IMG/VR virus record: IMGVR_UViG_3300045110_000208
Coordinates: 1-39,261 of that record
Strand: one strand, 5' to 3'
Source: a virus
Length of the DNA stretch: 39,261 nt
The translations under genes were made by a program, and so were the position numbers. Shown piece by piece: positions 1-39,261 of the stretch; position 1 is the stretch's first letter, and every line of letters begins with the position of its first letter. The notes under the pieces are model-generated. The model did not search any database. It saw only the letters and a program-made list of their open reading frames with translations, and had not been told where the DNA came from.

Positions 1-127
1 GCGCGCCATCGACGGTATCGGCGTCGGCCACCACCCAGACGCACTCGGCGGGCACGGCCTCGACCACCGGCCAGTTCTGCTGCGCGGTGCGGGTGATGGT
101 CGCCGCCCACATTTCCGCGGCACCGCC
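1..127. repeat. Terminal direct repeat, left copy (circular junction)
   Basis: These 127 bases are identical to 39135-39261. The repeat lies inside the portal gene, and joining the ends there restores one uninterrupted reading frame. A repeat of exactly 127 bp matches a common maximum assembly k-mer, so it most likely reflects a circular assembly (circular or circularly permuted DNA) rather than a true phage terminal repeat. Confidence 0.95.
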
Positions 128-1036
128 AGACTGTAGATACATCGCCCCGTCGGGGGTCTTTTGCAGGGTGGAGATTTCCTCGGCCGTCATCGGGCGTCGG
201 ACGATACGCTGCGCCTCGATGCCCGGCTGCGCCAATAACATCTGCAACTGCGGCTGCAGCAGGCCCTCGCAGACATCCGTCCGCACCTGCTCGCGCTTGC
301 CCCAATACCAGCGCGCCCACCCCGCTTTCCGCGTCAAGGCGTCCAACAGCACGTCGTGCAGCACCTGCCAGCCGTGGTTGGCGGTCATCAGCGCCCAGCG
401 CGCATAATCGGTCGCCTGGCGCGCCAGCGTGGTCGCTAATTGATCGTTGCCGGTGATCTCAGACGAAATCGGCTCGAAGCTGACTGGGTCTTCGACGCCC
501 GTGAACACGCGGAGAAGCGAGGGCAGCGTACTCCTGATCGTGTCGCGCACCACCGTGAGCACGATCTGGCTGCGCCCCGGCGTTTCATCCCCCAATGGCC
601 GCCCATCGTAGTATTGCGACGCCGTAATACGCTCGCGCGACAGATACGTATCGTAATTCTGTGCGATACGGAAATAATACTGCGCGACGGCTTCTATCTC
701 GCGATCGTCCTTACCCAGCCGCTCGAAAACGATCTCCTGCTGCCATTTTACGCCCTCCGGCTTGACTGTCGGGCGCAATCCCGCCGCATAGCGCCGCAGA
801 TTTGGCGGCAGCCCTTGATCCGGATCGTCGGGAACATCGGCGCGGGGCTGCGGCACCAAATAAGCAAGCATTTGCTCGCTACCAAGGTTCAACCCCTGAG
901 GCTGCATGCCGCTGGGAACCAGGTTCGGCAGTGGTGGTAGCGGTGGAATGCCACCGCCCATCATTGGCGACATAACCCCTTGCGGCGAGGCACCAAGCAA
1001 TCCTGGCGGCCGCATCGGCATAGTGAGGCCGCTCAT
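1..1036 (-). CDS. Portal protein, N-terminal part (continues at the right end)
   Basis: An open frame reads leftward from an ATG at 1036 to base 1 without a stop. It continues across the circular junction into 39134-37435, giving about 911 aa in total. The N-terminal 60 residues are Pro/Gly-rich (MSGLTMPMRPPGLLG). They are followed by a region typical of P22-type podovirus portals: an YYDGRPLGDE segment, then GRSQIVLTVVRDTIRSTLPS and LLRVFTG. The portal is the dodecameric ring at the capsid vertex through which DNA is packaged and ejected. The start overlaps the stop of the 74-aa gene upstream as ATGA (1036-1033), so translation is coupled. At about 911 aa it is longer than P22 portal (725 aa), with a long Gln/Pro/Ala-rich C-terminus. 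Confidence 0.88.
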   Translation of the reverse strand, partial: MSGLTMPMRPPGLLGASPQGVMSPMMGGGIPPLPPLPNLVPSGMQPQGLNLGSEQMLAYLVPQPRADVPDDPDQGLPPNLRRYAAGLRPTVKPEGVKWQQEIVFERLGKDDREIEAVAQYYFRIAQNYDTYLSRERITASQYYDGRPLGDETPGRSQIVLTVVRDTIRSTLPSLLRVFTGVEDPVSFEPISSEITGNDQLATTLARQATDYARWALMTANHGWQVLHDVLLDALTRKAGWARWYWGKREQVRTDVCEGLLQPQLQMLLAQPGIEAQRIVRRPMTAEEISTLQKTPDGAMYLQSGGAAEMWAATITRTAQQNWPVVEAVPAECVWVVADADTVDGA

Positions 1037-1257
1037 GTCATGCGCCTCCTCGGTTCAACGTACTCGTCATATTTCACGCCGAGCAGTTCTTTTGCGCGCA
1101 TCAGAGCCTTCGCCTGACACACGCCTTCGCCCGGTTCCTCGCCGCCAGGCCACACTATGCCAGCAGAGACATAAGCCGGACCGTGCGCCATGCGCTCCAC
1201 TAGTTCAGCCAAATCCCAGAGCGCATCGCGATACTGCTCAATGGTGACGCCGCTCAC
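1033..1257 (-). CDS. Small protein between terminase and portal, 74 aa
   Basis: I chose the GTG at 1257 because it overlaps the TAG of the preceding gene (TAGTG) and the frame ends in an ATGA overlap with the portal start. The product (VSGVTIEQYRDALWDL...) has an amphipathic N-terminal helix and a C-terminal segment with AKALMRAKELLGVKYDEY, and no cysteine motif. I do not recognise a family. Its place between TerL and portal and its tight coupling suggest a late head-assembly function; that is inference from position only. A longer frame extends upstream, but it is low-complexity shadow of the 181-aa gene. Confidence 0.6.
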   Translation of the reverse strand: MSGVTIEQYRDALWDLAELVERMAHGPAYVSAGIVWPGGEEPGEGVCQAKALMRAKELLGVKYDEYVEPRRRMT

Positions 1258-1802
1258 TACATGGTCCCCTCTGCGCCGCCGCCGCCGCCTTCGCTGCCGT
1301 CGTGTTCCAGCAGTCCCGGCGGTGCGGGCGCGTTCGCCGCCTGCCTGGCCTGTGCCGCCTGGATCATCGCCAGGATGTCGGCCAGGCCAGGAAGCTGCGG
1401 TGCAGCCTGCGGTGGGGGTGGTGCCTGCCTGCCCCACATGTCGTAGCCGCTGGCGCCAGGATTGATCGCCCCTGGCGTGGCAGCCGGCACCTGAGTACCC
1501 ACGAAGTCGGCGCCGGGGCCTGCTGCGGCCTGGGGCGGCATTGGTGCTGCCAGCCCCGGCCCGACATTGAGCGATGGCACGGCTGCTGGCGCGGCCTGCG
1601 CCTGTCCCGTGACGACGTGCCCCCATTTGTCATAGGCCGCGGGTGCCGCCTCAGCCGGCGCTGCCTGCGGGGCTGGAATCGGACCATAACCCTGCGGCGC
1701 CCACCCCATCCCAACAATCGCATTATACAGGTCGCCCTGCGTCGCTGTCGGGCCGCCCGTCGGCACCCCCAGCAACCCCGACGGCACCATGGTCCCGCTC
1801 AT
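1257..1802 (-). CDS. Pro/Ala/Gly-rich virion-region protein, 181 aa
   Basis: The ATG at 1802 overlaps the previous stop as ATGA. The protein is low-complexity: N-terminal MSGTMVPSGLLGVPTGG, then long Ala/Pro/Gln stretches with two copies of a Y-D-(K/M)-W-G sequence (YDKWGHVV and YDMWGRQA), a Leu/Ala helix near residue 145 and an acidic-glycine tail. The N-terminus resembles the first residues of the portal (MSG-TM-P-GLLG). No enzymatic domain is visible. Position between TerL and portal suggests a virion or assembly protein; function unknown. Confidence 0.6.
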   Translation of the reverse strand: MSGTMVPSGLLGVPTGGPTATQGDLYNAIVGMGWAPQGYGPIPAPQAAPAEAAPAAYDKWGHVVTGQAQAAPAAVPSLNVGPGLAAPMPPQAAAGPGADFVGTQVPAATPGAINPGASGYDMWGRQAPPPPQAAPQLPGLADILAMIQAAQARQAANAPAPPGLLEHDGSEGGGGGAEGTM

Positions 1803-2002
1803 GTCTCGATGCCCTCCGTGCCAACATAGGGCCGCAGTTCGATGAATGCCTCGATCAGGCAGGCGACGGCAGCGGCTTTCGCCTCGTGCTTCTCATCACG
1901 TGCCCGTTGGCGATCCTCCGCGCGCAACCGCTTCCGCCATGCTTGCCGTTCCACTCTCGCGGCCGCCGACTCCGCCACTACCTTCAGAGGGTAACGCCTC
2001 AT
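1799..2002 (-). CDS. Small basic/coiled-coil protein, 67 aa
   Basis: The ATG at 2002 overlaps the terminase stop (ATGA, 2002-1999) and the frame ends in another ATGA overlap at 1802. The product starts MRRYPLKVVAESAAARVERQ and carries a long Arg/Lys/Glu/Ala helix, probably coiled coil, followed by an ALIEAFIELRPY-type hydrophobic segment. A longer upstream frame lies inside the terminase gene in another phase and is rejected. Family not recognised; it is probably a head-assembly accessory by location. Confidence 0.6.
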   Translation of the reverse strand: MRRYPLKVVAESAAARVERQAWRKRLRAEDRQRARDEKHEAKAAAVACLIEAFIELRPYVGTEGIET

Positions 2003-3465
2003 ACCTCCACCTCGGCACCCAGTTCCATCCGCATCCCCACCTTGTCGTAGATACCGCCGCTCATCCCCGAGCCGACCCCCAGTCCCTGCTGACAGAACGT
2101 GAGGTTGAGGGCGTCGGCATAGTCGCAACTCGGCAGACCCCTGGCGCGCATGCTGTTCTTGTCCTCGACCTTCAGCCGACCATCGCTCAGGAACGAATAC
2201 CGCGGCGCTACCAGGTCATCCCTCAGCCGCTCATGGCGCGGCAGCCGAACGGCACGCGTGGCAAGCCACTCCTTGGCCCTTATCCAAAGTTCATCTCTGA
2301 GCCGGCTATAGCGCCCGGTGGTGCTCGGTGACTCCGAAACATTTATGCCTAATATCGGCAACCCCTGCTCGTTCAGCCGATCCACCACCCCCGCACCAAT
2401 CCCAATCACGTCTATACAAATCAGCACGGGCTTGACGATCTGTGCGTCCCATTCGGCTTTCACGGCCCCCGCCAGCATCATGGTGTCCAGCTGATGGAAG
2501 CTCCTGGGCATCTCAGGAACGACGTTGCCACGCCGCTTGATCAGCACGCTGGCATCCGTCCCGAACCGCGCGACATCGACGCCCCAGATCTCGGGAGAGC
2601 CGTCCAGCGGTGTGTCCCTTACCATCGCCCCGTCAACCAACTCAGCCGGAATCAGCGTATCCGCATCGGCCAGCGGAAATTCCCCGAGAACTCTGACCCT
2701 GTACGCATTGCTGTCAGCGCCATACCGGCCAGCAATCTCCTCAGCAAAGTCCTGCGTCACCCGCGGGCTGTCGGTATGCCCAACCTTCATGCAGAACCAA
2801 CGGTCCCGCTCCAACATAAAGGCCTTCCAGAAAAACCCGGATGACCGCGTCGGATTGCCAATCAGCAGCGTGATCGCCCCCGCACTGCTCATGCTCCCAC
2901 TCGCCGCCTCGAACACCTGCTCAGGCACACCAGACGCCTCGTCCACCACCAGCAGGATGTTGTCCGAGTGCAGCCCCGCCAGCGCCTCCGGGGTCTCGGG
3001 CCTGCTGGTCCTCGCCGTAATGAAACACTCCGGGTTGCTCTTCAGCGTGATGTGGTCGCTGGTCACATGCCACAATTCACGCCACGCCCCAGGCAACCGG
3101 TCCAGCCACTTGATCACTTCGGGATAGAGAGCATCGAATAACTGCGGGCTGCTCGGCGCCGTCATCGCCAACTTGAACGGTGCTCTTGTATTGCTGAACC
3201 ACACCGCCACCCACGCCGCCAGCGCAGTCTTGCCGGGGCCGTGGCAACTGCGCACCGCAATCCGCGTGTGCCCCCGCGCCAACGCCCGCAACACCTTCAT
3301 CTGCCAGTCGTCCGGCTCAGCGAGGAGCACCTCTCTGACGAACGCAATCGGCGCCCTGGCATACCGCGCCAGGCTCACCTCATACGGGTTCGGCGCGCGG
3401 GCAATCGCCTCCGCCCACGACGGCGGCATCCGTTCCGCATAGTCGGGCGCAGCGGCTTCACTCAT
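1999..3465 (-). CDS. terL: Terminase large subunit (packaging ATPase/nuclease), 488 aa
   Basis: This is the motor that cuts concatemeric DNA and pumps it into the prohead through the portal. The ATPase half shows a Walker A-type loop, SCHGPGKTALAAW, near residues 70-84; a Walker B, NILLVVDEASG, near 165-176; and the coupling motif TLLIGNPTRSSGFF near 200. The RNase H-fold nuclease half has its acidic residues in WGVDVARFG (about 293), LICIDVIGIG (about 346) and CDYADALN (about 446). Length is normal. The start is an ATG overlapping the upstream stop (ATGA), and the end overlaps the next start the same way. Confidence 0.95.
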   Translation of the reverse strand: MSEAAAPDYAERMPPSWAEAIARAPNPYEVSLARYARAPIAFVREVLLAEPDDWQMKVLRALARGHTRIAVRSCHGPGKTALAAWVAVWFSNTRAPFKLAMTAPSSPQLFDALYPEVIKWLDRLPGAWRELWHVTSDHITLKSNPECFITARTSRPETPEALAGLHSDNILLVVDEASGVPEQVFEAASGSMSSAGAITLLIGNPTRSSGFFWKAFMLERDRWFCMKVGHTDSPRVTQDFAEEIAGRYGADSNAYRVRVLGEFPLADADTLIPAELVDGAMVRDTPLDGSPEIWGVDVARFGTDASVLIKRRGNVVPEMPRSFHQLDTMMLAGAVKAEWDAQIVKPVLICIDVIGIGAGVVDRLNEQGLPILGINVSESPSTTGRYSRLRDELWIRAKEWLATRAVRLPRHERLRDDLVAPRYSFLSDGRLKVEDKNSMRARGLPSCDYADALNLTFCQQGLGVGSGMSGGIYDKVGMRMELGAEVEV

Positions 3466-3701
3466 GGCTTATGAGCGCTCGCGGCGTCTGCAGCCCCCAC
3501 TATCCATGATACCTTCCTGAGATACCGCTGCCAGCGAGGATAGCGCCCCCGCACAGGCCAGGCCGAAACCAACCCGTCCGGATCCATGCCCTCCATCCTG
3601 CACCATTCCCGCGCAGCAGCCTCCAAACGAGGGTCCGCAGCGAGCGCAACAGTCCTGGCTGCCCAACTCTCGCTGACCCCGGCATCGTCCGTTTCACTCA
3701 T
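3462..3701 (-). CDS. Hypothetical protein upstream of terL, 79 aa
   Basis: The ATG at 3701 overlaps the last 8 bases of the HTH gene upstream, and the stop overlaps the TerL ATG (ATGA). Product: MSETDDAGVSESWAARTVAL, then EAAAREWCRMEGMDPDG and a basic RYPRWQRYLRKVSW segment. It could take part in the small-terminase role, but I see no clear helix-turn-helix. A longer frame starting at 3884 is Cys/His-rich shadow of the neighbouring gene and was not used. Confidence 0.6.
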   Translation of the reverse strand: MSETDDAGVSESWAARTVALAADPRLEAAAREWCRMEGMDPDGLVSAWPVRGRYPRWQRYLRKVSWIVGAADAASAHKP

Positions 3702-3990
3702 CAGCATGCAACTCAGATTGCAGCGGCGGCAGGGTGTGGGCGCCTGGGCGTAGCGGCTGTGGTGGTCGCTGGCGTGGTTCCGGTGGCATGTCTGGGAGCA
3801 GTGTGACCTTGCCACGCGGCCCAAGGCGCAGTGCCCGCACCTGTTTGGCGACGGAATACTTGCTGCGCCCCAGCATGCGCCCAAGCAGCGTCACGCCAAG
3901 GCCATTGGCCCACATCTGGCGCAGCAGCGCGCGCTCCTCGTCCGTCCAGGGCACCGAGATGACGTGCCGCATGGTTGCTCTGGCTGGCAT
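3694..3990 (-). CDS. GcrA/Myb-like helix-turn-helix protein, 98 aa
   Basis: Residues 14-55 (PWTDEERALLRQMWANGLG, then LLGRMLGRSKYSVAKQVRALRL) match the N-terminal DNA-binding pattern of alphaproteobacterial GcrA-like proteins: W-T-D/E-E-R, a Leu-rich helix, G, a second helix, and a recognition helix ending in R-LGL. The C-terminal half is Pro/Arg-rich and probably disordered. A GGAG Shine-Dalgarno precedes the ATG at 3990. In the cell it should bind DNA. Two genes upstream of terL, it may be a late regulator or a small-terminase analogue; neither role can be proven from sequence. Confidence 0.7.
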   Translation of the reverse strand: MPARATMRHVISVPWTDEERALLRQMWANGLGVTLLGRMLGRSKYSVAKQVRALRLGPRGKVTLLPDMPPEPRQRPPQPLRPGAHTLPPLQSELHADE

Positions 3991-4042
3991 GGCGGCTCTC
4001 CGCGCGTTATGCTGGGTTCCGCGATAAGTCCGAGAACCTCAG

Positions 4043-4080
4043 CGCCCCGTATCTCCCGTGTGAGTGCGGGGCTTTTCTTT
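4043..4080 (+). terminator. Hairpin with T-rich tail, plus orientation
   Basis: GCCCCG (4043-4048) pairs with CGGGGC (4067-4072) across an 18-nt loop, followed on the plus strand by TTTTCTTT. It looks like an intrinsic terminator for rightward transcription, yet no rightward gene lies to its left. For leftward transcripts it sits between the DpdA-like gene and the GcrA-like gene and would be an RNA hairpin without a U tract. Function uncertain. Confidence 0.4.
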
Positions 4081-4702
4081 ATGCCGCGAACAGATCCTGC
4101 TGGTGCAGCGCCCGGTTGAGCATCGGGATGGTGCTGGCAAATCGGCTGCCGCTGGACCCATCCACGCTATCCGCGCCGGCAGCAACAGCCATCCAAATGC
4201 GCCGTTCGGTATTCACACGGGCAACGTGGTAGTAGATGCCAAACTCAGCGCAAAAACTGCCCCACTCTGCCATGGTGTCCAGCTTCCATTGCGTCGAGCC
4301 ACCCAGGAACACACCGACATTGCGACCGACCAGCGGGGCCAAATCCGATTGCCGCATCCCGTCCTGCACCGCGATCAGCACCAGAGGCGTGATCGCCAGG
4401 CACCGGTTCTGATACCGCAGCGACAGTTCCAGCGAGCGTAGCCCCCCCGCCACAATATCCGGCAGCACGATCCACTGCGGCGCTACGGGTTGAGCGGCGA
4501 ACCAGTCAAGGAACCTCTCAAAGGCATCCTCATCGAACCCACGCCCCGCCTGGAAGTCAGCCCACGCGCCGTTGTCGCCCACCACGTCCTCGAACCCCTC
4601 AGTACGCCACTCGCCGGCACGCGACACCAGCAAGCCCCACCCGGCATGGCGCATGGCGTCGAGGTTCCGCCGTGTCCCCGTCCTCGACGTGTAGCATCTC
4701 AC
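4079..4702 (-). CDS. DpdA/TGT-like DNA guanine transglycosylase, 207 aa
   Basis: The family resemblance is to phage DpdA proteins, relatives of tRNA-guanine transglycosylase that exchange guanine in DNA for a 7-deazaguanine base. Visible landmarks are VVGDNGAWADFQAGR (about residue 43; the equivalent of the TGT DSGGFQ loop), WIVLPDIVAGG (about 79), VGVFLGGSTQWKL, YYHVARVNTERRI and, near 178, GADSVDGSSGSRFA with the probable nucleophilic Asp. I chose the GTG at 4702 because it overlaps the preceding stop (GTGA) with AAGG upstream. At 207 aa it is short, as compact phage DpdA types are. No preQ0 synthesis genes are present, so it would rely on host precursors. Without a structure search this remains a motif-based call. 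Confidence 0.62.
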   Translation of the reverse strand: MRCYTSRTGTRRNLDAMRHAGWGLLVSRAGEWRTEGFEDVVGDNGAWADFQAGRGFDEDAFERFLDWFAAQPVAPQWIVLPDIVAGGLRSLELSLRYQNRCLAITPLVLIAVQDGMRQSDLAPLVGRNVGVFLGGSTQWKLDTMAEWGSFCAEFGIYYHVARVNTERRIWMAVAAGADSVDGSSGSRFASTIPMLNRALHQQDLFAA

Positions 4703-4977
4703 TGGCGGGCCTTGCGCCATGCTGCCCCGAAGCGGGAGCTGCCAGACGGCGTCAGCGCCCAACCCTGTCGGAACGCCTCATCCCACGCTACATGCGGCGA
4801 CACCCCGATGATGCGGCCGATGGCTGCCCAGCTTTTCCGCGTAGCTATGCCGCGCAGCAATGCGTCCAGCATGTCGGCATCCCACGTCAGCCGATGCGCC
4901 ATGCTCTGCCGCGAACGGTACGCCGGATCGGCCCAGAGTCGGTGCAGAGGGGTGATTTCGGGCGTCAATTGTGGCAT
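4699..4977 (-). CDS. Putative helix-turn-helix protein, 92 aa
   Basis: Begins MPQLTPEITPLHRLWADP. The segment ADMLDALLRGIATRKSWAAI followed by GRIIGVSPHVAWDEAF (residues about 34-68) reads as a helix-turn-helix of the 'resolve by counting subunits' type seen in small terminases and GcrA-like regulators. The C-terminus is basic. It is the first gene of the block DpdA-like / HTH / 79 aa / TerL and overlaps the DpdA-like start by GTGA. It could be a regulator or a small-terminase candidate. Start ATG at 4977. Confidence 0.55.
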   Translation of the reverse strand: MPQLTPEITPLHRLWADPAYRSRQSMAHRLTWDADMLDALLRGIATRKSWAAIGRIIGVSPHVAWDEAFRQGWALTPSGSSRFGAAWRKARQ

Positions 4978-5037
4978 CTGGAACTTCTCTGGGGGTCAGG
5001 CGTCAAAATAGGCATTTTGAAGAGTGGGAACCGCGCG

Positions 5038-5157
5038 ATGAGTGAATGGCGACGCTGGCTGCCGCAGGACACAGAAGATTGGCTGCTGATCTCCATCGCG
5101 GCGCTGTCGGCCGTCTGGCTTGTAGTGCTTGTGACGCAGAGGATAGGGGCAGGTTGA
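5038..5157 (+). CDS. Small single-span membrane protein, 39 aa (plus strand)
   Basis: ATG 5038 to TGA 5157 encodes MSEWRRWLPQDTEDWLLISI, then AALSAVWLVVLVTQRIGAG: a charged/aromatic N-terminus, one strong transmembrane helix (about residues 15-33) and a short tail. A purine-rich GTGGGAA lies upstream. It faces the opposite way to both neighbouring genes, so it may be a small independent unit. Very short, so confidence is limited; membrane location is clear, function unknown. Confidence 0.45.
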   Translation: MSEWRRWLPQDTEDWLLISIAALSAVWLVVLVTQRIGAG

Positions 5158-5176
5158 TGAGTAGGAGGCGGCTAAG

Positions 5177-5401
5177 CTACTGCTTCGTCAGACACGCATG
5201 CAGCAACTGATTGAGCACATCAGCAGTGTGCCGCGCACGCGCATCCACAAACCAGAACAGAAATCCCAACGCCAACCCGTTCACTATGATCAGCGCCAGG
5301 AACTGCGGGCCTAACGTGTGCGCAGCCTGCCCGCCTAGCTTGATCGCCGCCTGCACAACCGTCGTGTGCCCGTTGCTCCCGTTCGGTGGCCCTGCTGACA
5401 C
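5177..5401 (-). CDS. Small membrane protein, holin candidate, 74 aa
   Basis: The GTG at 5401 is preceded by a GAGGA ribosome site. The product has a Gly/Asn/Thr N-terminus, an amphipathic QAAIKLGGQAAHTLGPQ stretch, one transmembrane helix FLALIIVNGLALGFLFWFV (about 34-52) and a charged C-terminus DARARHTADVLNQLLHACL. This size and N-out/C-in plan fit single-span phage holins and related small membrane effectors, and it is the best holin candidate here. No endolysin or spanin lies beside it, which weakens the case. Confidence 0.5.
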   Translation of the reverse strand: MSAGPPNGSNGHTTVVQAAIKLGGQAAHTLGPQFLALIIVNGLALGFLFWFVDARARHTADVLNQLLHACLTKQ

Positions 5402-5410
5402 ATCCTCACC

Positions 5411-5442
5411 ACGTCGTTGCGTCGTTACGTCGTTGCGTAATG
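5411..5442. repeat. Short tandem repeat, two 16-bp units
   Basis: ACGTCGTTGCGTCGTT (5411-5426) is followed directly by ACGTCGTTGCGTAATG (5427-5442); the first 12 bases are identical and the ends diverge. It lies in the short gap between two minus-strand membrane-protein genes. No function can be assigned. Confidence 0.6.
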
Positions 5443-5449
5443 ATGTCGG

Positions 5450-5521
5450 CTATGTCGCCGCCGCAATCAGCAGCACAACCAGCGCCAACACCATAATCCC
5501 AAGCAACACCCCGTGGCTCAC
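5450..5521 (-). CDS. Tiny transmembrane peptide, 23 aa
   Basis: A GTG at 5521 overlaps the stop of the gene upstream (GTGA) and opens a frame encoding (M)SHGVLLGIMVLALVVLLIAA then T and stop at 5450. The whole peptide is one hydrophobic helix. The coupling pattern is the same as at nearly every other junction in this phage, and the composition is not random, which supports it. Predictors would miss it because of length. Possible lysis-timing or exclusion peptide; that is inference. Confidence 0.4.
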   Translation of the reverse strand: MSHGVLLGIMVLALVVLLIAAAT

Positions 5522-5685
5522 CAGATGCGCCCGCCGCCAAATAACAGCACCAGGATGACAATCAGCAGCACCAGGCCAAGCCCGCCATAGTGCGGGCCGC
5601 CCCACCCATAACGCGGGCCGTAGTAATACCCCCCACCAGCGCCAAACAGCACGATGATGATGATGATGAGAAGGATCAGACTCAC
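5518..5685 (-). CDS. DUF3309-like small membrane protein, 55 aa
   Basis: A GTG at 5685 overlaps the preceding stop (GTGA). The product is (M)SLILLIIIIIVLFGAGGG, a Tyr/Gly-rich connector YYYGPRYGWGGPHYGG, then a second helix LGLVLLIVILVLLFGGG and RIW. Two hydrophobic helices joined by an aromatic-glycine loop is the pattern of DUF3309-type peptides common in alphaproteobacteria. It is an inner-membrane protein of unknown role; with its neighbours it forms a membrane-protein cluster possibly serving lysis or superinfection exclusion. Confidence 0.6.
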   Translation of the reverse strand: MSLILLIIIIIVLFGAGGGYYYGPRYGWGGPHYGGLGLVLLIVILVLLFGGGRIW

Positions 5686-5873
5686 CGCACCCCAGGCCCC
5701 TGTATCATAAACCCAAATACCGCCCACCCAAGGATGAACAACAACACAAACACCCACACCCCGTTGAACCTCGGTACGTTCGGATTGCCCGCATACGGTC
5801 CCCAATAACCCCCAATGTGAAACACTATCGCCAACAACATAATCAACCAGAATATGAAGCCAATCGTCATCAT
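5682..5873 (-). CDS. Small two-span membrane protein, 63 aa
   Basis: ATG 5873; MMTIGFIFWLIMLLAIVFHI forms the first membrane helix, GGYWGPYAGNPNVPRFNG the loop, and VWVFVLLFILGWAVFGFMI the second helix. CAGGTGAC precedes the start, and AT-rich GTATATAC/GATATAC sequence lies just upstream in the non-coding gap. It is coupled to the DUF3309-like gene. The Tyr/Trp/Gly/Pro loop resembles that of its neighbour, suggesting a functional pair. No enzymatic motif. Confidence 0.6.
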   Translation of the reverse strand: MMTIGFIFWLIMLLAIVFHIGGYWGPYAGNPNVPRFNGVWVFVLLFILGWAVFGFMIQGPGVR

Positions 5874-6290
5874 GTCACCTGTATATCATGGTGTATATAC
5901 GGCTGCACTTGCGCTAAAAATTTCGGGAGTGTGAGGGTGGGCGTGGGTGTCAGTCGATGCCGCGCGAAGGGGGGCCACGGCACGGGGGGTCGATCCTGCT
6001 GGTGGTGGCGATCGGTAGGCAGTGCTGCGATGTGCCTATGTCGCTGGCGTTGCTGCGTGCATCGAGCCGGTCTGCATCGATGTGGGTCGTGTCGGTTCGT
6101 TACTCTGTGGTGGCGTTGTAGCTACACACCGCACTGCAACATGCACTACCTGTGGTTACGGGCGATAATCTGGGTTTGCGGACACTATAACGCACAACAC
6201 CGCAGTCTCTCGTTGTTCGTGGCACGCGCAGGTTGCAGCGCTATGTATCTACACTCGTCAGCACATGCGGGTGTAGATACGTAGAGCGCG
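5874..6290. other. Non-coding gap of about 417 bp
   Basis: This is the longest stretch without a convincing gene. The plus-strand open frame across it is Cys/Trp/His-rich and lacks coding character, so I reject it. The gap holds a GTATATAC palindrome at 5893-5900 near the start of the membrane-protein operon and the long inverted repeat at 6238-6289. I see no tRNA or CRISPR. Likely regulatory or binding-site DNA. Confidence 0.55.
6238..6289. repeat. Long inverted repeat GTATCTACAC...GTGTAGATAC
   Basis: GCGCT (6238-6242) and GTATCTACAC (6245-6254) pair with GTGTAGATAC (6271-6280) and AGCGC (6285-6289): a 10-bp perfect inner stem, a small internal mismatch and a 5-bp outer stem around a 16-nt centre. 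It starts 1 bp below the stop of the minus-strand gene at 6291. There is no T tract, so a simple intrinsic terminator is unlikely; a dimeric protein-binding site or RNA processing hairpin is more plausible. Both arms contain the octamer that recurs across the late region. Confidence 0.8.
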
Positions 6291-6647
6291 CTATTCCTCG
6301 GGCAATGGTGCATCGAGCAATGATGCTGGTGGCGCATCTTGTGCCTGCGGCTCAATGGTTATCGAGCGCTTGGGCTCTGATTGCATCTGCTTTGAGATCT
6401 GCATTGCGGCCTCAAGATGGAGATGCAGATGCGTGCCAGGCGGCGACACGATATGAGCTGGCATCACCTTGGCAAGCAGCGTCATGAATGTGGTTGGATT
6501 GTCGATTGCCTGCTGCGCGAGATAGCGCACGCCACCGACGCGATGTAGTGCTTGTAGGACCATTCCGCGGACGTCGGCATTGACGCCATTTGCGCTACCG
6601 AGGGGTCGTCCGCCTCGTTTTCTAGTTGGCGCCTCAAGTGTTAACAA
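6291..6647 (-). CDS. GGRP-motif DNA-binding-like protein, 118 aa
   Basis: A TTG at 6647 preceded by GGAG is the only plausible start, because an in-frame stop lies just upstream. The N-terminus TRKRGGRPLGSANG contains an AT-hook-like GGRP core. It is followed by VRGMVLQALHRVGGVRYLAQ and IDNPTTFMTLLAKVMPAHI, a pattern found in phage proteins near terminases (R-G-G-R-P-G-S-N...ADV...ALxxxGGxxYLxxQAxxNPxxFMxLLxKVLP). The C-terminus is charged and Pro-rich. It may be the small terminase or an accessory DNA-binding protein; I cannot decide between these. Confidence 0.6.
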   Translation of the reverse strand: MLTLEAPTRKRGGRPLGSANGVNADVRGMVLQALHRVGGVRYLAQQAIDNPTTFMTLLAKVMPAHIVSPPGTHLHLHLEAAMQISKQMQSEPKRSITIEPQAQDAPPASLLDAPLPEE

Positions 6648-6699
6648 CGTCTTACGCTCCGTTCGTCTAGTTAGCGTTCATCCTGTCCGTATTTCGTGG

Positions 6700-6728
6700 T
6701 TGACAGCCATCCATACTGTCCCTACATT
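6700..6728 (+). promoter_or_regulatory. Sigma70-like promoter for the plus-strand insert
   Basis: TTGACA (6700-6705), a 17-bp spacer and TACATT (6723-6728) give a strong sigma70-type match, the best I found by eye in the window. Transcription would start near 6735 and read the three plus-strand genes 6778-7460. The spacer holds GACAG (6702-6706) and CTGTC (6716-6720), an inverted pair that could be an operator. Confidence 0.7.
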
Positions 6729-6777
6729 GTGGTCATCGAAACCGACAAACCCCTCTCTCCCGAAAGGAGACCCTCCA

Positions 6778-6948
6778 ATGCCTTCTTCTCCCCTCGCCGT
6801 CTCTTTCCTCTCCAACGGCACCTGGACGGTGTCGCGCTACTTCTCAACCGTGCGCGCTGCACGCAACTGGGCGCGCTTCCTGCGCTCGCAGTCCTACATC
6901 GCGGAGGTCGCGATCCATCGCGGTGGATCAGGAGGGGAGCGGCTCTAA
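6778..6948 (+). CDS. Small protein of plus-strand insert, 56 aa
   Basis: The ATG at 6778 follows a perfect AAAGGAG (6764-6770) at good distance. Product: MPSSPLAVSFLSNGTWTVSR, then YFSTVRAARNWARFLRSQSY and a short tail with IAEVAIHRGG. It reads like a small beta/alpha domain with a basic helix; I know no family name. It is the first gene behind the strong promoter at 6700 and is followed by an 84-aa gene and an HTH gene, so expression from the prophage or early in infection is likely. Confidence 0.6.
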   Translation: MPSSPLAVSFLSNGTWTVSRYFSTVRAARNWARFLRSQSYIAEVAIHRGGSGGERL

Positions 6949-6987
6949 GTCGCTTCACCCCCCAACATCGAAACCGGAGACAGACAG

Positions 6988-7242
6988 ATGAGCGACCAGA
7001 TCAACAACGAGCGTGCGGCGAATTTTGCGAAGTTTGCCACCAACCTGCTGGCGTTTGCTGAGCGTCAGGAGGCGAAGGCGCCGGGACGGATGGATCACAT
7101 CACGGCGCCTGTGTTGACGGCGGCTGAGGTGGCTGAGCGTGCATCGGCAGCGTATGCTGCGGGCGACAAGGAAGCGGCGAAGGTGCTGCGGGCTGAGTAT
7201 GCGGCGTTGTGTGTTGGGACTGTTGCGATGGCGGCGGGTTGA
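6988..7242 (+). CDS. Helical hypothetical protein, 84 aa
   Basis: GGAGA precedes the ATG at 6988. The product is Ala/Glu-rich and helical (INNERAANFAKFATNLLAF; LTAAEVAERASAAYAAGDKE; AKVLRAEYAALCVG) with no catalytic motif. Its stop overlaps the TTG start of the HTH gene (TTGA), so the two are translationally coupled. In such two-gene units the partner of an HTH protein is sometimes a toxin-antitoxin or modulator, but nothing in the sequence proves that. Confidence 0.6.
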   Translation: MSDQINNERAANFAKFATNLLAFAERQEAKAPGRMDHITAPVLTAAEVAERASAAYAAGDKEAAKVLRAEYAALCVGTVAMAAG

Positions 7243-7460
7243 CCGGCGCTGAGTTCCGTGAGGCGCTGGCTACTCTTGGGTGGTCCCAGCGCTACCTGAC
7301 GACGTTGCTGGCATGTGACACGAAGCTGACGACCCGCTGGAGCCGTGGGACGGCGGCGATACCGCCGAGCATCCGGGACTGGCTGACGCTGTTGGTGGCG
7401 TGTCGTGGTCGGTATCCCGTACCGGCTGAGTGGCGCACATTCCATCGCGGATCTGGCTAG
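7239..7460 (+). CDS. Xre-type helix-turn-helix protein, 73 aa
   Basis: The TTG at 7239 overlaps the upstream stop (TTGA). Residues 1-50, (M)TGAEFREALATLGWSQRYL followed by LACDTKLTTRWSRGTAAIPP, form a classic HTH: helix, S-Q-x-x-L, then a recognition helix ending T-R-W-x-x-G. The tail contains IRDWLTLLVACRG. It is probably the regulator of its own small operon, the inverted pair at 6702-6720 being a candidate site. Its stop overlaps by 3-4 bases the end of the convergent NusG-like gene. Confidence 0.7.
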   Translation: MTGAEFREALATLGWSQRYLTTLLACDTKLTTRWSRGTAAIPPSIRDWLTLLVACRGRYPVPAEWRTFHRGSG

Positions 7461-8041
7461 TAGTCCTGACGCTCGACGAGTGCATCGAATGGGTAGACGA
7501 CTTCGCGGAGTTGTCCGAGGAAGAGGATGCCGACCACCGCGTTTTCCTCCTGCACTGCGAGCACCACCCCTGGCAGCCCTGCGAACGGCCCCGCGCGAGG
7601 CGCCACAGCGTCGCCCAGGTGCCATTGGGCTGTTTTTGGTAGAGTGGTAGCGGCAAACGCCTCTACGCCGCGTAGCGCGCTCACGGCGCTCTCTGGTAGT
7701 ATATACGGGTTTGGTCCATCCATCATGAGGCGATTGATGCCGAGAGTGTGTGAGATGGGTGCCCAGGGCGATTGTATGCCCACGAACAGGTAGCTGGTGA
7801 AGAGCGGGACGGCGACGACGCGGGAGATTGTGCGGGTTGCTGGATCGCGGCGCATGACGTTGCGCAATGGCAGGTAGGCATCGAAGCCTTGGCGGCGGAG
7901 GTTGAGTGCGGCCCAGCGTTCGGCTTGTGGGTGGGTGTGGCAGACGCCCCACTGGGTGCGACGGCTACCGCACCGGAGGTCGCCGGGTTGTGTAGCTACG
8001 CACTGTGGGGGGTTGGCGTCAAGCGGCATCGGTTGGGCCAC
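7457..8041 (-). CDS. NusG/RfaH-like transcription factor, about 190 aa
   Basis: Residues about 30-130 show an NGN fold: WGVCHTHPQAERWAALNLRR, then GFDAYLPL, then VVAVPLFTSYLFVGIQ and GINRLMMDGPNPYILP. Residues about 140-192 show a KOW-type domain: HLGDAVAPRAGPFAGLPG, VVLAVQEENAVVGILFLG and REVVYPFDALVERQ. Such paralogues bind RNA polymerase and suppress pausing or termination at specific operons. It is the last gene of the leftward early operon. This is the classic place for a factor that lets polymerase proceed into later genes. The start is uncertain: GTG 8041 or ATG 8029, both overlapping the HNH gene, with no clear ribosome site. Confidence 0.78.
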   Translation of the reverse strand: MAQPMPLDANPPQCVATQPGDLRCGSRRTQWGVCHTHPQAERWAALNLRRQGFDAYLPLRNVMRRDPATRTISRVVAVPLFTSYLFVGIQSPWAPISHTLGINRLMMDGPNPYILPESAVSALRGVEAFAATTLPKTAQWHLGDAVAPRAGPFAGLPGVVLAVQEENAVVGILFLGQLREVVYPFDALVERQDY

Positions 8042-8432
8042 GGGCGGTCTGATCGCGCTCGACCTCCTCGTCGGTCAGGTGCTCGATGGCGTGGCAGGCC
8101 CTGCAAAGTACGATCAGGTCTTCGTCCAGTTCACAGCCACGCCGCCTGTAGGTGAGGTGGTGAACGTCGAGATGGTCGGTAGCGGCGCAGTAGAAGCATC
8201 TGCCCTCGGCTACTGCCAAAGCGCGCTGGCGCACGATGGCCCAGTGGTCGCTTCTGAGATAGCGCGAATACGGCATCCGGCGCAGCTCGTCGGGGTCCTC
8301 ACCGCTTTCGGACCAGAGGCCTGCCCGGCTGTAGCGAGATTCTGGTTTGGCCTGGTCTATCCAGATGTCCCGATAATCGTCGCAGCCCAGGAAGCTTGGC
8401 ATGGGGCCGAGGTCATAGGGGTTGCCGCTCAT
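8019..8432 (-). CDS. HNH endonuclease, 137 aa
   Basis: The C-terminal domain has CFYC near residue 79, LDVHHLTYRRRG with the catalytic His pair near 89, and DEDLIVLCRACHAIEH near 103. This is a zinc-stabilised HNH nuclease (CxxC...HH...CxxCH). The N-terminal half includes PYSRYLRSDHWAIVRQRAL, normal for this family. It lies in the replication operon, start overlapping the DUF1376 gene stop (ATGA). Possible roles are recombination, packaging cleavage or host DNA degradation; location favours a replication/recombination role. Confidence 0.85.
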   Translation of the reverse strand: MSGNPYDLGPMPSFLGCDDYRDIWIDQAKPESRYSRAGLWSESGEDPDELRRMPYSRYLRSDHWAIVRQRALAVAEGRCFYCAATDHLDVHHLTYRRRGCELDEDLIVLCRACHAIEHLTDEEVERDQTARGPTDAA

Positions 8433-9325
8433 GCTGGCACCATGATGCCGGCCTGCTTGCGGAGGGCGGCGAGTTGCGGCCCCGCGATGTAGCAGGCTTT
8501 GGGACGAACCGGCTTGGCGACGGCGGCCTTCTGCACGTCCAACGTGTGGTTGCGTTGTGGCAGCCTGGACGGTGCTGGAAGCGGTGGCAGAGTGTCCAGC
8601 AGCGCCTTCAGTCCGTCAGCCGGCAGCGAGGCTTGCTCGCGAGCGGAATTTCCTCCCGTTTCGCCCGGTTTTGCCTCGCGCGCGCATTCTTCCTGAGAAG
8701 TAAGTAATATATTCTCTCTCTTGGTAGAAGGTGGGGTGGCAAAACGGGTGGCAAACGGCTGGCAATTGCCAGAAACGGCTGGCAAAGGTGGTGGCAAACT
8801 ACCTGGCAAAGTTTTGGCAATTGCTAAGTTATCCACAACATAAGGTTTGGTTGATGTTGTGGCATTTGCCAGAGTTTTGTCATCGCCTGGCTGTGGGATG
8901 ACGTGGCGCTGCACAACCGGCGGTTGTTCGTGCTTGGCTTGTGGTGGCGGCAGCGGCGCCGGGGGCACGCTGCCATTGCTAGGGTGCAGCCGGTGCTTGG
9001 CCTCCGCGCCACGCTTCCCAGCCTCCCGCCGCTTCTCGCTCAGATCAATCCAGTGCTCACGCTCCTTGTCCATTCGCTTCTGATGCAACGTGCCATCACC
9101 GTTCGCGGTGAAAAAGCCAGTGAGCTTGCCCCACACCGCGGGCCACGTCTTGGCGTCGAGGCGCGTGATCGCAGCCAGCGCCTCCGGGTCATCCGGCAAC
9201 GGGCCGGTCTTCCAGTAGTGCATCAGCAACAGCACGTAGGCTCCATGCTGCAGCGTCGTCAGGTGCATGGTGTCACCCAGGTAGTCAGCCACATACAGCG
9301 GCATCCAGCGGTCGCCGTTGCTCAT
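8429..9325 (-). CDS. DUF1376-type replication protein, 298 aa
   Basis: The N-terminal 95 residues match the DUF1376 (YdaU-like) pattern: RWMPLYVADYLGDTMHLTTL, QHGAYVLLLMHYW, GPLPDDPEALAAITRLD, WPAVWGKLTGFFT. These proteins sit at the position of phage replication initiators such as lambda O. After residue 100 comes a basic linker, then low-complexity Pro/Gln sequence that coincides with DNA repeats (8737-8871), and a basic C-terminus. The origin therefore probably lies inside the gene, as in lambda O. It starts at 9325 in an ATGA overlap. No helicase-loader gene is recognisable next to it. Confidence 0.8.
   Translation of the reverse strand: MSNGDRWMPLYVADYLGDTMHLTTLQHGAYVLLLMHYWKTGPLPDDPEALAAITRLDAKTWPAVWGKLTGFFTANGDGTLHQKRMDKEREHWIDLSEKRREAGKRGAEAKHRLHPSNGSVPPAPLPPPQAKHEQPPVVQRHVIPQPGDDKTLANATTSTKPYVVDNLAIAKTLPGSLPPPLPAVSGNCQPFATRFATPPSTKRENILLTSQEECAREAKPGETGGNSAREQASLPADGLKALLDTLPPLPAPSRLPQRNHTLDVQKAAVAKPVRPKACYIAGPQLAALRKQAGIMVPA
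8701..8871. other. Probable replication origin: iterons, DnaA box, AT-rich patch
   Basis: TGGCAA(A) occurs at 8737, 8749, 8760, 8780, 8792, 8804 and 8815, spaced 12, 11, 20, 12, 12 and 11 bp. Inverted copies TTGCCA lie at 8766 and 8866. A perfect DnaA box TTATCCACA is at 8829-8837, and an AT-rich stretch TAAGTAATATATTCTC at 8701-8716 could melt. The 11-bp and 20-bp steps are not codon multiples, so the repeats are conserved as DNA rather than as peptide. All lie within the DUF1376 replication gene. Confidence 0.72.
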
Positions 9326-9756
9326 GGCCGGCCACCCAGCGCGACCACATAGATCCGCCGGCCACGCCCCACGCCTCGCGTTTCCGTGGCAATGCCAGCT
9401 TCCGTGAGCGCCCGCCGGATCTGCCGGCCGCCCTCACTGCTGCTGATGCCAAGGAACCGCGCCATCCAGTTCGCTGACGGCACCCGGCAGCCAGGCGTCA
9501 GCCGCGGCAATATCCACCTGGCAATCTTGTCGCGGTGCGATCGGCCTTCCGGCCTCGAATGTGAATACAAGGTGACCATGGTACGCGCTCCCTTGCTCAG
9601 GCCACGGAGCTGCGTTATGAAGGGGGCGTCAGCTTCTTCCCCTTCGGTGGGTGCAACCCCAAAGCCAGTTATGCAGTTACAGGCGCCGCCCATGTTTCCA
9701 GCATGGACGGCGTTCTCGTTTGTGGCACGGAATGCGTTGAGTCGGTAGGGGCTCAT
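9322..9756 (-). CDS. Winged-helix-like protein, 144 aa
   Basis: The ATG at 9756 overlaps the stop of the 33-aa gene (ATGA). The N-terminal half is loosely ordered with a Cys/Asn/Gly patch (GNMGGACNCITGFG). The C-terminal half, residues about 80-144, reads as a winged helix: RDKIARWILPRLTPGCRVPS, ANWMARFLGISSSEGGRQIR, RALTEAGIATETRGVGRGRR, IYVVAL. It probably binds DNA at or near the origin, or regulates the operon. Overlaps the DUF1376 gene by ATGA. Confidence 0.6.
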   Translation of the reverse strand: MSPYRLNAFRATNENAVHAGNMGGACNCITGFGVAPTEGEEADAPFITQLRGLSKGARTMVTLYSHSRPEGRSHRDKIARWILPRLTPGCRVPSANWMARFLGISSSEGGRQIRRALTEAGIATETRGVGRGRRIYVVALGGRP

Positions 9757-9854
9757 CGCACGCCCCCGCCCATCGTCACCACCACCAGCCACGTCGCGCC
9801 CGCGCTCAACGCCCAGGCAGCAGCCGTCAGGGCAAGGGCGCGCAGCAGGCTCAT
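9753..9854 (-). CDS. Tiny membrane peptide, 33 aa
   Basis: An ATG at 9854 overlaps the nuclease stop (ATGA), and the frame's own stop overlaps the next start (ATGA). The peptide is MSLLRALALTAAAWALSAGA, then TWLVVVTMGGGVR: one hydrophobic segment with a basic residue near the N-terminus. Being sandwiched between two perfect coupling overlaps is strong support despite its size. It may simply maintain coupling or act in the inner membrane; function unknown. Confidence 0.5.
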   Translation of the reverse strand: MSLLRALALTAAAWALSAGATWLVVVTMGGGVR

Positions 9855-10294
9855 GCGGCGCACCTCACCCGGCGATTGCGCGGGATGCCCCACTCATCGA
9901 TGCACGCCAGCAGCTCGTCCGCATCGCGCACCACGGCCACCCGGCCGCCCGCGGCAAGCACCGCCGCGCAGACGCTCTGCTGAGCCGGCGACAGCACGCC
10001 ATCGGCAGCCTTGATCTCGGGGTGATGCGCGCGGCCGCGATAGAGGATGAACAGATCCGCGATCCCCGCGATGATGCCGCGGCCCACCCGGATGCCAGGC
10101 ACCTCGCCGGCATAATTGGCATGGTCGATCGCCCACCACACGACGCCATCCCGAGACACCTTGCCAGGAGGAGCGAATTCCAACCGCAGCACGTCGCAGA
10201 GCTGCTTCTGGATCGGGTGCTCACGGACCACGGGAGCGGTGAGCCGGAACTTGGCCGGCACCGACACCCGCACGCCCTGCACAGGGCCGGTCAC
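9851..10294 (-). CDS. VRR-NUC-type (PD-(D/E)xK) nuclease, 147 aa
   Basis: The GTG at 10294 overlaps the upstream stop (GTGA). The domain includes HPIQKQLCDVLRLEFAPPGK, VVWWAIDHANYAGEVPG, then GIADLFILYRGRAHHPEIKA with the PD-D/E-x-K core (Asp of ADLF, Glu-x-Lys of HPEIKA), LSPAQQ and AVVRDADELLACIDEWG. VRR-NUC proteins are DNA-structure-specific nucleases; here it may act in replication or recombination together with the Bet annealase of the other early operon. Length fits stand-alone phage VRR-NUC proteins. Confidence 0.8.
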   Translation of the reverse strand: MTGPVQGVRVSVPAKFRLTAPVVREHPIQKQLCDVLRLEFAPPGKVSRDGVVWWAIDHANYAGEVPGIRVGRGIIAGIADLFILYRGRAHHPEIKAADGVLSPAQQSVCAAVLAAGGRVAVVRDADELLACIDEWGIPRNRRVRCAA

Positions 10295-10512
10295 TCGGCC
10301 GCCACCTGGCAGCGGCGCTGCGGGTAGCGCGGCTTGGTGCGGTCGAGGTATTCCGGCGTCAGGCCGGGGGTCAGCGCGATGATCCGGTGCCAGTGCCGCG
10401 AGGGAATGCCCCGGACGCGCCATTTCCCCACCGTGTTCTCAGGCATGCCGAACAGGCTGGCCACCCTCTTGTGCCCCCCCAGGTCTGCCAAAATGCGGGC
10501 GTGTCGGTTCAT
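10291..10512 (-). CDS. Carph-isopro-like HTH regulator, 73 aa (first leftward gene)
   Basis: Residues 3-50 (RHARILADLGGHKRVASLFG, then MPENTVGKWRVRGIPSRHWH and RIIAL) match the small HTH domain in which a GGxxxVAxLFG helix leads to xxVxxWRxRGIPxRHW. Such proteins occupy the Cro or CII position in many prophages. I prefer ATG 10512 over an in-frame TTG at 10539, because the TTG lies inside the operator CGGACGCAATGTCCG. It is the first gene of the leftward operon and faces the repressor across the operator region, so it is a candidate lytic regulator. Confidence 0.78.
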   Translation of the reverse strand: MNRHARILADLGGHKRVASLFGMPENTVGKWRVRGIPSRHWHRIIALTPGLTPEYLDRTKPRYPQRRCQVAAE

Positions 10513-10530
10513 GAGACTGCCACAGTCTGG

Positions 10531-10553
10531 CGGACGCAATGTCCGTACGTCAA
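10531..10553 (-). promoter_or_regulatory. Leftward early promoter with operator O1
   Basis: On the minus strand TTGACG (10553-10548) is followed after 2 nt by the dyad CGGAC-GCAAT-GTCCG (10531-10545, plus-strand reading). No good -10 is visible at 17 bp (CCAGAC), though CAGACT one base further on is a partial match. The operator matches those at 10570 and 11059, so the repressor should shut off the leftward operon here. Confidence 0.55.
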
Positions 10554-10559
10554 GTAGGG

Positions 10560-10588
10560 TTGACGAAGCGGGACAAAATGTCCCATTT
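10560..10588 (+). promoter_or_regulatory. Repressor promoter with operator O2
   Basis: TTGACG (10560-10565) lies 4 bp before the perfect dyad GGGACA-AAA-TGTCCC (10570-10584); the -10 region (CATTTT, 10584-10589) is weak. It precedes the repressor gene by about 45 bp and faces right, so binding here would autoregulate the repressor. Confidence 0.6.
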
Positions 10589-10628
10589 TGGCACAGCTAA
10601 ATTATTTAGCTTTTTAAAGGAGCGCGCT

Positions 10629-11027
10629 GTGCGCCAGACCCCCTATGACCTCCAGGAAGAAGACGCCCAACGCATAGGGGACCGCTTGCGATGGGTGCGG
10701 GAACTGGTTGACGCGACACCGACCCAACTCGCCGCCGACCTCGGTGTGGATAGCCCGTCAGTCCGTCACATCGAAAACGGCATTCGACTTCCTTCGCTAC
10801 GCATGCTCATGGTTATCTGCCATGTCTTGCGCATTTCTCCACAGTACCTGCTGTGGGGTTCGCTCGCTGAAGTAGAGCCAGAATTAGCGGCCAGGCTGAA
10901 AGCGGAACATCCTGAGCTGACGTGGCCAGCCTCATCGCCTGCTCCCTGCAATAACCACAGTTCGCCACCGAACACCGGTCGCCGCTCCAGGACACGGGGG
11001 AGACACACCGTCTCGGGGGCTGTTTAG
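10629..11027 (+). CDS. Xre-family phage repressor, 132 aa
   Basis: GTG 10629 is preceded by AAAGGAG (10615-10621), the best ribosome site here, so the longer frame from 10539 is rejected. Residues 13-75 form the HTH: DAQRIGDRLRWVRELVDATP, TQLAADLGVDSPSVRHIENG, IRLPSLRMLMVICHVL, ISPQYLLWG. After residue 80 there is only a short basic, probably disordered tail. No S24/LexA-type Ser-Lys protease domain is present, so RecA-driven self-cleavage is not expected. Operators on both sides imply control of both early operons plus its own. It ends inside an intrinsic terminator. Confidence 0.82.
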   Translation: MRQTPYDLQEEDAQRIGDRLRWVRELVDATPTQLAADLGVDSPSVRHIENGIRLPSLRMLMVICHVLRISPQYLLWGSLAEVEPELAARLKAEHPELTWPASSPAPCNNHSSPPNTGRRSRTRGRHTVSGAV

Positions 11028-11048
11028 CCCCCTCCCTTCCCTTTTTTT
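11015..11048 (+). terminator. Intrinsic terminator of the repressor gene
   Basis: GGGGGCT (11015-11021), loop GTTT, AGCCCCC (11026-11032), then CTCCCTTCCC and seven T (11042-11048). The repressor stop TAG (11025-11027) lies at the loop edge. The T run runs directly into the -35 box of the next promoter at 11050. Confidence 0.85.
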
Positions 11049-11049
11049 G

Positions 11050-11078
11050 TTGACTTGCAGGACTATTTGTCCCAACAT
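11050..11078 (+). promoter_or_regulatory. Rightward early promoter with operator O3
   Basis: TTGACT (11050-11055), then after 3 bp the dyad AGGAC-TATT-TGTCCC (11059-11073), with CAACAT (11073-11078) at a 17-bp spacing. The arrangement matches O1 and O2. It drives the rightward operon to 14875. Confidence 0.62.
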
Positions 11079-11115
11079 CCGGTATCAGAAAGCGTGAGTT
11101 ACCGGAGAACGTCCC

Positions 11116-11736
11116 GTGCGGCATTCGCCTTCCCCTGATTTCCCGACGTGTTGGCGTCCGTTCGACACGCCAGCCGCGAGTGTAACGCGCCATTCACACG
11201 GGATGACAAGCCCGGATCGAGAGAATTTCGGACCAAACGCAACGAGTTCTAAACCTTTCGATTTAGCGCCCGCCGGTAACCAGCTACCAACAACCAATTT
11301 GCTGCATTGCAGCGGTCAGCGCCGTGAGCGCGAAGGAAACTCGTGCCATGGCGAAACCAACCAGCCGGAAATTTGGCATACCACAGGCGAAACGACGACT
11401 GAAGTCGCTGAAGCTGGAATTGGCAGCGATCGGAGGGGCTTACGATCTGTCAGCCGGGGAGTTGCGCCGCCGCATCCTGGCCCTGCTGGCGACAGTCCAC
11501 GAACTGATCGAGCGCTTTCCGCTTCCGCCGTCCGAATAGCCGGCACGCTGCGCCAGCAAGCCCTCGATGAGCTGCTGAACGACCTCGCGGAATATCGCGC
11601 CGCCAGCCCAGCCTTCTACTGGCGCCGCCTCGCGCGGCACGACATCGCCCGGTTCAAGCGCGACTTCCTTCGGCCAGAGCGCGCCGCCTTCGAGGCGGCG
11701 GTGGAGCGGACGAAGCAGCGGAAGGAGGCCGCCTAA
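11116..11736 (+). CDS. Early protein with unresolved start; only the 3' third is clearly coding
   Basis: From about 11540 to TAA 11736 this frame is clearly coding (very high GC at third positions): LRQQALDELLNDLAEYRAAS, PAFYWRRLARHDIARFKRDF, then RPERAAFEAAVERTKQRKEAA, a basic helical protein. Its stop overlaps the next ATG (TAATG) with AAGGAGG just upstream. Yet no ATG, GTG or TTG occurs in frame after the previous gene's stop at 11539. The nearest starts are TTG 11299 and GTG 11116, the latter with GGAGA upstream. So the true product is a 206-aa overprinted protein, a protein with a rare start, or the second half of a gene split by a one-base deletion. Confidence 0.45.
   Translation: MRHSPSPDFPTCWRPFDTPAASVTRHSHGMTSPDRENFGPNATSSKPFDLAPAGNQLPTTNLLHCSGQRREREGNSCHGETNQPEIWHTTGETTTEVAEAGIGSDRRGLRSVSRGVAPPHPGPAGDSPRTDRALSASAVRIAGTLRQQALDELLNDLAEYRAASPAFYWRRLARHDIARFKRDFLRPERAAFEAAVERTKQRKEAA
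11348..11539 (+). CDS. Small basic helical protein, 63 aa
   Basis: ATG 11348 (alternatively GTG 11324, 71 aa). Product: MAKPTSRKFGIPQAKRRLKS, LKLELAAIGGAYDLSAGELR, RRILALLATVHELIERFPLP, PSE. The N-terminus is basic, followed by two amphipathic helices. The reading frame shows good third-position GC, so it is probably real although a second open frame overlaps it. Its stop at 11539 is followed at once, in the -1 frame, by the coding segment ending at 11736, which may originally have been its continuation. Confidence 0.5.
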   Translation: MAKPTSRKFGIPQAKRRLKSLKLELAAIGGAYDLSAGELRRRILALLATVHELIERFPLPPSE

Positions 11737-12023
11737 TGAACAGTCACCAGCATTATGGGGTGGTCAAACTAGAGCCGCCCAATCCCGATTACAGCATGTT
11801 CTCGTTCACCGTCACCCACGCGGAGGGCGGTCCTGACGAGATGATCGGAGACGGCAGCCGTTGGGTGTTCGACCACACGACGGTGCAGCCCGACATCACG
11901 GCATTCGAGCTCGCGCAGATCCTGTCGCTGCATCTGTCTCTGCCGGACGGCATGCTCAACCGGTTGAAGTCGCACCACCGGATCATGCGTCACTTCCGCC
12001 ACGAGCCGGTGACGGTGCCATGA
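11736..12023 (+). CDS. Hypothetical early protein, 95 aa
   Basis: ATG 11736 overlaps the preceding TAA (TAATG), with AAGGAGG upstream. Product: MNSHQHYGVVKLEPPNPDYS, MFSFTVTHAEGGPDEMIGDG, SRWVFDHTTVQPDITAFELA, then QILSLHLSLPDGMLNRLKSH. It looks like a beta-rich N-terminal half with a C-terminal helical part. No family recognised. It ends in an ATGA overlap with the AT-hook gene. Confidence 0.65.
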   Translation: MNSHQHYGVVKLEPPNPDYSMFSFTVTHAEGGPDEMIGDGSRWVFDHTTVQPDITAFELAQILSLHLSLPDGMLNRLKSHHRIMRHFRHEPVTVP

Positions 12024-12280
12024 ACACCTCCACCTGCCCCGATCTGCTCGCGGCGCTGCGCACCCGTGAGCGGGACTTGGAGTTGGACGCCATGGCTGTC
12101 CGATCCAGAATCGAAGAGGTGCGCTCCATGATTGATCTGATCGAGCGTCCGCAGCGTCGTGGCAGGCCACGCAAGCTCGAAGTGATCGAGCCGCCCCAGC
12201 ACGTCGCCGGCGGCAACCACCAGCCAGCCCCCCCAGACGACGACGAACTGCCGTTCCAGTCAGACACCCCCGGCGCGTAA
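12020..12280 (+). CDS. AT-hook protein with acidic SSB-like tail, 86 aa
   Basis: ATG 12020 overlaps the previous stop (ATGA). Residues 8-45 form a coiled coil (LLAALRTRERDLELDAMAVR, SRIEEVRSMIDLIERP). Residues 46-54, QRRGRPRKL, are a canonical AT-hook with the RGRP core. Near the C-terminus PPDDDELPFQ resembles the acidic tip of single-strand-binding proteins (DDDIPF), but it is followed by seven more residues. It probably binds the minor groove of AT-rich DNA and may recruit recombination or replication proteins. A longer frame starting at 11861 is shadow. Confidence 0.65.
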   Translation: MNTSTCPDLLAALRTRERDLELDAMAVRSRIEEVRSMIDLIERPQRRGRPRKLEVIEPPQHVAGGNHQPAPPDDDELPFQSDTPGA

Positions 12281-12308
12281 CCCACATCACTCCCTTGGAG
12301 ACCACACC

Positions 12309-12512
12309 ATGATCAGCACCGAACTAGCCAACCTGGCGGATTGGATTATCGCCTGGGGAGCGAAGGGGCAGGCAATGCCGCCGCAGAACGCCGCGCACTT
12401 GGCTGATGTGCTGCTGGCCCTTGCCGATCAGGTCAAACACATGGAACGCATGTCGCTCGCGGTGGATGCGTTCATTTATGCTGACAAGGAGGATGCCGAC
12501 AGTGTCCTCTGA
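12309..12512 (+). CDS. Hypothetical helical protein, 67 aa
   Basis: GGAG (12296-12299) precedes ATG 12309. Product: MISTELANLADWIIAWGAKG, QAMPPQNAAHLADVLLALAD, then QVKHMERMSLAVDAFIYADK. It is an all-helical small protein without cysteines or charges typical of nucleases. The stop lies 11 bases inside the next gene, so the two are coupled. Role unknown; context is the recombination operon. Confidence 0.6.
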   Translation: MISTELANLADWIIAWGAKGQAMPPQNAAHLADVLLALADQVKHMERMSLAVDAFIYADKEDADSVL

Positions 12513-12822
12513 GCAGCAGCTACCGCCAGCAGACGAGCTGTTCGACGTTCGGGATAAGATCAAGCAACTCACATCCCGCGAACGCGAACTCAAAGCCATC
12601 GTCATCACGGACCCATCGGCTCGCACCGGGAACCACTACTGCGTCGAGGTCAAAGACGTGGCCACCGCGCGGATGGACGTAAAAGAGCTACGCAACATGC
12701 ATCCTGAGATCGCGGAGCAGTTCACCCATACCGTGTTCGACAAGCGTGTCGAGCTGCGCGGGATCTCGGACGACGGTGAACTGGTGTCCCTACGCCGCAA
12801 ACCCGAGAAGGCCACACCATGA
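12502..12822 (+). CDS. Hypothetical protein upstream of Bet, 106 aa
   Basis: GTG 12502 is preceded by AGGAGG (12487-12492); the ATG at 12493 is too close to it. Product: (M)SSEQQLPPADELFDVRDKI, KQLTSRERELKAIVITDPSA, RTGNHYCVEVKDVATARMDV, KELRNMHPEIAEQFTHTVFD, ending RLRRKPEKATP-like. The N-terminal half is coiled coil, the C-terminal half alternates strands and helices. It is coupled to Bet by ATGA and may be a recombination accessory, occupying the place where other phages carry a Gam- or exonuclease-partner gene. Confidence 0.6.
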   Translation: MSSEQQLPPADELFDVRDKIKQLTSRERELKAIVITDPSARTGNHYCVEVKDVATARMDVKELRNMHPEIAEQFTHTVFDKRVELRGISDDGELVSLRRKPEKATP

Positions 12823-13853
12823 ACGCGATCACCACCACAGACGACAAACCAACGCACGACGAGGTCATCCGCGTGCTGGAGAACAGCCTGTATCCCGGCG
12901 CCAAGCGCGAGAGCATCGAGCTGGTGCTGGCGTATTGCCGTGCCAACGGCCTCGATCCGATGCTACGCCCGGTTTACATAGTGCCAACGTCGATCAAGCT
13001 GCCGAATGGCCAATACGAGACGCGAGACGTGCTCATGCCTGGTATTGCCGACTACCGCATCAAGGCAGCGCGCAGCGGCGAGTATGGCGGCAAGTCGGAA
13101 CCCGAGTTCGGCCCCGATGTGCGCGAGACGCTTTCCGGCGTCGCGATTGCATACCCGGCATGGTGCCGCATCACGGTGCGACGGATCGTGCAGGGGCAAC
13201 CGCGCGAGTTCACCGCAACAGAGCGTTGGCTGGAGAACTACGCCACCGGCAAGCGCGACACCCAGGCGCCGAATGCCATGTGGAAGAAGCGGCCCTATGG
13301 GCAACTCGCCAAGGTCGCGGAGGCGCAGGCCTTGCGCATGGCGTTCCCTGAGTTCAGCGCCGGCTACACGATGGAGGAAATGCAGGGGAAGACCGGGCAA
13401 GACGATGACTGGTCCGGCACCACGATCGAGGGCACGCGCGAGGCGCTGCAGCCACCATCCAGCCCGCGTGATGCGCTCAACGCCCAGATCCCCCTGCGCT
13501 CAGCCGCGGCCGCCACACCGCGCGCGCCACGCAAGGCGGATCATGAGGTCTACGACGCGCCACTACCAAAGCCGGTTGACCGCTCGCAGTGGACGGACGG
13601 TATGTGGCGCAGTTGGATCGACGCCAAGCTACGCCCGGAACTGGACAAACTCACCACGCGGGAAGAAGTCGCAGCGCTCGGTGAGAAAGCGTCGGTGAAG
13701 GACGCCATCGATCCCAAACTCGCCCCCGAGTGGGTGCGGCGCGATGTGGCGGAGATCCTAGCCGACTATTTCCGCAGCCTGCCGGAAGCCGCGCCAGCCG
13801 ACGACCTGGACGAGGTCGCAATCGCTGGCGAAGAGAAGCTCGCGGCCGGCTGA
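12819..13853 (+). CDS. bet: Phage recombination protein Bet (RecT-family annealase), 344 aa
   Basis: The first 195 residues match Bet/Red-beta: VIRVLENSLYPGAKRESIEL, VLAYCRANGLDPMLRPVYIV, RDVLMPGIADYRIKAARSGE, PEFGP, YPAWCRITVRRIV, REFTATERWLENYATGK, KRPYGQLAKVAEAQALRMAF PEF. Bet anneals complementary single strands during phage recombination and concatemer formation. The C-terminal 150 residues are variable, with Pro/Arg linkers and a helical end. No lambda-type exonuclease gene is adjacent; the VRR-NUC protein of the opposite operon may supply nuclease activity, which is conjecture. Confidence 0.9.
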   Translation: MNAITTTDDKPTHDEVIRVLENSLYPGAKRESIELVLAYCRANGLDPMLRPVYIVPTSIKLPNGQYETRDVLMPGIADYRIKAARSGEYGGKSEPEFGPDVRETLSGVAIAYPAWCRITVRRIVQGQPREFTATERWLENYATGKRDTQAPNAMWKKRPYGQLAKVAEAQALRMAFPEFSAGYTMEEMQGKTGQDDDWSGTTIEGTREALQPPSSPRDALNAQIPLRSAAAATPRAPRKADHEVYDAPLPKPVDRSQWTDGMWRSWIDAKLRPELDKLTTREEVAALGEKASVKDAIDPKLAPEWVRRDVAEILADYFRSLPEAAPADDLDEVAIAGEEKLAAG

Positions 13854-13856
13854 GAA

Positions 13857-14033
13857 ATGACCGACCCGTGGAGCTACCTGATCCAGCAGGGCGAAGCACA
13901 GATCGAGATGGAACGAGAGTTCCGCGATAGCTTGCCTAAGCTGTGTGAGGACTGCCGCAAAAACTGGGCCGATTGGCCATCGAAGCTCTGTCCCGGCTGC
14001 GAGGCGTATCGCGAACACACGGGAGCTTTGTAA
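13857..14033 (+). CDS. Zinc-ribbon protein, 58 aa
   Basis: ATG 13857 lies 3 bases after the Bet stop. Product: MTDPWSYLIQQGEAQIEMER, EFRDSLPKLCEDCRKNWADW, PSKLCPGCEAYREHTGAL. Two Cys pairs (CEDC at 30-33 and CPGC at 45-48) spaced by 11 residues make a compact zinc ribbon. Zinc ribbons of this size bind DNA or proteins in replication and recombination complexes. The gene is shorter than usual prediction cut-offs but has an intact start, spacing and motif. Confidence 0.65.
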   Translation: MTDPWSYLIQQGEAQIEMEREFRDSLPKLCEDCRKNWADWPSKLCPGCEAYREHTGAL

Positions 14034-14035
14034 CT

Positions 14036-14230
14036 GTGGCTGACAACCAAACCACCGACGAGCGCGAGTACACTCGCGAGGAAATGCGCGAGGCGTGCCG
14101 GGACAACTACAATGCGGCGCTACTTGAGGCACGCCTTGCGGCAATAGAGTTGGCCAAGGACGAGGGCCGCGAGGCGGCAGTCGCCCTTCGGTTGTTCGCA
14201 CACACTCTTTACGAGCTGGCACAACGCTGA
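14036..14230 (+). CDS. Hypothetical helical protein, 64 aa
   Basis: GTG 14036 lies 2 bases after the zinc-ribbon stop. Product: (M)ADNQTTDEREYTREEMREA, CRDNYNAALLEARLAAIELA, KDEGREAAVALRLFAHTLYE, LAQR. It is a highly charged, probably coiled-coil protein. The longer frame from 13973 overlaps the zinc-ribbon gene and is not preferred. No family recognised. Confidence 0.55.
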   Translation: MADNQTTDEREYTREEMREACRDNYNAALLEARLAAIELAKDEGREAAVALRLFAHTLYELAQR

Positions 14231-14344
14231 GCCGCTGATACAATTCGGGCCGGCGCAGCCCTCGGAAGCCGCGCCGACCCTAAACGCCACGCCGACTTGC
14301 CCGACCGGCGCAGCGTCTCTCATCGGGCGTATGAGGACCACCCT

Positions 14345-14557
14345 ATGCGCAGTTTCCTATTGGCAGGCGGGATTATGCTGGCCCAGTACGGCTATGGCTA
14401 TCAGCCACCAACCTATTACCAACCGCCTGCACAGACCTATCAGGGGCCGGTCTACGCCGTGCCGCCCGACGGCGCTATTGGCGGAACACGGCAGTTCCTG
14501 CAGGTGCCGCAGGCCCCGCAGCACAGCACAATCGGCTGCTTCCCAAACTGCTACTGA
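14345..14557 (+). CDS. Small secreted or membrane Tyr/Pro/Gln-rich protein, 70 aa
   Basis: ATG 14345 has GAGGA upstream. The N-terminus MRSFLLAGGIMLAQYGYGYQ looks like a signal peptide or anchor (basic residue, hydrophobic core, small residues), followed by PPTYYQPPAQTYQGPVYAVP and an end with IGCFPNCY (two Cys). It is predicted to be exported to the periplasm or anchored in the inner membrane. An exported protein in the early operon could affect superinfection or the host envelope. The 114 bp before it contain GC-rich partial inverted repeats but no clear promoter. Confidence 0.55.
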   Translation: MRSFLLAGGIMLAQYGYGYQPPTYYQPPAQTYQGPVYAVPPDGAIGGTRQFLQVPQAPQHSTIGCFPNCY

Positions 14558-14611
14558 CAACCGGAGGGGCGGCGTTGATAGCGTCGCCTCATCCACTGTG
14601 ATCGGATCGAT

Positions 14612-14875
14612 GTGATGGCCCTTAGCGACGGACCAACGACCTGGGAGTACCTGGTGTTGCACCTCGTCGATCCCAGTCATGAGGCGCGGGCGGCATCCCT
14701 CAACGAAGCCGGCCGCAAGCACTGGGAACTGGTCGCCGTGCTTGATGGCGCCGCCTATCTGAAGCGGCCCATTGAGCACAAGCGCGAACAAACGCCAGCA
14801 CGTCAGATTAGCGACAAGGAGTGGTCGCGACTACAGGTCGAGGAACTCCGGAAGGAAACGCCTTTCCCCTACTGA
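14612..14875 (+). CDS. DUF4177-like small protein, 87 aa
   Basis: GTG 14612 or ATG 14615. The core TTWEYLVLHLVD, SLNEAGRKHWELVAVLDGAA, YLKRP matches DUF4177 (W-E-Y-x-V...LNxxGxxGWELVxV...YLKR), a small alpha/beta protein of unknown function common in phages. It is the last gene of the rightward operon. Its stop (14873-14875) overlaps by 7 bases the end of the convergent ejection-protein gene, and no terminator separates the two. Confidence 0.65.
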   Translation: MMALSDGPTTWEYLVLHLVDPSHEARAASLNEAGRKHWELVAVLDGAAYLKRPIEHKREQTPARQISDKEWSRLQVEELRKETPFPY

Positions 14876-16881
14876 CCGGCCGCGCCGAGCAAGCCAGCCA
14901 CGCGCGGCGGCAGGAATGGCGGCCCGGCATTCTGCGCCCCAGCATAACGGGCCAACGCCGGGCTGGTCAGCACATTGCCAACAGTCCAGCCAGCAGCTGG
15001 GACAGATGCCGCAGAGATAGCTGCCTTTTTGAGTTCACCTTCGCCGAGATGCCCGGCTACCGTGTTGAGCCAGTTCATCCAACCTAGCTGCTCGGCCGTG
15101 CCAGACGTATTCACATGACGCTCTGTCGCCCTCAGCCGCTGTGCCACCGTTTGCAGGTCATCCAGTTGCCCTCGCACCGCCGGATCACCGAACAAAGCGT
15201 CGTAGCCGCCCGGCGTCTGCTGGCGCATGCGGTTTATGTTGGAGAGCCACGTCCCTGTAGAGGTGTCGTCGTAGGCGCCAGCCACCGATGGTTTAGCGGT
15301 CTGCGCTTGGCGCAGCTTGTAGGCCGCCAGCACGTCGGCTGCGTCTGGCATCTCCTGCCGGATCGCCTGCATGTGGGTATCGCCGCCGTTAAGGATGGCT
15401 TTGGTCGCGGCTTCCGGGTCAACCACTTCCTGGTATGGGTTGTTGGATTTGACGATCTTGCGCAGCGTGTTCTCGATGAACGAGTGCCCTTGTGTGCTGA
15501 CGGCATTCGCGTCGTTGAACAGCGCACCCTGGCCATGCGCCGTTGCAGTGTTACCAAGATCATCAGTGAGACTGCCGTAGATATTCCGCAGTTGCTGGGC
15601 GCCGACCCCCTCAACAATCGCTGGCGTTCCCATCGCATCACCGATGCGCGTCCTGATCGCCCGCGCCTGATCCCAGGTGATGTTGCCGTTCGGTCCCACA
15701 TCGTTGTTGAGAGACTCAAGCCAGTTCCTGGCTTGAGCATTGCCCCAAGCTTGCTGGGTTTCCGGAAGGCTTGCCAGACGTGGAGGCGCTGCGGCATCGC
15801 CAAGGGCTGTGCGAAAGCCTGACGGATCGACAGCCGCACCGGCCATACGCTGATTGAGCGGCGCCCACGCCGTTTCCTGCTTGCCCTGCGGGCCTCCGAA
15901 GACGTTGTTGATCCAGTTGCGCGCCTGGTCCTGGAGAGTGTTGCCGGTCGTCTGTGCAGTGACGGCTGTCGCGGCGGGATCGAGTTGGTTAGCGGTGCGG
16001 TCCACTGACTGACCGAATTGGGTAATCATCCGTTGCTGTGCCGGGCGCACGTAGGACGATGCAAACGGCATTCGTGCCCCAGCCGCCTCCAGTGACTGGC
16101 TACCCTCACCGCCGCTCACTGTGGCTGCCAGCAGCGGATCAACCTGCGCTCGCCTGAACGCGGCATAAACCGGGTTGAAATTGCCGGCGACGGCATTGAC
16201 GCCCTTCGCGCCCAGATTGGCGGCCACGTCGGCAAACCTAGCGCCAGCGAGAGCACCTGCCATGTTAGCTGTTGGCTTGGCCCACGCTGGCACGAAGTCT
16301 AACTCTGCAGCTTTCTGGCCAGCGAGCGCACCTGCGCCTCCTTGCAGCAGCAGGCGCAACGCATTGGCCACAGTGGGCGCCCCTCCAAGCGCCAGGGTTG
16401 GCAGCGTCGATGCGGCGCCCCCAACGACGGTCGAGACATTCTGCTCGGTAGGCGTCTGCGGCGTCGGTAGTCCAGCAGCGTCCAGACCTTTCTGGATTAG
16501 GTCTGACGGAGCGGTAGTCGGCACACCTATGGCTCGCTGTATCGCCCTGCCAGGCCACGTCACGGCATCGAGCGCCGTTGCGGGAAGCGAGGTAAGACCG
16601 GAGATCGTGGCCCGCGTACCTAGCCCGACACCGTGCGCACCAGCGTCAAACAGCCGCTTGCCAGCCACAGACCATGAGCTGTCCAAAATGCCCGGCTGCT
16701 GCGTTGGGGTGAGCGGCAGACTGTCGTCGGATGACACTGGCGCCGGGTTCTGCTCGGCGTGTAACCGCTGTTGCTCAGCGATTGACGGCCGTGCCAACGT
16801 GGCGCTAGCCGGGGTCAACGGCAGGTCGTCAGGATAGCCGAAGAGGTTCGGATCAACGGCTGGTGCGTCACCTACTGCCAT
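14869..16881 (-). CDS. Large internal virion/ejection protein, 670 aa
   Basis: This is the last gene of the late operon; ATG 16881 overlaps the upstream gene by 10 bases. The N-terminal 100 residues are Pro-rich. Residues about 90-240 are Ala/Gly-rich and hydrophobic (GTRATISGLTSLPATALDAV; TVVGGAASTLPTLALGG), possibly membrane-inserting. The rest is helical with KSNNPYQEVVDPEAATKAIL and WGNAQARNWLESLNNDVGPN. Its place after the tail genes and its size fit the last ejection protein of podoviruses (P22 gp20/gp16 or T7 gp15/gp16 position). It ends in AGLLGAAGQ. Confidence 0.72.
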   Translation of the reverse strand: MAVGDAPAVDPNLFGYPDDLPLTPASATLARPSIAEQQRLHAEQNPAPVSSDDSLPLTPTQQPGILDSSWSVAGKRLFDAGAHGVGLGTRATISGLTSLPATALDAVTWPGRAIQRAIGVPTTAPSDLIQKGLDAAGLPTPQTPTEQNVSTVVGGAASTLPTLALGGAPTVANALRLLLQGGAGALAGQKAAELDFVPAWAKPTANMAGALAGARFADVAANLGAKGVNAVAGNFNPVYAAFRRAQVDPLLAATVSGGEGSQSLEAAGARMPFASSYVRPAQQRMITQFGQSVDRTANQLDPAATAVTAQTTGNTLQDQARNWINNVFGGPQGKQETAWAPLNQRMAGAAVDPSGFRTALGDAAAPPRLASLPETQQAWGNAQARNWLESLNNDVGPNGNITWDQARAIRTRIGDAMGTPAIVEGVGAQQLRNIYGSLTDDLGNTATAHGQGALFNDANAVSTQGHSFIENTLRKIVKSNNPYQEVVDPEAATKAILNGGDTHMQAIRQEMPDAADVLAAYKLRQAQTAKPSVAGAYDDTSTGTWLSNINRMRQQTPGGYDALFGDPAVRGQLDDLQTVAQRLRATERHVNTSGTAEQLGWMNWLNTVAGHLGEGELKKAAISAASVPAAGWTVGNVLTSPALARYAGAQNAGPPFLPPRVAGLLGAAGQ

Positions 16882-19196
16882 GGGCGCACCTCGTACGTCT
16901 TATCGGTCACGACGTTGCCGCTACTGTCACGCAATGCCCGAGTCGGGTTCTTAGGATCTGGCCTAGCGGTTTGCCTTAAAAACGGCTTGCCAGGCGGCAG
17001 CGACTGTTCCCACTGCGCCTGGCCGCTTGCAGTCAGAGGCATGCCTTTCGGTGGCACGTATTGTGGAATGACAGGCCCAAGTTCTTTGTCCATCTGTTGC
17101 TGTACGCTGAGCGCACCAGCCGGCGGGTCGAGATTATGTGCCGAGCGCAATCCGCCAGGTGTTTTGGCATACTCGTCAGGCACCTTGCGGTTGAAATAGT
17201 TGTTCATCCAGTTGCCCTCATCCTGGATGCGGTTGTTCATGTTCATTAGGATTGCCACAGCTTTCTGTTGACCGTCCGTGGTCGAAAGCATGGTGGGCAA
17301 CTGCGACTTGAAGGCGTCCCATTCATACTCGCGCAGGGCGCCGAGGCCGGCTGGTTTCATCTGTGTGGAGATGTTTGCCACCAACCCGCTGACGAGCCGC
17401 GCGGTGTCGGTCTGCTTCGGATCTGTGATCCCTGCTGCAGTTGTCAGCCACCCCAGGTCTGGATTACTGGTGAGGAGAGCCCCGAGCGCGCCCCCGCCCT
17501 TTGGCAGGTCTTGCAGCATTGGCTGGAGTTGCGCCAGGCTCAGGTTCATCTGATGCGCCTTCAATGCCTGCTCGCTCATCGGCTTGATGGTGTTGGTCTG
17601 GGCGTATTCCGCCGACTCCTTGTCGAGCTGCTGGTGGTAAGTATTCCCGGCCTTGATGTTCTCGATCCGCTCAGCCGCCTGCCGCTGCCTCTCGGCCTCG
17701 GCTGCCGCCGCCTGTATCTTCTGCGTCTCGATGGCCGCCTGTGCCTGGCGCTGCTTCTCAGCGTCATACAGTTGCCGCAGGGTATCCAGCGCGTTCTTCT
17801 GCGCGGCCTGCTGCAGCTCCAGTGACTTGGCCTGCGCGTCCTGCTGCAGCTTGCTCGCGCGGTCGTTGGCGGTGTTGTAAGCCTCTACCGCCTTGGCCGC
17901 CCCGGCATCGTCACCCTTTCGATTTGCTACCGTAAGCTGCTGCTTGGCCGCCGCCATCGCAGACTGCGCCTCGGCCAGACCGGGCGGGGTGACCGTGTAG
18001 TCGGCGGCGTTGATGGCGATCGGATGCTGCGCCTGGAACTGCTCGAACGTCTGCTCGGCGGGCGTCGCCGTCGGTGTGGCATCCGCTGTCGTGGTCGTCG
18101 TGTCGGCAGTGGCCGTCGTAGAGCCGCTGGGAGGCCCAGGAACGGTAGCTCCTGCCGTGGCTACCTTATATGGCGCAGGGGGCGCCTGGACCGTCTGGCC
18201 CCGGTTGGCAGCCGCTAGTTGCACGCCCTTCGCGACATCGGCCGGATTGAGCACCGCACCACCGCCGCCGCTCTCGTGGGGTTGGGCGGCGAGGATGAAT
18301 TTCTGCTGCACAGTGGGGTTGGTGAGATCGATCTTGTCGGTCGGCGCCACACCGAGCGCCTTCGCGACATCGGCGGTGTAGCTGGTCAGGTCGGCCTTCG
18401 GATCGCTGACCCAGCGTTTCACTGCGTCCTGCACCGTGTTGATGCCGTGCCGTGTCTGGTAGAGCGCGAGCTGATCCGCTGTTGCCGCAACGCCGCTCGG
18501 AAGATCGGAGAACGTGGCGAAGGGATTGCCCTGTCCTGGCTGCGCGCCTGGCTGCCCGGCAAAGGTCAGGTTCAGCGGGTTGTTCTGCCGCATGCCGAGG
18601 GCAATGCCGCCGCCGCCTGGCTTCCCAGCGCCGCCCGCTGTTCCCGGCACGGCCGGCGTGTTGGCGCTGAGCAGTGGGTTCGGGATGCTCGCCCCATACT
18701 GCATCTGCAGCAGCGGCATCGCCTCCTTGAGCCGCTCCAGTTGCAGATGCTGCTGCTCCATCTGCCAGTTCTGCTGCGCGCCGAGGTAGGACGCCGCCTG
18801 CTGCTCGGAACCAGCCTCACTCCGCGAAGCCCCCTCGAACCCCTGCGCCAGGCCGCCGAACATCGGCTTGCCGGGATAGTAGCCCGAGCCAGCCATCAGG
18901 CTCGTGCCGAAGTCTCCGAGTGCGCGAATGCCGGCCCGCTCCCGCTGTGCCGGCGACAGCGTGTCGGTGACGCTGCCACCAGCGAGGGCCATGCCGATCT
19001 TGCCGAGCAGGCCCACGATGCCGCCTTGGGCCGGTGTGGTGTCAGGATGCACTGAGGGCAGGGGCGCTTGGAGCAGCGCGAGTTGCTGTCTGATGTAGTC
19101 CGACGTGGGATCGGCTGCCGCGGCCGGTGCAGCGCTTGGCGGTGGCGGCGACGGCGCGTCCGTCTGTGCCAGATCCCAGGTGTCAGGTGTTGCCAT
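16872..19196 (-). CDS. Ejection protein with lysozyme-like domain, 774 aa
   Basis: ATG 19196 follows a GAGGGGG site. It starts MATPDTWDLAQTD, a motif shared with the next gene upstream. Residues about 195-325 look like a virion lysozyme/transglycosylase-type domain: LGMRQNNPLNLTFAG, FATFSDLPSGVAATADQLAL, YQTRHGINTVQDAVKRWVSD, SYTADVAKALGVAPTD, QPHESG. Residues about 415-520 are a long Ala/Gln/Glu coiled coil, followed by a helical C-terminal third. It probably locally opens peptidoglycan during DNA delivery. It is the only peptidoglycan-hydrolase-like sequence I find in the genome. Confidence 0.75.
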   Translation of the reverse strand: MATPDTWDLAQTDAPSPPPPSAAPAAAADPTSDYIRQQLALLQAPLPSVHPDTTPAQGGIVGLLGKIGMALAGGSVTDTLSPAQRERAGIRALGDFGTSLMAGSGYYPGKPMFGGLAQGFEGASRSEAGSEQQAASYLGAQQNWQMEQQHLQLERLKEAMPLLQMQYGASIPNPLLSANTPAVPGTAGGAGKPGGGGIALGMRQNNPLNLTFAGQPGAQPGQGNPFATFSDLPSGVAATADQLALYQTRHGINTVQDAVKRWVSDPKADLTSYTADVAKALGVAPTDKIDLTNPTVQQKFILAAQPHESGGGGAVLNPADVAKGVQLAAANRGQTVQAPPAPYKVATAGATVPGPPSGSTTATADTTTTTADATPTATPAEQTFEQFQAQHPIAINAADYTVTPPGLAEAQSAMAAAKQQLTVANRKGDDAGAAKAVEAYNTANDRASKLQQDAQAKSLELQQAAQKNALDTLRQLYDAEKQRQAQAAIETQKIQAAAAEAERQRQAAERIENIKAGNTYHQQLDKESAEYAQTNTIKPMSEQALKAHQMNLSLAQLQPMLQDLPKGGGALGALLTSNPDLGWLTTAAGITDPKQTDTARLVSGLVANISTQMKPAGLGALREYEWDAFKSQLPTMLSTTDGQQKAVAILMNMNNRIQDEGNWMNNYFNRKVPDEYAKTPGGLRSAHNLDPPAGALSVQQQMDKELGPVIPQYVPPKGMPLTASGQAQWEQSLPPGKPFLRQTARPDPKNPTRALRDSSGNVVTDKTYEVRPWQ

Positions 19197-19206
19197 ATCC
19201 GCCCCC

Positions 19207-19602
19207 TCAGAGGCCCAAAAGACCGGTTTTGCCACCGCCCTGGAGATTGACCGGTCGTGCGGTGGCTGGGTTGGCGGCATCACGGAGCGCCTGCACGCGC
19301 TGCATCAGCATCTGCACCAGCGCGTTCATGCTGGCCGGGTTGCCGCTGTAGGCACCGCTAGCGGCCTGTCCCGCCGCTGCCTGCGCGCCTGGAGAGAGGT
19401 TGGACACCGCTGGGTGCTGTGGGCCTTGCGTGGATGCGTCGCTGACAGCCTTCAGCCCCTGCGCCAGCTTCGAGTAGTCGATGCCGCCACCGCCGGTTCC
19501 GGATGATCCGCCGCCCGAAGAGAGATCCCAGACGCCGGAGGCGTCACCGAAGCCACCGCCTCCACCGCCGCCGAGTGCTGAGAGATCCCATGTGTCACTC
19601 AT
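19207..19602 (-). CDS. Glycine-rich virion protein, 131 aa
   Basis: Begins MSDTWDLSALGGGGGGGFGD, then ASGVWDLSSGGG: two WDL motifs inside glycine tracts. Residues 40-131 are helical (GIDYSKLAQGLKAVSDAST; MNALVQMLMQRVQALRDAAN), ending GGGKTGLLGL. It lies between two ejection-protein genes, so it is probably a small internal or tail protein. Start ATG 19602 lies 2 bases beyond the previous stop. No enzymatic motif. Confidence 0.65.
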   Translation of the reverse strand: MSDTWDLSALGGGGGGGFGDASGVWDLSSGGGSSGTGGGGIDYSKLAQGLKAVSDASTQGPQHPAVSNLSPGAQAAAGQAASGAYSGNPASMNALVQMLMQRVQALRDAANPATARPVNLQGGGKTGLLGL

Positions 19603-19604
19603 CG

Positions 19605-20750
19605 CTATATCCCCGCTGCCGCGCCGCCGACCGACGCCACCTTGCTGATCAACCCCAGGTAGCTGCCGATCTGATCCACCGTGGACGGCGTCGTGGTGCC
19701 CGTGACGTTCCCCGATGTCTGCCCGGTTCCCGTCGTGGACCCCGTGGTGCCGTAGGGCACGCCGCTGACGGCGGAGAGCAGCAGATCGAGGTTCTGGATC
19801 GGCTGCTGTTGGCCAGCATAATACTGCCCCATCTGCGCATTCAGCCCCGCCTGTTGCTGGCTCTGCTGCAGGCCGCCGATACCCAACAGGTTCTGTAGAT
19901 ACTGCTGCGGCAGTCCCGAGCCGGTAGAGAGCGCGTTGGTAAGATCGGTCTGCCCGTAGCCCGCCAGGGCGCTGCCGGCATTGCCATACATCGACGCCAG
20001 GCTGCTCGCCGCACCCTCTCCGAGTTGCTGCCGGGTATTGGCGAGGTTGCCCGCCTGGGTCAGCGCCTGGCCGTAGCCGGTATTCAGCAGGTTGCCGAGG
20101 ATGTTGCTTTCGCCAAGGGCCTCCTGCGACTGCGCCACGCCCTCCATGACGCCCTGGCGCGAGCCGCCGAATGCACCCGCCTGATTTGCGTTGGCACCCA
20201 CCTGTTGCAAATTCTGCGTCAGCGCCTGCTGACCCAATGCCCTGGTCGGCGCAATCACCGCGTTCGCATACGGGGTCATCATGCTCTGCGCGTCCTGGGC
20301 CACGCCCTGCGCGCTGACTGGTCCCTGTCCGGCCCAGTTGCCGAGCAGTCCCTGCGCCTGCTGCAGGCCGCCCTGTAGATACTGTTGTTGCTGCGGCAGC
20401 GCCATGCCGGATATGGCCGAGTAGATGTCACCTGTGGTGCCGCCGATCTGCTGCGCCATCCCGGTCGGGGTGGTGCCGGTGCCGTAGGCAAATCCCTGCT
20501 GTTGGCCGGGCGACAGGTCGGCCACCTGCTGGCCTGGATACGGATTGAACAGCGTGGGGTCTTGCGACAGCGTCTGCGCGGTGCCGACAGCCTGCTGTGC
20601 CGCGCCGGTCAGCCACGACGGCAGCTGCGTCGATGAGGTGCCGGACGTGTTCGAGGTGTTGTCGGTGGCGGTCTGCTGGCTACCGCCCTTGCTCTTGTAG
20701 ACGCCGCCAAATGCCAGGTGGTCGATCTGGCCGCCTTCGTTGAATCTCAT
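19605..20750 (-). CDS. Gln/Gly/Ala-rich ejection-type virion protein, 381 aa
   Basis: The N-terminus MRFNEGGQIDHLAFGGVYKS is followed by Ser/Thr-rich sequence. Then comes a long repeated helical region rich in Gln, Gly and Ala (AQGLLGNWAGQGPVSAQGVA; QQALTQNLQQVGANANQAGA; FGGSRQGVMEGVAQSQEALG), ending with a Thr/Gly linker and ISKVASVGGAAAGI. This composition and the position after the tail protein fit the first of the three ejection proteins of podoviruses. Two GTAGATAC octamers lie in the gene, both read as QYLQ codons. Confidence 0.65.
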   Translation of the reverse strand: MRFNEGGQIDHLAFGGVYKSKGGSQQTATDNTSNTSGTSSTQLPSWLTGAAQQAVGTAQTLSQDPTLFNPYPGQQVADLSPGQQQGFAYGTGTTPTGMAQQIGGTTGDIYSAISGMALPQQQQYLQGGLQQAQGLLGNWAGQGPVSAQGVAQDAQSMMTPYANAVIAPTRALGQQALTQNLQQVGANANQAGAFGGSRQGVMEGVAQSQEALGESNILGNLLNTGYGQALTQAGNLANTRQQLGEGAASSLASMYGNAGSALAGYGQTDLTNALSTGSGLPQQYLQNLLGIGGLQQSQQQAGLNAQMGQYYAGQQQPIQNLDLLLSAVSGVPYGTTGSTTGTGQTSGNVTGTTTPSTVDQIGSYLGLISKVASVGGAAAGI

Positions 20751-20752
20751 GG

Positions 20753-21235
20753 TCAGCCTCGTTTCATGACGGCGCGGCGGAACAGCGCGGCCAGCGGCGA
20801 TGTCACCACGACCCGGCCGCCAGGTACGGCTTTCGCAGCGGCACGCGCGGCGGCGCCAACACCGCCGGGGCTGGCAACGCTCTCATGTGCCACCGCACCG
20901 GATGGTGTGCGGCCCTGCACGACGCGCGGCGCGCCTGATGCAATCGCCTGGCGCTTGCTCTCGGGATAGCCGAGCTGCTTCGCAAGATGCCCCTCGGTCA
21001 CTGTGCGTGCTTTGGCGAACTGCTTGGCCTGCGCCGGCGAGTTGGTCACCAGCGTGCCCTCGGGCCGCGTGGCCTTTACCAGTCCCGCCGGCAGCGTGCG
21101 CGGCACCTTGGTGCCTTTGGCCATGAAGGCCGAGGTCTTGGGACTGCGCGGGTCCGCCACTGCGCCGATCTGCGCCGCCACATCGGCCACCGGTTCCGGC
21201 AGTGTGCCGAGCAGGCCTTGCGACTTACGTGCCAT
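20753..21235 (-). CDS. Basic Ala-rich protein of tail region, 160 aa
   Basis: ATG 21235 overlaps the previous gene by 11 bases. It begins MARKSQGLLGTLPEPVADVA. A central motif RPEGTLVTNSPAQAKQFAKA with LAKQLGYPESK is one I associate with phage virion-region proteins of unknown function. The C-terminus is Ala/Gly-rich and hydrophobic (AAARAAAKAVPGGRVVVTSP). It is probably a minor virion or assembly protein; I cannot be more specific. Confidence 0.6.
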   Translation of the reverse strand: MARKSQGLLGTLPEPVADVAAQIGAVADPRSPKTSAFMAKGTKVPRTLPAGLVKATRPEGTLVTNSPAQAKQFAKARTVTEGHLAKQLGYPESKRQAIASGAPRVVQGRTPSGAVAHESVASPGGVGAAARAAAKAVPGGRVVVTSPLAALFRRAVMKRG

Positions 21236-21602
21236 CGGGGGGCGTCAGTTCTTTGTAAAAGTGGGGGAGCCACGGCCGCCAGCCAGTCTTGGCCGCGACA
21301 CGTCCCCACCCAGGACGCCCGATACCGGTCGCCTTCGTACAGCCATTCTCGATGGCCCATGGGATGATTTCGTGTTCGAGCGCGAGAACATCCCGCAGCT
21401 CTCCCGCCATGAGCCAAAAATGGACGGTCTTTAGAAGTGGATACTCGTCCAGCTCTGTAACGATAACTCCCCCTTCATTCTCCCATAGCTGCGCCTTGCC
21501 GGCCTTGAGCATACTGACCACATCATCGAGTCTGTGGCTCGCGCCGCCATATTCCAGTGCCTTCTGGAGTCGATGGGCCTTCTCGGCTCCCGACAAGCTC
21601 AT
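21225..21602 (-). CDS. GNAT-like acetyltransferase fold protein, 125 aa
   Basis: ATG 21602 overlaps the previous stop (ATGA). The order of segments resembles the phage GNAT-like family: AQLWENEGGVIVTELDEYPL, LKTVHFWLMAGELRDVLALE, HEIIPWAIENGCTKATGIGR, PGWGRVAAKTGWRPW, HFYKEL. The usual acyl-CoA loop is not obvious, so activity is uncertain. Such genes recur in the tail block of podoviruses and may modify a virion or host protein. An earlier start frame (to 21656) lies inside the previous gene. Confidence 0.6.
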   Translation of the reverse strand: MSLSGAEKAHRLQKALEYGGASHRLDDVVSMLKAGKAQLWENEGGVIVTELDEYPLLKTVHFWLMAGELRDVLALEHEIIPWAIENGCTKATGIGRPGWGRVAAKTGWRPWLPHFYKELTPPDGT

Positions 21603-21814
21603 GGCATCACCTGCGTGGTCACCAGCGCCCCGGTCACATCGACCGATACATTCCAACTGCTACCGTCCGGCGCGCGCAGCACGATGGCTCCGAAGCTTGG
21701 CGTCGTGGTCGCGTCTGCCTTGCGATTGATGGCGCTGGCGATTGCCGCCAGCCGCTGCTCGATCGTGCCACTGACCGGCGCAGAGAACGGTGCGGCAGGC
21801 AGCGCGCGCGGCAT
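21599..21814 (-). CDS. Small protein after the gp10-like tail gene, 71 aa
   Basis: ATG 21814 directly follows the TAG of the gene before. Product: MPRALPAAPFSAPVSGTIEQ, RLAAIASAINRKADATTTPS, FGAIVLRAPDGSSWNVSVDV, TGALVTTQVMP. A short helix is followed by a small beta unit (IVLRAPDGSSWNVSVD) of the kind seen at fibre tips and in small tail proteins. Coupled to the GNAT-like gene by ATGA. Function unknown. Confidence 0.6.
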   Translation of the reverse strand: MPRALPAAPFSAPVSGTIEQRLAAIASAINRKADATTTPSFGAIVLRAPDGSSWNVSVDVTGALVTTQVMP

Positions 21815-23416
21815 CTAGCGCTTCCCCGCCTTGGCCAGATCAATGCGGGTGCGACCGACACTGAACGGGGCATCGGCCGTCGCCTCCAACCGCATCCGAA
21901 TACTGCGCCCGGACACCCGCGTATCCATGAGACCTGCATGGACATTCGTGTAGAGCGGCGTCTCGGTTTCCACGCTGTCCCACGGCTGCTCTTTCGCCAG
22001 GAATTTGAACCCGAAATTAGCTGCCAATGTCGGATCGGTCGTGCTGTCGAAGACGAGCTGCTTGACCGCGAAACGAATATCGCCCTCGCCCTGGTTGATG
22101 CTGCCGCTTTCCACGAACACCTCGCCGGCACTGGCGCGCGGCACCCCGTTGTCGGTCCAGCCGGTCTCGTGCTGATACAACGCGCCGCCTGTGCCACCAG
22201 GGCCGAGGCCGCCCAATATCGGATAATCCAGCGTGCCGATGCGATCGCCTGCGGTGCGAGCGCGTGTGCCCAGCAGCCAGTAGCCAGCCACCGAACCAGC
22301 CTGGCCCAAATATACACCTGGCAATACGCCGCTGTAGTTCATCGCGATGTAGCGGTTGCACTCGCCCGAGGCCGAATTTTCATCCGGCCAGTCCCACCAG
22401 ATTTCAGCGAATTGTGGATTGGCCGAGCCGAACAGCCGGCCGATGCTGCTGGCCTTCAGCACGCTGAAAAACCAATTCTTCACATCGCAGCCCAGCACCT
22501 GCACGTTGCCGTTGTAGAGCCAGAAATTCTGCAGGCTCATCCAGGCGACAAAGCCGCCAGCGCCGGCCACCGCGCGCGGTGAGATCGGCCCGCAACCGGC
22601 AGCGATCTGATTGATGCCATACGCATAAGGCGGCCCGACATAGGTCATCAGATGAACATCGTTGGTGGTGAACAGCAGGATGCCCGCAGCCACCTTGCAG
22701 GCGGTCAGGGCGTGGGCGTTGGTGACGAGTTGCTTGGAGCCGGCGAGGTTGGTCACGTCCGGCGTCCAGACCGTCATGTCCTCCTGATCGCTCCAGGCGA
22801 TGCTGCGCGGATCGCCGCCCGCGCCATACAGCACCACCTGGCGCTGATCGGTGACGATGACCCCGCGGTTGCCGACCGGCGCATTGAGCACCTGTGTGGC
22901 TGGCACGGCCGGTGTCGTCGGGTCCCAGGAATACAGGTGCCCGTCCTGGGTCGGCACCACCACGAGCAGCTCCCCGAACGTATCCATCGACCACCAGTCG
23001 GAGATGTTGCCGAGGATGCCGGGCGGTCCGATCGGGCCGCCACTGGCGCTGCTGATGCCGTAGATGCCATCACCGTAGAACCCGAGGCCGTAGCCAGAGG
23101 GATAGCCGGGCGGCAGGATCGGGGGCGCCCCTGTGGGGGTGATGTCGTAGAGCACCTGGGTATCGAAGCAATACGCCCACAGCTTGGTATCGGTGCCATA
23201 CGCCGCCCAGCGCTGATAGCTGTTGTCGTGCCAGGTGAGGACATCACGCGGGGTGTCTGACACCTCGGTGCCCTGCAGCAAAGCATTGCCGCCCACGGGC
23301 ACCATGACGCCGCCACGCCAGCGTATGTTATTTCCGTCGAACCAATGCCCCGATGTCGCCTCGGAGGTTGATTGCCTCACGATGCCGGGTGGTGGTGATT
23401 GGGTAAGCCTAGGCAA
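21815..23416 (-). CDS. P22 gp10-like tail hub/DNA-stabilisation protein, 533 aa
   Basis: The sequence has the repeating beta-propeller character of the P22 gp10 'packaged DNA stabilisation'/nozzle family: SGHWFDGNNIRWRGGVMVPV, DTPRDVLTWHDNSYQRWAAY, ISDWWSMDTFGELLVVVPTQ, DGHLYSWDP, VTDQRQVVLYGAGGDPRSIA, WSDQEDMTVWTP. It closes the short tail below the portal/adaptor and retains DNA. The TTG at 23416 has GGAAG upstream and overlaps the preceding stop by 8 bases. Its presence is good evidence for podovirus morphology. Confidence 0.82.
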   Translation of the reverse strand: MPRLTQSPPPGIVRQSTSEATSGHWFDGNNIRWRGGVMVPVGGNALLQGTEVSDTPRDVLTWHDNSYQRWAAYGTDTKLWAYCFDTQVLYDITPTGAPPILPPGYPSGYGLGFYGDGIYGISSASGGPIGPPGILGNISDWWSMDTFGELLVVVPTQDGHLYSWDPTTPAVPATQVLNAPVGNRGVIVTDQRQVVLYGAGGDPRSIAWSDQEDMTVWTPDVTNLAGSKQLVTNAHALTACKVAAGILLFTTNDVHLMTYVGPPYAYGINQIAAGCGPISPRAVAGAGGFVAWMSLQNFWLYNGNVQVLGCDVKNWFFSVLKASSIGRLFGSANPQFAEIWWDWPDENSASGECNRYIAMNYSGVLPGVYLGQAGSVAGYWLLGTRARTAGDRIGTLDYPILGGLGPGGTGGALYQHETGWTDNGVPRASAGEVFVESGSINQGEGDIRFAVKQLVFDSTTDPTLAANFGFKFLAKEQPWDSVETETPLYTNVHAGLMDTRVSGRSIRMRLEATADAPFSVGRTRIDLAKAGKR

Positions 23417-24134
23417 GACGCGCCGCTTCCAGGTCCGTCACGCGCTCTGCCAGTTCGCGCAGGGCATTAACCACAGCGAGCAGGAGCGGCCCGTGATCCA
23501 TCGCCAGTTGGTCCGGCAGTGTATGCTCGCTGGCTGGCAACCGCTTCACCAGTTCCGGCATCACCGGCTGCGTGGCCTGCGCCGACAGACCGACATAGGT
23601 CACGCCGTCGTCAGTCGTGCCTCCATCGCCGTTGTACTCGTATTGGATGGGCGCCAACTCGCAGACATCGGCAAGCCCTGCGGAGTATGGCCGCACGTTG
23701 CGTTTGGTGCGGTCGTCCGAGGTGATGATCCAAGATGCGCTGCCTGACGGCTTGGTCGCGTTCGGGCCACTGATGGTGAGGTTGCCGCTGGCGTCGAACA
23801 CGAGTTGGGCGGTAGGGACGTTCCAACTAAGTACGCCACTGGCTAGCAACGAGAAATAGCAATTAGGAGAGAGTTGCAGGAGCGCGTTGGCACCTGACGG
23901 CCCCATCGCCATGTTGCTGTTGTTGGCGTAGACGGTCTGGTTAGCGAATATGCTGCCGCCCGCGCTTAGATTGCCGCTAACCCCGCCTCCTGTGATCGGA
24001 AGATATCCGGACGCCAGCGTGTGGATGGCGCTGTCGGCCGCTGTCCAGTTGGCGTTCAACAGGTTGCCCCAGGTGTCCTGATTGCCGCCTATGGTGGGAA
24101 GCGTGAAGCCATAATTTGGGGTGGTGCCGCTCAT
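23409..24134 (-). CDS. Tail fibre with S74 intramolecular chaperone, 241 aa
   Basis: The N-terminus MSGTTPNYGFTLPTIGGNQD TWG..., with N-x-x-W-T-A-A-D-S-A-I, is the short anchoring module of podovirus fibres. Residues 45-60 contain YLPITGGGVSG. The C-terminal 105 residues are a Peptidase_S74 domain: ASWIITSDDRTKRNVRPYSA, GLADVCELAPIQYEYN, VGLSAQATQPVMPELV, then the helical LLAVVNALRELAERVTDLEA. In this family the Ser-Asp pair (ITSDDR) self-cleaves after helping the fibre trimerise. ATGA overlap at the start. This is a short fibre carrying an S74 domain. Confidence 0.8.
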   Translation of the reverse strand: MSGTTPNYGFTLPTIGGNQDTWGNLLNANWTAADSAIHTLASGYLPITGGGVSGNLSAGGSIFANQTVYANNSNMAMGPSGANALLQLSPNCYFSLLASGVLSWNVPTAQLVFDASGNLTISGPNATKPSGSASWIITSDDRTKRNVRPYSAGLADVCELAPIQYEYNGDGGTTDDGVTYVGLSAQATQPVMPELVKRLPASEHTLPDQLAMDHGPLLLAVVNALRELAERVTDLEAARLA

Positions 24135-24454
24135 TTAATGCCTGCTGGCGGCTTTCCGGGCCATGGGATGGGCGGCGTCAACGCTGTCTCAACTGGATCG
24201 TCTGCGGTGGAAATCTTGTAGGTGGCGCCAGCGTCGTACGGCATCAGGACCAGCCAGCCTAAAGGCCCTAAGCCACGCCTGCGCCCCTGCCAACCGACCT
24301 GGCGTATATAATCCTGCCGGTTACCTTCACTCAGCACGCCTTTGGTGCGCACGGGCTGCTTGGCATCGAGCACGTAGAGCGGCTGGCCGCTGCACGCCAC
24401 CCATTGCGGGTTGGGCTGCGCGGTGTTGGACATCGAGCCTGCGAATGTGGCCAT
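24131..24454 (-). CDS. Hypothetical tail-region protein, 107 aa
   Basis: I chose ATG 24454 because AAGGA precedes it; a longer frame begins at 24529. Product: MATFAGSMSNTAQPNPQWVA, CSGQPLYVLDAKQPVRTKGV, LSEGNRQDYIRQVGWQGRRR, GLGPLGWLVLMPYDAGATYK. It looks beta-rich and basic, with no known domain. Located among fibre genes, it may be a baseplate-like or accessory protein. The start region contains TTATCCACA, which I treat as chance. Confidence 0.6.
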   Translation of the reverse strand: MATFAGSMSNTAQPNPQWVACSGQPLYVLDAKQPVRTKGVLSEGNRQDYIRQVGWQGRRRGLGPLGWLVLMPYDAGATYKISTADDPVETALTPPIPWPGKPPAGIK

Positions 24455-24473
24455 GTGGATAATCCTTCCCTGT

Positions 24474-24710
24474 TCAGTCGGTCTCCGCGTGCAGGCGATC
24501 CAGGCCCATCTCATTGCGTCCCACCACATTACCGCGCGTCATCGGCATCTGCGGCTGGCTCTGCTGCTGCAACTGCTGGCCGATGCGGTCGAACAGCGGA
24601 CGCGCGATGCGGTGCGGCAGCTCATTCACCGCCGCCATCACGCTGTTCCACTCCTGCGCGGTGAGCGTGACGGTCAGTGGCTGGTTCGGGCTGATCGGTG
24701 GCATGTCCAT
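24474..24710 (-). CDS. Small helical tail-region protein, 78 aa
   Basis: ATG 24710 with AGGAA upstream. Product: MDMPPISPNQPLTVTLTAQE, WNSVMAAVNELPHRIARPLF, DRIGQQLQQQSQPQMPMTRG. The segment LTAQEWNSVMAAVNELPHRI is typical of small phage proteins encoded after fibre or spike genes. No catalytic motif. Possibly a chaperone for spike assembly, a guess from position. Confidence 0.6.
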   Translation of the reverse strand: MDMPPISPNQPLTVTLTAQEWNSVMAAVNELPHRIARPLFDRIGQQLQQQSQPQMPMTRGNVVGRNEMGLDRLHAETD

Positions 24711-24719
24711 GTCGTGTTC

Positions 24720-27700
24720 CTATGCTCCGTCCACTCGTGTCCATTCGACCGTCGCCACCACGCGCCAGATTGCTGTGTTGCCGGTGGGCGGTGTGAACGT
24801 CAGGCTGTAGCCGCCGTTGGTCGTGTCAGCCGCTTCGGTGATAACAATACCGGTTGTCGTTCCGGCGCCACCGGTTACCGGCGTCCCTACGGCTGTATAG
24901 GCGACCGTGGCGGCAATCCCATTGCGTCGCAACAGACCGAGCGGCTGTGTCCATGTGTAGAAGTTGCTGCCAGCAGTGCCGTCAACGGCGATGAGCCTCA
25001 CAGCCAGCGCATAGGCCGAGTTGCTATAGGTCACATTGACTGTATTAACCGCGCCTGCTGTCAGCGCATCCGCCGTCAGTCGGACAGGAGTAGTATTAGC
25101 GGCGCTGCTGCCACGGATAATCTGGACGCTGTATTGGGCACGCCTGCCCGACGAGATGATCCCGTTGGAGAACGCGAACATCCCGAACAGATCACCAACG
25201 GCCTGATTGCCGAATATCAGGGAATATTGCTGCGAGCAGACATTGTTGATGCCGCCTAGGACCACCGCGCCGCTGGCCGTCGCTGAGTTTCCGCTGCCAC
25301 CGAGCACCACCGAATATTGTGCCGTAGCGGAGTTGCTGATGCCGCCGAGGACGGCGCTTTGATTGCCACTCGCTACCTGAGTGGCGGCTATGCGTGTGGT
25401 CTGTAGGTCAATGGCATTGAAGCCGCGTGCATTGCCGCCCGCAATCGTGCTGTCGGGATACTGCGACACGATCGCCTGCGTGCCACCGGTAAAGCCCAGC
25501 ACGGTCTGGTTGTCGGCGCCGACATAGACCGACGCGCCGACGCCAATGGTAGGAATAGGTGCCGCGTTCTGCCGATCCAAAATGATAAAGCGGTTGGCAG
25601 TCGCAGACTGGGTGAACCCTCCGGTGTCAGTTCCTGCATGCAGCCCGCCATCGGCCGAATGATTGAACACATGATAGCGGGCAGGACCGTTATGCGGGTC
25701 CAGTGAGCCGTTGCAGATCAGCAATCGCCCCGCACCGCCGCCAATCTTCTGCCCGACCAGGTTCTGGTGGAAGTTGTGATCGCTGTTGTTGGCAACGAAG
25801 CCGTGCCCATTGTTGTAGATACAGTTTATCTCATCGAACCAGTTAAGGCTGGTATTGCCCCAGTGCGTGCCTGCGCCGCTGCCAGCGACACTTGAGCCGC
25901 CGATCATCATGAGAGGCGCGGTGGCATTAGCAGCACCAGCCAGCGCATACCCCATAAACCGGACACGCAGATATTGCGTATCGTTGCTGTCGGCCAGGCT
26001 ATCGACCACATCGAACCGCAGCCCCTCACCACCGATCGTCACCGTCTCGGTGCTGGTGGCCGTTGCCTGCGCGGAGGCATTGAAGTGCGTTGCATCGGTG
26101 ATTGATGCCACAAAGGCCCCGGCTGGCAGGCTGGCGCTGACGACACTTTCACCCACTCGCAGCCCTGCGGTGGATGATACGGTGATGGCTTGTGATCCTA
26201 CCGTCAGCGAGGCGCCAGCGTAGGAGACGCCAGCAGGTTCCCAAGCTCCCACCTCTATGGTGGCGTAGCGGACACTCGCGATGACCACGCCCGCCGTCCC
26301 GGCCACCGTGTTGCAGTAGAACAGGATGCCACGCACATTCGTGCCGGACAGCAGCCGACCGCCATCGGTCGGCGCCACTGTCAGCATCCGGTTCTGCGGT
26401 GACCCTGCTGTGACCGGCGCTCCTGTCCACGTCAGGCGTGTCGGCGCCGAGGGCGTGGCACGCACGACGTTGGAGTTCATCAGGAACTCGGCACCCTGAG
26501 ATATTAGCGAGACGTTCTGCTTACTGATCGCCAGCGGCTGGTTCACCATCCCATTGCCGCACGGGAGTTGGACGGTGCCGCCATAGCTGAAGTTGGTCAC
26601 TCTCGACTGGCAGAGGTTGATCGCTGCCTGGATTGCCACGCCGTCGATTTCATCGGTCAACGCGACAGCGTGTGGATACACCGCCTGCGCCGCCGCCAGT
26701 GTCGGATAGTAGGCTGACAGCGGATGCGAATTGCCATCGAACACCGCACCGAAGTCTTTGACGTTGACCACATCGGCTGCACGGTCCTGCGCTGAGCGCG
26801 GCGTCGTGCTGCCGGTCGCCGTATAGTTGACCGGCCCACCGAACACCGTGGCGCCGCCACTCGGCTGCACCGAGAGCGATCCTGCCGTTGACCAGGTAAG
26901 CGCAAGCGTTGCAGTCGATCCGCCACTCAACGCCGGTCCGGGTTGCCCGCCGCCGTTCGATATGACATTGACCGTTGCCGGACCTGTCCCAGTGATATGT
27001 GCCTGCCCCACCAGTGCAACCGTTAACAGGTGGTTGGCGCCATCAACCGTGACGGCCTTCCACTGATTGCCGAGCGTGTCATACATGCCCATTTCTGGGG
27101 ACCAAGCGCCTACGGAGGCGGTCACAGTAGCAGCCGTCACATGGATACGGTTGGTGTCCACCGTCGTCGTAGTGCCGCTTGTGGCAATACTCAGCGCGCC
27201 CAGGTTCATCCCACCCTGGCCGCTGACAGAAAACCCCGGCGCAGTAAACAGGTTGCCAGTGACTTCTACATCTTTCCAGTTCAGAAATCCCTGCGCTGTC
27301 AGCCTCGACAGGCCGGTGCCATGCGCTACATCAACAAACCACCCGGCAGGATCGAGGGGCCATTGTCCCTGCGGGTTGGTCATCAAAAACACCGAGCGCA
27401 TGCCGACGTTCGGCGTAACGACGAGTGGGCCGCTTGGGTTGTCAGGGTCCAGGCTCAGGTTGTTATTCGCGCGGCCAATCAGGAAGAAGCTATCCACCAT
27501 CTGGCCATGCGTCTGATGCCGCGAGGTCAATGCCAGATTGAAGAATGCGACCTGTGTAGCACTTGCGCCGGGATCAACCCGGATGTTCATATTCTGCGCG
27601 ATGGCATCATTATAATTAGTCGCGCCGCTGATGCCTGGAGGGGCGTTATAGGCACCAGGGCCAAACATCGTGAGCGCAGTCGAGATGCAATAATTACTGC

Positions 27701-28253
27701 CCTGACTGGCGTGGTAATTTGTAACGTCAGTGCCGCCTGCATTCTCGGATGCCTGCACGGTGAACGACGCGGCAATACGCCCCATGTGGGTGTTGGCTGG
27801 ATCGACTGCGCCCGGATAAGCACCGGATGTGGTCTGCGCCACCAGCACGTTCAGACCGACACGCCCACCAGTAAAGGCGGGACCGCCGTAGTGATGCTCA
27901 ATGCGGAACGTGTTCGCACCGCTAGCACCCAACGCCGCATTGTCGCCAGTGGTATTGATCCAGTTCTGATGCGCGAATGTGCCGGTGCGAGAGGTGGTGC
28001 CGGTAAAGCTGCCTTGCACCAGGAAGATGGGTGTTTCAGTGCTGGCACCGGCTGGATAACTCATTGGCGAAGGCGGCTGCACGCTGGTAGCCCCGGTCAG
28101 CATGCCCCCGGTCAGCGGCAGGAAGCCAGTCGGCGGTATGACGACGTTGGCACTGGGCGATGCGCGCCACTTCTGGCTGTCCCACACGCGATAGCTGCCA
28201 TCCGGCACGGTGACGACGGTGCCGGTGGCTGGGGTAGTCGGGAAATCGAACAC
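24720..28253 (-). CDS. Tailspike: pectate-lyase fold plus YadA-like repeats, 1177 aa
   Basis: GTG 28253 with AAGGA. Domains: N-terminal linker with GFLPLTGGMLTGATS (about 45-60); a beta-rich middle domain with Thr/Gly repeats; residues about 494-760, a right-handed beta-helix of the Pectate_lyase_3 type (AADVVNVKDFGAVFDGN, VAIQAAINLCQ, GGTVQLPCGNG); residues about 960-1005, YadA/Hep_Hag-like head repeats (SAVLGGISNSATAQYSVVLG, GSGNSATASGAVVLGG); and a C-terminal trimer/attachment domain to 1177. Such spikes bind and often cleave surface polysaccharide. The catalytic acids cannot be assigned by eye. Confidence 0.8.
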   Translation of the reverse strand: MFDFPTTPATGTVVTVPDGSYRVWDSQKWRASPSANVVIPPTGFLPLTGGMLTGATSVQPPSPMSYPAGASTETPIFLVQGSFTGTTSRTGTFAHQNWINTTGDNAALGASGANTFRIEHHYGGPAFTGGRVGLNVLVAQTTSGAYPGAVDPANTHMGRIAASFTVQASENAGGTDVTNYHASQGSNYCISTALTMFGPGAYNAPPGISGATNYNDAIAQNMNIRVDPGASATQVAFFNLALTSRHQTHGQMVDSFFLIGRANNNLSLDPDNPSGPLVVTPNVGMRSVFLMTNPQGQWPLDPAGWFVDVAHGTGLSRLTAQGFLNWKDVEVTGNLFTAPGFSVSGQGGMNLGALSIATSGTTTTVDTNRIHVTAATVTASVGAWSPEMGMYDTLGNQWKAVTVDGANHLLTVALVGQAHITGTGPATVNVISNGGGQPGPALSGGSTATLALTWSTAGSLSVQPSGGATVFGGPVNYTATGSTTPRSAQDRAADVVNVKDFGAVFDGNSHPLSAYYPTLAAAQAVYPHAVALTDEIDGVAIQAAINLCQSRVTNFSYGGTVQLPCGNGMVNQPLAISKQNVSLISQGAEFLMNSNVVRATPSAPTRLTWTGAPVTAGSPQNRMLTVAPTDGGRLLSGTNVRGILFYCNTVAGTAGVVIASVRYATIEVGAWEPAGVSYAGASLTVGSQAITVSSTAGLRVGESVVSASLPAGAFVASITDATHFNASAQATATSTETVTIGGEGLRFDVVDSLADSNDTQYLRVRFMGYALAGAANATAPLMMIGGSSVAGSGAGTHWGNTSLNWFDEINCIYNNGHGFVANNSDHNFHQNLVGQKIGGGAGRLLICNGSLDPHNGPARYHVFNHSADGGLHAGTDTGGFTQSATANRFIILDRQNAAPIPTIGVGASVYVGADNQTVLGFTGGTQAIVSQYPDSTIAGGNARGFNAIDLQTTRIAATQVASGNQSAVLGGISNSATAQYSVVLGGSGNSATASGAVVLGGINNVCSQQYSLIFGNQAVGDLFGMFAFSNGIISSGRRAQYSVQIIRGSSAANTTPVRLTADALTAGAVNTVNVTYSNSAYALAVRLIAVDGTAGSNFYTWTQPLGLLRRNGIAATVAYTAVGTPVTGGAGTTTGIVITEAADTTNGGYSLTFTPPTGNTAIWRVVATVEWTRVDGA

Positions 28254-28264
28254 GTCAGCGGTCC

Positions 28265-30940
28265 TTATGGTGCATAGTAGATCACAGCATAGACGTGAAT
28301 AAGCGTAATAGTATCCGCCACATTAGCTAGAAGCCCATTGAGGTTGATATAGTTGTCAACCGTCGTATCGTTGTTGATTACGATCGGAGCACTTCCAGCC
28401 GATCCAAACGGCGTAATGCCGGACCCGACGTGTGCGGTCTGCAGGTTGGTGGCGTTGTTGTTGCGGATGATCGTGTATGTCTGGGATGATGCGCTCGTGG
28501 TAGGTGCTGGATTACCGCCCGTTATACCCCCGACAATGACACCAGAAGTCGGCGTCATGCGGATGATGAGCGTCTTTGCGTTTGCGTTGTTGGTGTGGGT
28601 CCACACTGCCTTGATCTCAACCGCACCGTTACGCCCCATTGAATTGGCGGGAATGCGCAGCACAGCAAGGTTGGTCTCTGTCAAGGTGCCGGTTACTGCA
28701 TTCTGGCCAGTGCTGGACACGACGAGCGGCATCCTCGCTTGTCCATTAACGACCACGCGCCCCGTCCCCGCTGGCGTCAGGATGATGTCGGTATTGCCAA
28801 CGGATGCTGAACTCGTAGTGATCGACGCAGTGCCGGTGCCGTCGCTCCACAGGATGCCATTGCCAGGCTGCGTTTCGATGATGCCGCCGCTCTCGAACCT
28901 GGCATTGGTGCTGATCAGCCCGTGCTTGAACGATCCCCATATCTGATGCGGTGAATGCGGCACCAGATTGGAGAATGCGACCCATTGGCCGCTACCGCCA
29001 CCGGAGATCGATGCTGCGGCAGTTCCGCTCCCTGCGATCGAGAAAGAGCCGTTGGTCGCATCGACCGCCGTGAGCGTGTAAACGCCGCCGCCAAATGTCA
29101 CACCTGACAGCGTGACGATGTTCGGCATCCACACCTGGCTGCCAACACTCTGGACGCCCACCGCACCAGGAGATAACGCGACCTTGACAGTGGATGTGCC
29201 GATAGCCGTGGTGAACGGCGCCCCTGGCAGATTGACATAAGATCCGAAAATGTCGGTTCCGACGCCGCCGTGGCCTGTCGGATCGCGCGCAGCACCAACC
29301 AGGGCAGCCGGCTGTATGCTGAAGCCGACATACGATCCGATCCCGGCACTGGCCTGATTGCTATAGACCGCATACACCATATTCCAGTTGGCAGCGGTTC
29401 CCCCGCCGGTCGCCCATGTCGGAATAGGCGCGGCCCCCATCCACATCCCAATCGAGTTGTTTGGCGCACCTCCGGCATCCGGCGCGTATCCCATATCAGG
29501 CCCACGATTGGTCAAATCCCACTCGACACCAGCCAGCGAAAAGTTGTTGGCCGTGGTGGCGGGCGGCCCGCACGTCCAGTGCCACCGCTGTAGATACCTC
29601 GGAGACGGCTGACCGGAGGCTGCGAGGAAATACGGGTCTACTTGCCAGAGTTCCGTTGTCTGACCGTTGAAGCCATAGCCGCCATACTTTGTCGTTGAGG
29701 TAACGTTGTTGACGACAGTGGAGAATGACGGCTGCACGGTAACGGTCGAGCCGCCCCCTGTTGCCGTGCTGGTCGCATTAGCCGTCCAGGTGACGGTGAA
29801 CGTGTTGTTGTCCACGACGTTGGTGATGAGCAGCCAGCCAGATGGCGTGATACCGCCAACAGCGGCAGCACTCTGGATGTTCACCCAGACCGGCCAGACA
29901 TTACCCTTCGACAGCGGCCCGTTGGCGCCGCCAGCCCCTGGCCAGTTTATCGTGACGATAGGCGAACCGCTGGTGACCGAGAGTGGATTGGCTGGCAGTG
30001 GATAGATCGGCTGAATGTCTCCGTTGGCAAGAAAGTTCTGATAGTTGCCAACGGTGCCACCAGGTACGGTGGCTTGCGGAAACGCCTGCGTATAAGGTGC
30101 GAAAGATGATAAGGCTGGCTTGCCAAGACCCAGGCCGCCGGTTGAGCGCTGAGCCTGCAACAGAATGCCAGCGAACCCTCCGGCATCTGTGTATGCGTCA
30201 ATCTCTAATGGTGTGCCAGTGTTGAGGCCGCCGCCCGGCTCGGCCGCATTGCCTCCGACGATGCTCCATCGGCCGATATTGTTAGTGGTGAACTGCACGG
30301 TGCGTGTTGTGCCTGCCTGTCCCTGCACACGGACAAGCCCACCAGTAGCGCCGGCGCCAAACGACGCGGACCCATTCGGCACCTGCAAAGCAAATCCCGT
30401 TGCGCTGAACGTCGTAGCGCCAGCAACAGTGCCGCCCGTCGCCAGCGACAGGAACACGCCAGTCGTAGCCGCGTTGAGTTGCTGCAACGGCACCGCATGC
30501 AGCGGTAGCGTGGCGTTGCCGGACAGCGTCAGCGGCCCCGTCATGGGCGTGGCGCCGGTGATCGGCAGATAGCCACCACCAGCGGCTATGTTCAGCCACG
30601 CCCCGTTCTGTCGTCCATACGTCTGCCCGTCGCTCGGTGCGTCGGTCGTCAGGCCGCCGGCATAGGCAGTGGCGATCACCCACTGCGCCGAGGTCGGGTC
30701 GACAAACCACACGTAGAGCTGCGGATTGGAGCTATCGAACCAGAGCTGGCCGGGAAGGGGATTAGCTGGGGGCGTATCCTGCACGAAGGCTTTAGCAGCG
30801 AAGCTCCCGCTAGGGCCTCCGAGGGCGTCGATCGTGTCAACGTTGGAGTTCCACAGATCGCCCCAGGTGCCGACTGCCTTGTTCCGGATCGGCTTGTATA
30901 GCCCGAGGTTTGGTGTCGTGGTGTAATCCGTTCCGCTCAT
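28265..30940 (-). CDS. Tail fibre/receptor-binding protein, 891 aa
   Basis: ATG 30940 overlaps the preceding stop (ATGA). The N-terminus MSGTDYTTTPNLGLYKPIRN, with WGDLWNSNVDTIDAL, is the anchoring module of T7-like fibres; next comes PPANPLPGQLWFDSSNPQLY, then YLPITGATPMTGPLTLSG. Residues 180-850 are beta-strand-rich Gly/Thr/Ser/Asn sequence without a clear catalytic centre, ending with an IYYAP tip. It probably attaches to the tail and contacts the host. The spike and S74 fibre share its LPITG-type module. Confidence 0.72.
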   Translation of the reverse strand: MSGTDYTTTPNLGLYKPIRNKAVGTWGDLWNSNVDTIDALGGPSGSFAAKAFVQDTPPANPLPGQLWFDSSNPQLYVWFVDPTSAQWVIATAYAGGLTTDAPSDGQTYGRQNGAWLNIAAGGGYLPITGATPMTGPLTLSGNATLPLHAVPLQQLNAATTGVFLSLATGGTVAGATTFSATGFALQVPNGSASFGAGATGGLVRVQGQAGTTRTVQFTTNNIGRWSIVGGNAAEPGGGLNTGTPLEIDAYTDAGGFAGILLQAQRSTGGLGLGKPALSSFAPYTQAFPQATVPGGTVGNYQNFLANGDIQPIYPLPANPLSVTSGSPIVTINWPGAGGANGPLSKGNVWPVWVNIQSAAAVGGITPSGWLLITNVVDNNTFTVTWTANATSTATGGGSTVTVQPSFSTVVNNVTSTTKYGGYGFNGQTTELWQVDPYFLAASGQPSPRYLQRWHWTCGPPATTANNFSLAGVEWDLTNRGPDMGYAPDAGGAPNNSIGMWMGAAPIPTWATGGGTAANWNMVYAVYSNQASAGIGSYVGFSIQPAALVGAARDPTGHGGVGTDIFGSYVNLPGAPFTTAIGTSTVKVALSPGAVGVQSVGSQVWMPNIVTLSGVTFGGGVYTLTAVDATNGSFSIAGSGTAAASISGGGSGQWVAFSNLVPHSPHQIWGSFKHGLISTNARFESGGIIETQPGNGILWSDGTGTASITTSSASVGNTDIILTPAGTGRVVVNGQARMPLVVSSTGQNAVTGTLTETNLAVLRIPANSMGRNGAVEIKAVWTHTNNANAKTLIIRMTPTSGVIVGGITGGNPAPTTSASSQTYTIIRNNNATNLQTAHVGSGITPFGSAGSAPIVINNDTTVDNYINLNGLLANVADTITLIHVYAVIYYAP

Positions 30941-31506
30941 GACACATGCACCACATCGAACGGGCCTGATGCCCACGTTCCTGTCTGACAGGCTATAGCG
31001 GGGGACCAAATGCCTGGCGTATTGCCACACAGCGCTACAACGGCGAACGTCCGGAACAACAGCACCGTCGCTGGCAGCGTCTCATAGGGGCCAACACCAT
31101 AGCCACCAACATCGTAGGGAGAGCCGATACCACCGCCGGCCAGCATCAAGCCGTATGGCGTGAGGGCAACGGCATAGGTGCTCGCAGACACACGCAACTC
31201 GTCACCTACATTGCCCTGCACGGCAGAAGTCGCCGCGCCAGTGCAAATGACGCTGCCGCCGGTCAGCGCATCGTAGAGGTTGACGGTGTCGATCAAGCCC
31301 CACGCGGAGCCGCACGCCGGCCACTGCACGCTGGCCGTGTTGGCACCGGTCACACCATCACCAATGTCCTCGAAGTGCGCTGGGCGCCGCACATAGCCGA
31401 CGCCAGTCACTTCGCTCCCGGCGACAGCCAACCCCATCCAGCAGTCGAAGGGATAGGAGGTCATGATGGCGATGCCGCCGGTTGTGAACGTGGCATCAGG
31501 TCTCAC
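30937..31506 (-). CDS. Neck/tail protein with Gp80-like domain, 189 aa
   Basis: GTG 31506 or ATG 31464 (start unsure; the upstream HNH gene intrudes). Near residues 60-120 the pattern SVQWPACGSAWGLIDTVNLY, DALTGGSVICTGAATSAVQG, NVGDELRVSAS resembles the phage domain with 'a-W-G-x-I-x-x-v-x-l-y-D-A-x-x-G-G-x-x-x-x-G'. The C-terminus is Gly/Tyr-rich. It is probably a minor structural protein of the neck or tail, coupled to the fibre gene by ATGA. A few residues of its original N-terminus may have been altered by the HNH insertion. Confidence 0.55.
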   Translation of the reverse strand: MRPDATFTTGGIAIMTSYPFDCWMGLAVAGSEVTGVGYVRRPAHFEDIGDGVTGANTASVQWPACGSAWGLIDTVNLYDALTGGSVICTGAATSAVQGNVGDELRVSASTYAVALTPYGLMLAGGGIGSPYDVGGYGVGPYETLPATVLLFRTFAVVALCGNTPGIWSPAIACQTGTWASGPFDVVHVS

Positions 31507-31966
31507 CTCTATGACGTGCCCATCTAAGTTTGGCCGCCGCAGACTGCTTGGCACGCACCTCTGGCCGATGGGATGCGTTGTTCACCGATAACGCACGACT
31601 GATAGCGGCGCGCTTCTTCTTCGATGCACTGGCCCACCAAGCCTTCATGACTGCCGACCTTTGCTCTGTCGGGTTGTCACAGTTCTGGTTGCTCTCCCCA
31701 ACATTCTCAGGAACCAGGCAGATTTTGACGTTGCCTTTCTCATAGGCGCCCTGATCCCCAAATCGCGCCATTACGTACTGATCGCGTCGCCTGCCGCGCT
31801 GCTCCCATTTTCCGCTTGCTTGCCAGATGTCCCACCACTCCTCGAACGTCAGCAGGAACTCGATCCCGCGATACAAGGACTTTCCTTTGTGCTGGTGATA
31901 CCGTCCAAGAGGCGTCTTGGCCCATTGCCGATTGTACTCTCTTAGTTCCTGCGGTGTTTTCTTCAT
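31496..31966 (-). CDS. HNH/NUMOD3-like homing endonuclease, 156 aa
   Basis: Product: MKKTPQELREYNRQWAKTPL, GRYHQHKGKSLYRGIEFLLT, FEEWWDIWQASGKWEQRGRR, RDQYVMARFGDQGAYEKGNV, KICLVPENVGESN. The C-terminal NASHRPEVRAKQSAAAKLRW is a NUMOD3-like DNA-binding motif. The middle resembles phage HNH-like proteins with R-F-G-D-x-G-x-Y-x-x-x-N-V-K. The local base composition is clearly lower in GC than the late genes around it and no good ribosome site precedes ATG 31966, as expected for a free-standing mobile gene. It would cut intronless targets and spread by repair. Confidence 0.72.
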   Translation of the reverse strand: MKKTPQELREYNRQWAKTPLGRYHQHKGKSLYRGIEFLLTFEEWWDIWQASGKWEQRGRRRDQYVMARFGDQGAYEKGNVKICLVPENVGESNQNCDNPTEQRSAVMKAWWASASKKKRAAISRALSVNNASHRPEVRAKQSAAAKLRWARHRGET

Positions 31967-32005
31967 CTATGGATAGTAATAGATTAGGAAAACCCTGACA
32001 ACATC
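31967..32005. other. Short AT-rich gap upstream of the HNH gene
   Basis: The gap holds AT-rich sequence (TAATAGATTAGG on the plus strand; TAATCTATTACTATC on the minus strand) that differs from the GC-rich surroundings and could be the edge of the mobile insertion or a small promoter for the endonuclease gene. No terminator seen. Confidence 0.4.
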
Positions 32006-32683
32006 CTAAAAGCATGTTGCCATCTCCGATCTCAGTGGGGCTCCGGAATAATCTGAACCCTGCTTCCAAAGATTTGCCCTGGTGATGGCCTGTTGCCAGA
32101 GCGCATCCATCTGCGTCGCGCGGTCATCATCCAGCGCCCAGATCGCGCCCTGCTTGATGACGCCGTACAAGTACACCGAGTAGAGGTTCTCGAGGATGAC
32201 GTTGGTATCAGTTGATAGCAGCAGCGGCACTGGCTTCTGATACCACGCCATCAGCACGCTCTGCGGCACCCAGGAGGGGTCTGGAGGGCTTGGTATCGTG
32301 GGGTGTGGCAGGAACTCGATGCAATCCGCCACCAGCCTGTAGGCTGTCGAGGGGCCGCTGAACGCGGTGATGGTGTCGTAGGGCTGCCAGCCGATCGGGG
32401 CGTATTGCGGGTTCCAATGGCCCGACCATTCGTCCTTGAGCGTCAGCAACTCTCCCGTGGTGTTGTCCCTGATGCTCTCCATGGTGGCGAAGTTGGACGG
32501 TAGCGAGATGTATGGCGCATCGATCGGTTGGATGCCGGAGAGCACCTGGCAGCGTGCCCGCAGGGTCTCGGCCAGCTCGGTCTCCACCGCAGCCACCCAG
32601 CCCGGCATGACGCCATTCGTCAGGATGTCCTGCCGGTTGAGGTAGCTGGCCACATCGGCCTGGAGTTGCGCGAGGGAGGCCAT
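32006..32683 (-). CDS. Head-tail adaptor-like protein, 225 aa
   Basis: ATG 32683 overlaps the preceding stop by one base (TGATG). Product: MASLAQLQADVASYLNRQDI, GWVAAVETELAETLRARCQV, PIDAPYISLPSNFATMESIR, TAYRLVADCIEFLPHP, WVPQSVLMAWYQKPVPLLLS, LYSVYLYGVIKQGAIWALDD, and an amphipathic C-terminal helix. This arrangement is typical of the adaptor (gp4/gp11-like) that docks below the portal in podoviruses. A longer frame upstream is shadow of the Ig-domain gene. Confidence 0.7.
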   Translation of the reverse strand: MASLAQLQADVASYLNRQDILTNGVMPGWVAAVETELAETLRARCQVLSGIQPIDAPYISLPSNFATMESIRDNTTGELLTLKDEWSGHWNPQYAPIGWQPYDTITAFSGPSTAYRLVADCIEFLPHPTIPSPPDPSWVPQSVLMAWYQKPVPLLLSTDTNVILENLYSVYLYGVIKQGAIWALDDDRATQMDALWQQAITRANLWKQGSDYSGAPLRSEMATCF

Positions 32684-33147
32684 CAGGGGGGCGCGGCCAC
32701 GACGACACCGTTGGACGGTGGGGCTGCGGTGCTGCCGATGGCATTGGTAGCTGTCACCACGCACGTCGCAGTAGAACCAGCGTCGGCTGCCACGACAGGC
32801 AGGGTTGCGCCGGAGCCTGGAATGGGAGTGCCATCCAGCAGCCACGCATAGGTGTAGCTGGTCGGGACGCCGTCCCAGGTGCCCATGGTGCAGCTCAGCG
32901 TGTCGGCCGCTTGCGTCACAGCCGGCACCGTGACGTTGACAGGGGCGGCCCCTCCAGCCGGCGCTTCGGTGCCGAATATCGGCTCGTATTGGCTGCCCTC
33001 CAGCGTTGCGCCGGCGGCGGCTGTCTCCTCGCCCTGTGCCAACGCCTTGACCTTCGCGTCGCTGATGCCGTCTGCCTCGGGATACATGCGGATCAGCGGC
33101 ACCGGATCGATGTCGTCCGCGAGGACTGGCTCGGTCGTGCCGCTCAT
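32683..33147 (-). CDS. Ig-like-domain head protein, paralogous N-terminus, 154 aa
   Basis: ATG 33147 overlaps the stop before (ATGA). The first 55 residues (VLADDIDPVPLIRMYPEADG, ISDAKVKALAQGEE) are related to the C-terminal part of the next gene. The rest is an Ig-like fold: VNVTVPAVTQAADTLSCTMG, TWDGVPTSYTYAWLLDGTPI, PGSGATLPVVAADAGSTATC, VVTATNAIGSTAAPPSNG. Ig-like domains often decorate capsids and bind glycans. Probably a decoration protein. Confidence 0.65.
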   Translation of the reverse strand: MSGTTEPVLADDIDPVPLIRMYPEADGISDAKVKALAQGEETAAAGATLEGSQYEPIFGTEAPAGGAAPVNVTVPAVTQAADTLSCTMGTWDGVPTSYTYAWLLDGTPIPGSGATLPVVAADAGSTATCVVTATNAIGSTAAPPSNGVVVAAPP

Positions 33148-33458
33148 TGTTCGGTCTTCGGGATTGGCGCCTGCTGCGCAGCCACCAGCGTCGAGCCTTG
33201 CTCCCAGGTCTGCTGCCCCTGCGCGAGCGCCAGGCCCTCGACATCGGCGGTGCTGTCGGCGTCGGGATAGAGGCGATGCAGCAGCACTGGATCGATGCCC
33301 TCGACCAGATGGGGCTCGGCGCCCTTGGTCTCCGGTGTCTGCGCAACGTGCCCAGCCATCGGCTGCATGCTCCCCGCGGTTGCGGGAGCGCCACCAACGC
33401 CGGGCGTGGGCTTCATGCTACCGGCATGCGGAGCGTCGTGTTTGGTTGGGCTGGCCAT
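33144..33458 (-). CDS. Head decoration-like protein, 104 aa
   Basis: ATG 33458 has GAGGAG upstream; an in-frame ATG at 33578 would add 40 residues. Product: MASPTKHDAPHAGSMKPTPG, VGGAPATAGSMQPMAGHVAQ, then HLVEGIDPVLLHRLYPDADS, TADVEGLALAQGQQTWEQGS. The C-terminal domain (I-D-P-V-L-x-R-x-Y-P-x-A-D) is shared with the Ig-domain gene next to it. Likely a small head protein. Coupled by ATGA. Confidence 0.6.
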   Translation of the reverse strand: MASPTKHDAPHAGSMKPTPGVGGAPATAGSMQPMAGHVAQTPETKGAEPHLVEGIDPVLLHRLYPDADSTADVEGLALAQGQQTWEQGSTLVAAQQAPIPKTEQ

Positions 33459-33561
33459 GGTTGTTCTCCTCATCGAGGTCCACGAAAGTCCGGACATAAA
33501 GAGCGGATATTCCCTTTGCACCGCTGCTATCCGCGCGCTCATTGCGGGCACATCAAAAGGG

Positions 33562-33882
33562 TCAAAGTCGTCGTGCATCGTCGGTTCTGAACACGCGGTT
33601 GTCGCGCTCATCCAGCCAGGCATTGAGCGCTTTCTGGTCCTTGGTAATCCCGAGCTTCTGGAGCTGCTGCCAGATGACCATGGGAATACGCGCGACATGG
33701 GTGATGCCGTCCGGGTTCGGCCGGTGCTTGTCGAAGTTGGACGCCAGTTGCTTGGCGCTCTCGATAATGGGACGGGTGTTCTGCGAGGTGATGATGACCG
33801 GAAGCCCGGTTTCCGCATCGGTCACGATCTCGGTTGACCGCTGCGTTACCGGGTTCCAACTCTCGTAGAACGGTGTGTCCAC
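33562..33882 (-). CDS. Head protein following the capsid gene, 106 aa
   Basis: ATG 33882. Product: MDTPFYESWNPVTQRSTEIV, TDAETGLPVIITSQNTRPII, ESAKQLASNFDKHRPNPDGI, THVARIPMVIWQQLQKLGIT, then KDQKALNAWLDERDNRVF. It is the standard gene after the capsid gene in several podoviruses, of the type that precedes decoration or completion proteins. It ends about 100 bp before the strong start of the next gene. Confidence 0.65.
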   Translation of the reverse strand: MDTPFYESWNPVTQRSTEIVTDAETGLPVIITSQNTRPIIESAKQLASNFDKHRPNPDGITHVARIPMVIWQQLQKLGITKDQKALNAWLDERDNRVFRTDDARRL

Positions 33883-33894
33883 GAACGTATATCG

Positions 33895-34878
33895 CTACTG
33901 ATTAAGATCAAAGATGGTTGCGTGCGCCTTAGGAGCAGTAGGCCGGATGCATCCTTCAAAAATAACGCCGCCCTGGCTGTTGTCACCAGTCTGGGCATAA
34001 TCCTGCTGGATCATGTCACGCTCTGGCAACGGAGCCATCTCGACATAGTCCGTAGATACAAGCAGGATTTGATGAGCGGGACAGAAGCGATCGGGAGCCA
34101 GCTGGATGGTGCCGAAGTTGGTGCGGTAGACATCCACCGCGCCCTGGATGGTCATCTCGCCGGTTGGTGACGCCTGCACGATGTTCTGCGCCACGATCGG
34201 ATTGCCGGTCCCGCCCTGCGACAAGGTGGCGAAGTAGTTCTTAATATTTCCGCTCATGATCGCCAATGTCGGATTGCCGCCAGCCTGCCAGCACTGCTGC
34301 ACGGCGGCGTTCACCACGGCGAGGGTGAGGTCGTAGGGGGTGCCTGCGGTGCCTGCGTTGGAGCCGTCACCGATGGGCATGACGCCTGCGCCGGCGCCGC
34401 GTGCCCCGAAGTTGGTGTAGCAGGGCAGGCCGCTCATGTGGCGTGGATCGGTGATGGTGCGCACCAGCGGGGACGTTACTGCCAGTTCGAGGTCGCGCTT
34501 CACCTCCAGGCCGCGCAGGATCATATTGCGATTGTACTCGTCCTCGCCCCCGACCACGTCCACGACGCGGAGCGTGTTGGAGACACCGACAGTCCTGGCC
34601 AATATCTGGCAGACGTTGTTGAGCCTGATCGGCTTGATCACCGCCTGCATGACGGCGGTGAAGCCTTCGGGCTGCGAGTTGTCTGCTGCCGGGTTGAGTT
34701 CCTGGACGATCCACTCGGTTAAGACCTGTTTCGATCCGACCCTGGAACAACTTGATACCAGCGGTGTCTCGTCGGGATCGATGCGATAGATGATATCCGC
34801 GAGGTCTTCGCGGACGCCAACGGCTGCAGTCTCGATATAAGTGCCTGCAGGTGCGGCTCCCTGTGCGGGAACGGCCAT
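33895..34878 (-). CDS. Major capsid protein (SU10/DUF5309-like), 327 aa
   Basis: ATG 34878 is the first after a 240-bp gap. The N-terminus MAVPAQGAAPAGTYIETAAV, GVREDLADIIYRIDPDETPL, then SRVGSKQVLTEWIVQELNPA matches the DUF5309/SU10-type capsid pattern (GxREDLxDxIYxIxPxxTP...EWxxDxL). The rest, VVDVVGGEDEYNRNMILRGL, DLTLAVVNAAVQQCWQAGGN, SGNIKNYFATL, VYRTNFGTIQLAPDRFCP, is the HK97-type fold core and P-domain region. It builds the icosahedral shell. Confidence 0.85.
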   Translation of the reverse strand: MAVPAQGAAPAGTYIETAAVGVREDLADIIYRIDPDETPLVSSCSRVGSKQVLTEWIVQELNPAADNSQPEGFTAVMQAVIKPIRLNNVCQILARTVGVSNTLRVVDVVGGEDEYNRNMILRGLEVKRDLELAVTSPLVRTITDPRHMSGLPCYTNFGARGAGAGVMPIGDGSNAGTAGTPYDLTLAVVNAAVQQCWQAGGNPTLAIMSGNIKNYFATLSQGGTGNPIVAQNIVQASPTGEMTIQGAVDVYRTNFGTIQLAPDRFCPAHQILLVSTDYVEMAPLPERDMIQQDYAQTGDNSQGGVIFEGCIRPTAPKAHATIFDLNQ

Positions 34879-35118
34879 GGTCTACTCCATTGCTTAGCAC
34901 GGCGCGGTGCGCCTGGTGCCGGTTGAACCAAAATTGCTGGTTCGCAATGGAGCGACTGGAGGCCTGCTCGGGCGTTTACCGCTTGGTCTTGCGACTGCGG
35001 TGCGTGCCGGCGACCAACTTGGTCATCCTCGCGACTTCACGGCCCGGTCGTTGCTTGGTGGCTGCGCGCCACTGCCCCCGACCGACGGCGGGACGCTACG
35101 AGCGTATCTACTATGCCG
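34879..35118. other. Non-coding gap of 240 bp upstream of the capsid gene
   Basis: No convincing gene: a 16-codon minus-strand frame and longer low-complexity frames overlap the scaffold end. The gap holds a short hairpin GGCGC-GGT-GCGCC (34901-34913) and one copy of the octamer GTATCTAC (35104-35111). It is the natural place for a capsid promoter or translation-control hairpin, but no clear -35/-10 pair is visible. Confidence 0.5.
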
Positions 35119-36258
35119 TCAATACCGTCCGTTGCTGCTGCTGGCGTTGGAGCGGCGGGCGCTGAGCAGGGCGGCGGCATTGCGGGCATTGGGCCGTGCC
35201 TCGAACGCCTGCTCGGCCTGCTGCACCTGGGCGGCGGCTGCTGGCGGCGGGCGCACGCCACGCACCTGTGCGGTCTGCACCGGCTTGGGGGCTGTGGTCT
35301 TGGCGCCCTCCAGCATCCTATCCCACATCATCGCTTTCATCATCGACTCGACGTGGCGCGGATCGGACAGTCCCTGGAGTTCCTGCCTCGTATAGCCGCC
35401 TTTGCTTTCGGCCCATTTGGCAATGTCGCGCTGCACGGTCGTGCGCATCGCATCATCACGCCAGAACTCGTACTTTTCGCTGAGCATCTTGTTGCCGGCC
35501 TCGACCTGCTGGCTCATCGAGCGCTCGTAGGCCTGCTGTTGCAGTTGGGTGAGGGTGCCGAGGCGCTGTTGCTCCGCGGTGGCGGCCTGATACTGCGCAA
35601 AGGCACGCAGATAGCCCTGCGGGTCGGTATCGATCATGCGGGGATCGGGTGGGGCGGCGCCCTGGAGCTGCTGCCCCAATTTAGCCAACTCGGGCTGGAT
35701 GTGGGGCAGCACGGTGGCGAGTGCCTCGGCCTGCTGCTGGAGTTGCTGGCGCTGGGCAGCCAGTTCCTGGGTCTTGCGGGTATAGTCCGCGGCCTGGCCC
35801 ATTGCGGTGCGGATCTGGGCGGCGGTGACGCGGTGACCGTCGATCGTATAGACGCCGTCGCTTTCCCCTTCGGTGGGGGCACCCTCGGCTGGCGCCGGCT
35901 GCACGCCTTCCTGCAGCCCTAGCGCCTTGGCGATGGTGTCGTAGCTGTCGGTGGGGGTGGCGGCCTTCGCTTCGGTTGGCTGCGCCGCGGGCTGTGCAGG
36001 GGTTGGCGTGGCGCGCGCCTCTCCCGGCCCTTGCTGCACGGGGTTGAGGCGTGCTGCCGGTTGCCCCTGCGCCTCACGTGCGGCCTCCTGGCGGCGCCTG
36101 GCGAGCAGGCGGCCGGCATCGGAGAGGCTGATGCTTTCCTGGCTGGCCGGCGCGGGGGCGTTGACCACATTTTGGTTCGTGGCTGGCGCAGGCGTGGCTG
36201 GCTGGGCTGCTGCGGGGGTTGCCGGGGCAGCCGGTGCGGATGTGCCGCTCTCACTCAT
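35119..36258 (-). CDS. Scaffolding protein, 379 aa
   Basis: ATG 36258. The N-terminal 120 residues are Ala/Pro/Gln-rich and disordered; near 137 VYTIDGHRVTAAQIRTAMGQ, then AADYTRKTQELAAQRQQLQQ, begins a long coiled coil typical of phage scaffolds. The C-terminal part has WRDDAMRTTVQRDIAKWAES, KGGYTRQELQGLSDPRHVES, then Ala-rich and basic ends. It is absent from the mature virion and directs shell assembly. The location directly before the capsid gene fits. Confidence 0.8.
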   Translation of the reverse strand: MSESGTSAPAAPATPAAAQPATPAPATNQNVVNAPAPASQESISLSDAGRLLARRRQEAAREAQGQPAARLNPVQQGPGEARATPTPAQPAAQPTEAKAATPTDSYDTIAKALGLQEGVQPAPAEGAPTEGESDGVYTIDGHRVTAAQIRTAMGQAADYTRKTQELAAQRQQLQQQAEALATVLPHIQPELAKLGQQLQGAAPPDPRMIDTDPQGYLRAFAQYQAATAEQQRLGTLTQLQQQAYERSMSQQVEAGNKMLSEKYEFWRDDAMRTTVQRDIAKWAESKGGYTRQELQGLSDPRHVESMMKAMMWDRMLEGAKTTAPKPVQTAQVRGVRPPPAAAAQVQQAEQAFEARPNARNAAALLSARRSNASSSNGRY

Positions 36259-36261
36259 TGG

Positions 36262-36999
36262 TCATCTCTGTATATACTCGTTAGCCTGTTGCTCGTGCAG
36301 GGACTGGGCGTAGGCATCGGCCGCCTCTGGGGTATCGAAGATGCCGAGATGCTGCCCGGTCTGCTGGTAATGCTTGTACGCCTCTCGCGGCGACACGATG
36401 CCGCGCCCAGCGATCACGCTTGGCACCAGGACAGCGTTGCCGTTTTCATCGGTAAAGGTCATGGACCGCACGGTGGAGACGCTGCCGTCGGCATTGCGCA
36501 CGACGGGACGCTGATGGATGTTGATGTTTCCGGGGGCGATTAAGCCAGGGGCGTTCGTGGGTCTCCCCATACCTTGGGTGATCGCACTCAGATCGCCTGG
36601 TAGTTGCCGTACTACGTCGCCGTACCGCGCTGCTTTGTTGGCTTCAATAGTCTTGTTGGGCGTAGCCAGAACAGGGGTGTTCGGTTCATCATAAGTCGTC
36701 GTGTATGGATTGGTTTGATCCTCTAGCGGAGGGTCGTCATAGACGACATAGGGTGCGTCTAACATCTTGTCGGCTGGCACGCGCGCGCCAGTGCCGGGAA
36801 GGGGCGATAACGGCACATTAGGGTCGGTCTGACCGCGTGGCTGGCCCAGATAATCCCATACTGCGTCGCTATAATTGACAGGCGGCGGTGCCGGGCGTGT
36901 AAACATGGAGCCGGCGGGTGACGGCGGCAGGTTCAGCAACCCTTGACCGGCGACGCCGTAAGGGTCGTCATCCTGCGGATCAAGCAGCGATGGCATCAC
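36262..36999 (-). CDS. Virion protein with GNIxL-type C-terminal domain, 245 aa
   Basis: GTG 36999 or ATG 36996. The N-terminal 120 residues are Pro-rich. From about residue 155 the domain GNINIHQRPVVRNADGSVST, VRSMTFTDENGNAVLVPSVI, AGRGIVSPREAYKHYQQTGQ, HLGIFDTPEAADAYAQSLHE, QQANEYIQR is the recurring phage structural domain (GNI-L-RPVV-N-DGS-STVRS...FDTPEAA-AYA-SLH). It occurs in internal and tail proteins of many podoviruses. Function unknown. Confidence 0.68.
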   Translation of the reverse strand: MMPSLLDPQDDDPYGVAGQGLLNLPPSPAGSMFTRPAPPPVNYSDAVWDYLGQPRGQTDPNVPLSPLPGTGARVPADKMLDAPYVVYDDPPLEDQTNPYTTTYDEPNTPVLATPNKTIEANKAARYGDVVRQLPGDLSAITQGMGRPTNAPGLIAPGNINIHQRPVVRNADGSVSTVRSMTFTDENGNAVLVPSVIAGRGIVSPREAYKHYQQTGQHLGIFDTPEAADAYAQSLHEQQANEYIQR

Positions 37000-37268
37000 T
37001 CAAACCGCCTGCCATCGGTCTCGCGCTGGTTCTGCAGCAGCGCGGTATCCAGGCGTGAGCGCATCTCGGTCGCGAGGTGATCGATAGCCCTGGCGAGGTT
37101 GCGGGCGTCCTCGCGCTCGCGGACATCCGTACCATGCACCGCAGTCTGCACTGCGCCTTCCCGAATAAACGTGAGCATGTCCATCAGTTCGCGGTCCTGC
37201 AGTAGGCGGTGCGCCTCGCCGCCGCGGCGCTGGATTTCGTAGCGTTCCTCGCGCGAGAGGTCGCTCAC
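36996..37268 (-). CDS. Helical hypothetical protein, 90 aa
   Basis: GTG 37268 overlaps the previous stop (GTGA). Product: (M)SDLSREERYEIQRRGGEAH, RLLQDRELMDMLTFIREGAV, QTAVHGTDVREREDARNLAR, AIDHLATEMRSRLDTALLQN. A charged, all-helical protein in the style of small portal-adjacent assembly proteins. No motif. Confidence 0.65.
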   Translation of the reverse strand: MSDLSREERYEIQRRGGEAHRLLQDRELMDMLTFIREGAVQTAVHGTDVREREDARNLARAIDHLATEMRSRLDTALLQNQRETDGRRFE

Positions 37269-37414
37269 TTCCGGGTTGTGGTCCTGGTGGTGCTCGGCAG
37301 TTTGGCGGTGCCGCGATCCTTGCCGGCCCCGGCCGCCCCGCCGCTGGCTGGTTTATTCTGCCCCTGCTTGGGCACGGTCTTTGTACTTTGGGAACCTGAT
37401 GCGCGTGTGACCAT
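37265..37414 (-). CDS. Small basic Ala/Thr-rich protein, 49 aa
   Basis: ATG 37414 follows GGAG at normal distance. Product: MVTRASGSQSTKTVPKQGQN, KPASGGAAGAGKDRGTAKLP, STTRTTTRK. It is highly basic and disordered, and ends by a GTGA overlap with the next gene. Short but with a good ribosome site and coupling; possibly a nucleic-acid-binding head peptide. Confidence 0.5.
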   Translation of the reverse strand: MVTRASGSQSTKTVPKQGQNKPASGGAAGAGKDRGTAKLPSTTRTTTRK

Positions 37415-37434
37415 GGTGATCTCCTGTGACGCGG

Positions 37435-39261
37435 TTACTGCCCTGGTTGTGGTGGTGGTGCGTTGGGCCGCGGCAATGGCGGACCCCCGGGACCGAACAG
37501 GCTCTTCGCCGCGGCGTTGGCAGCGATGTTGCCATACGCACTCGGCATCTGGCCCTGCATGAGCGCCTGGCGCGTTGCCATCGCCTGGGCTGGGTTGAAC
37601 GAGCCGACGGGCGGTCCCATCGGCTGCTGTGGGCGTGGCGGCACCATGGACGGTCCAGGGGCTGCCGGGGCCTGCGGCGGCCGCGGTGGCCCTTGGGGCT
37701 GTGGTGGCGCCGCTCCTTGGGTCGTCGCCGGCATCTGCGGGCTGGTGGGCGGCGGCAGATTGCCCAGTAGCTGGATGCCCGGCACCTTGCTGGCCATCGC
37801 CTGCTGGAACTCGGTGAGGCTCGGCACAGGCGTGCCGAACTGCGCCCCGGCGACCCAGGTCTTGGTCCAGGCGTCCAACGCGGCTTTGTCCCTGTTTAGG
37901 TCATCATCGGTCAGCATCTGCGCGCGTTTGGTTTGTTCGGATGCCCGATCGTTCTCCACATCGGCCGCGGTCTTGCCGGCCTGCACCTGGGCGAGGATCA
38001 GCGACGGATCGGGTGGTGTCGGCGGTGGCGGCGGCGCCTGGAACCCCGGGGGTAACGCCTTAAAATACGAGGACACGTCGGCAATGTTGGCGGTTTCCAG
38101 CATCCGCGACAGCGTGTTCCGGTATTCCGGCACGCCGACCAAGGGATTGGTCAACCCTTGCGTCTGCATGATCATCTCCTGCTTGCCGGCGATCTGGGCG
38201 AGCATCGCCAGGCGTTCCATCGGCATGCCCTTGCCGCCGACGTTCACGCTGGTCTGCCACATCACGCCCAGCGCACGCGGATCGATCGGCACCCATTGCC
38301 CGCGGATACGGTAGACGTTGGGTCTATCCTGATGTCTGGCCATCATCCTCAACAAGCCGGAATACAGCGGCGCCAATCCGGTTTCCGCCAACGTCCGCGC
38401 CATCATGTCGAGGCGATCCTGAGCTGCGCTGGTCTGCGCCGACACGGCCACGGGTGCCGTGCTCTGCAGCTCGTCCACCGTGAGCCCCTGCGAAGCTCGC
38501 GTGATGCCGGTCCTGCTCTCCCTGATGGCCTCCAGCGCTTGCATCATGTTGAGCGCCGCCTCGCCGGTATAGGGCTTGACCAACTCGGTGACGGCGCCGG
38601 CCTGCGTGGTGCGGATGATGCTGCCGATCGCGGTCTGCCGCGCATCCGCGAGGTTCACTTGCCCGAGGGTGACGACCGTCCGAGGGAACATGCTCTGCGC
38701 CAGGCTGTCGAGCGTCGCGCGCATGACCCGCGACTCAACCCGCTGCAGGTCCATGACCATGTCGGCCTGGCTGTAACCGATCAGCCGCCCGGGTTCCCTG
38801 TACGGGGTAAAACACGCGAGCGGTATCTCATCCACCCGCTCCCACTGGATCATCTTGGTGGCGTTGCCAAGCATATGGACGTGGATGAGTTCCGCCTTGT
38901 GGTCGTTATCCGTATCGCACCTGATCCAGCCCTCGGCGTATCTACAGATGCCCATACTACGGTCACCTGGCGGCGACGGCTTGATGTTGTGCCCTTGCGC
39001 CGGGTTGCGGGCGATCATCTCGCGGCGCTGCTGCGGCCGCATCATGGTGTCGCAGTAGGCCAGGATCTTGTCTTCCGGCAGCCCCATCTCAATGAGATCG
39101 CTGGCCGGCACATCGCGGACGTGAAAGATGCCGCGCGCGCCATCGACGGTATCGGCGTCGGCCACCACCCAGACGCACTCGGCGGGCACGGCCTCGACCA
39201 CCGGCCAGTTCTGCTGCGCGGTGCGGGTGATGGTCGCCGCCCACATTTCCGCGGCACCGCC
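37435..39261 (-). CDS. Portal protein, C-terminal part (continues from the left end)
   Basis: The frame enters at the right edge and continues the fragment at 1-1036. It includes GNATKMIQWERVDEIPLACF, LIGYSQADMVMDLQRVESRV, MRATLDSLAQSMFPRTVVTL, EAIRESRTGITRASQGL, STAPVAVSAQTSAAQDRLDM, then coiled coil and a long Pro/Gln/Met-rich C-terminus with PSLTEFQQAMASKVPGIQLL. A predictor seeing only this window would start it falsely at 39246. The stop is TAA at 37437-37435. Confidence 0.88.
   Translation of the reverse strand, partial: GGAAEMWAATITRTAQQNWPVVEAVPAECVWVVADADTVDGARGIFHVRDVPASDLIEMGLPEDKILAYCDTMMRPQQRREMIARNPAQGHNIKPSPPGDRSMGICRYAEGWIRCDTDNDHKAELIHVHMLGNATKMIQWERVDEIPLACFTPYREPGRLIGYSQADMVMDLQRVESRVMRATLDSLAQSMFPRTVVTLGQVNLADARQTAIGSIIRTTQAGAVTELVKPYTGEAALNMMQALEAIRESRTGITRASQGLTVDELQSTAPVAVSAQTSAAQDRLDMMARTLAETGLAPLYSGLLRMMARHQDRPNVYRIRGQWVPIDPRALGVMWQTSVNVGGKGMPMERLAMLAQIAGKQEMIMQTQGLTNPLVGVPEYRNTLSRMLETANIADVSSYFKALPPGFQAPPPPPTPPDPSLILAQVQAGKTAADVENDRASEQTKRAQMLTDDDLNRDKAALDAWTKTWVAGAQFGTPVPSLTEFQQAMASKVPGIQLLGNLPPPTSPQMPATTQGAAPPQPQGPPRPPQAPAAPGPSMVPPRPQQPMGPPVGSFNPAQAMATRQALMQGQMPSAYGNIAANAAAKSLFGPGGPPLPRPNAPPPQPGQ
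39135..39261. repeat. Terminal direct repeat, right copy
   Basis: The sequence is identical to 1-127. The portal frame is continuous across the joined ends, so the unique genome is about 39,134 bp. Confidence 0.95.

Follow-up and report, generated by a model that had tools for sequence, protein, structure and literature searches.

A putative phage replication origin with one-turn iterons inside a DUF1376 gene

Background

The replication origin of phage lambda, placed halfway along gene O, is made up of iterons that O binds, together with an AT-rich tract (PMC7466680). Its four 18-bp iterons, found at nt 349-433 of the 900-nt O gene, start 20, 24 and 23 bp apart, at about two helical turns. 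A second system is the Rac prophage of E. coli K-12, for which an active origin, oriJ, is reported (PMC3945230), and whose YdaU is an annotated DUF1376 protein. In K-12 ydaU, copies of GTTCAAAC stand 33 bp apart with an inverted copy 23 bp further on, both distances being near helical multiples, and ACAGAT units follow. DUF1376 is listed in Pfam as of unknown function, yet it is common in the phages and prophages of proteobacteria, Rac included.

Here we analyse a virus record of 39,261 bp, called the window below, in which a DUF1376 gene of 897 nt carries an array of short repeats. The array resembles the lambda origin in that the repeats lie in the middle of a putative initiator gene and encode the part between its N- and C-terminal regions. 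In addition, lambda has an A-rich tract on the downstream side of its iterons (PMC7466680), as the window has an AT-rich one. However, the units in the window are short and only 11-12 bp apart, and both a lambda O family match and a helicase-loader gene next door are absent. The protein belongs to the same family as Rac YdaU, whereas the repeat sequence in ydaU is another one and its array is sparser; moreover, ydaU is followed by the DnaC-like ydaV, an arrangement seen in the related phage, while the window has no such loader gene. Our search of the open-access literature found no description of intragenic iterons in DUF1376 genes.

Results

The DUF1376 gene and its neighbourhood

The window carries podovirus-like structural genes (portal, major head, scaffold and ejection proteins). 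Its putative replication initiator gene, at 8429-9325 on the minus strand, encodes 298 aa, of which aa 7-88 match Pfam family PF07120 (DUF1376) with 64.7 bits against a curated cut-off of 30.1 (E 1e-17). The lambda O family has no Pfam match in this protein, PF07120 being the only family found up to E 0.1. The PHROG families that the protein matches are annotated as primosomal protein, with a best E of 3e-29.

The next gene downstream, at 8019-8432 (-), is HNH-nuclease-like, with matches to PHROG HNH families and to PF01844 (E 7.5e-4, just under the curated cut-off); it holds the place that a helicase-loader gene has in lambda-type phages. Among the ORFs scanned with Pfam and PHROG, no clear helicase-loader gene is recognised adjoining the initiator, and HNH- and NusG-like genes are found there instead. 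The NusG-family protein is encoded two genes downstream of the initiator, at 7457-8041 (-) (PF02357, E 4e-12; PHROG transcription antiterminator), and is a candidate phage-specific antiterminator. Upstream of the initiator, which lies in an early-type operon, is a repressor-like gene at 10539-11027, and the two genes between them, 9322-9792 (-) and 9851-10423 (-), have no Pfam match, the product of the latter showing PHROG endonuclease similarity (E 7e-11). A gene for a RecT-type single-strand annealing protein, at 12819-13853 (+), is on the strand opposite to the replication operon. A scan for sigma-70-like promoters over 8300-11200 finds none. Along the window, the GC skew changes sign only locally, at 7-9 kb, which is not decisive for the origin position.

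The DUF1376 domain, encoded by 9062-9307 (-), is a predicted winged helix and the putative iteron-binding part of the protein. In the AlphaFold model of the 298 aa, pLDDT is about 86-97 over aa 11-110; the N-terminal domain (aa 11-112) is modelled with confidence as helices, a short strand and a long helix, and the rest is mostly a low-confidence middle, encoded by the array, with short helices at the C-terminus. This predicted layout would suit a protein whose DNA-binding head and partner-binding tail are joined by a free linker. Structural alignment of aa 1-84 with the N-domain of DnaD and those of plasmid initiators (2vn2, 2v79, 4pql, 4pt7, 5kbj), which are winged-helix replication-protein domains, gives Z of 4.6-5.4, too low for a claim of homology; the DnaD matches (Z 4.6-4.9), like the best of all matches (5.9), are within the noise level of the tool. 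A PDB sequence search with the profile of the DUF1376 family gives no match. In Rac-SA53, YdaU (L084, 2986-4002) has its DUF1376 domain fused to a DnaT DNA-binding domain at the C-terminus (PF17948, E 1.5e-18), which speaks for a part in primosome assembly; Pfam gives no match for the C-terminal part of the window protein.

The repeat array

Seven direct copies of TGGCAA, read as TTGCCA on the coding strand, make up an iteron array at 8737-8820 (+), with starts at 8737, 8749, 8760, 8780, 8792, 8804 and 8815. The start-to-start spacings are 12, 11, 20, 12, 12 and 11 bp, and on the coding strand the copies fall in frames 1, 0, 0, 0, 2, 1 and 1, so that all three frames are used. Inverted copies are found at 8766-8771 and 8866-8871. 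The first of these completes a palindromic double iteron, TGGCAATTGCCA, at 8760-8771, which occupies some of the 20-bp gap between direct copies and is also present in the related loci L002, L003 and L006. A near-palindromic double iteron, TGGCAATTGCTA, lies 55 bp from it at 8815-8826, and is a perfect TGGCAATTGCCA in L002 and L003; an outlying palindrome-like copy, TGGCATTTGCCA, with inverted TTGCCA, is at 8860-8871. At 8829-8837 (+) there is an exact DnaA box, TTATCCACA. An AT-rich tract at 8696-8722 (core 8701-8716), a putative unwinding element, borders the iterons on the side that is downstream in the coding sense.

An earlier note on this DNA had described seven direct copies at 11-12 bp, inverted copies, the DnaA box and the AT-rich core, all within one coding sequence. 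The sequence bears this out in every element and places all of them inside the ORF at 8429-9325 (-); only the regular spacing has to be amended, for the one gap of 20 bp.

The array is the strongest 11/12-bp periodic spot of the whole window, scoring 25 matches where the next distinct place has 10. The G+C content over 8701-8871 is 46%, compared with 63% for the window. As single-stranded DNA, the minus strand of 8690-8890 folds far better than its shuffles (z -5.1), probably because of the inverted TGGCAA/TTGCCA copies.

The array is kept in the close relatives L002-L007, and an AT-rich stretch stands at the equivalent place in all of them. The two nearest, L002 and L003, with 93-94% protein identity, keep every TGGCAA copy. 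At 62% protein identity, L006 and L007 have TTTGCCA units in the same register as the main block of the window (12, 12, 20, 11, 12) together with extra iteron copies, and then TACNNC-like units at 6 bp before the AT-rich stretch. The DnaA box is intact in L002, L003 and L006 and has one mismatch in L007.

Selection on the DNA of the array

When the same protein is recoded with the codon usage of the phage, at most 6 copies of TGGCAA arise in the gene and at most 4 within 171 bp, seven in the gene being reached by none of the 20,000 synonymous recodings. When instead the synonymous codons of the gene itself are permuted, no more than 6 copies come to lie within 171 bp, and seven are again reached in 0 of 20,000. 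Divergence points the same way: of the fourfold-degenerate sites, 1 of 33 is variable within the array region and 27 of 117 outside it (Fisher p 0.0096). In gene nt 439-645 there are 12 differences between the window, L002 and L003, none of them in an iteron or the DnaA box; nine affect the first or second position of a codon, which means that the protein changes while the repeats stay. The synonymous-recoding nulls and the low synonymous divergence thus support the conclusion that selection acts on the DNA of the array. The earlier note had concluded as much from spacings that are not multiples of three; its conclusion stands, and its argument is weak when taken alone, 12 being such a multiple.

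One-turn repeats across the DUF1376 family

In all, scans with the alignment of close relatives and then with a profile yield 248 loci with a DUF1376 gene from viral and genome collections and six annotated phage records. In the genome contigs the single protein as query finds no relative, while the profile finds 80 loci there. The hosts include Bosea, Bradyrhizobium, Rhizobium, Pseudomonas, Burkholderia, Citrobacter and Brevundimonas. Dereplicated and freed of the window clade, the test set comprises 187 genes, in which 6-mers recurring at a fixed distance are counted against codon shuffles that preserve the protein and its amino-acid order.

Over nt 241-500 of the 187 genes, recurrences at lag 11 number 504 against 44 in the shuffles, and at lag 12 they number 649 against 121. 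The excess continues at longer lags, with 236 against 24 at lag 22, 164 against 25 at lag 23 and 102 against 19 at lag 34, while lags 10 and 13 show no real excess. Lags 11, 22 and 23 are not multiples of three, so repeats at the codon level cannot produce them. The signal sits just after the DUF1376 domain, and the gene tail is nearly without it (32 against 15 at lag 11). The lag-11 ratio, 9.0 in the DUF1376 genes, is 1.07 in 588 control ORFs of the same loci, which rules out a background periodicity of phage genes as the cause. An artefact is unlikely, since the signal drops both at neighbouring lags and in the control ORFs; the 187 dereplicated genes are still related by descent, and hence the family counts cannot be taken as wholly independent. 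Of 80 genes examined one by one, 47 reach p 0.01 and 34 reach it on lags 11, 22 and 23 alone; in the 33 that fall short of p 0.01 the array is undetectable at this level. Repeats at conserved spacing in related DUF1376 genes, as the earlier note had predicted, are therefore found in the close relatives and across the family.

The iteron units vary by lineage (GCAATGC, TGGCAAA, GCGAACGCA, CATCGCA, TCAACGG, CGTTCAA, TTTGCCA), while the one-turn spacing stays constant; a GCAA core recurs among them in both orientations relative to the gene. Similarity of iterons tracks similarity of the domain (Mantel r 0.215, p 0.0005), which is expected if the domain reads the repeats, and which shared descent alone could also yield. 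In a mapping of recognition residues, alignment column 7 (W/Y/F) alone rises above the permuted data, at 0.255 where the null reaches 0.198 at most; clade structure probably accounts for it, and no recognition helix is indicated. A DnaA box occurs in the array region of 1 of the 187 genes outside the window clade, no more than background, and is thus ruled out as a family feature. Any part that it plays in the origin would be peculiar to the window clade and foreign to the general design.

A WCANNN tract downstream of the iterons

Directly downstream of the iterons, many of these genes, for example in loci L063, L032, L048 and L020, have an in-frame tract of 6-bp WCANNN units (TCACCT, ACAGAT, TCACAA and similar) that encodes PS, TD or QS repeats. 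At least three consecutive units are found in 69 of the 187 genes, about a third, compared with 4 after codon shuffling. Within the S/T tracts 68% of Ser codons are TCA and 62% of Thr codons are ACA, against 15% and 18% in the remainder of these genes. Among 30 such genes whose array is clear, 29 have the tract beginning 0-41 nt past the last detected iteron, and a purine-rich or A-rich run often comes next. Lambda has ACACAAAAGACACTATTACAAAAGAAAA at the matching place. The window clade shows no clear WCANNN tract.

Discussion

The region at about 8696-8871 is very probably a replication origin of the phage, located in the gene of its own initiator, which would bind the iterons, open the AT-rich tract and recruit the helicase. 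To the repeats, phasing, conservation, selection on DNA and family-wide layout described above, this reading adds protein binding, unwinding, helicase recruitment and a start of replication at the array. The N-terminal winged-helix DUF1376 domain would bind the TGGCAAA iterons, and since these are one helical turn apart, several protomers could sit in a row along a single face of the DNA. The nucleoprotein complex so formed would then strain or melt the AT-rich tract beside it, while the host helicase may be recruited by the C-terminal part of the protein. That the protein tolerates the repeats is presumably due to their encoding the predicted disordered linker between its two ends.

Other roles for the repeats deserve consideration. 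They might be operators and no origin, used by the DUF1376 protein or by a different regulator to control transcription of its own operon, as short-repeat arrays can serve regulators and the operon around the site is of an early type, with a repressor-like gene (10539-11027) upstream. However, the array is in mid-gene, away from any promoter, with no sigma-70-like one at 8300-11200; it adjoins an AT-rich tract at the position of the lambda origin, and the DUF1376 family bears replication annotations, so that we consider operators quite unlikely. The TTGC core also recalls lambda CII-type sites, which have the form TTGC-N6-TTGC, and the 11-12 bp spacing does not fit N6. Replication driven by DnaA through the box at 8829-8837, with the DUF1376 protein as an accessory, would agree with the exact match and with its persistence in the four relatives (one mismatch in the last), but a single box is unlike a multi-box DnaA origin and its background frequency in the other 187 genes makes this very improbable.

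Iteron-like arrays also occur at centromere sites, and in some phages pac sites lie inside genes. With such precedents, the array might be a partition, packaging or recombination site that has come to lie in this gene by chance; we give this only a slight probability, as the array goes with the DUF1376 domain across phages of different hosts, which ties it to the DUF1376 protein and not to packaging or partition genes. The repeats could, at last, be a by-product of selection for a proline-rich repeated linker peptide, several copies sharing one frame and giving LP pairs in a low-complexity linker. This is next to impossible and is contradicted by the frame use, the synonymous recoding and the synonymous divergence: the copies use all three frames, no synonymous recoding brings the array back, fourfold sites hardly vary while the spacers do change at codon positions 1 and 2, and the family excess at lags 11, 22 and 23 survives a control that keeps the amino-acid order. 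We therefore retain the intragenic origin as the preferred reading.

The WCANNN tracts suggest a wider idea, which we hold as possible and rather doubtful. DUF1376 phages may share a two-part origin code within the initiator gene: lineage-specific one-turn iterons that would bear an initiator filament on one face, and immediately downstream a strand-specific WCANNN strip for loading or unwinding, comparable to the DnaA-trios of bacterial origins. The window clade would keep the first part and have only a degraded or AT-rich form of the second.

The family-wide array would give DUF1376 a concrete role, and make the origin position predictable from sequence alone in many phage genomes. It would supply many natural initiator-iteron pairs for the study of how initiator specificity changes, and its one-turn spacing and the WCANNN tract depart from the lambda model in ways open to test. 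The description as lambda O-like, made in the earlier note, is right for the layout and wrong for homology and repeat geometry, the lambda iterons being 20-24 bp apart. The closest system to the window is the lambda origin by layout and Rac YdaU by protein family. What appears to be new, judging from the open-access papers searched, is a putative lambda-like intragenic origin with one-turn iterons and an initiator family that has no detected sequence match to lambda O.
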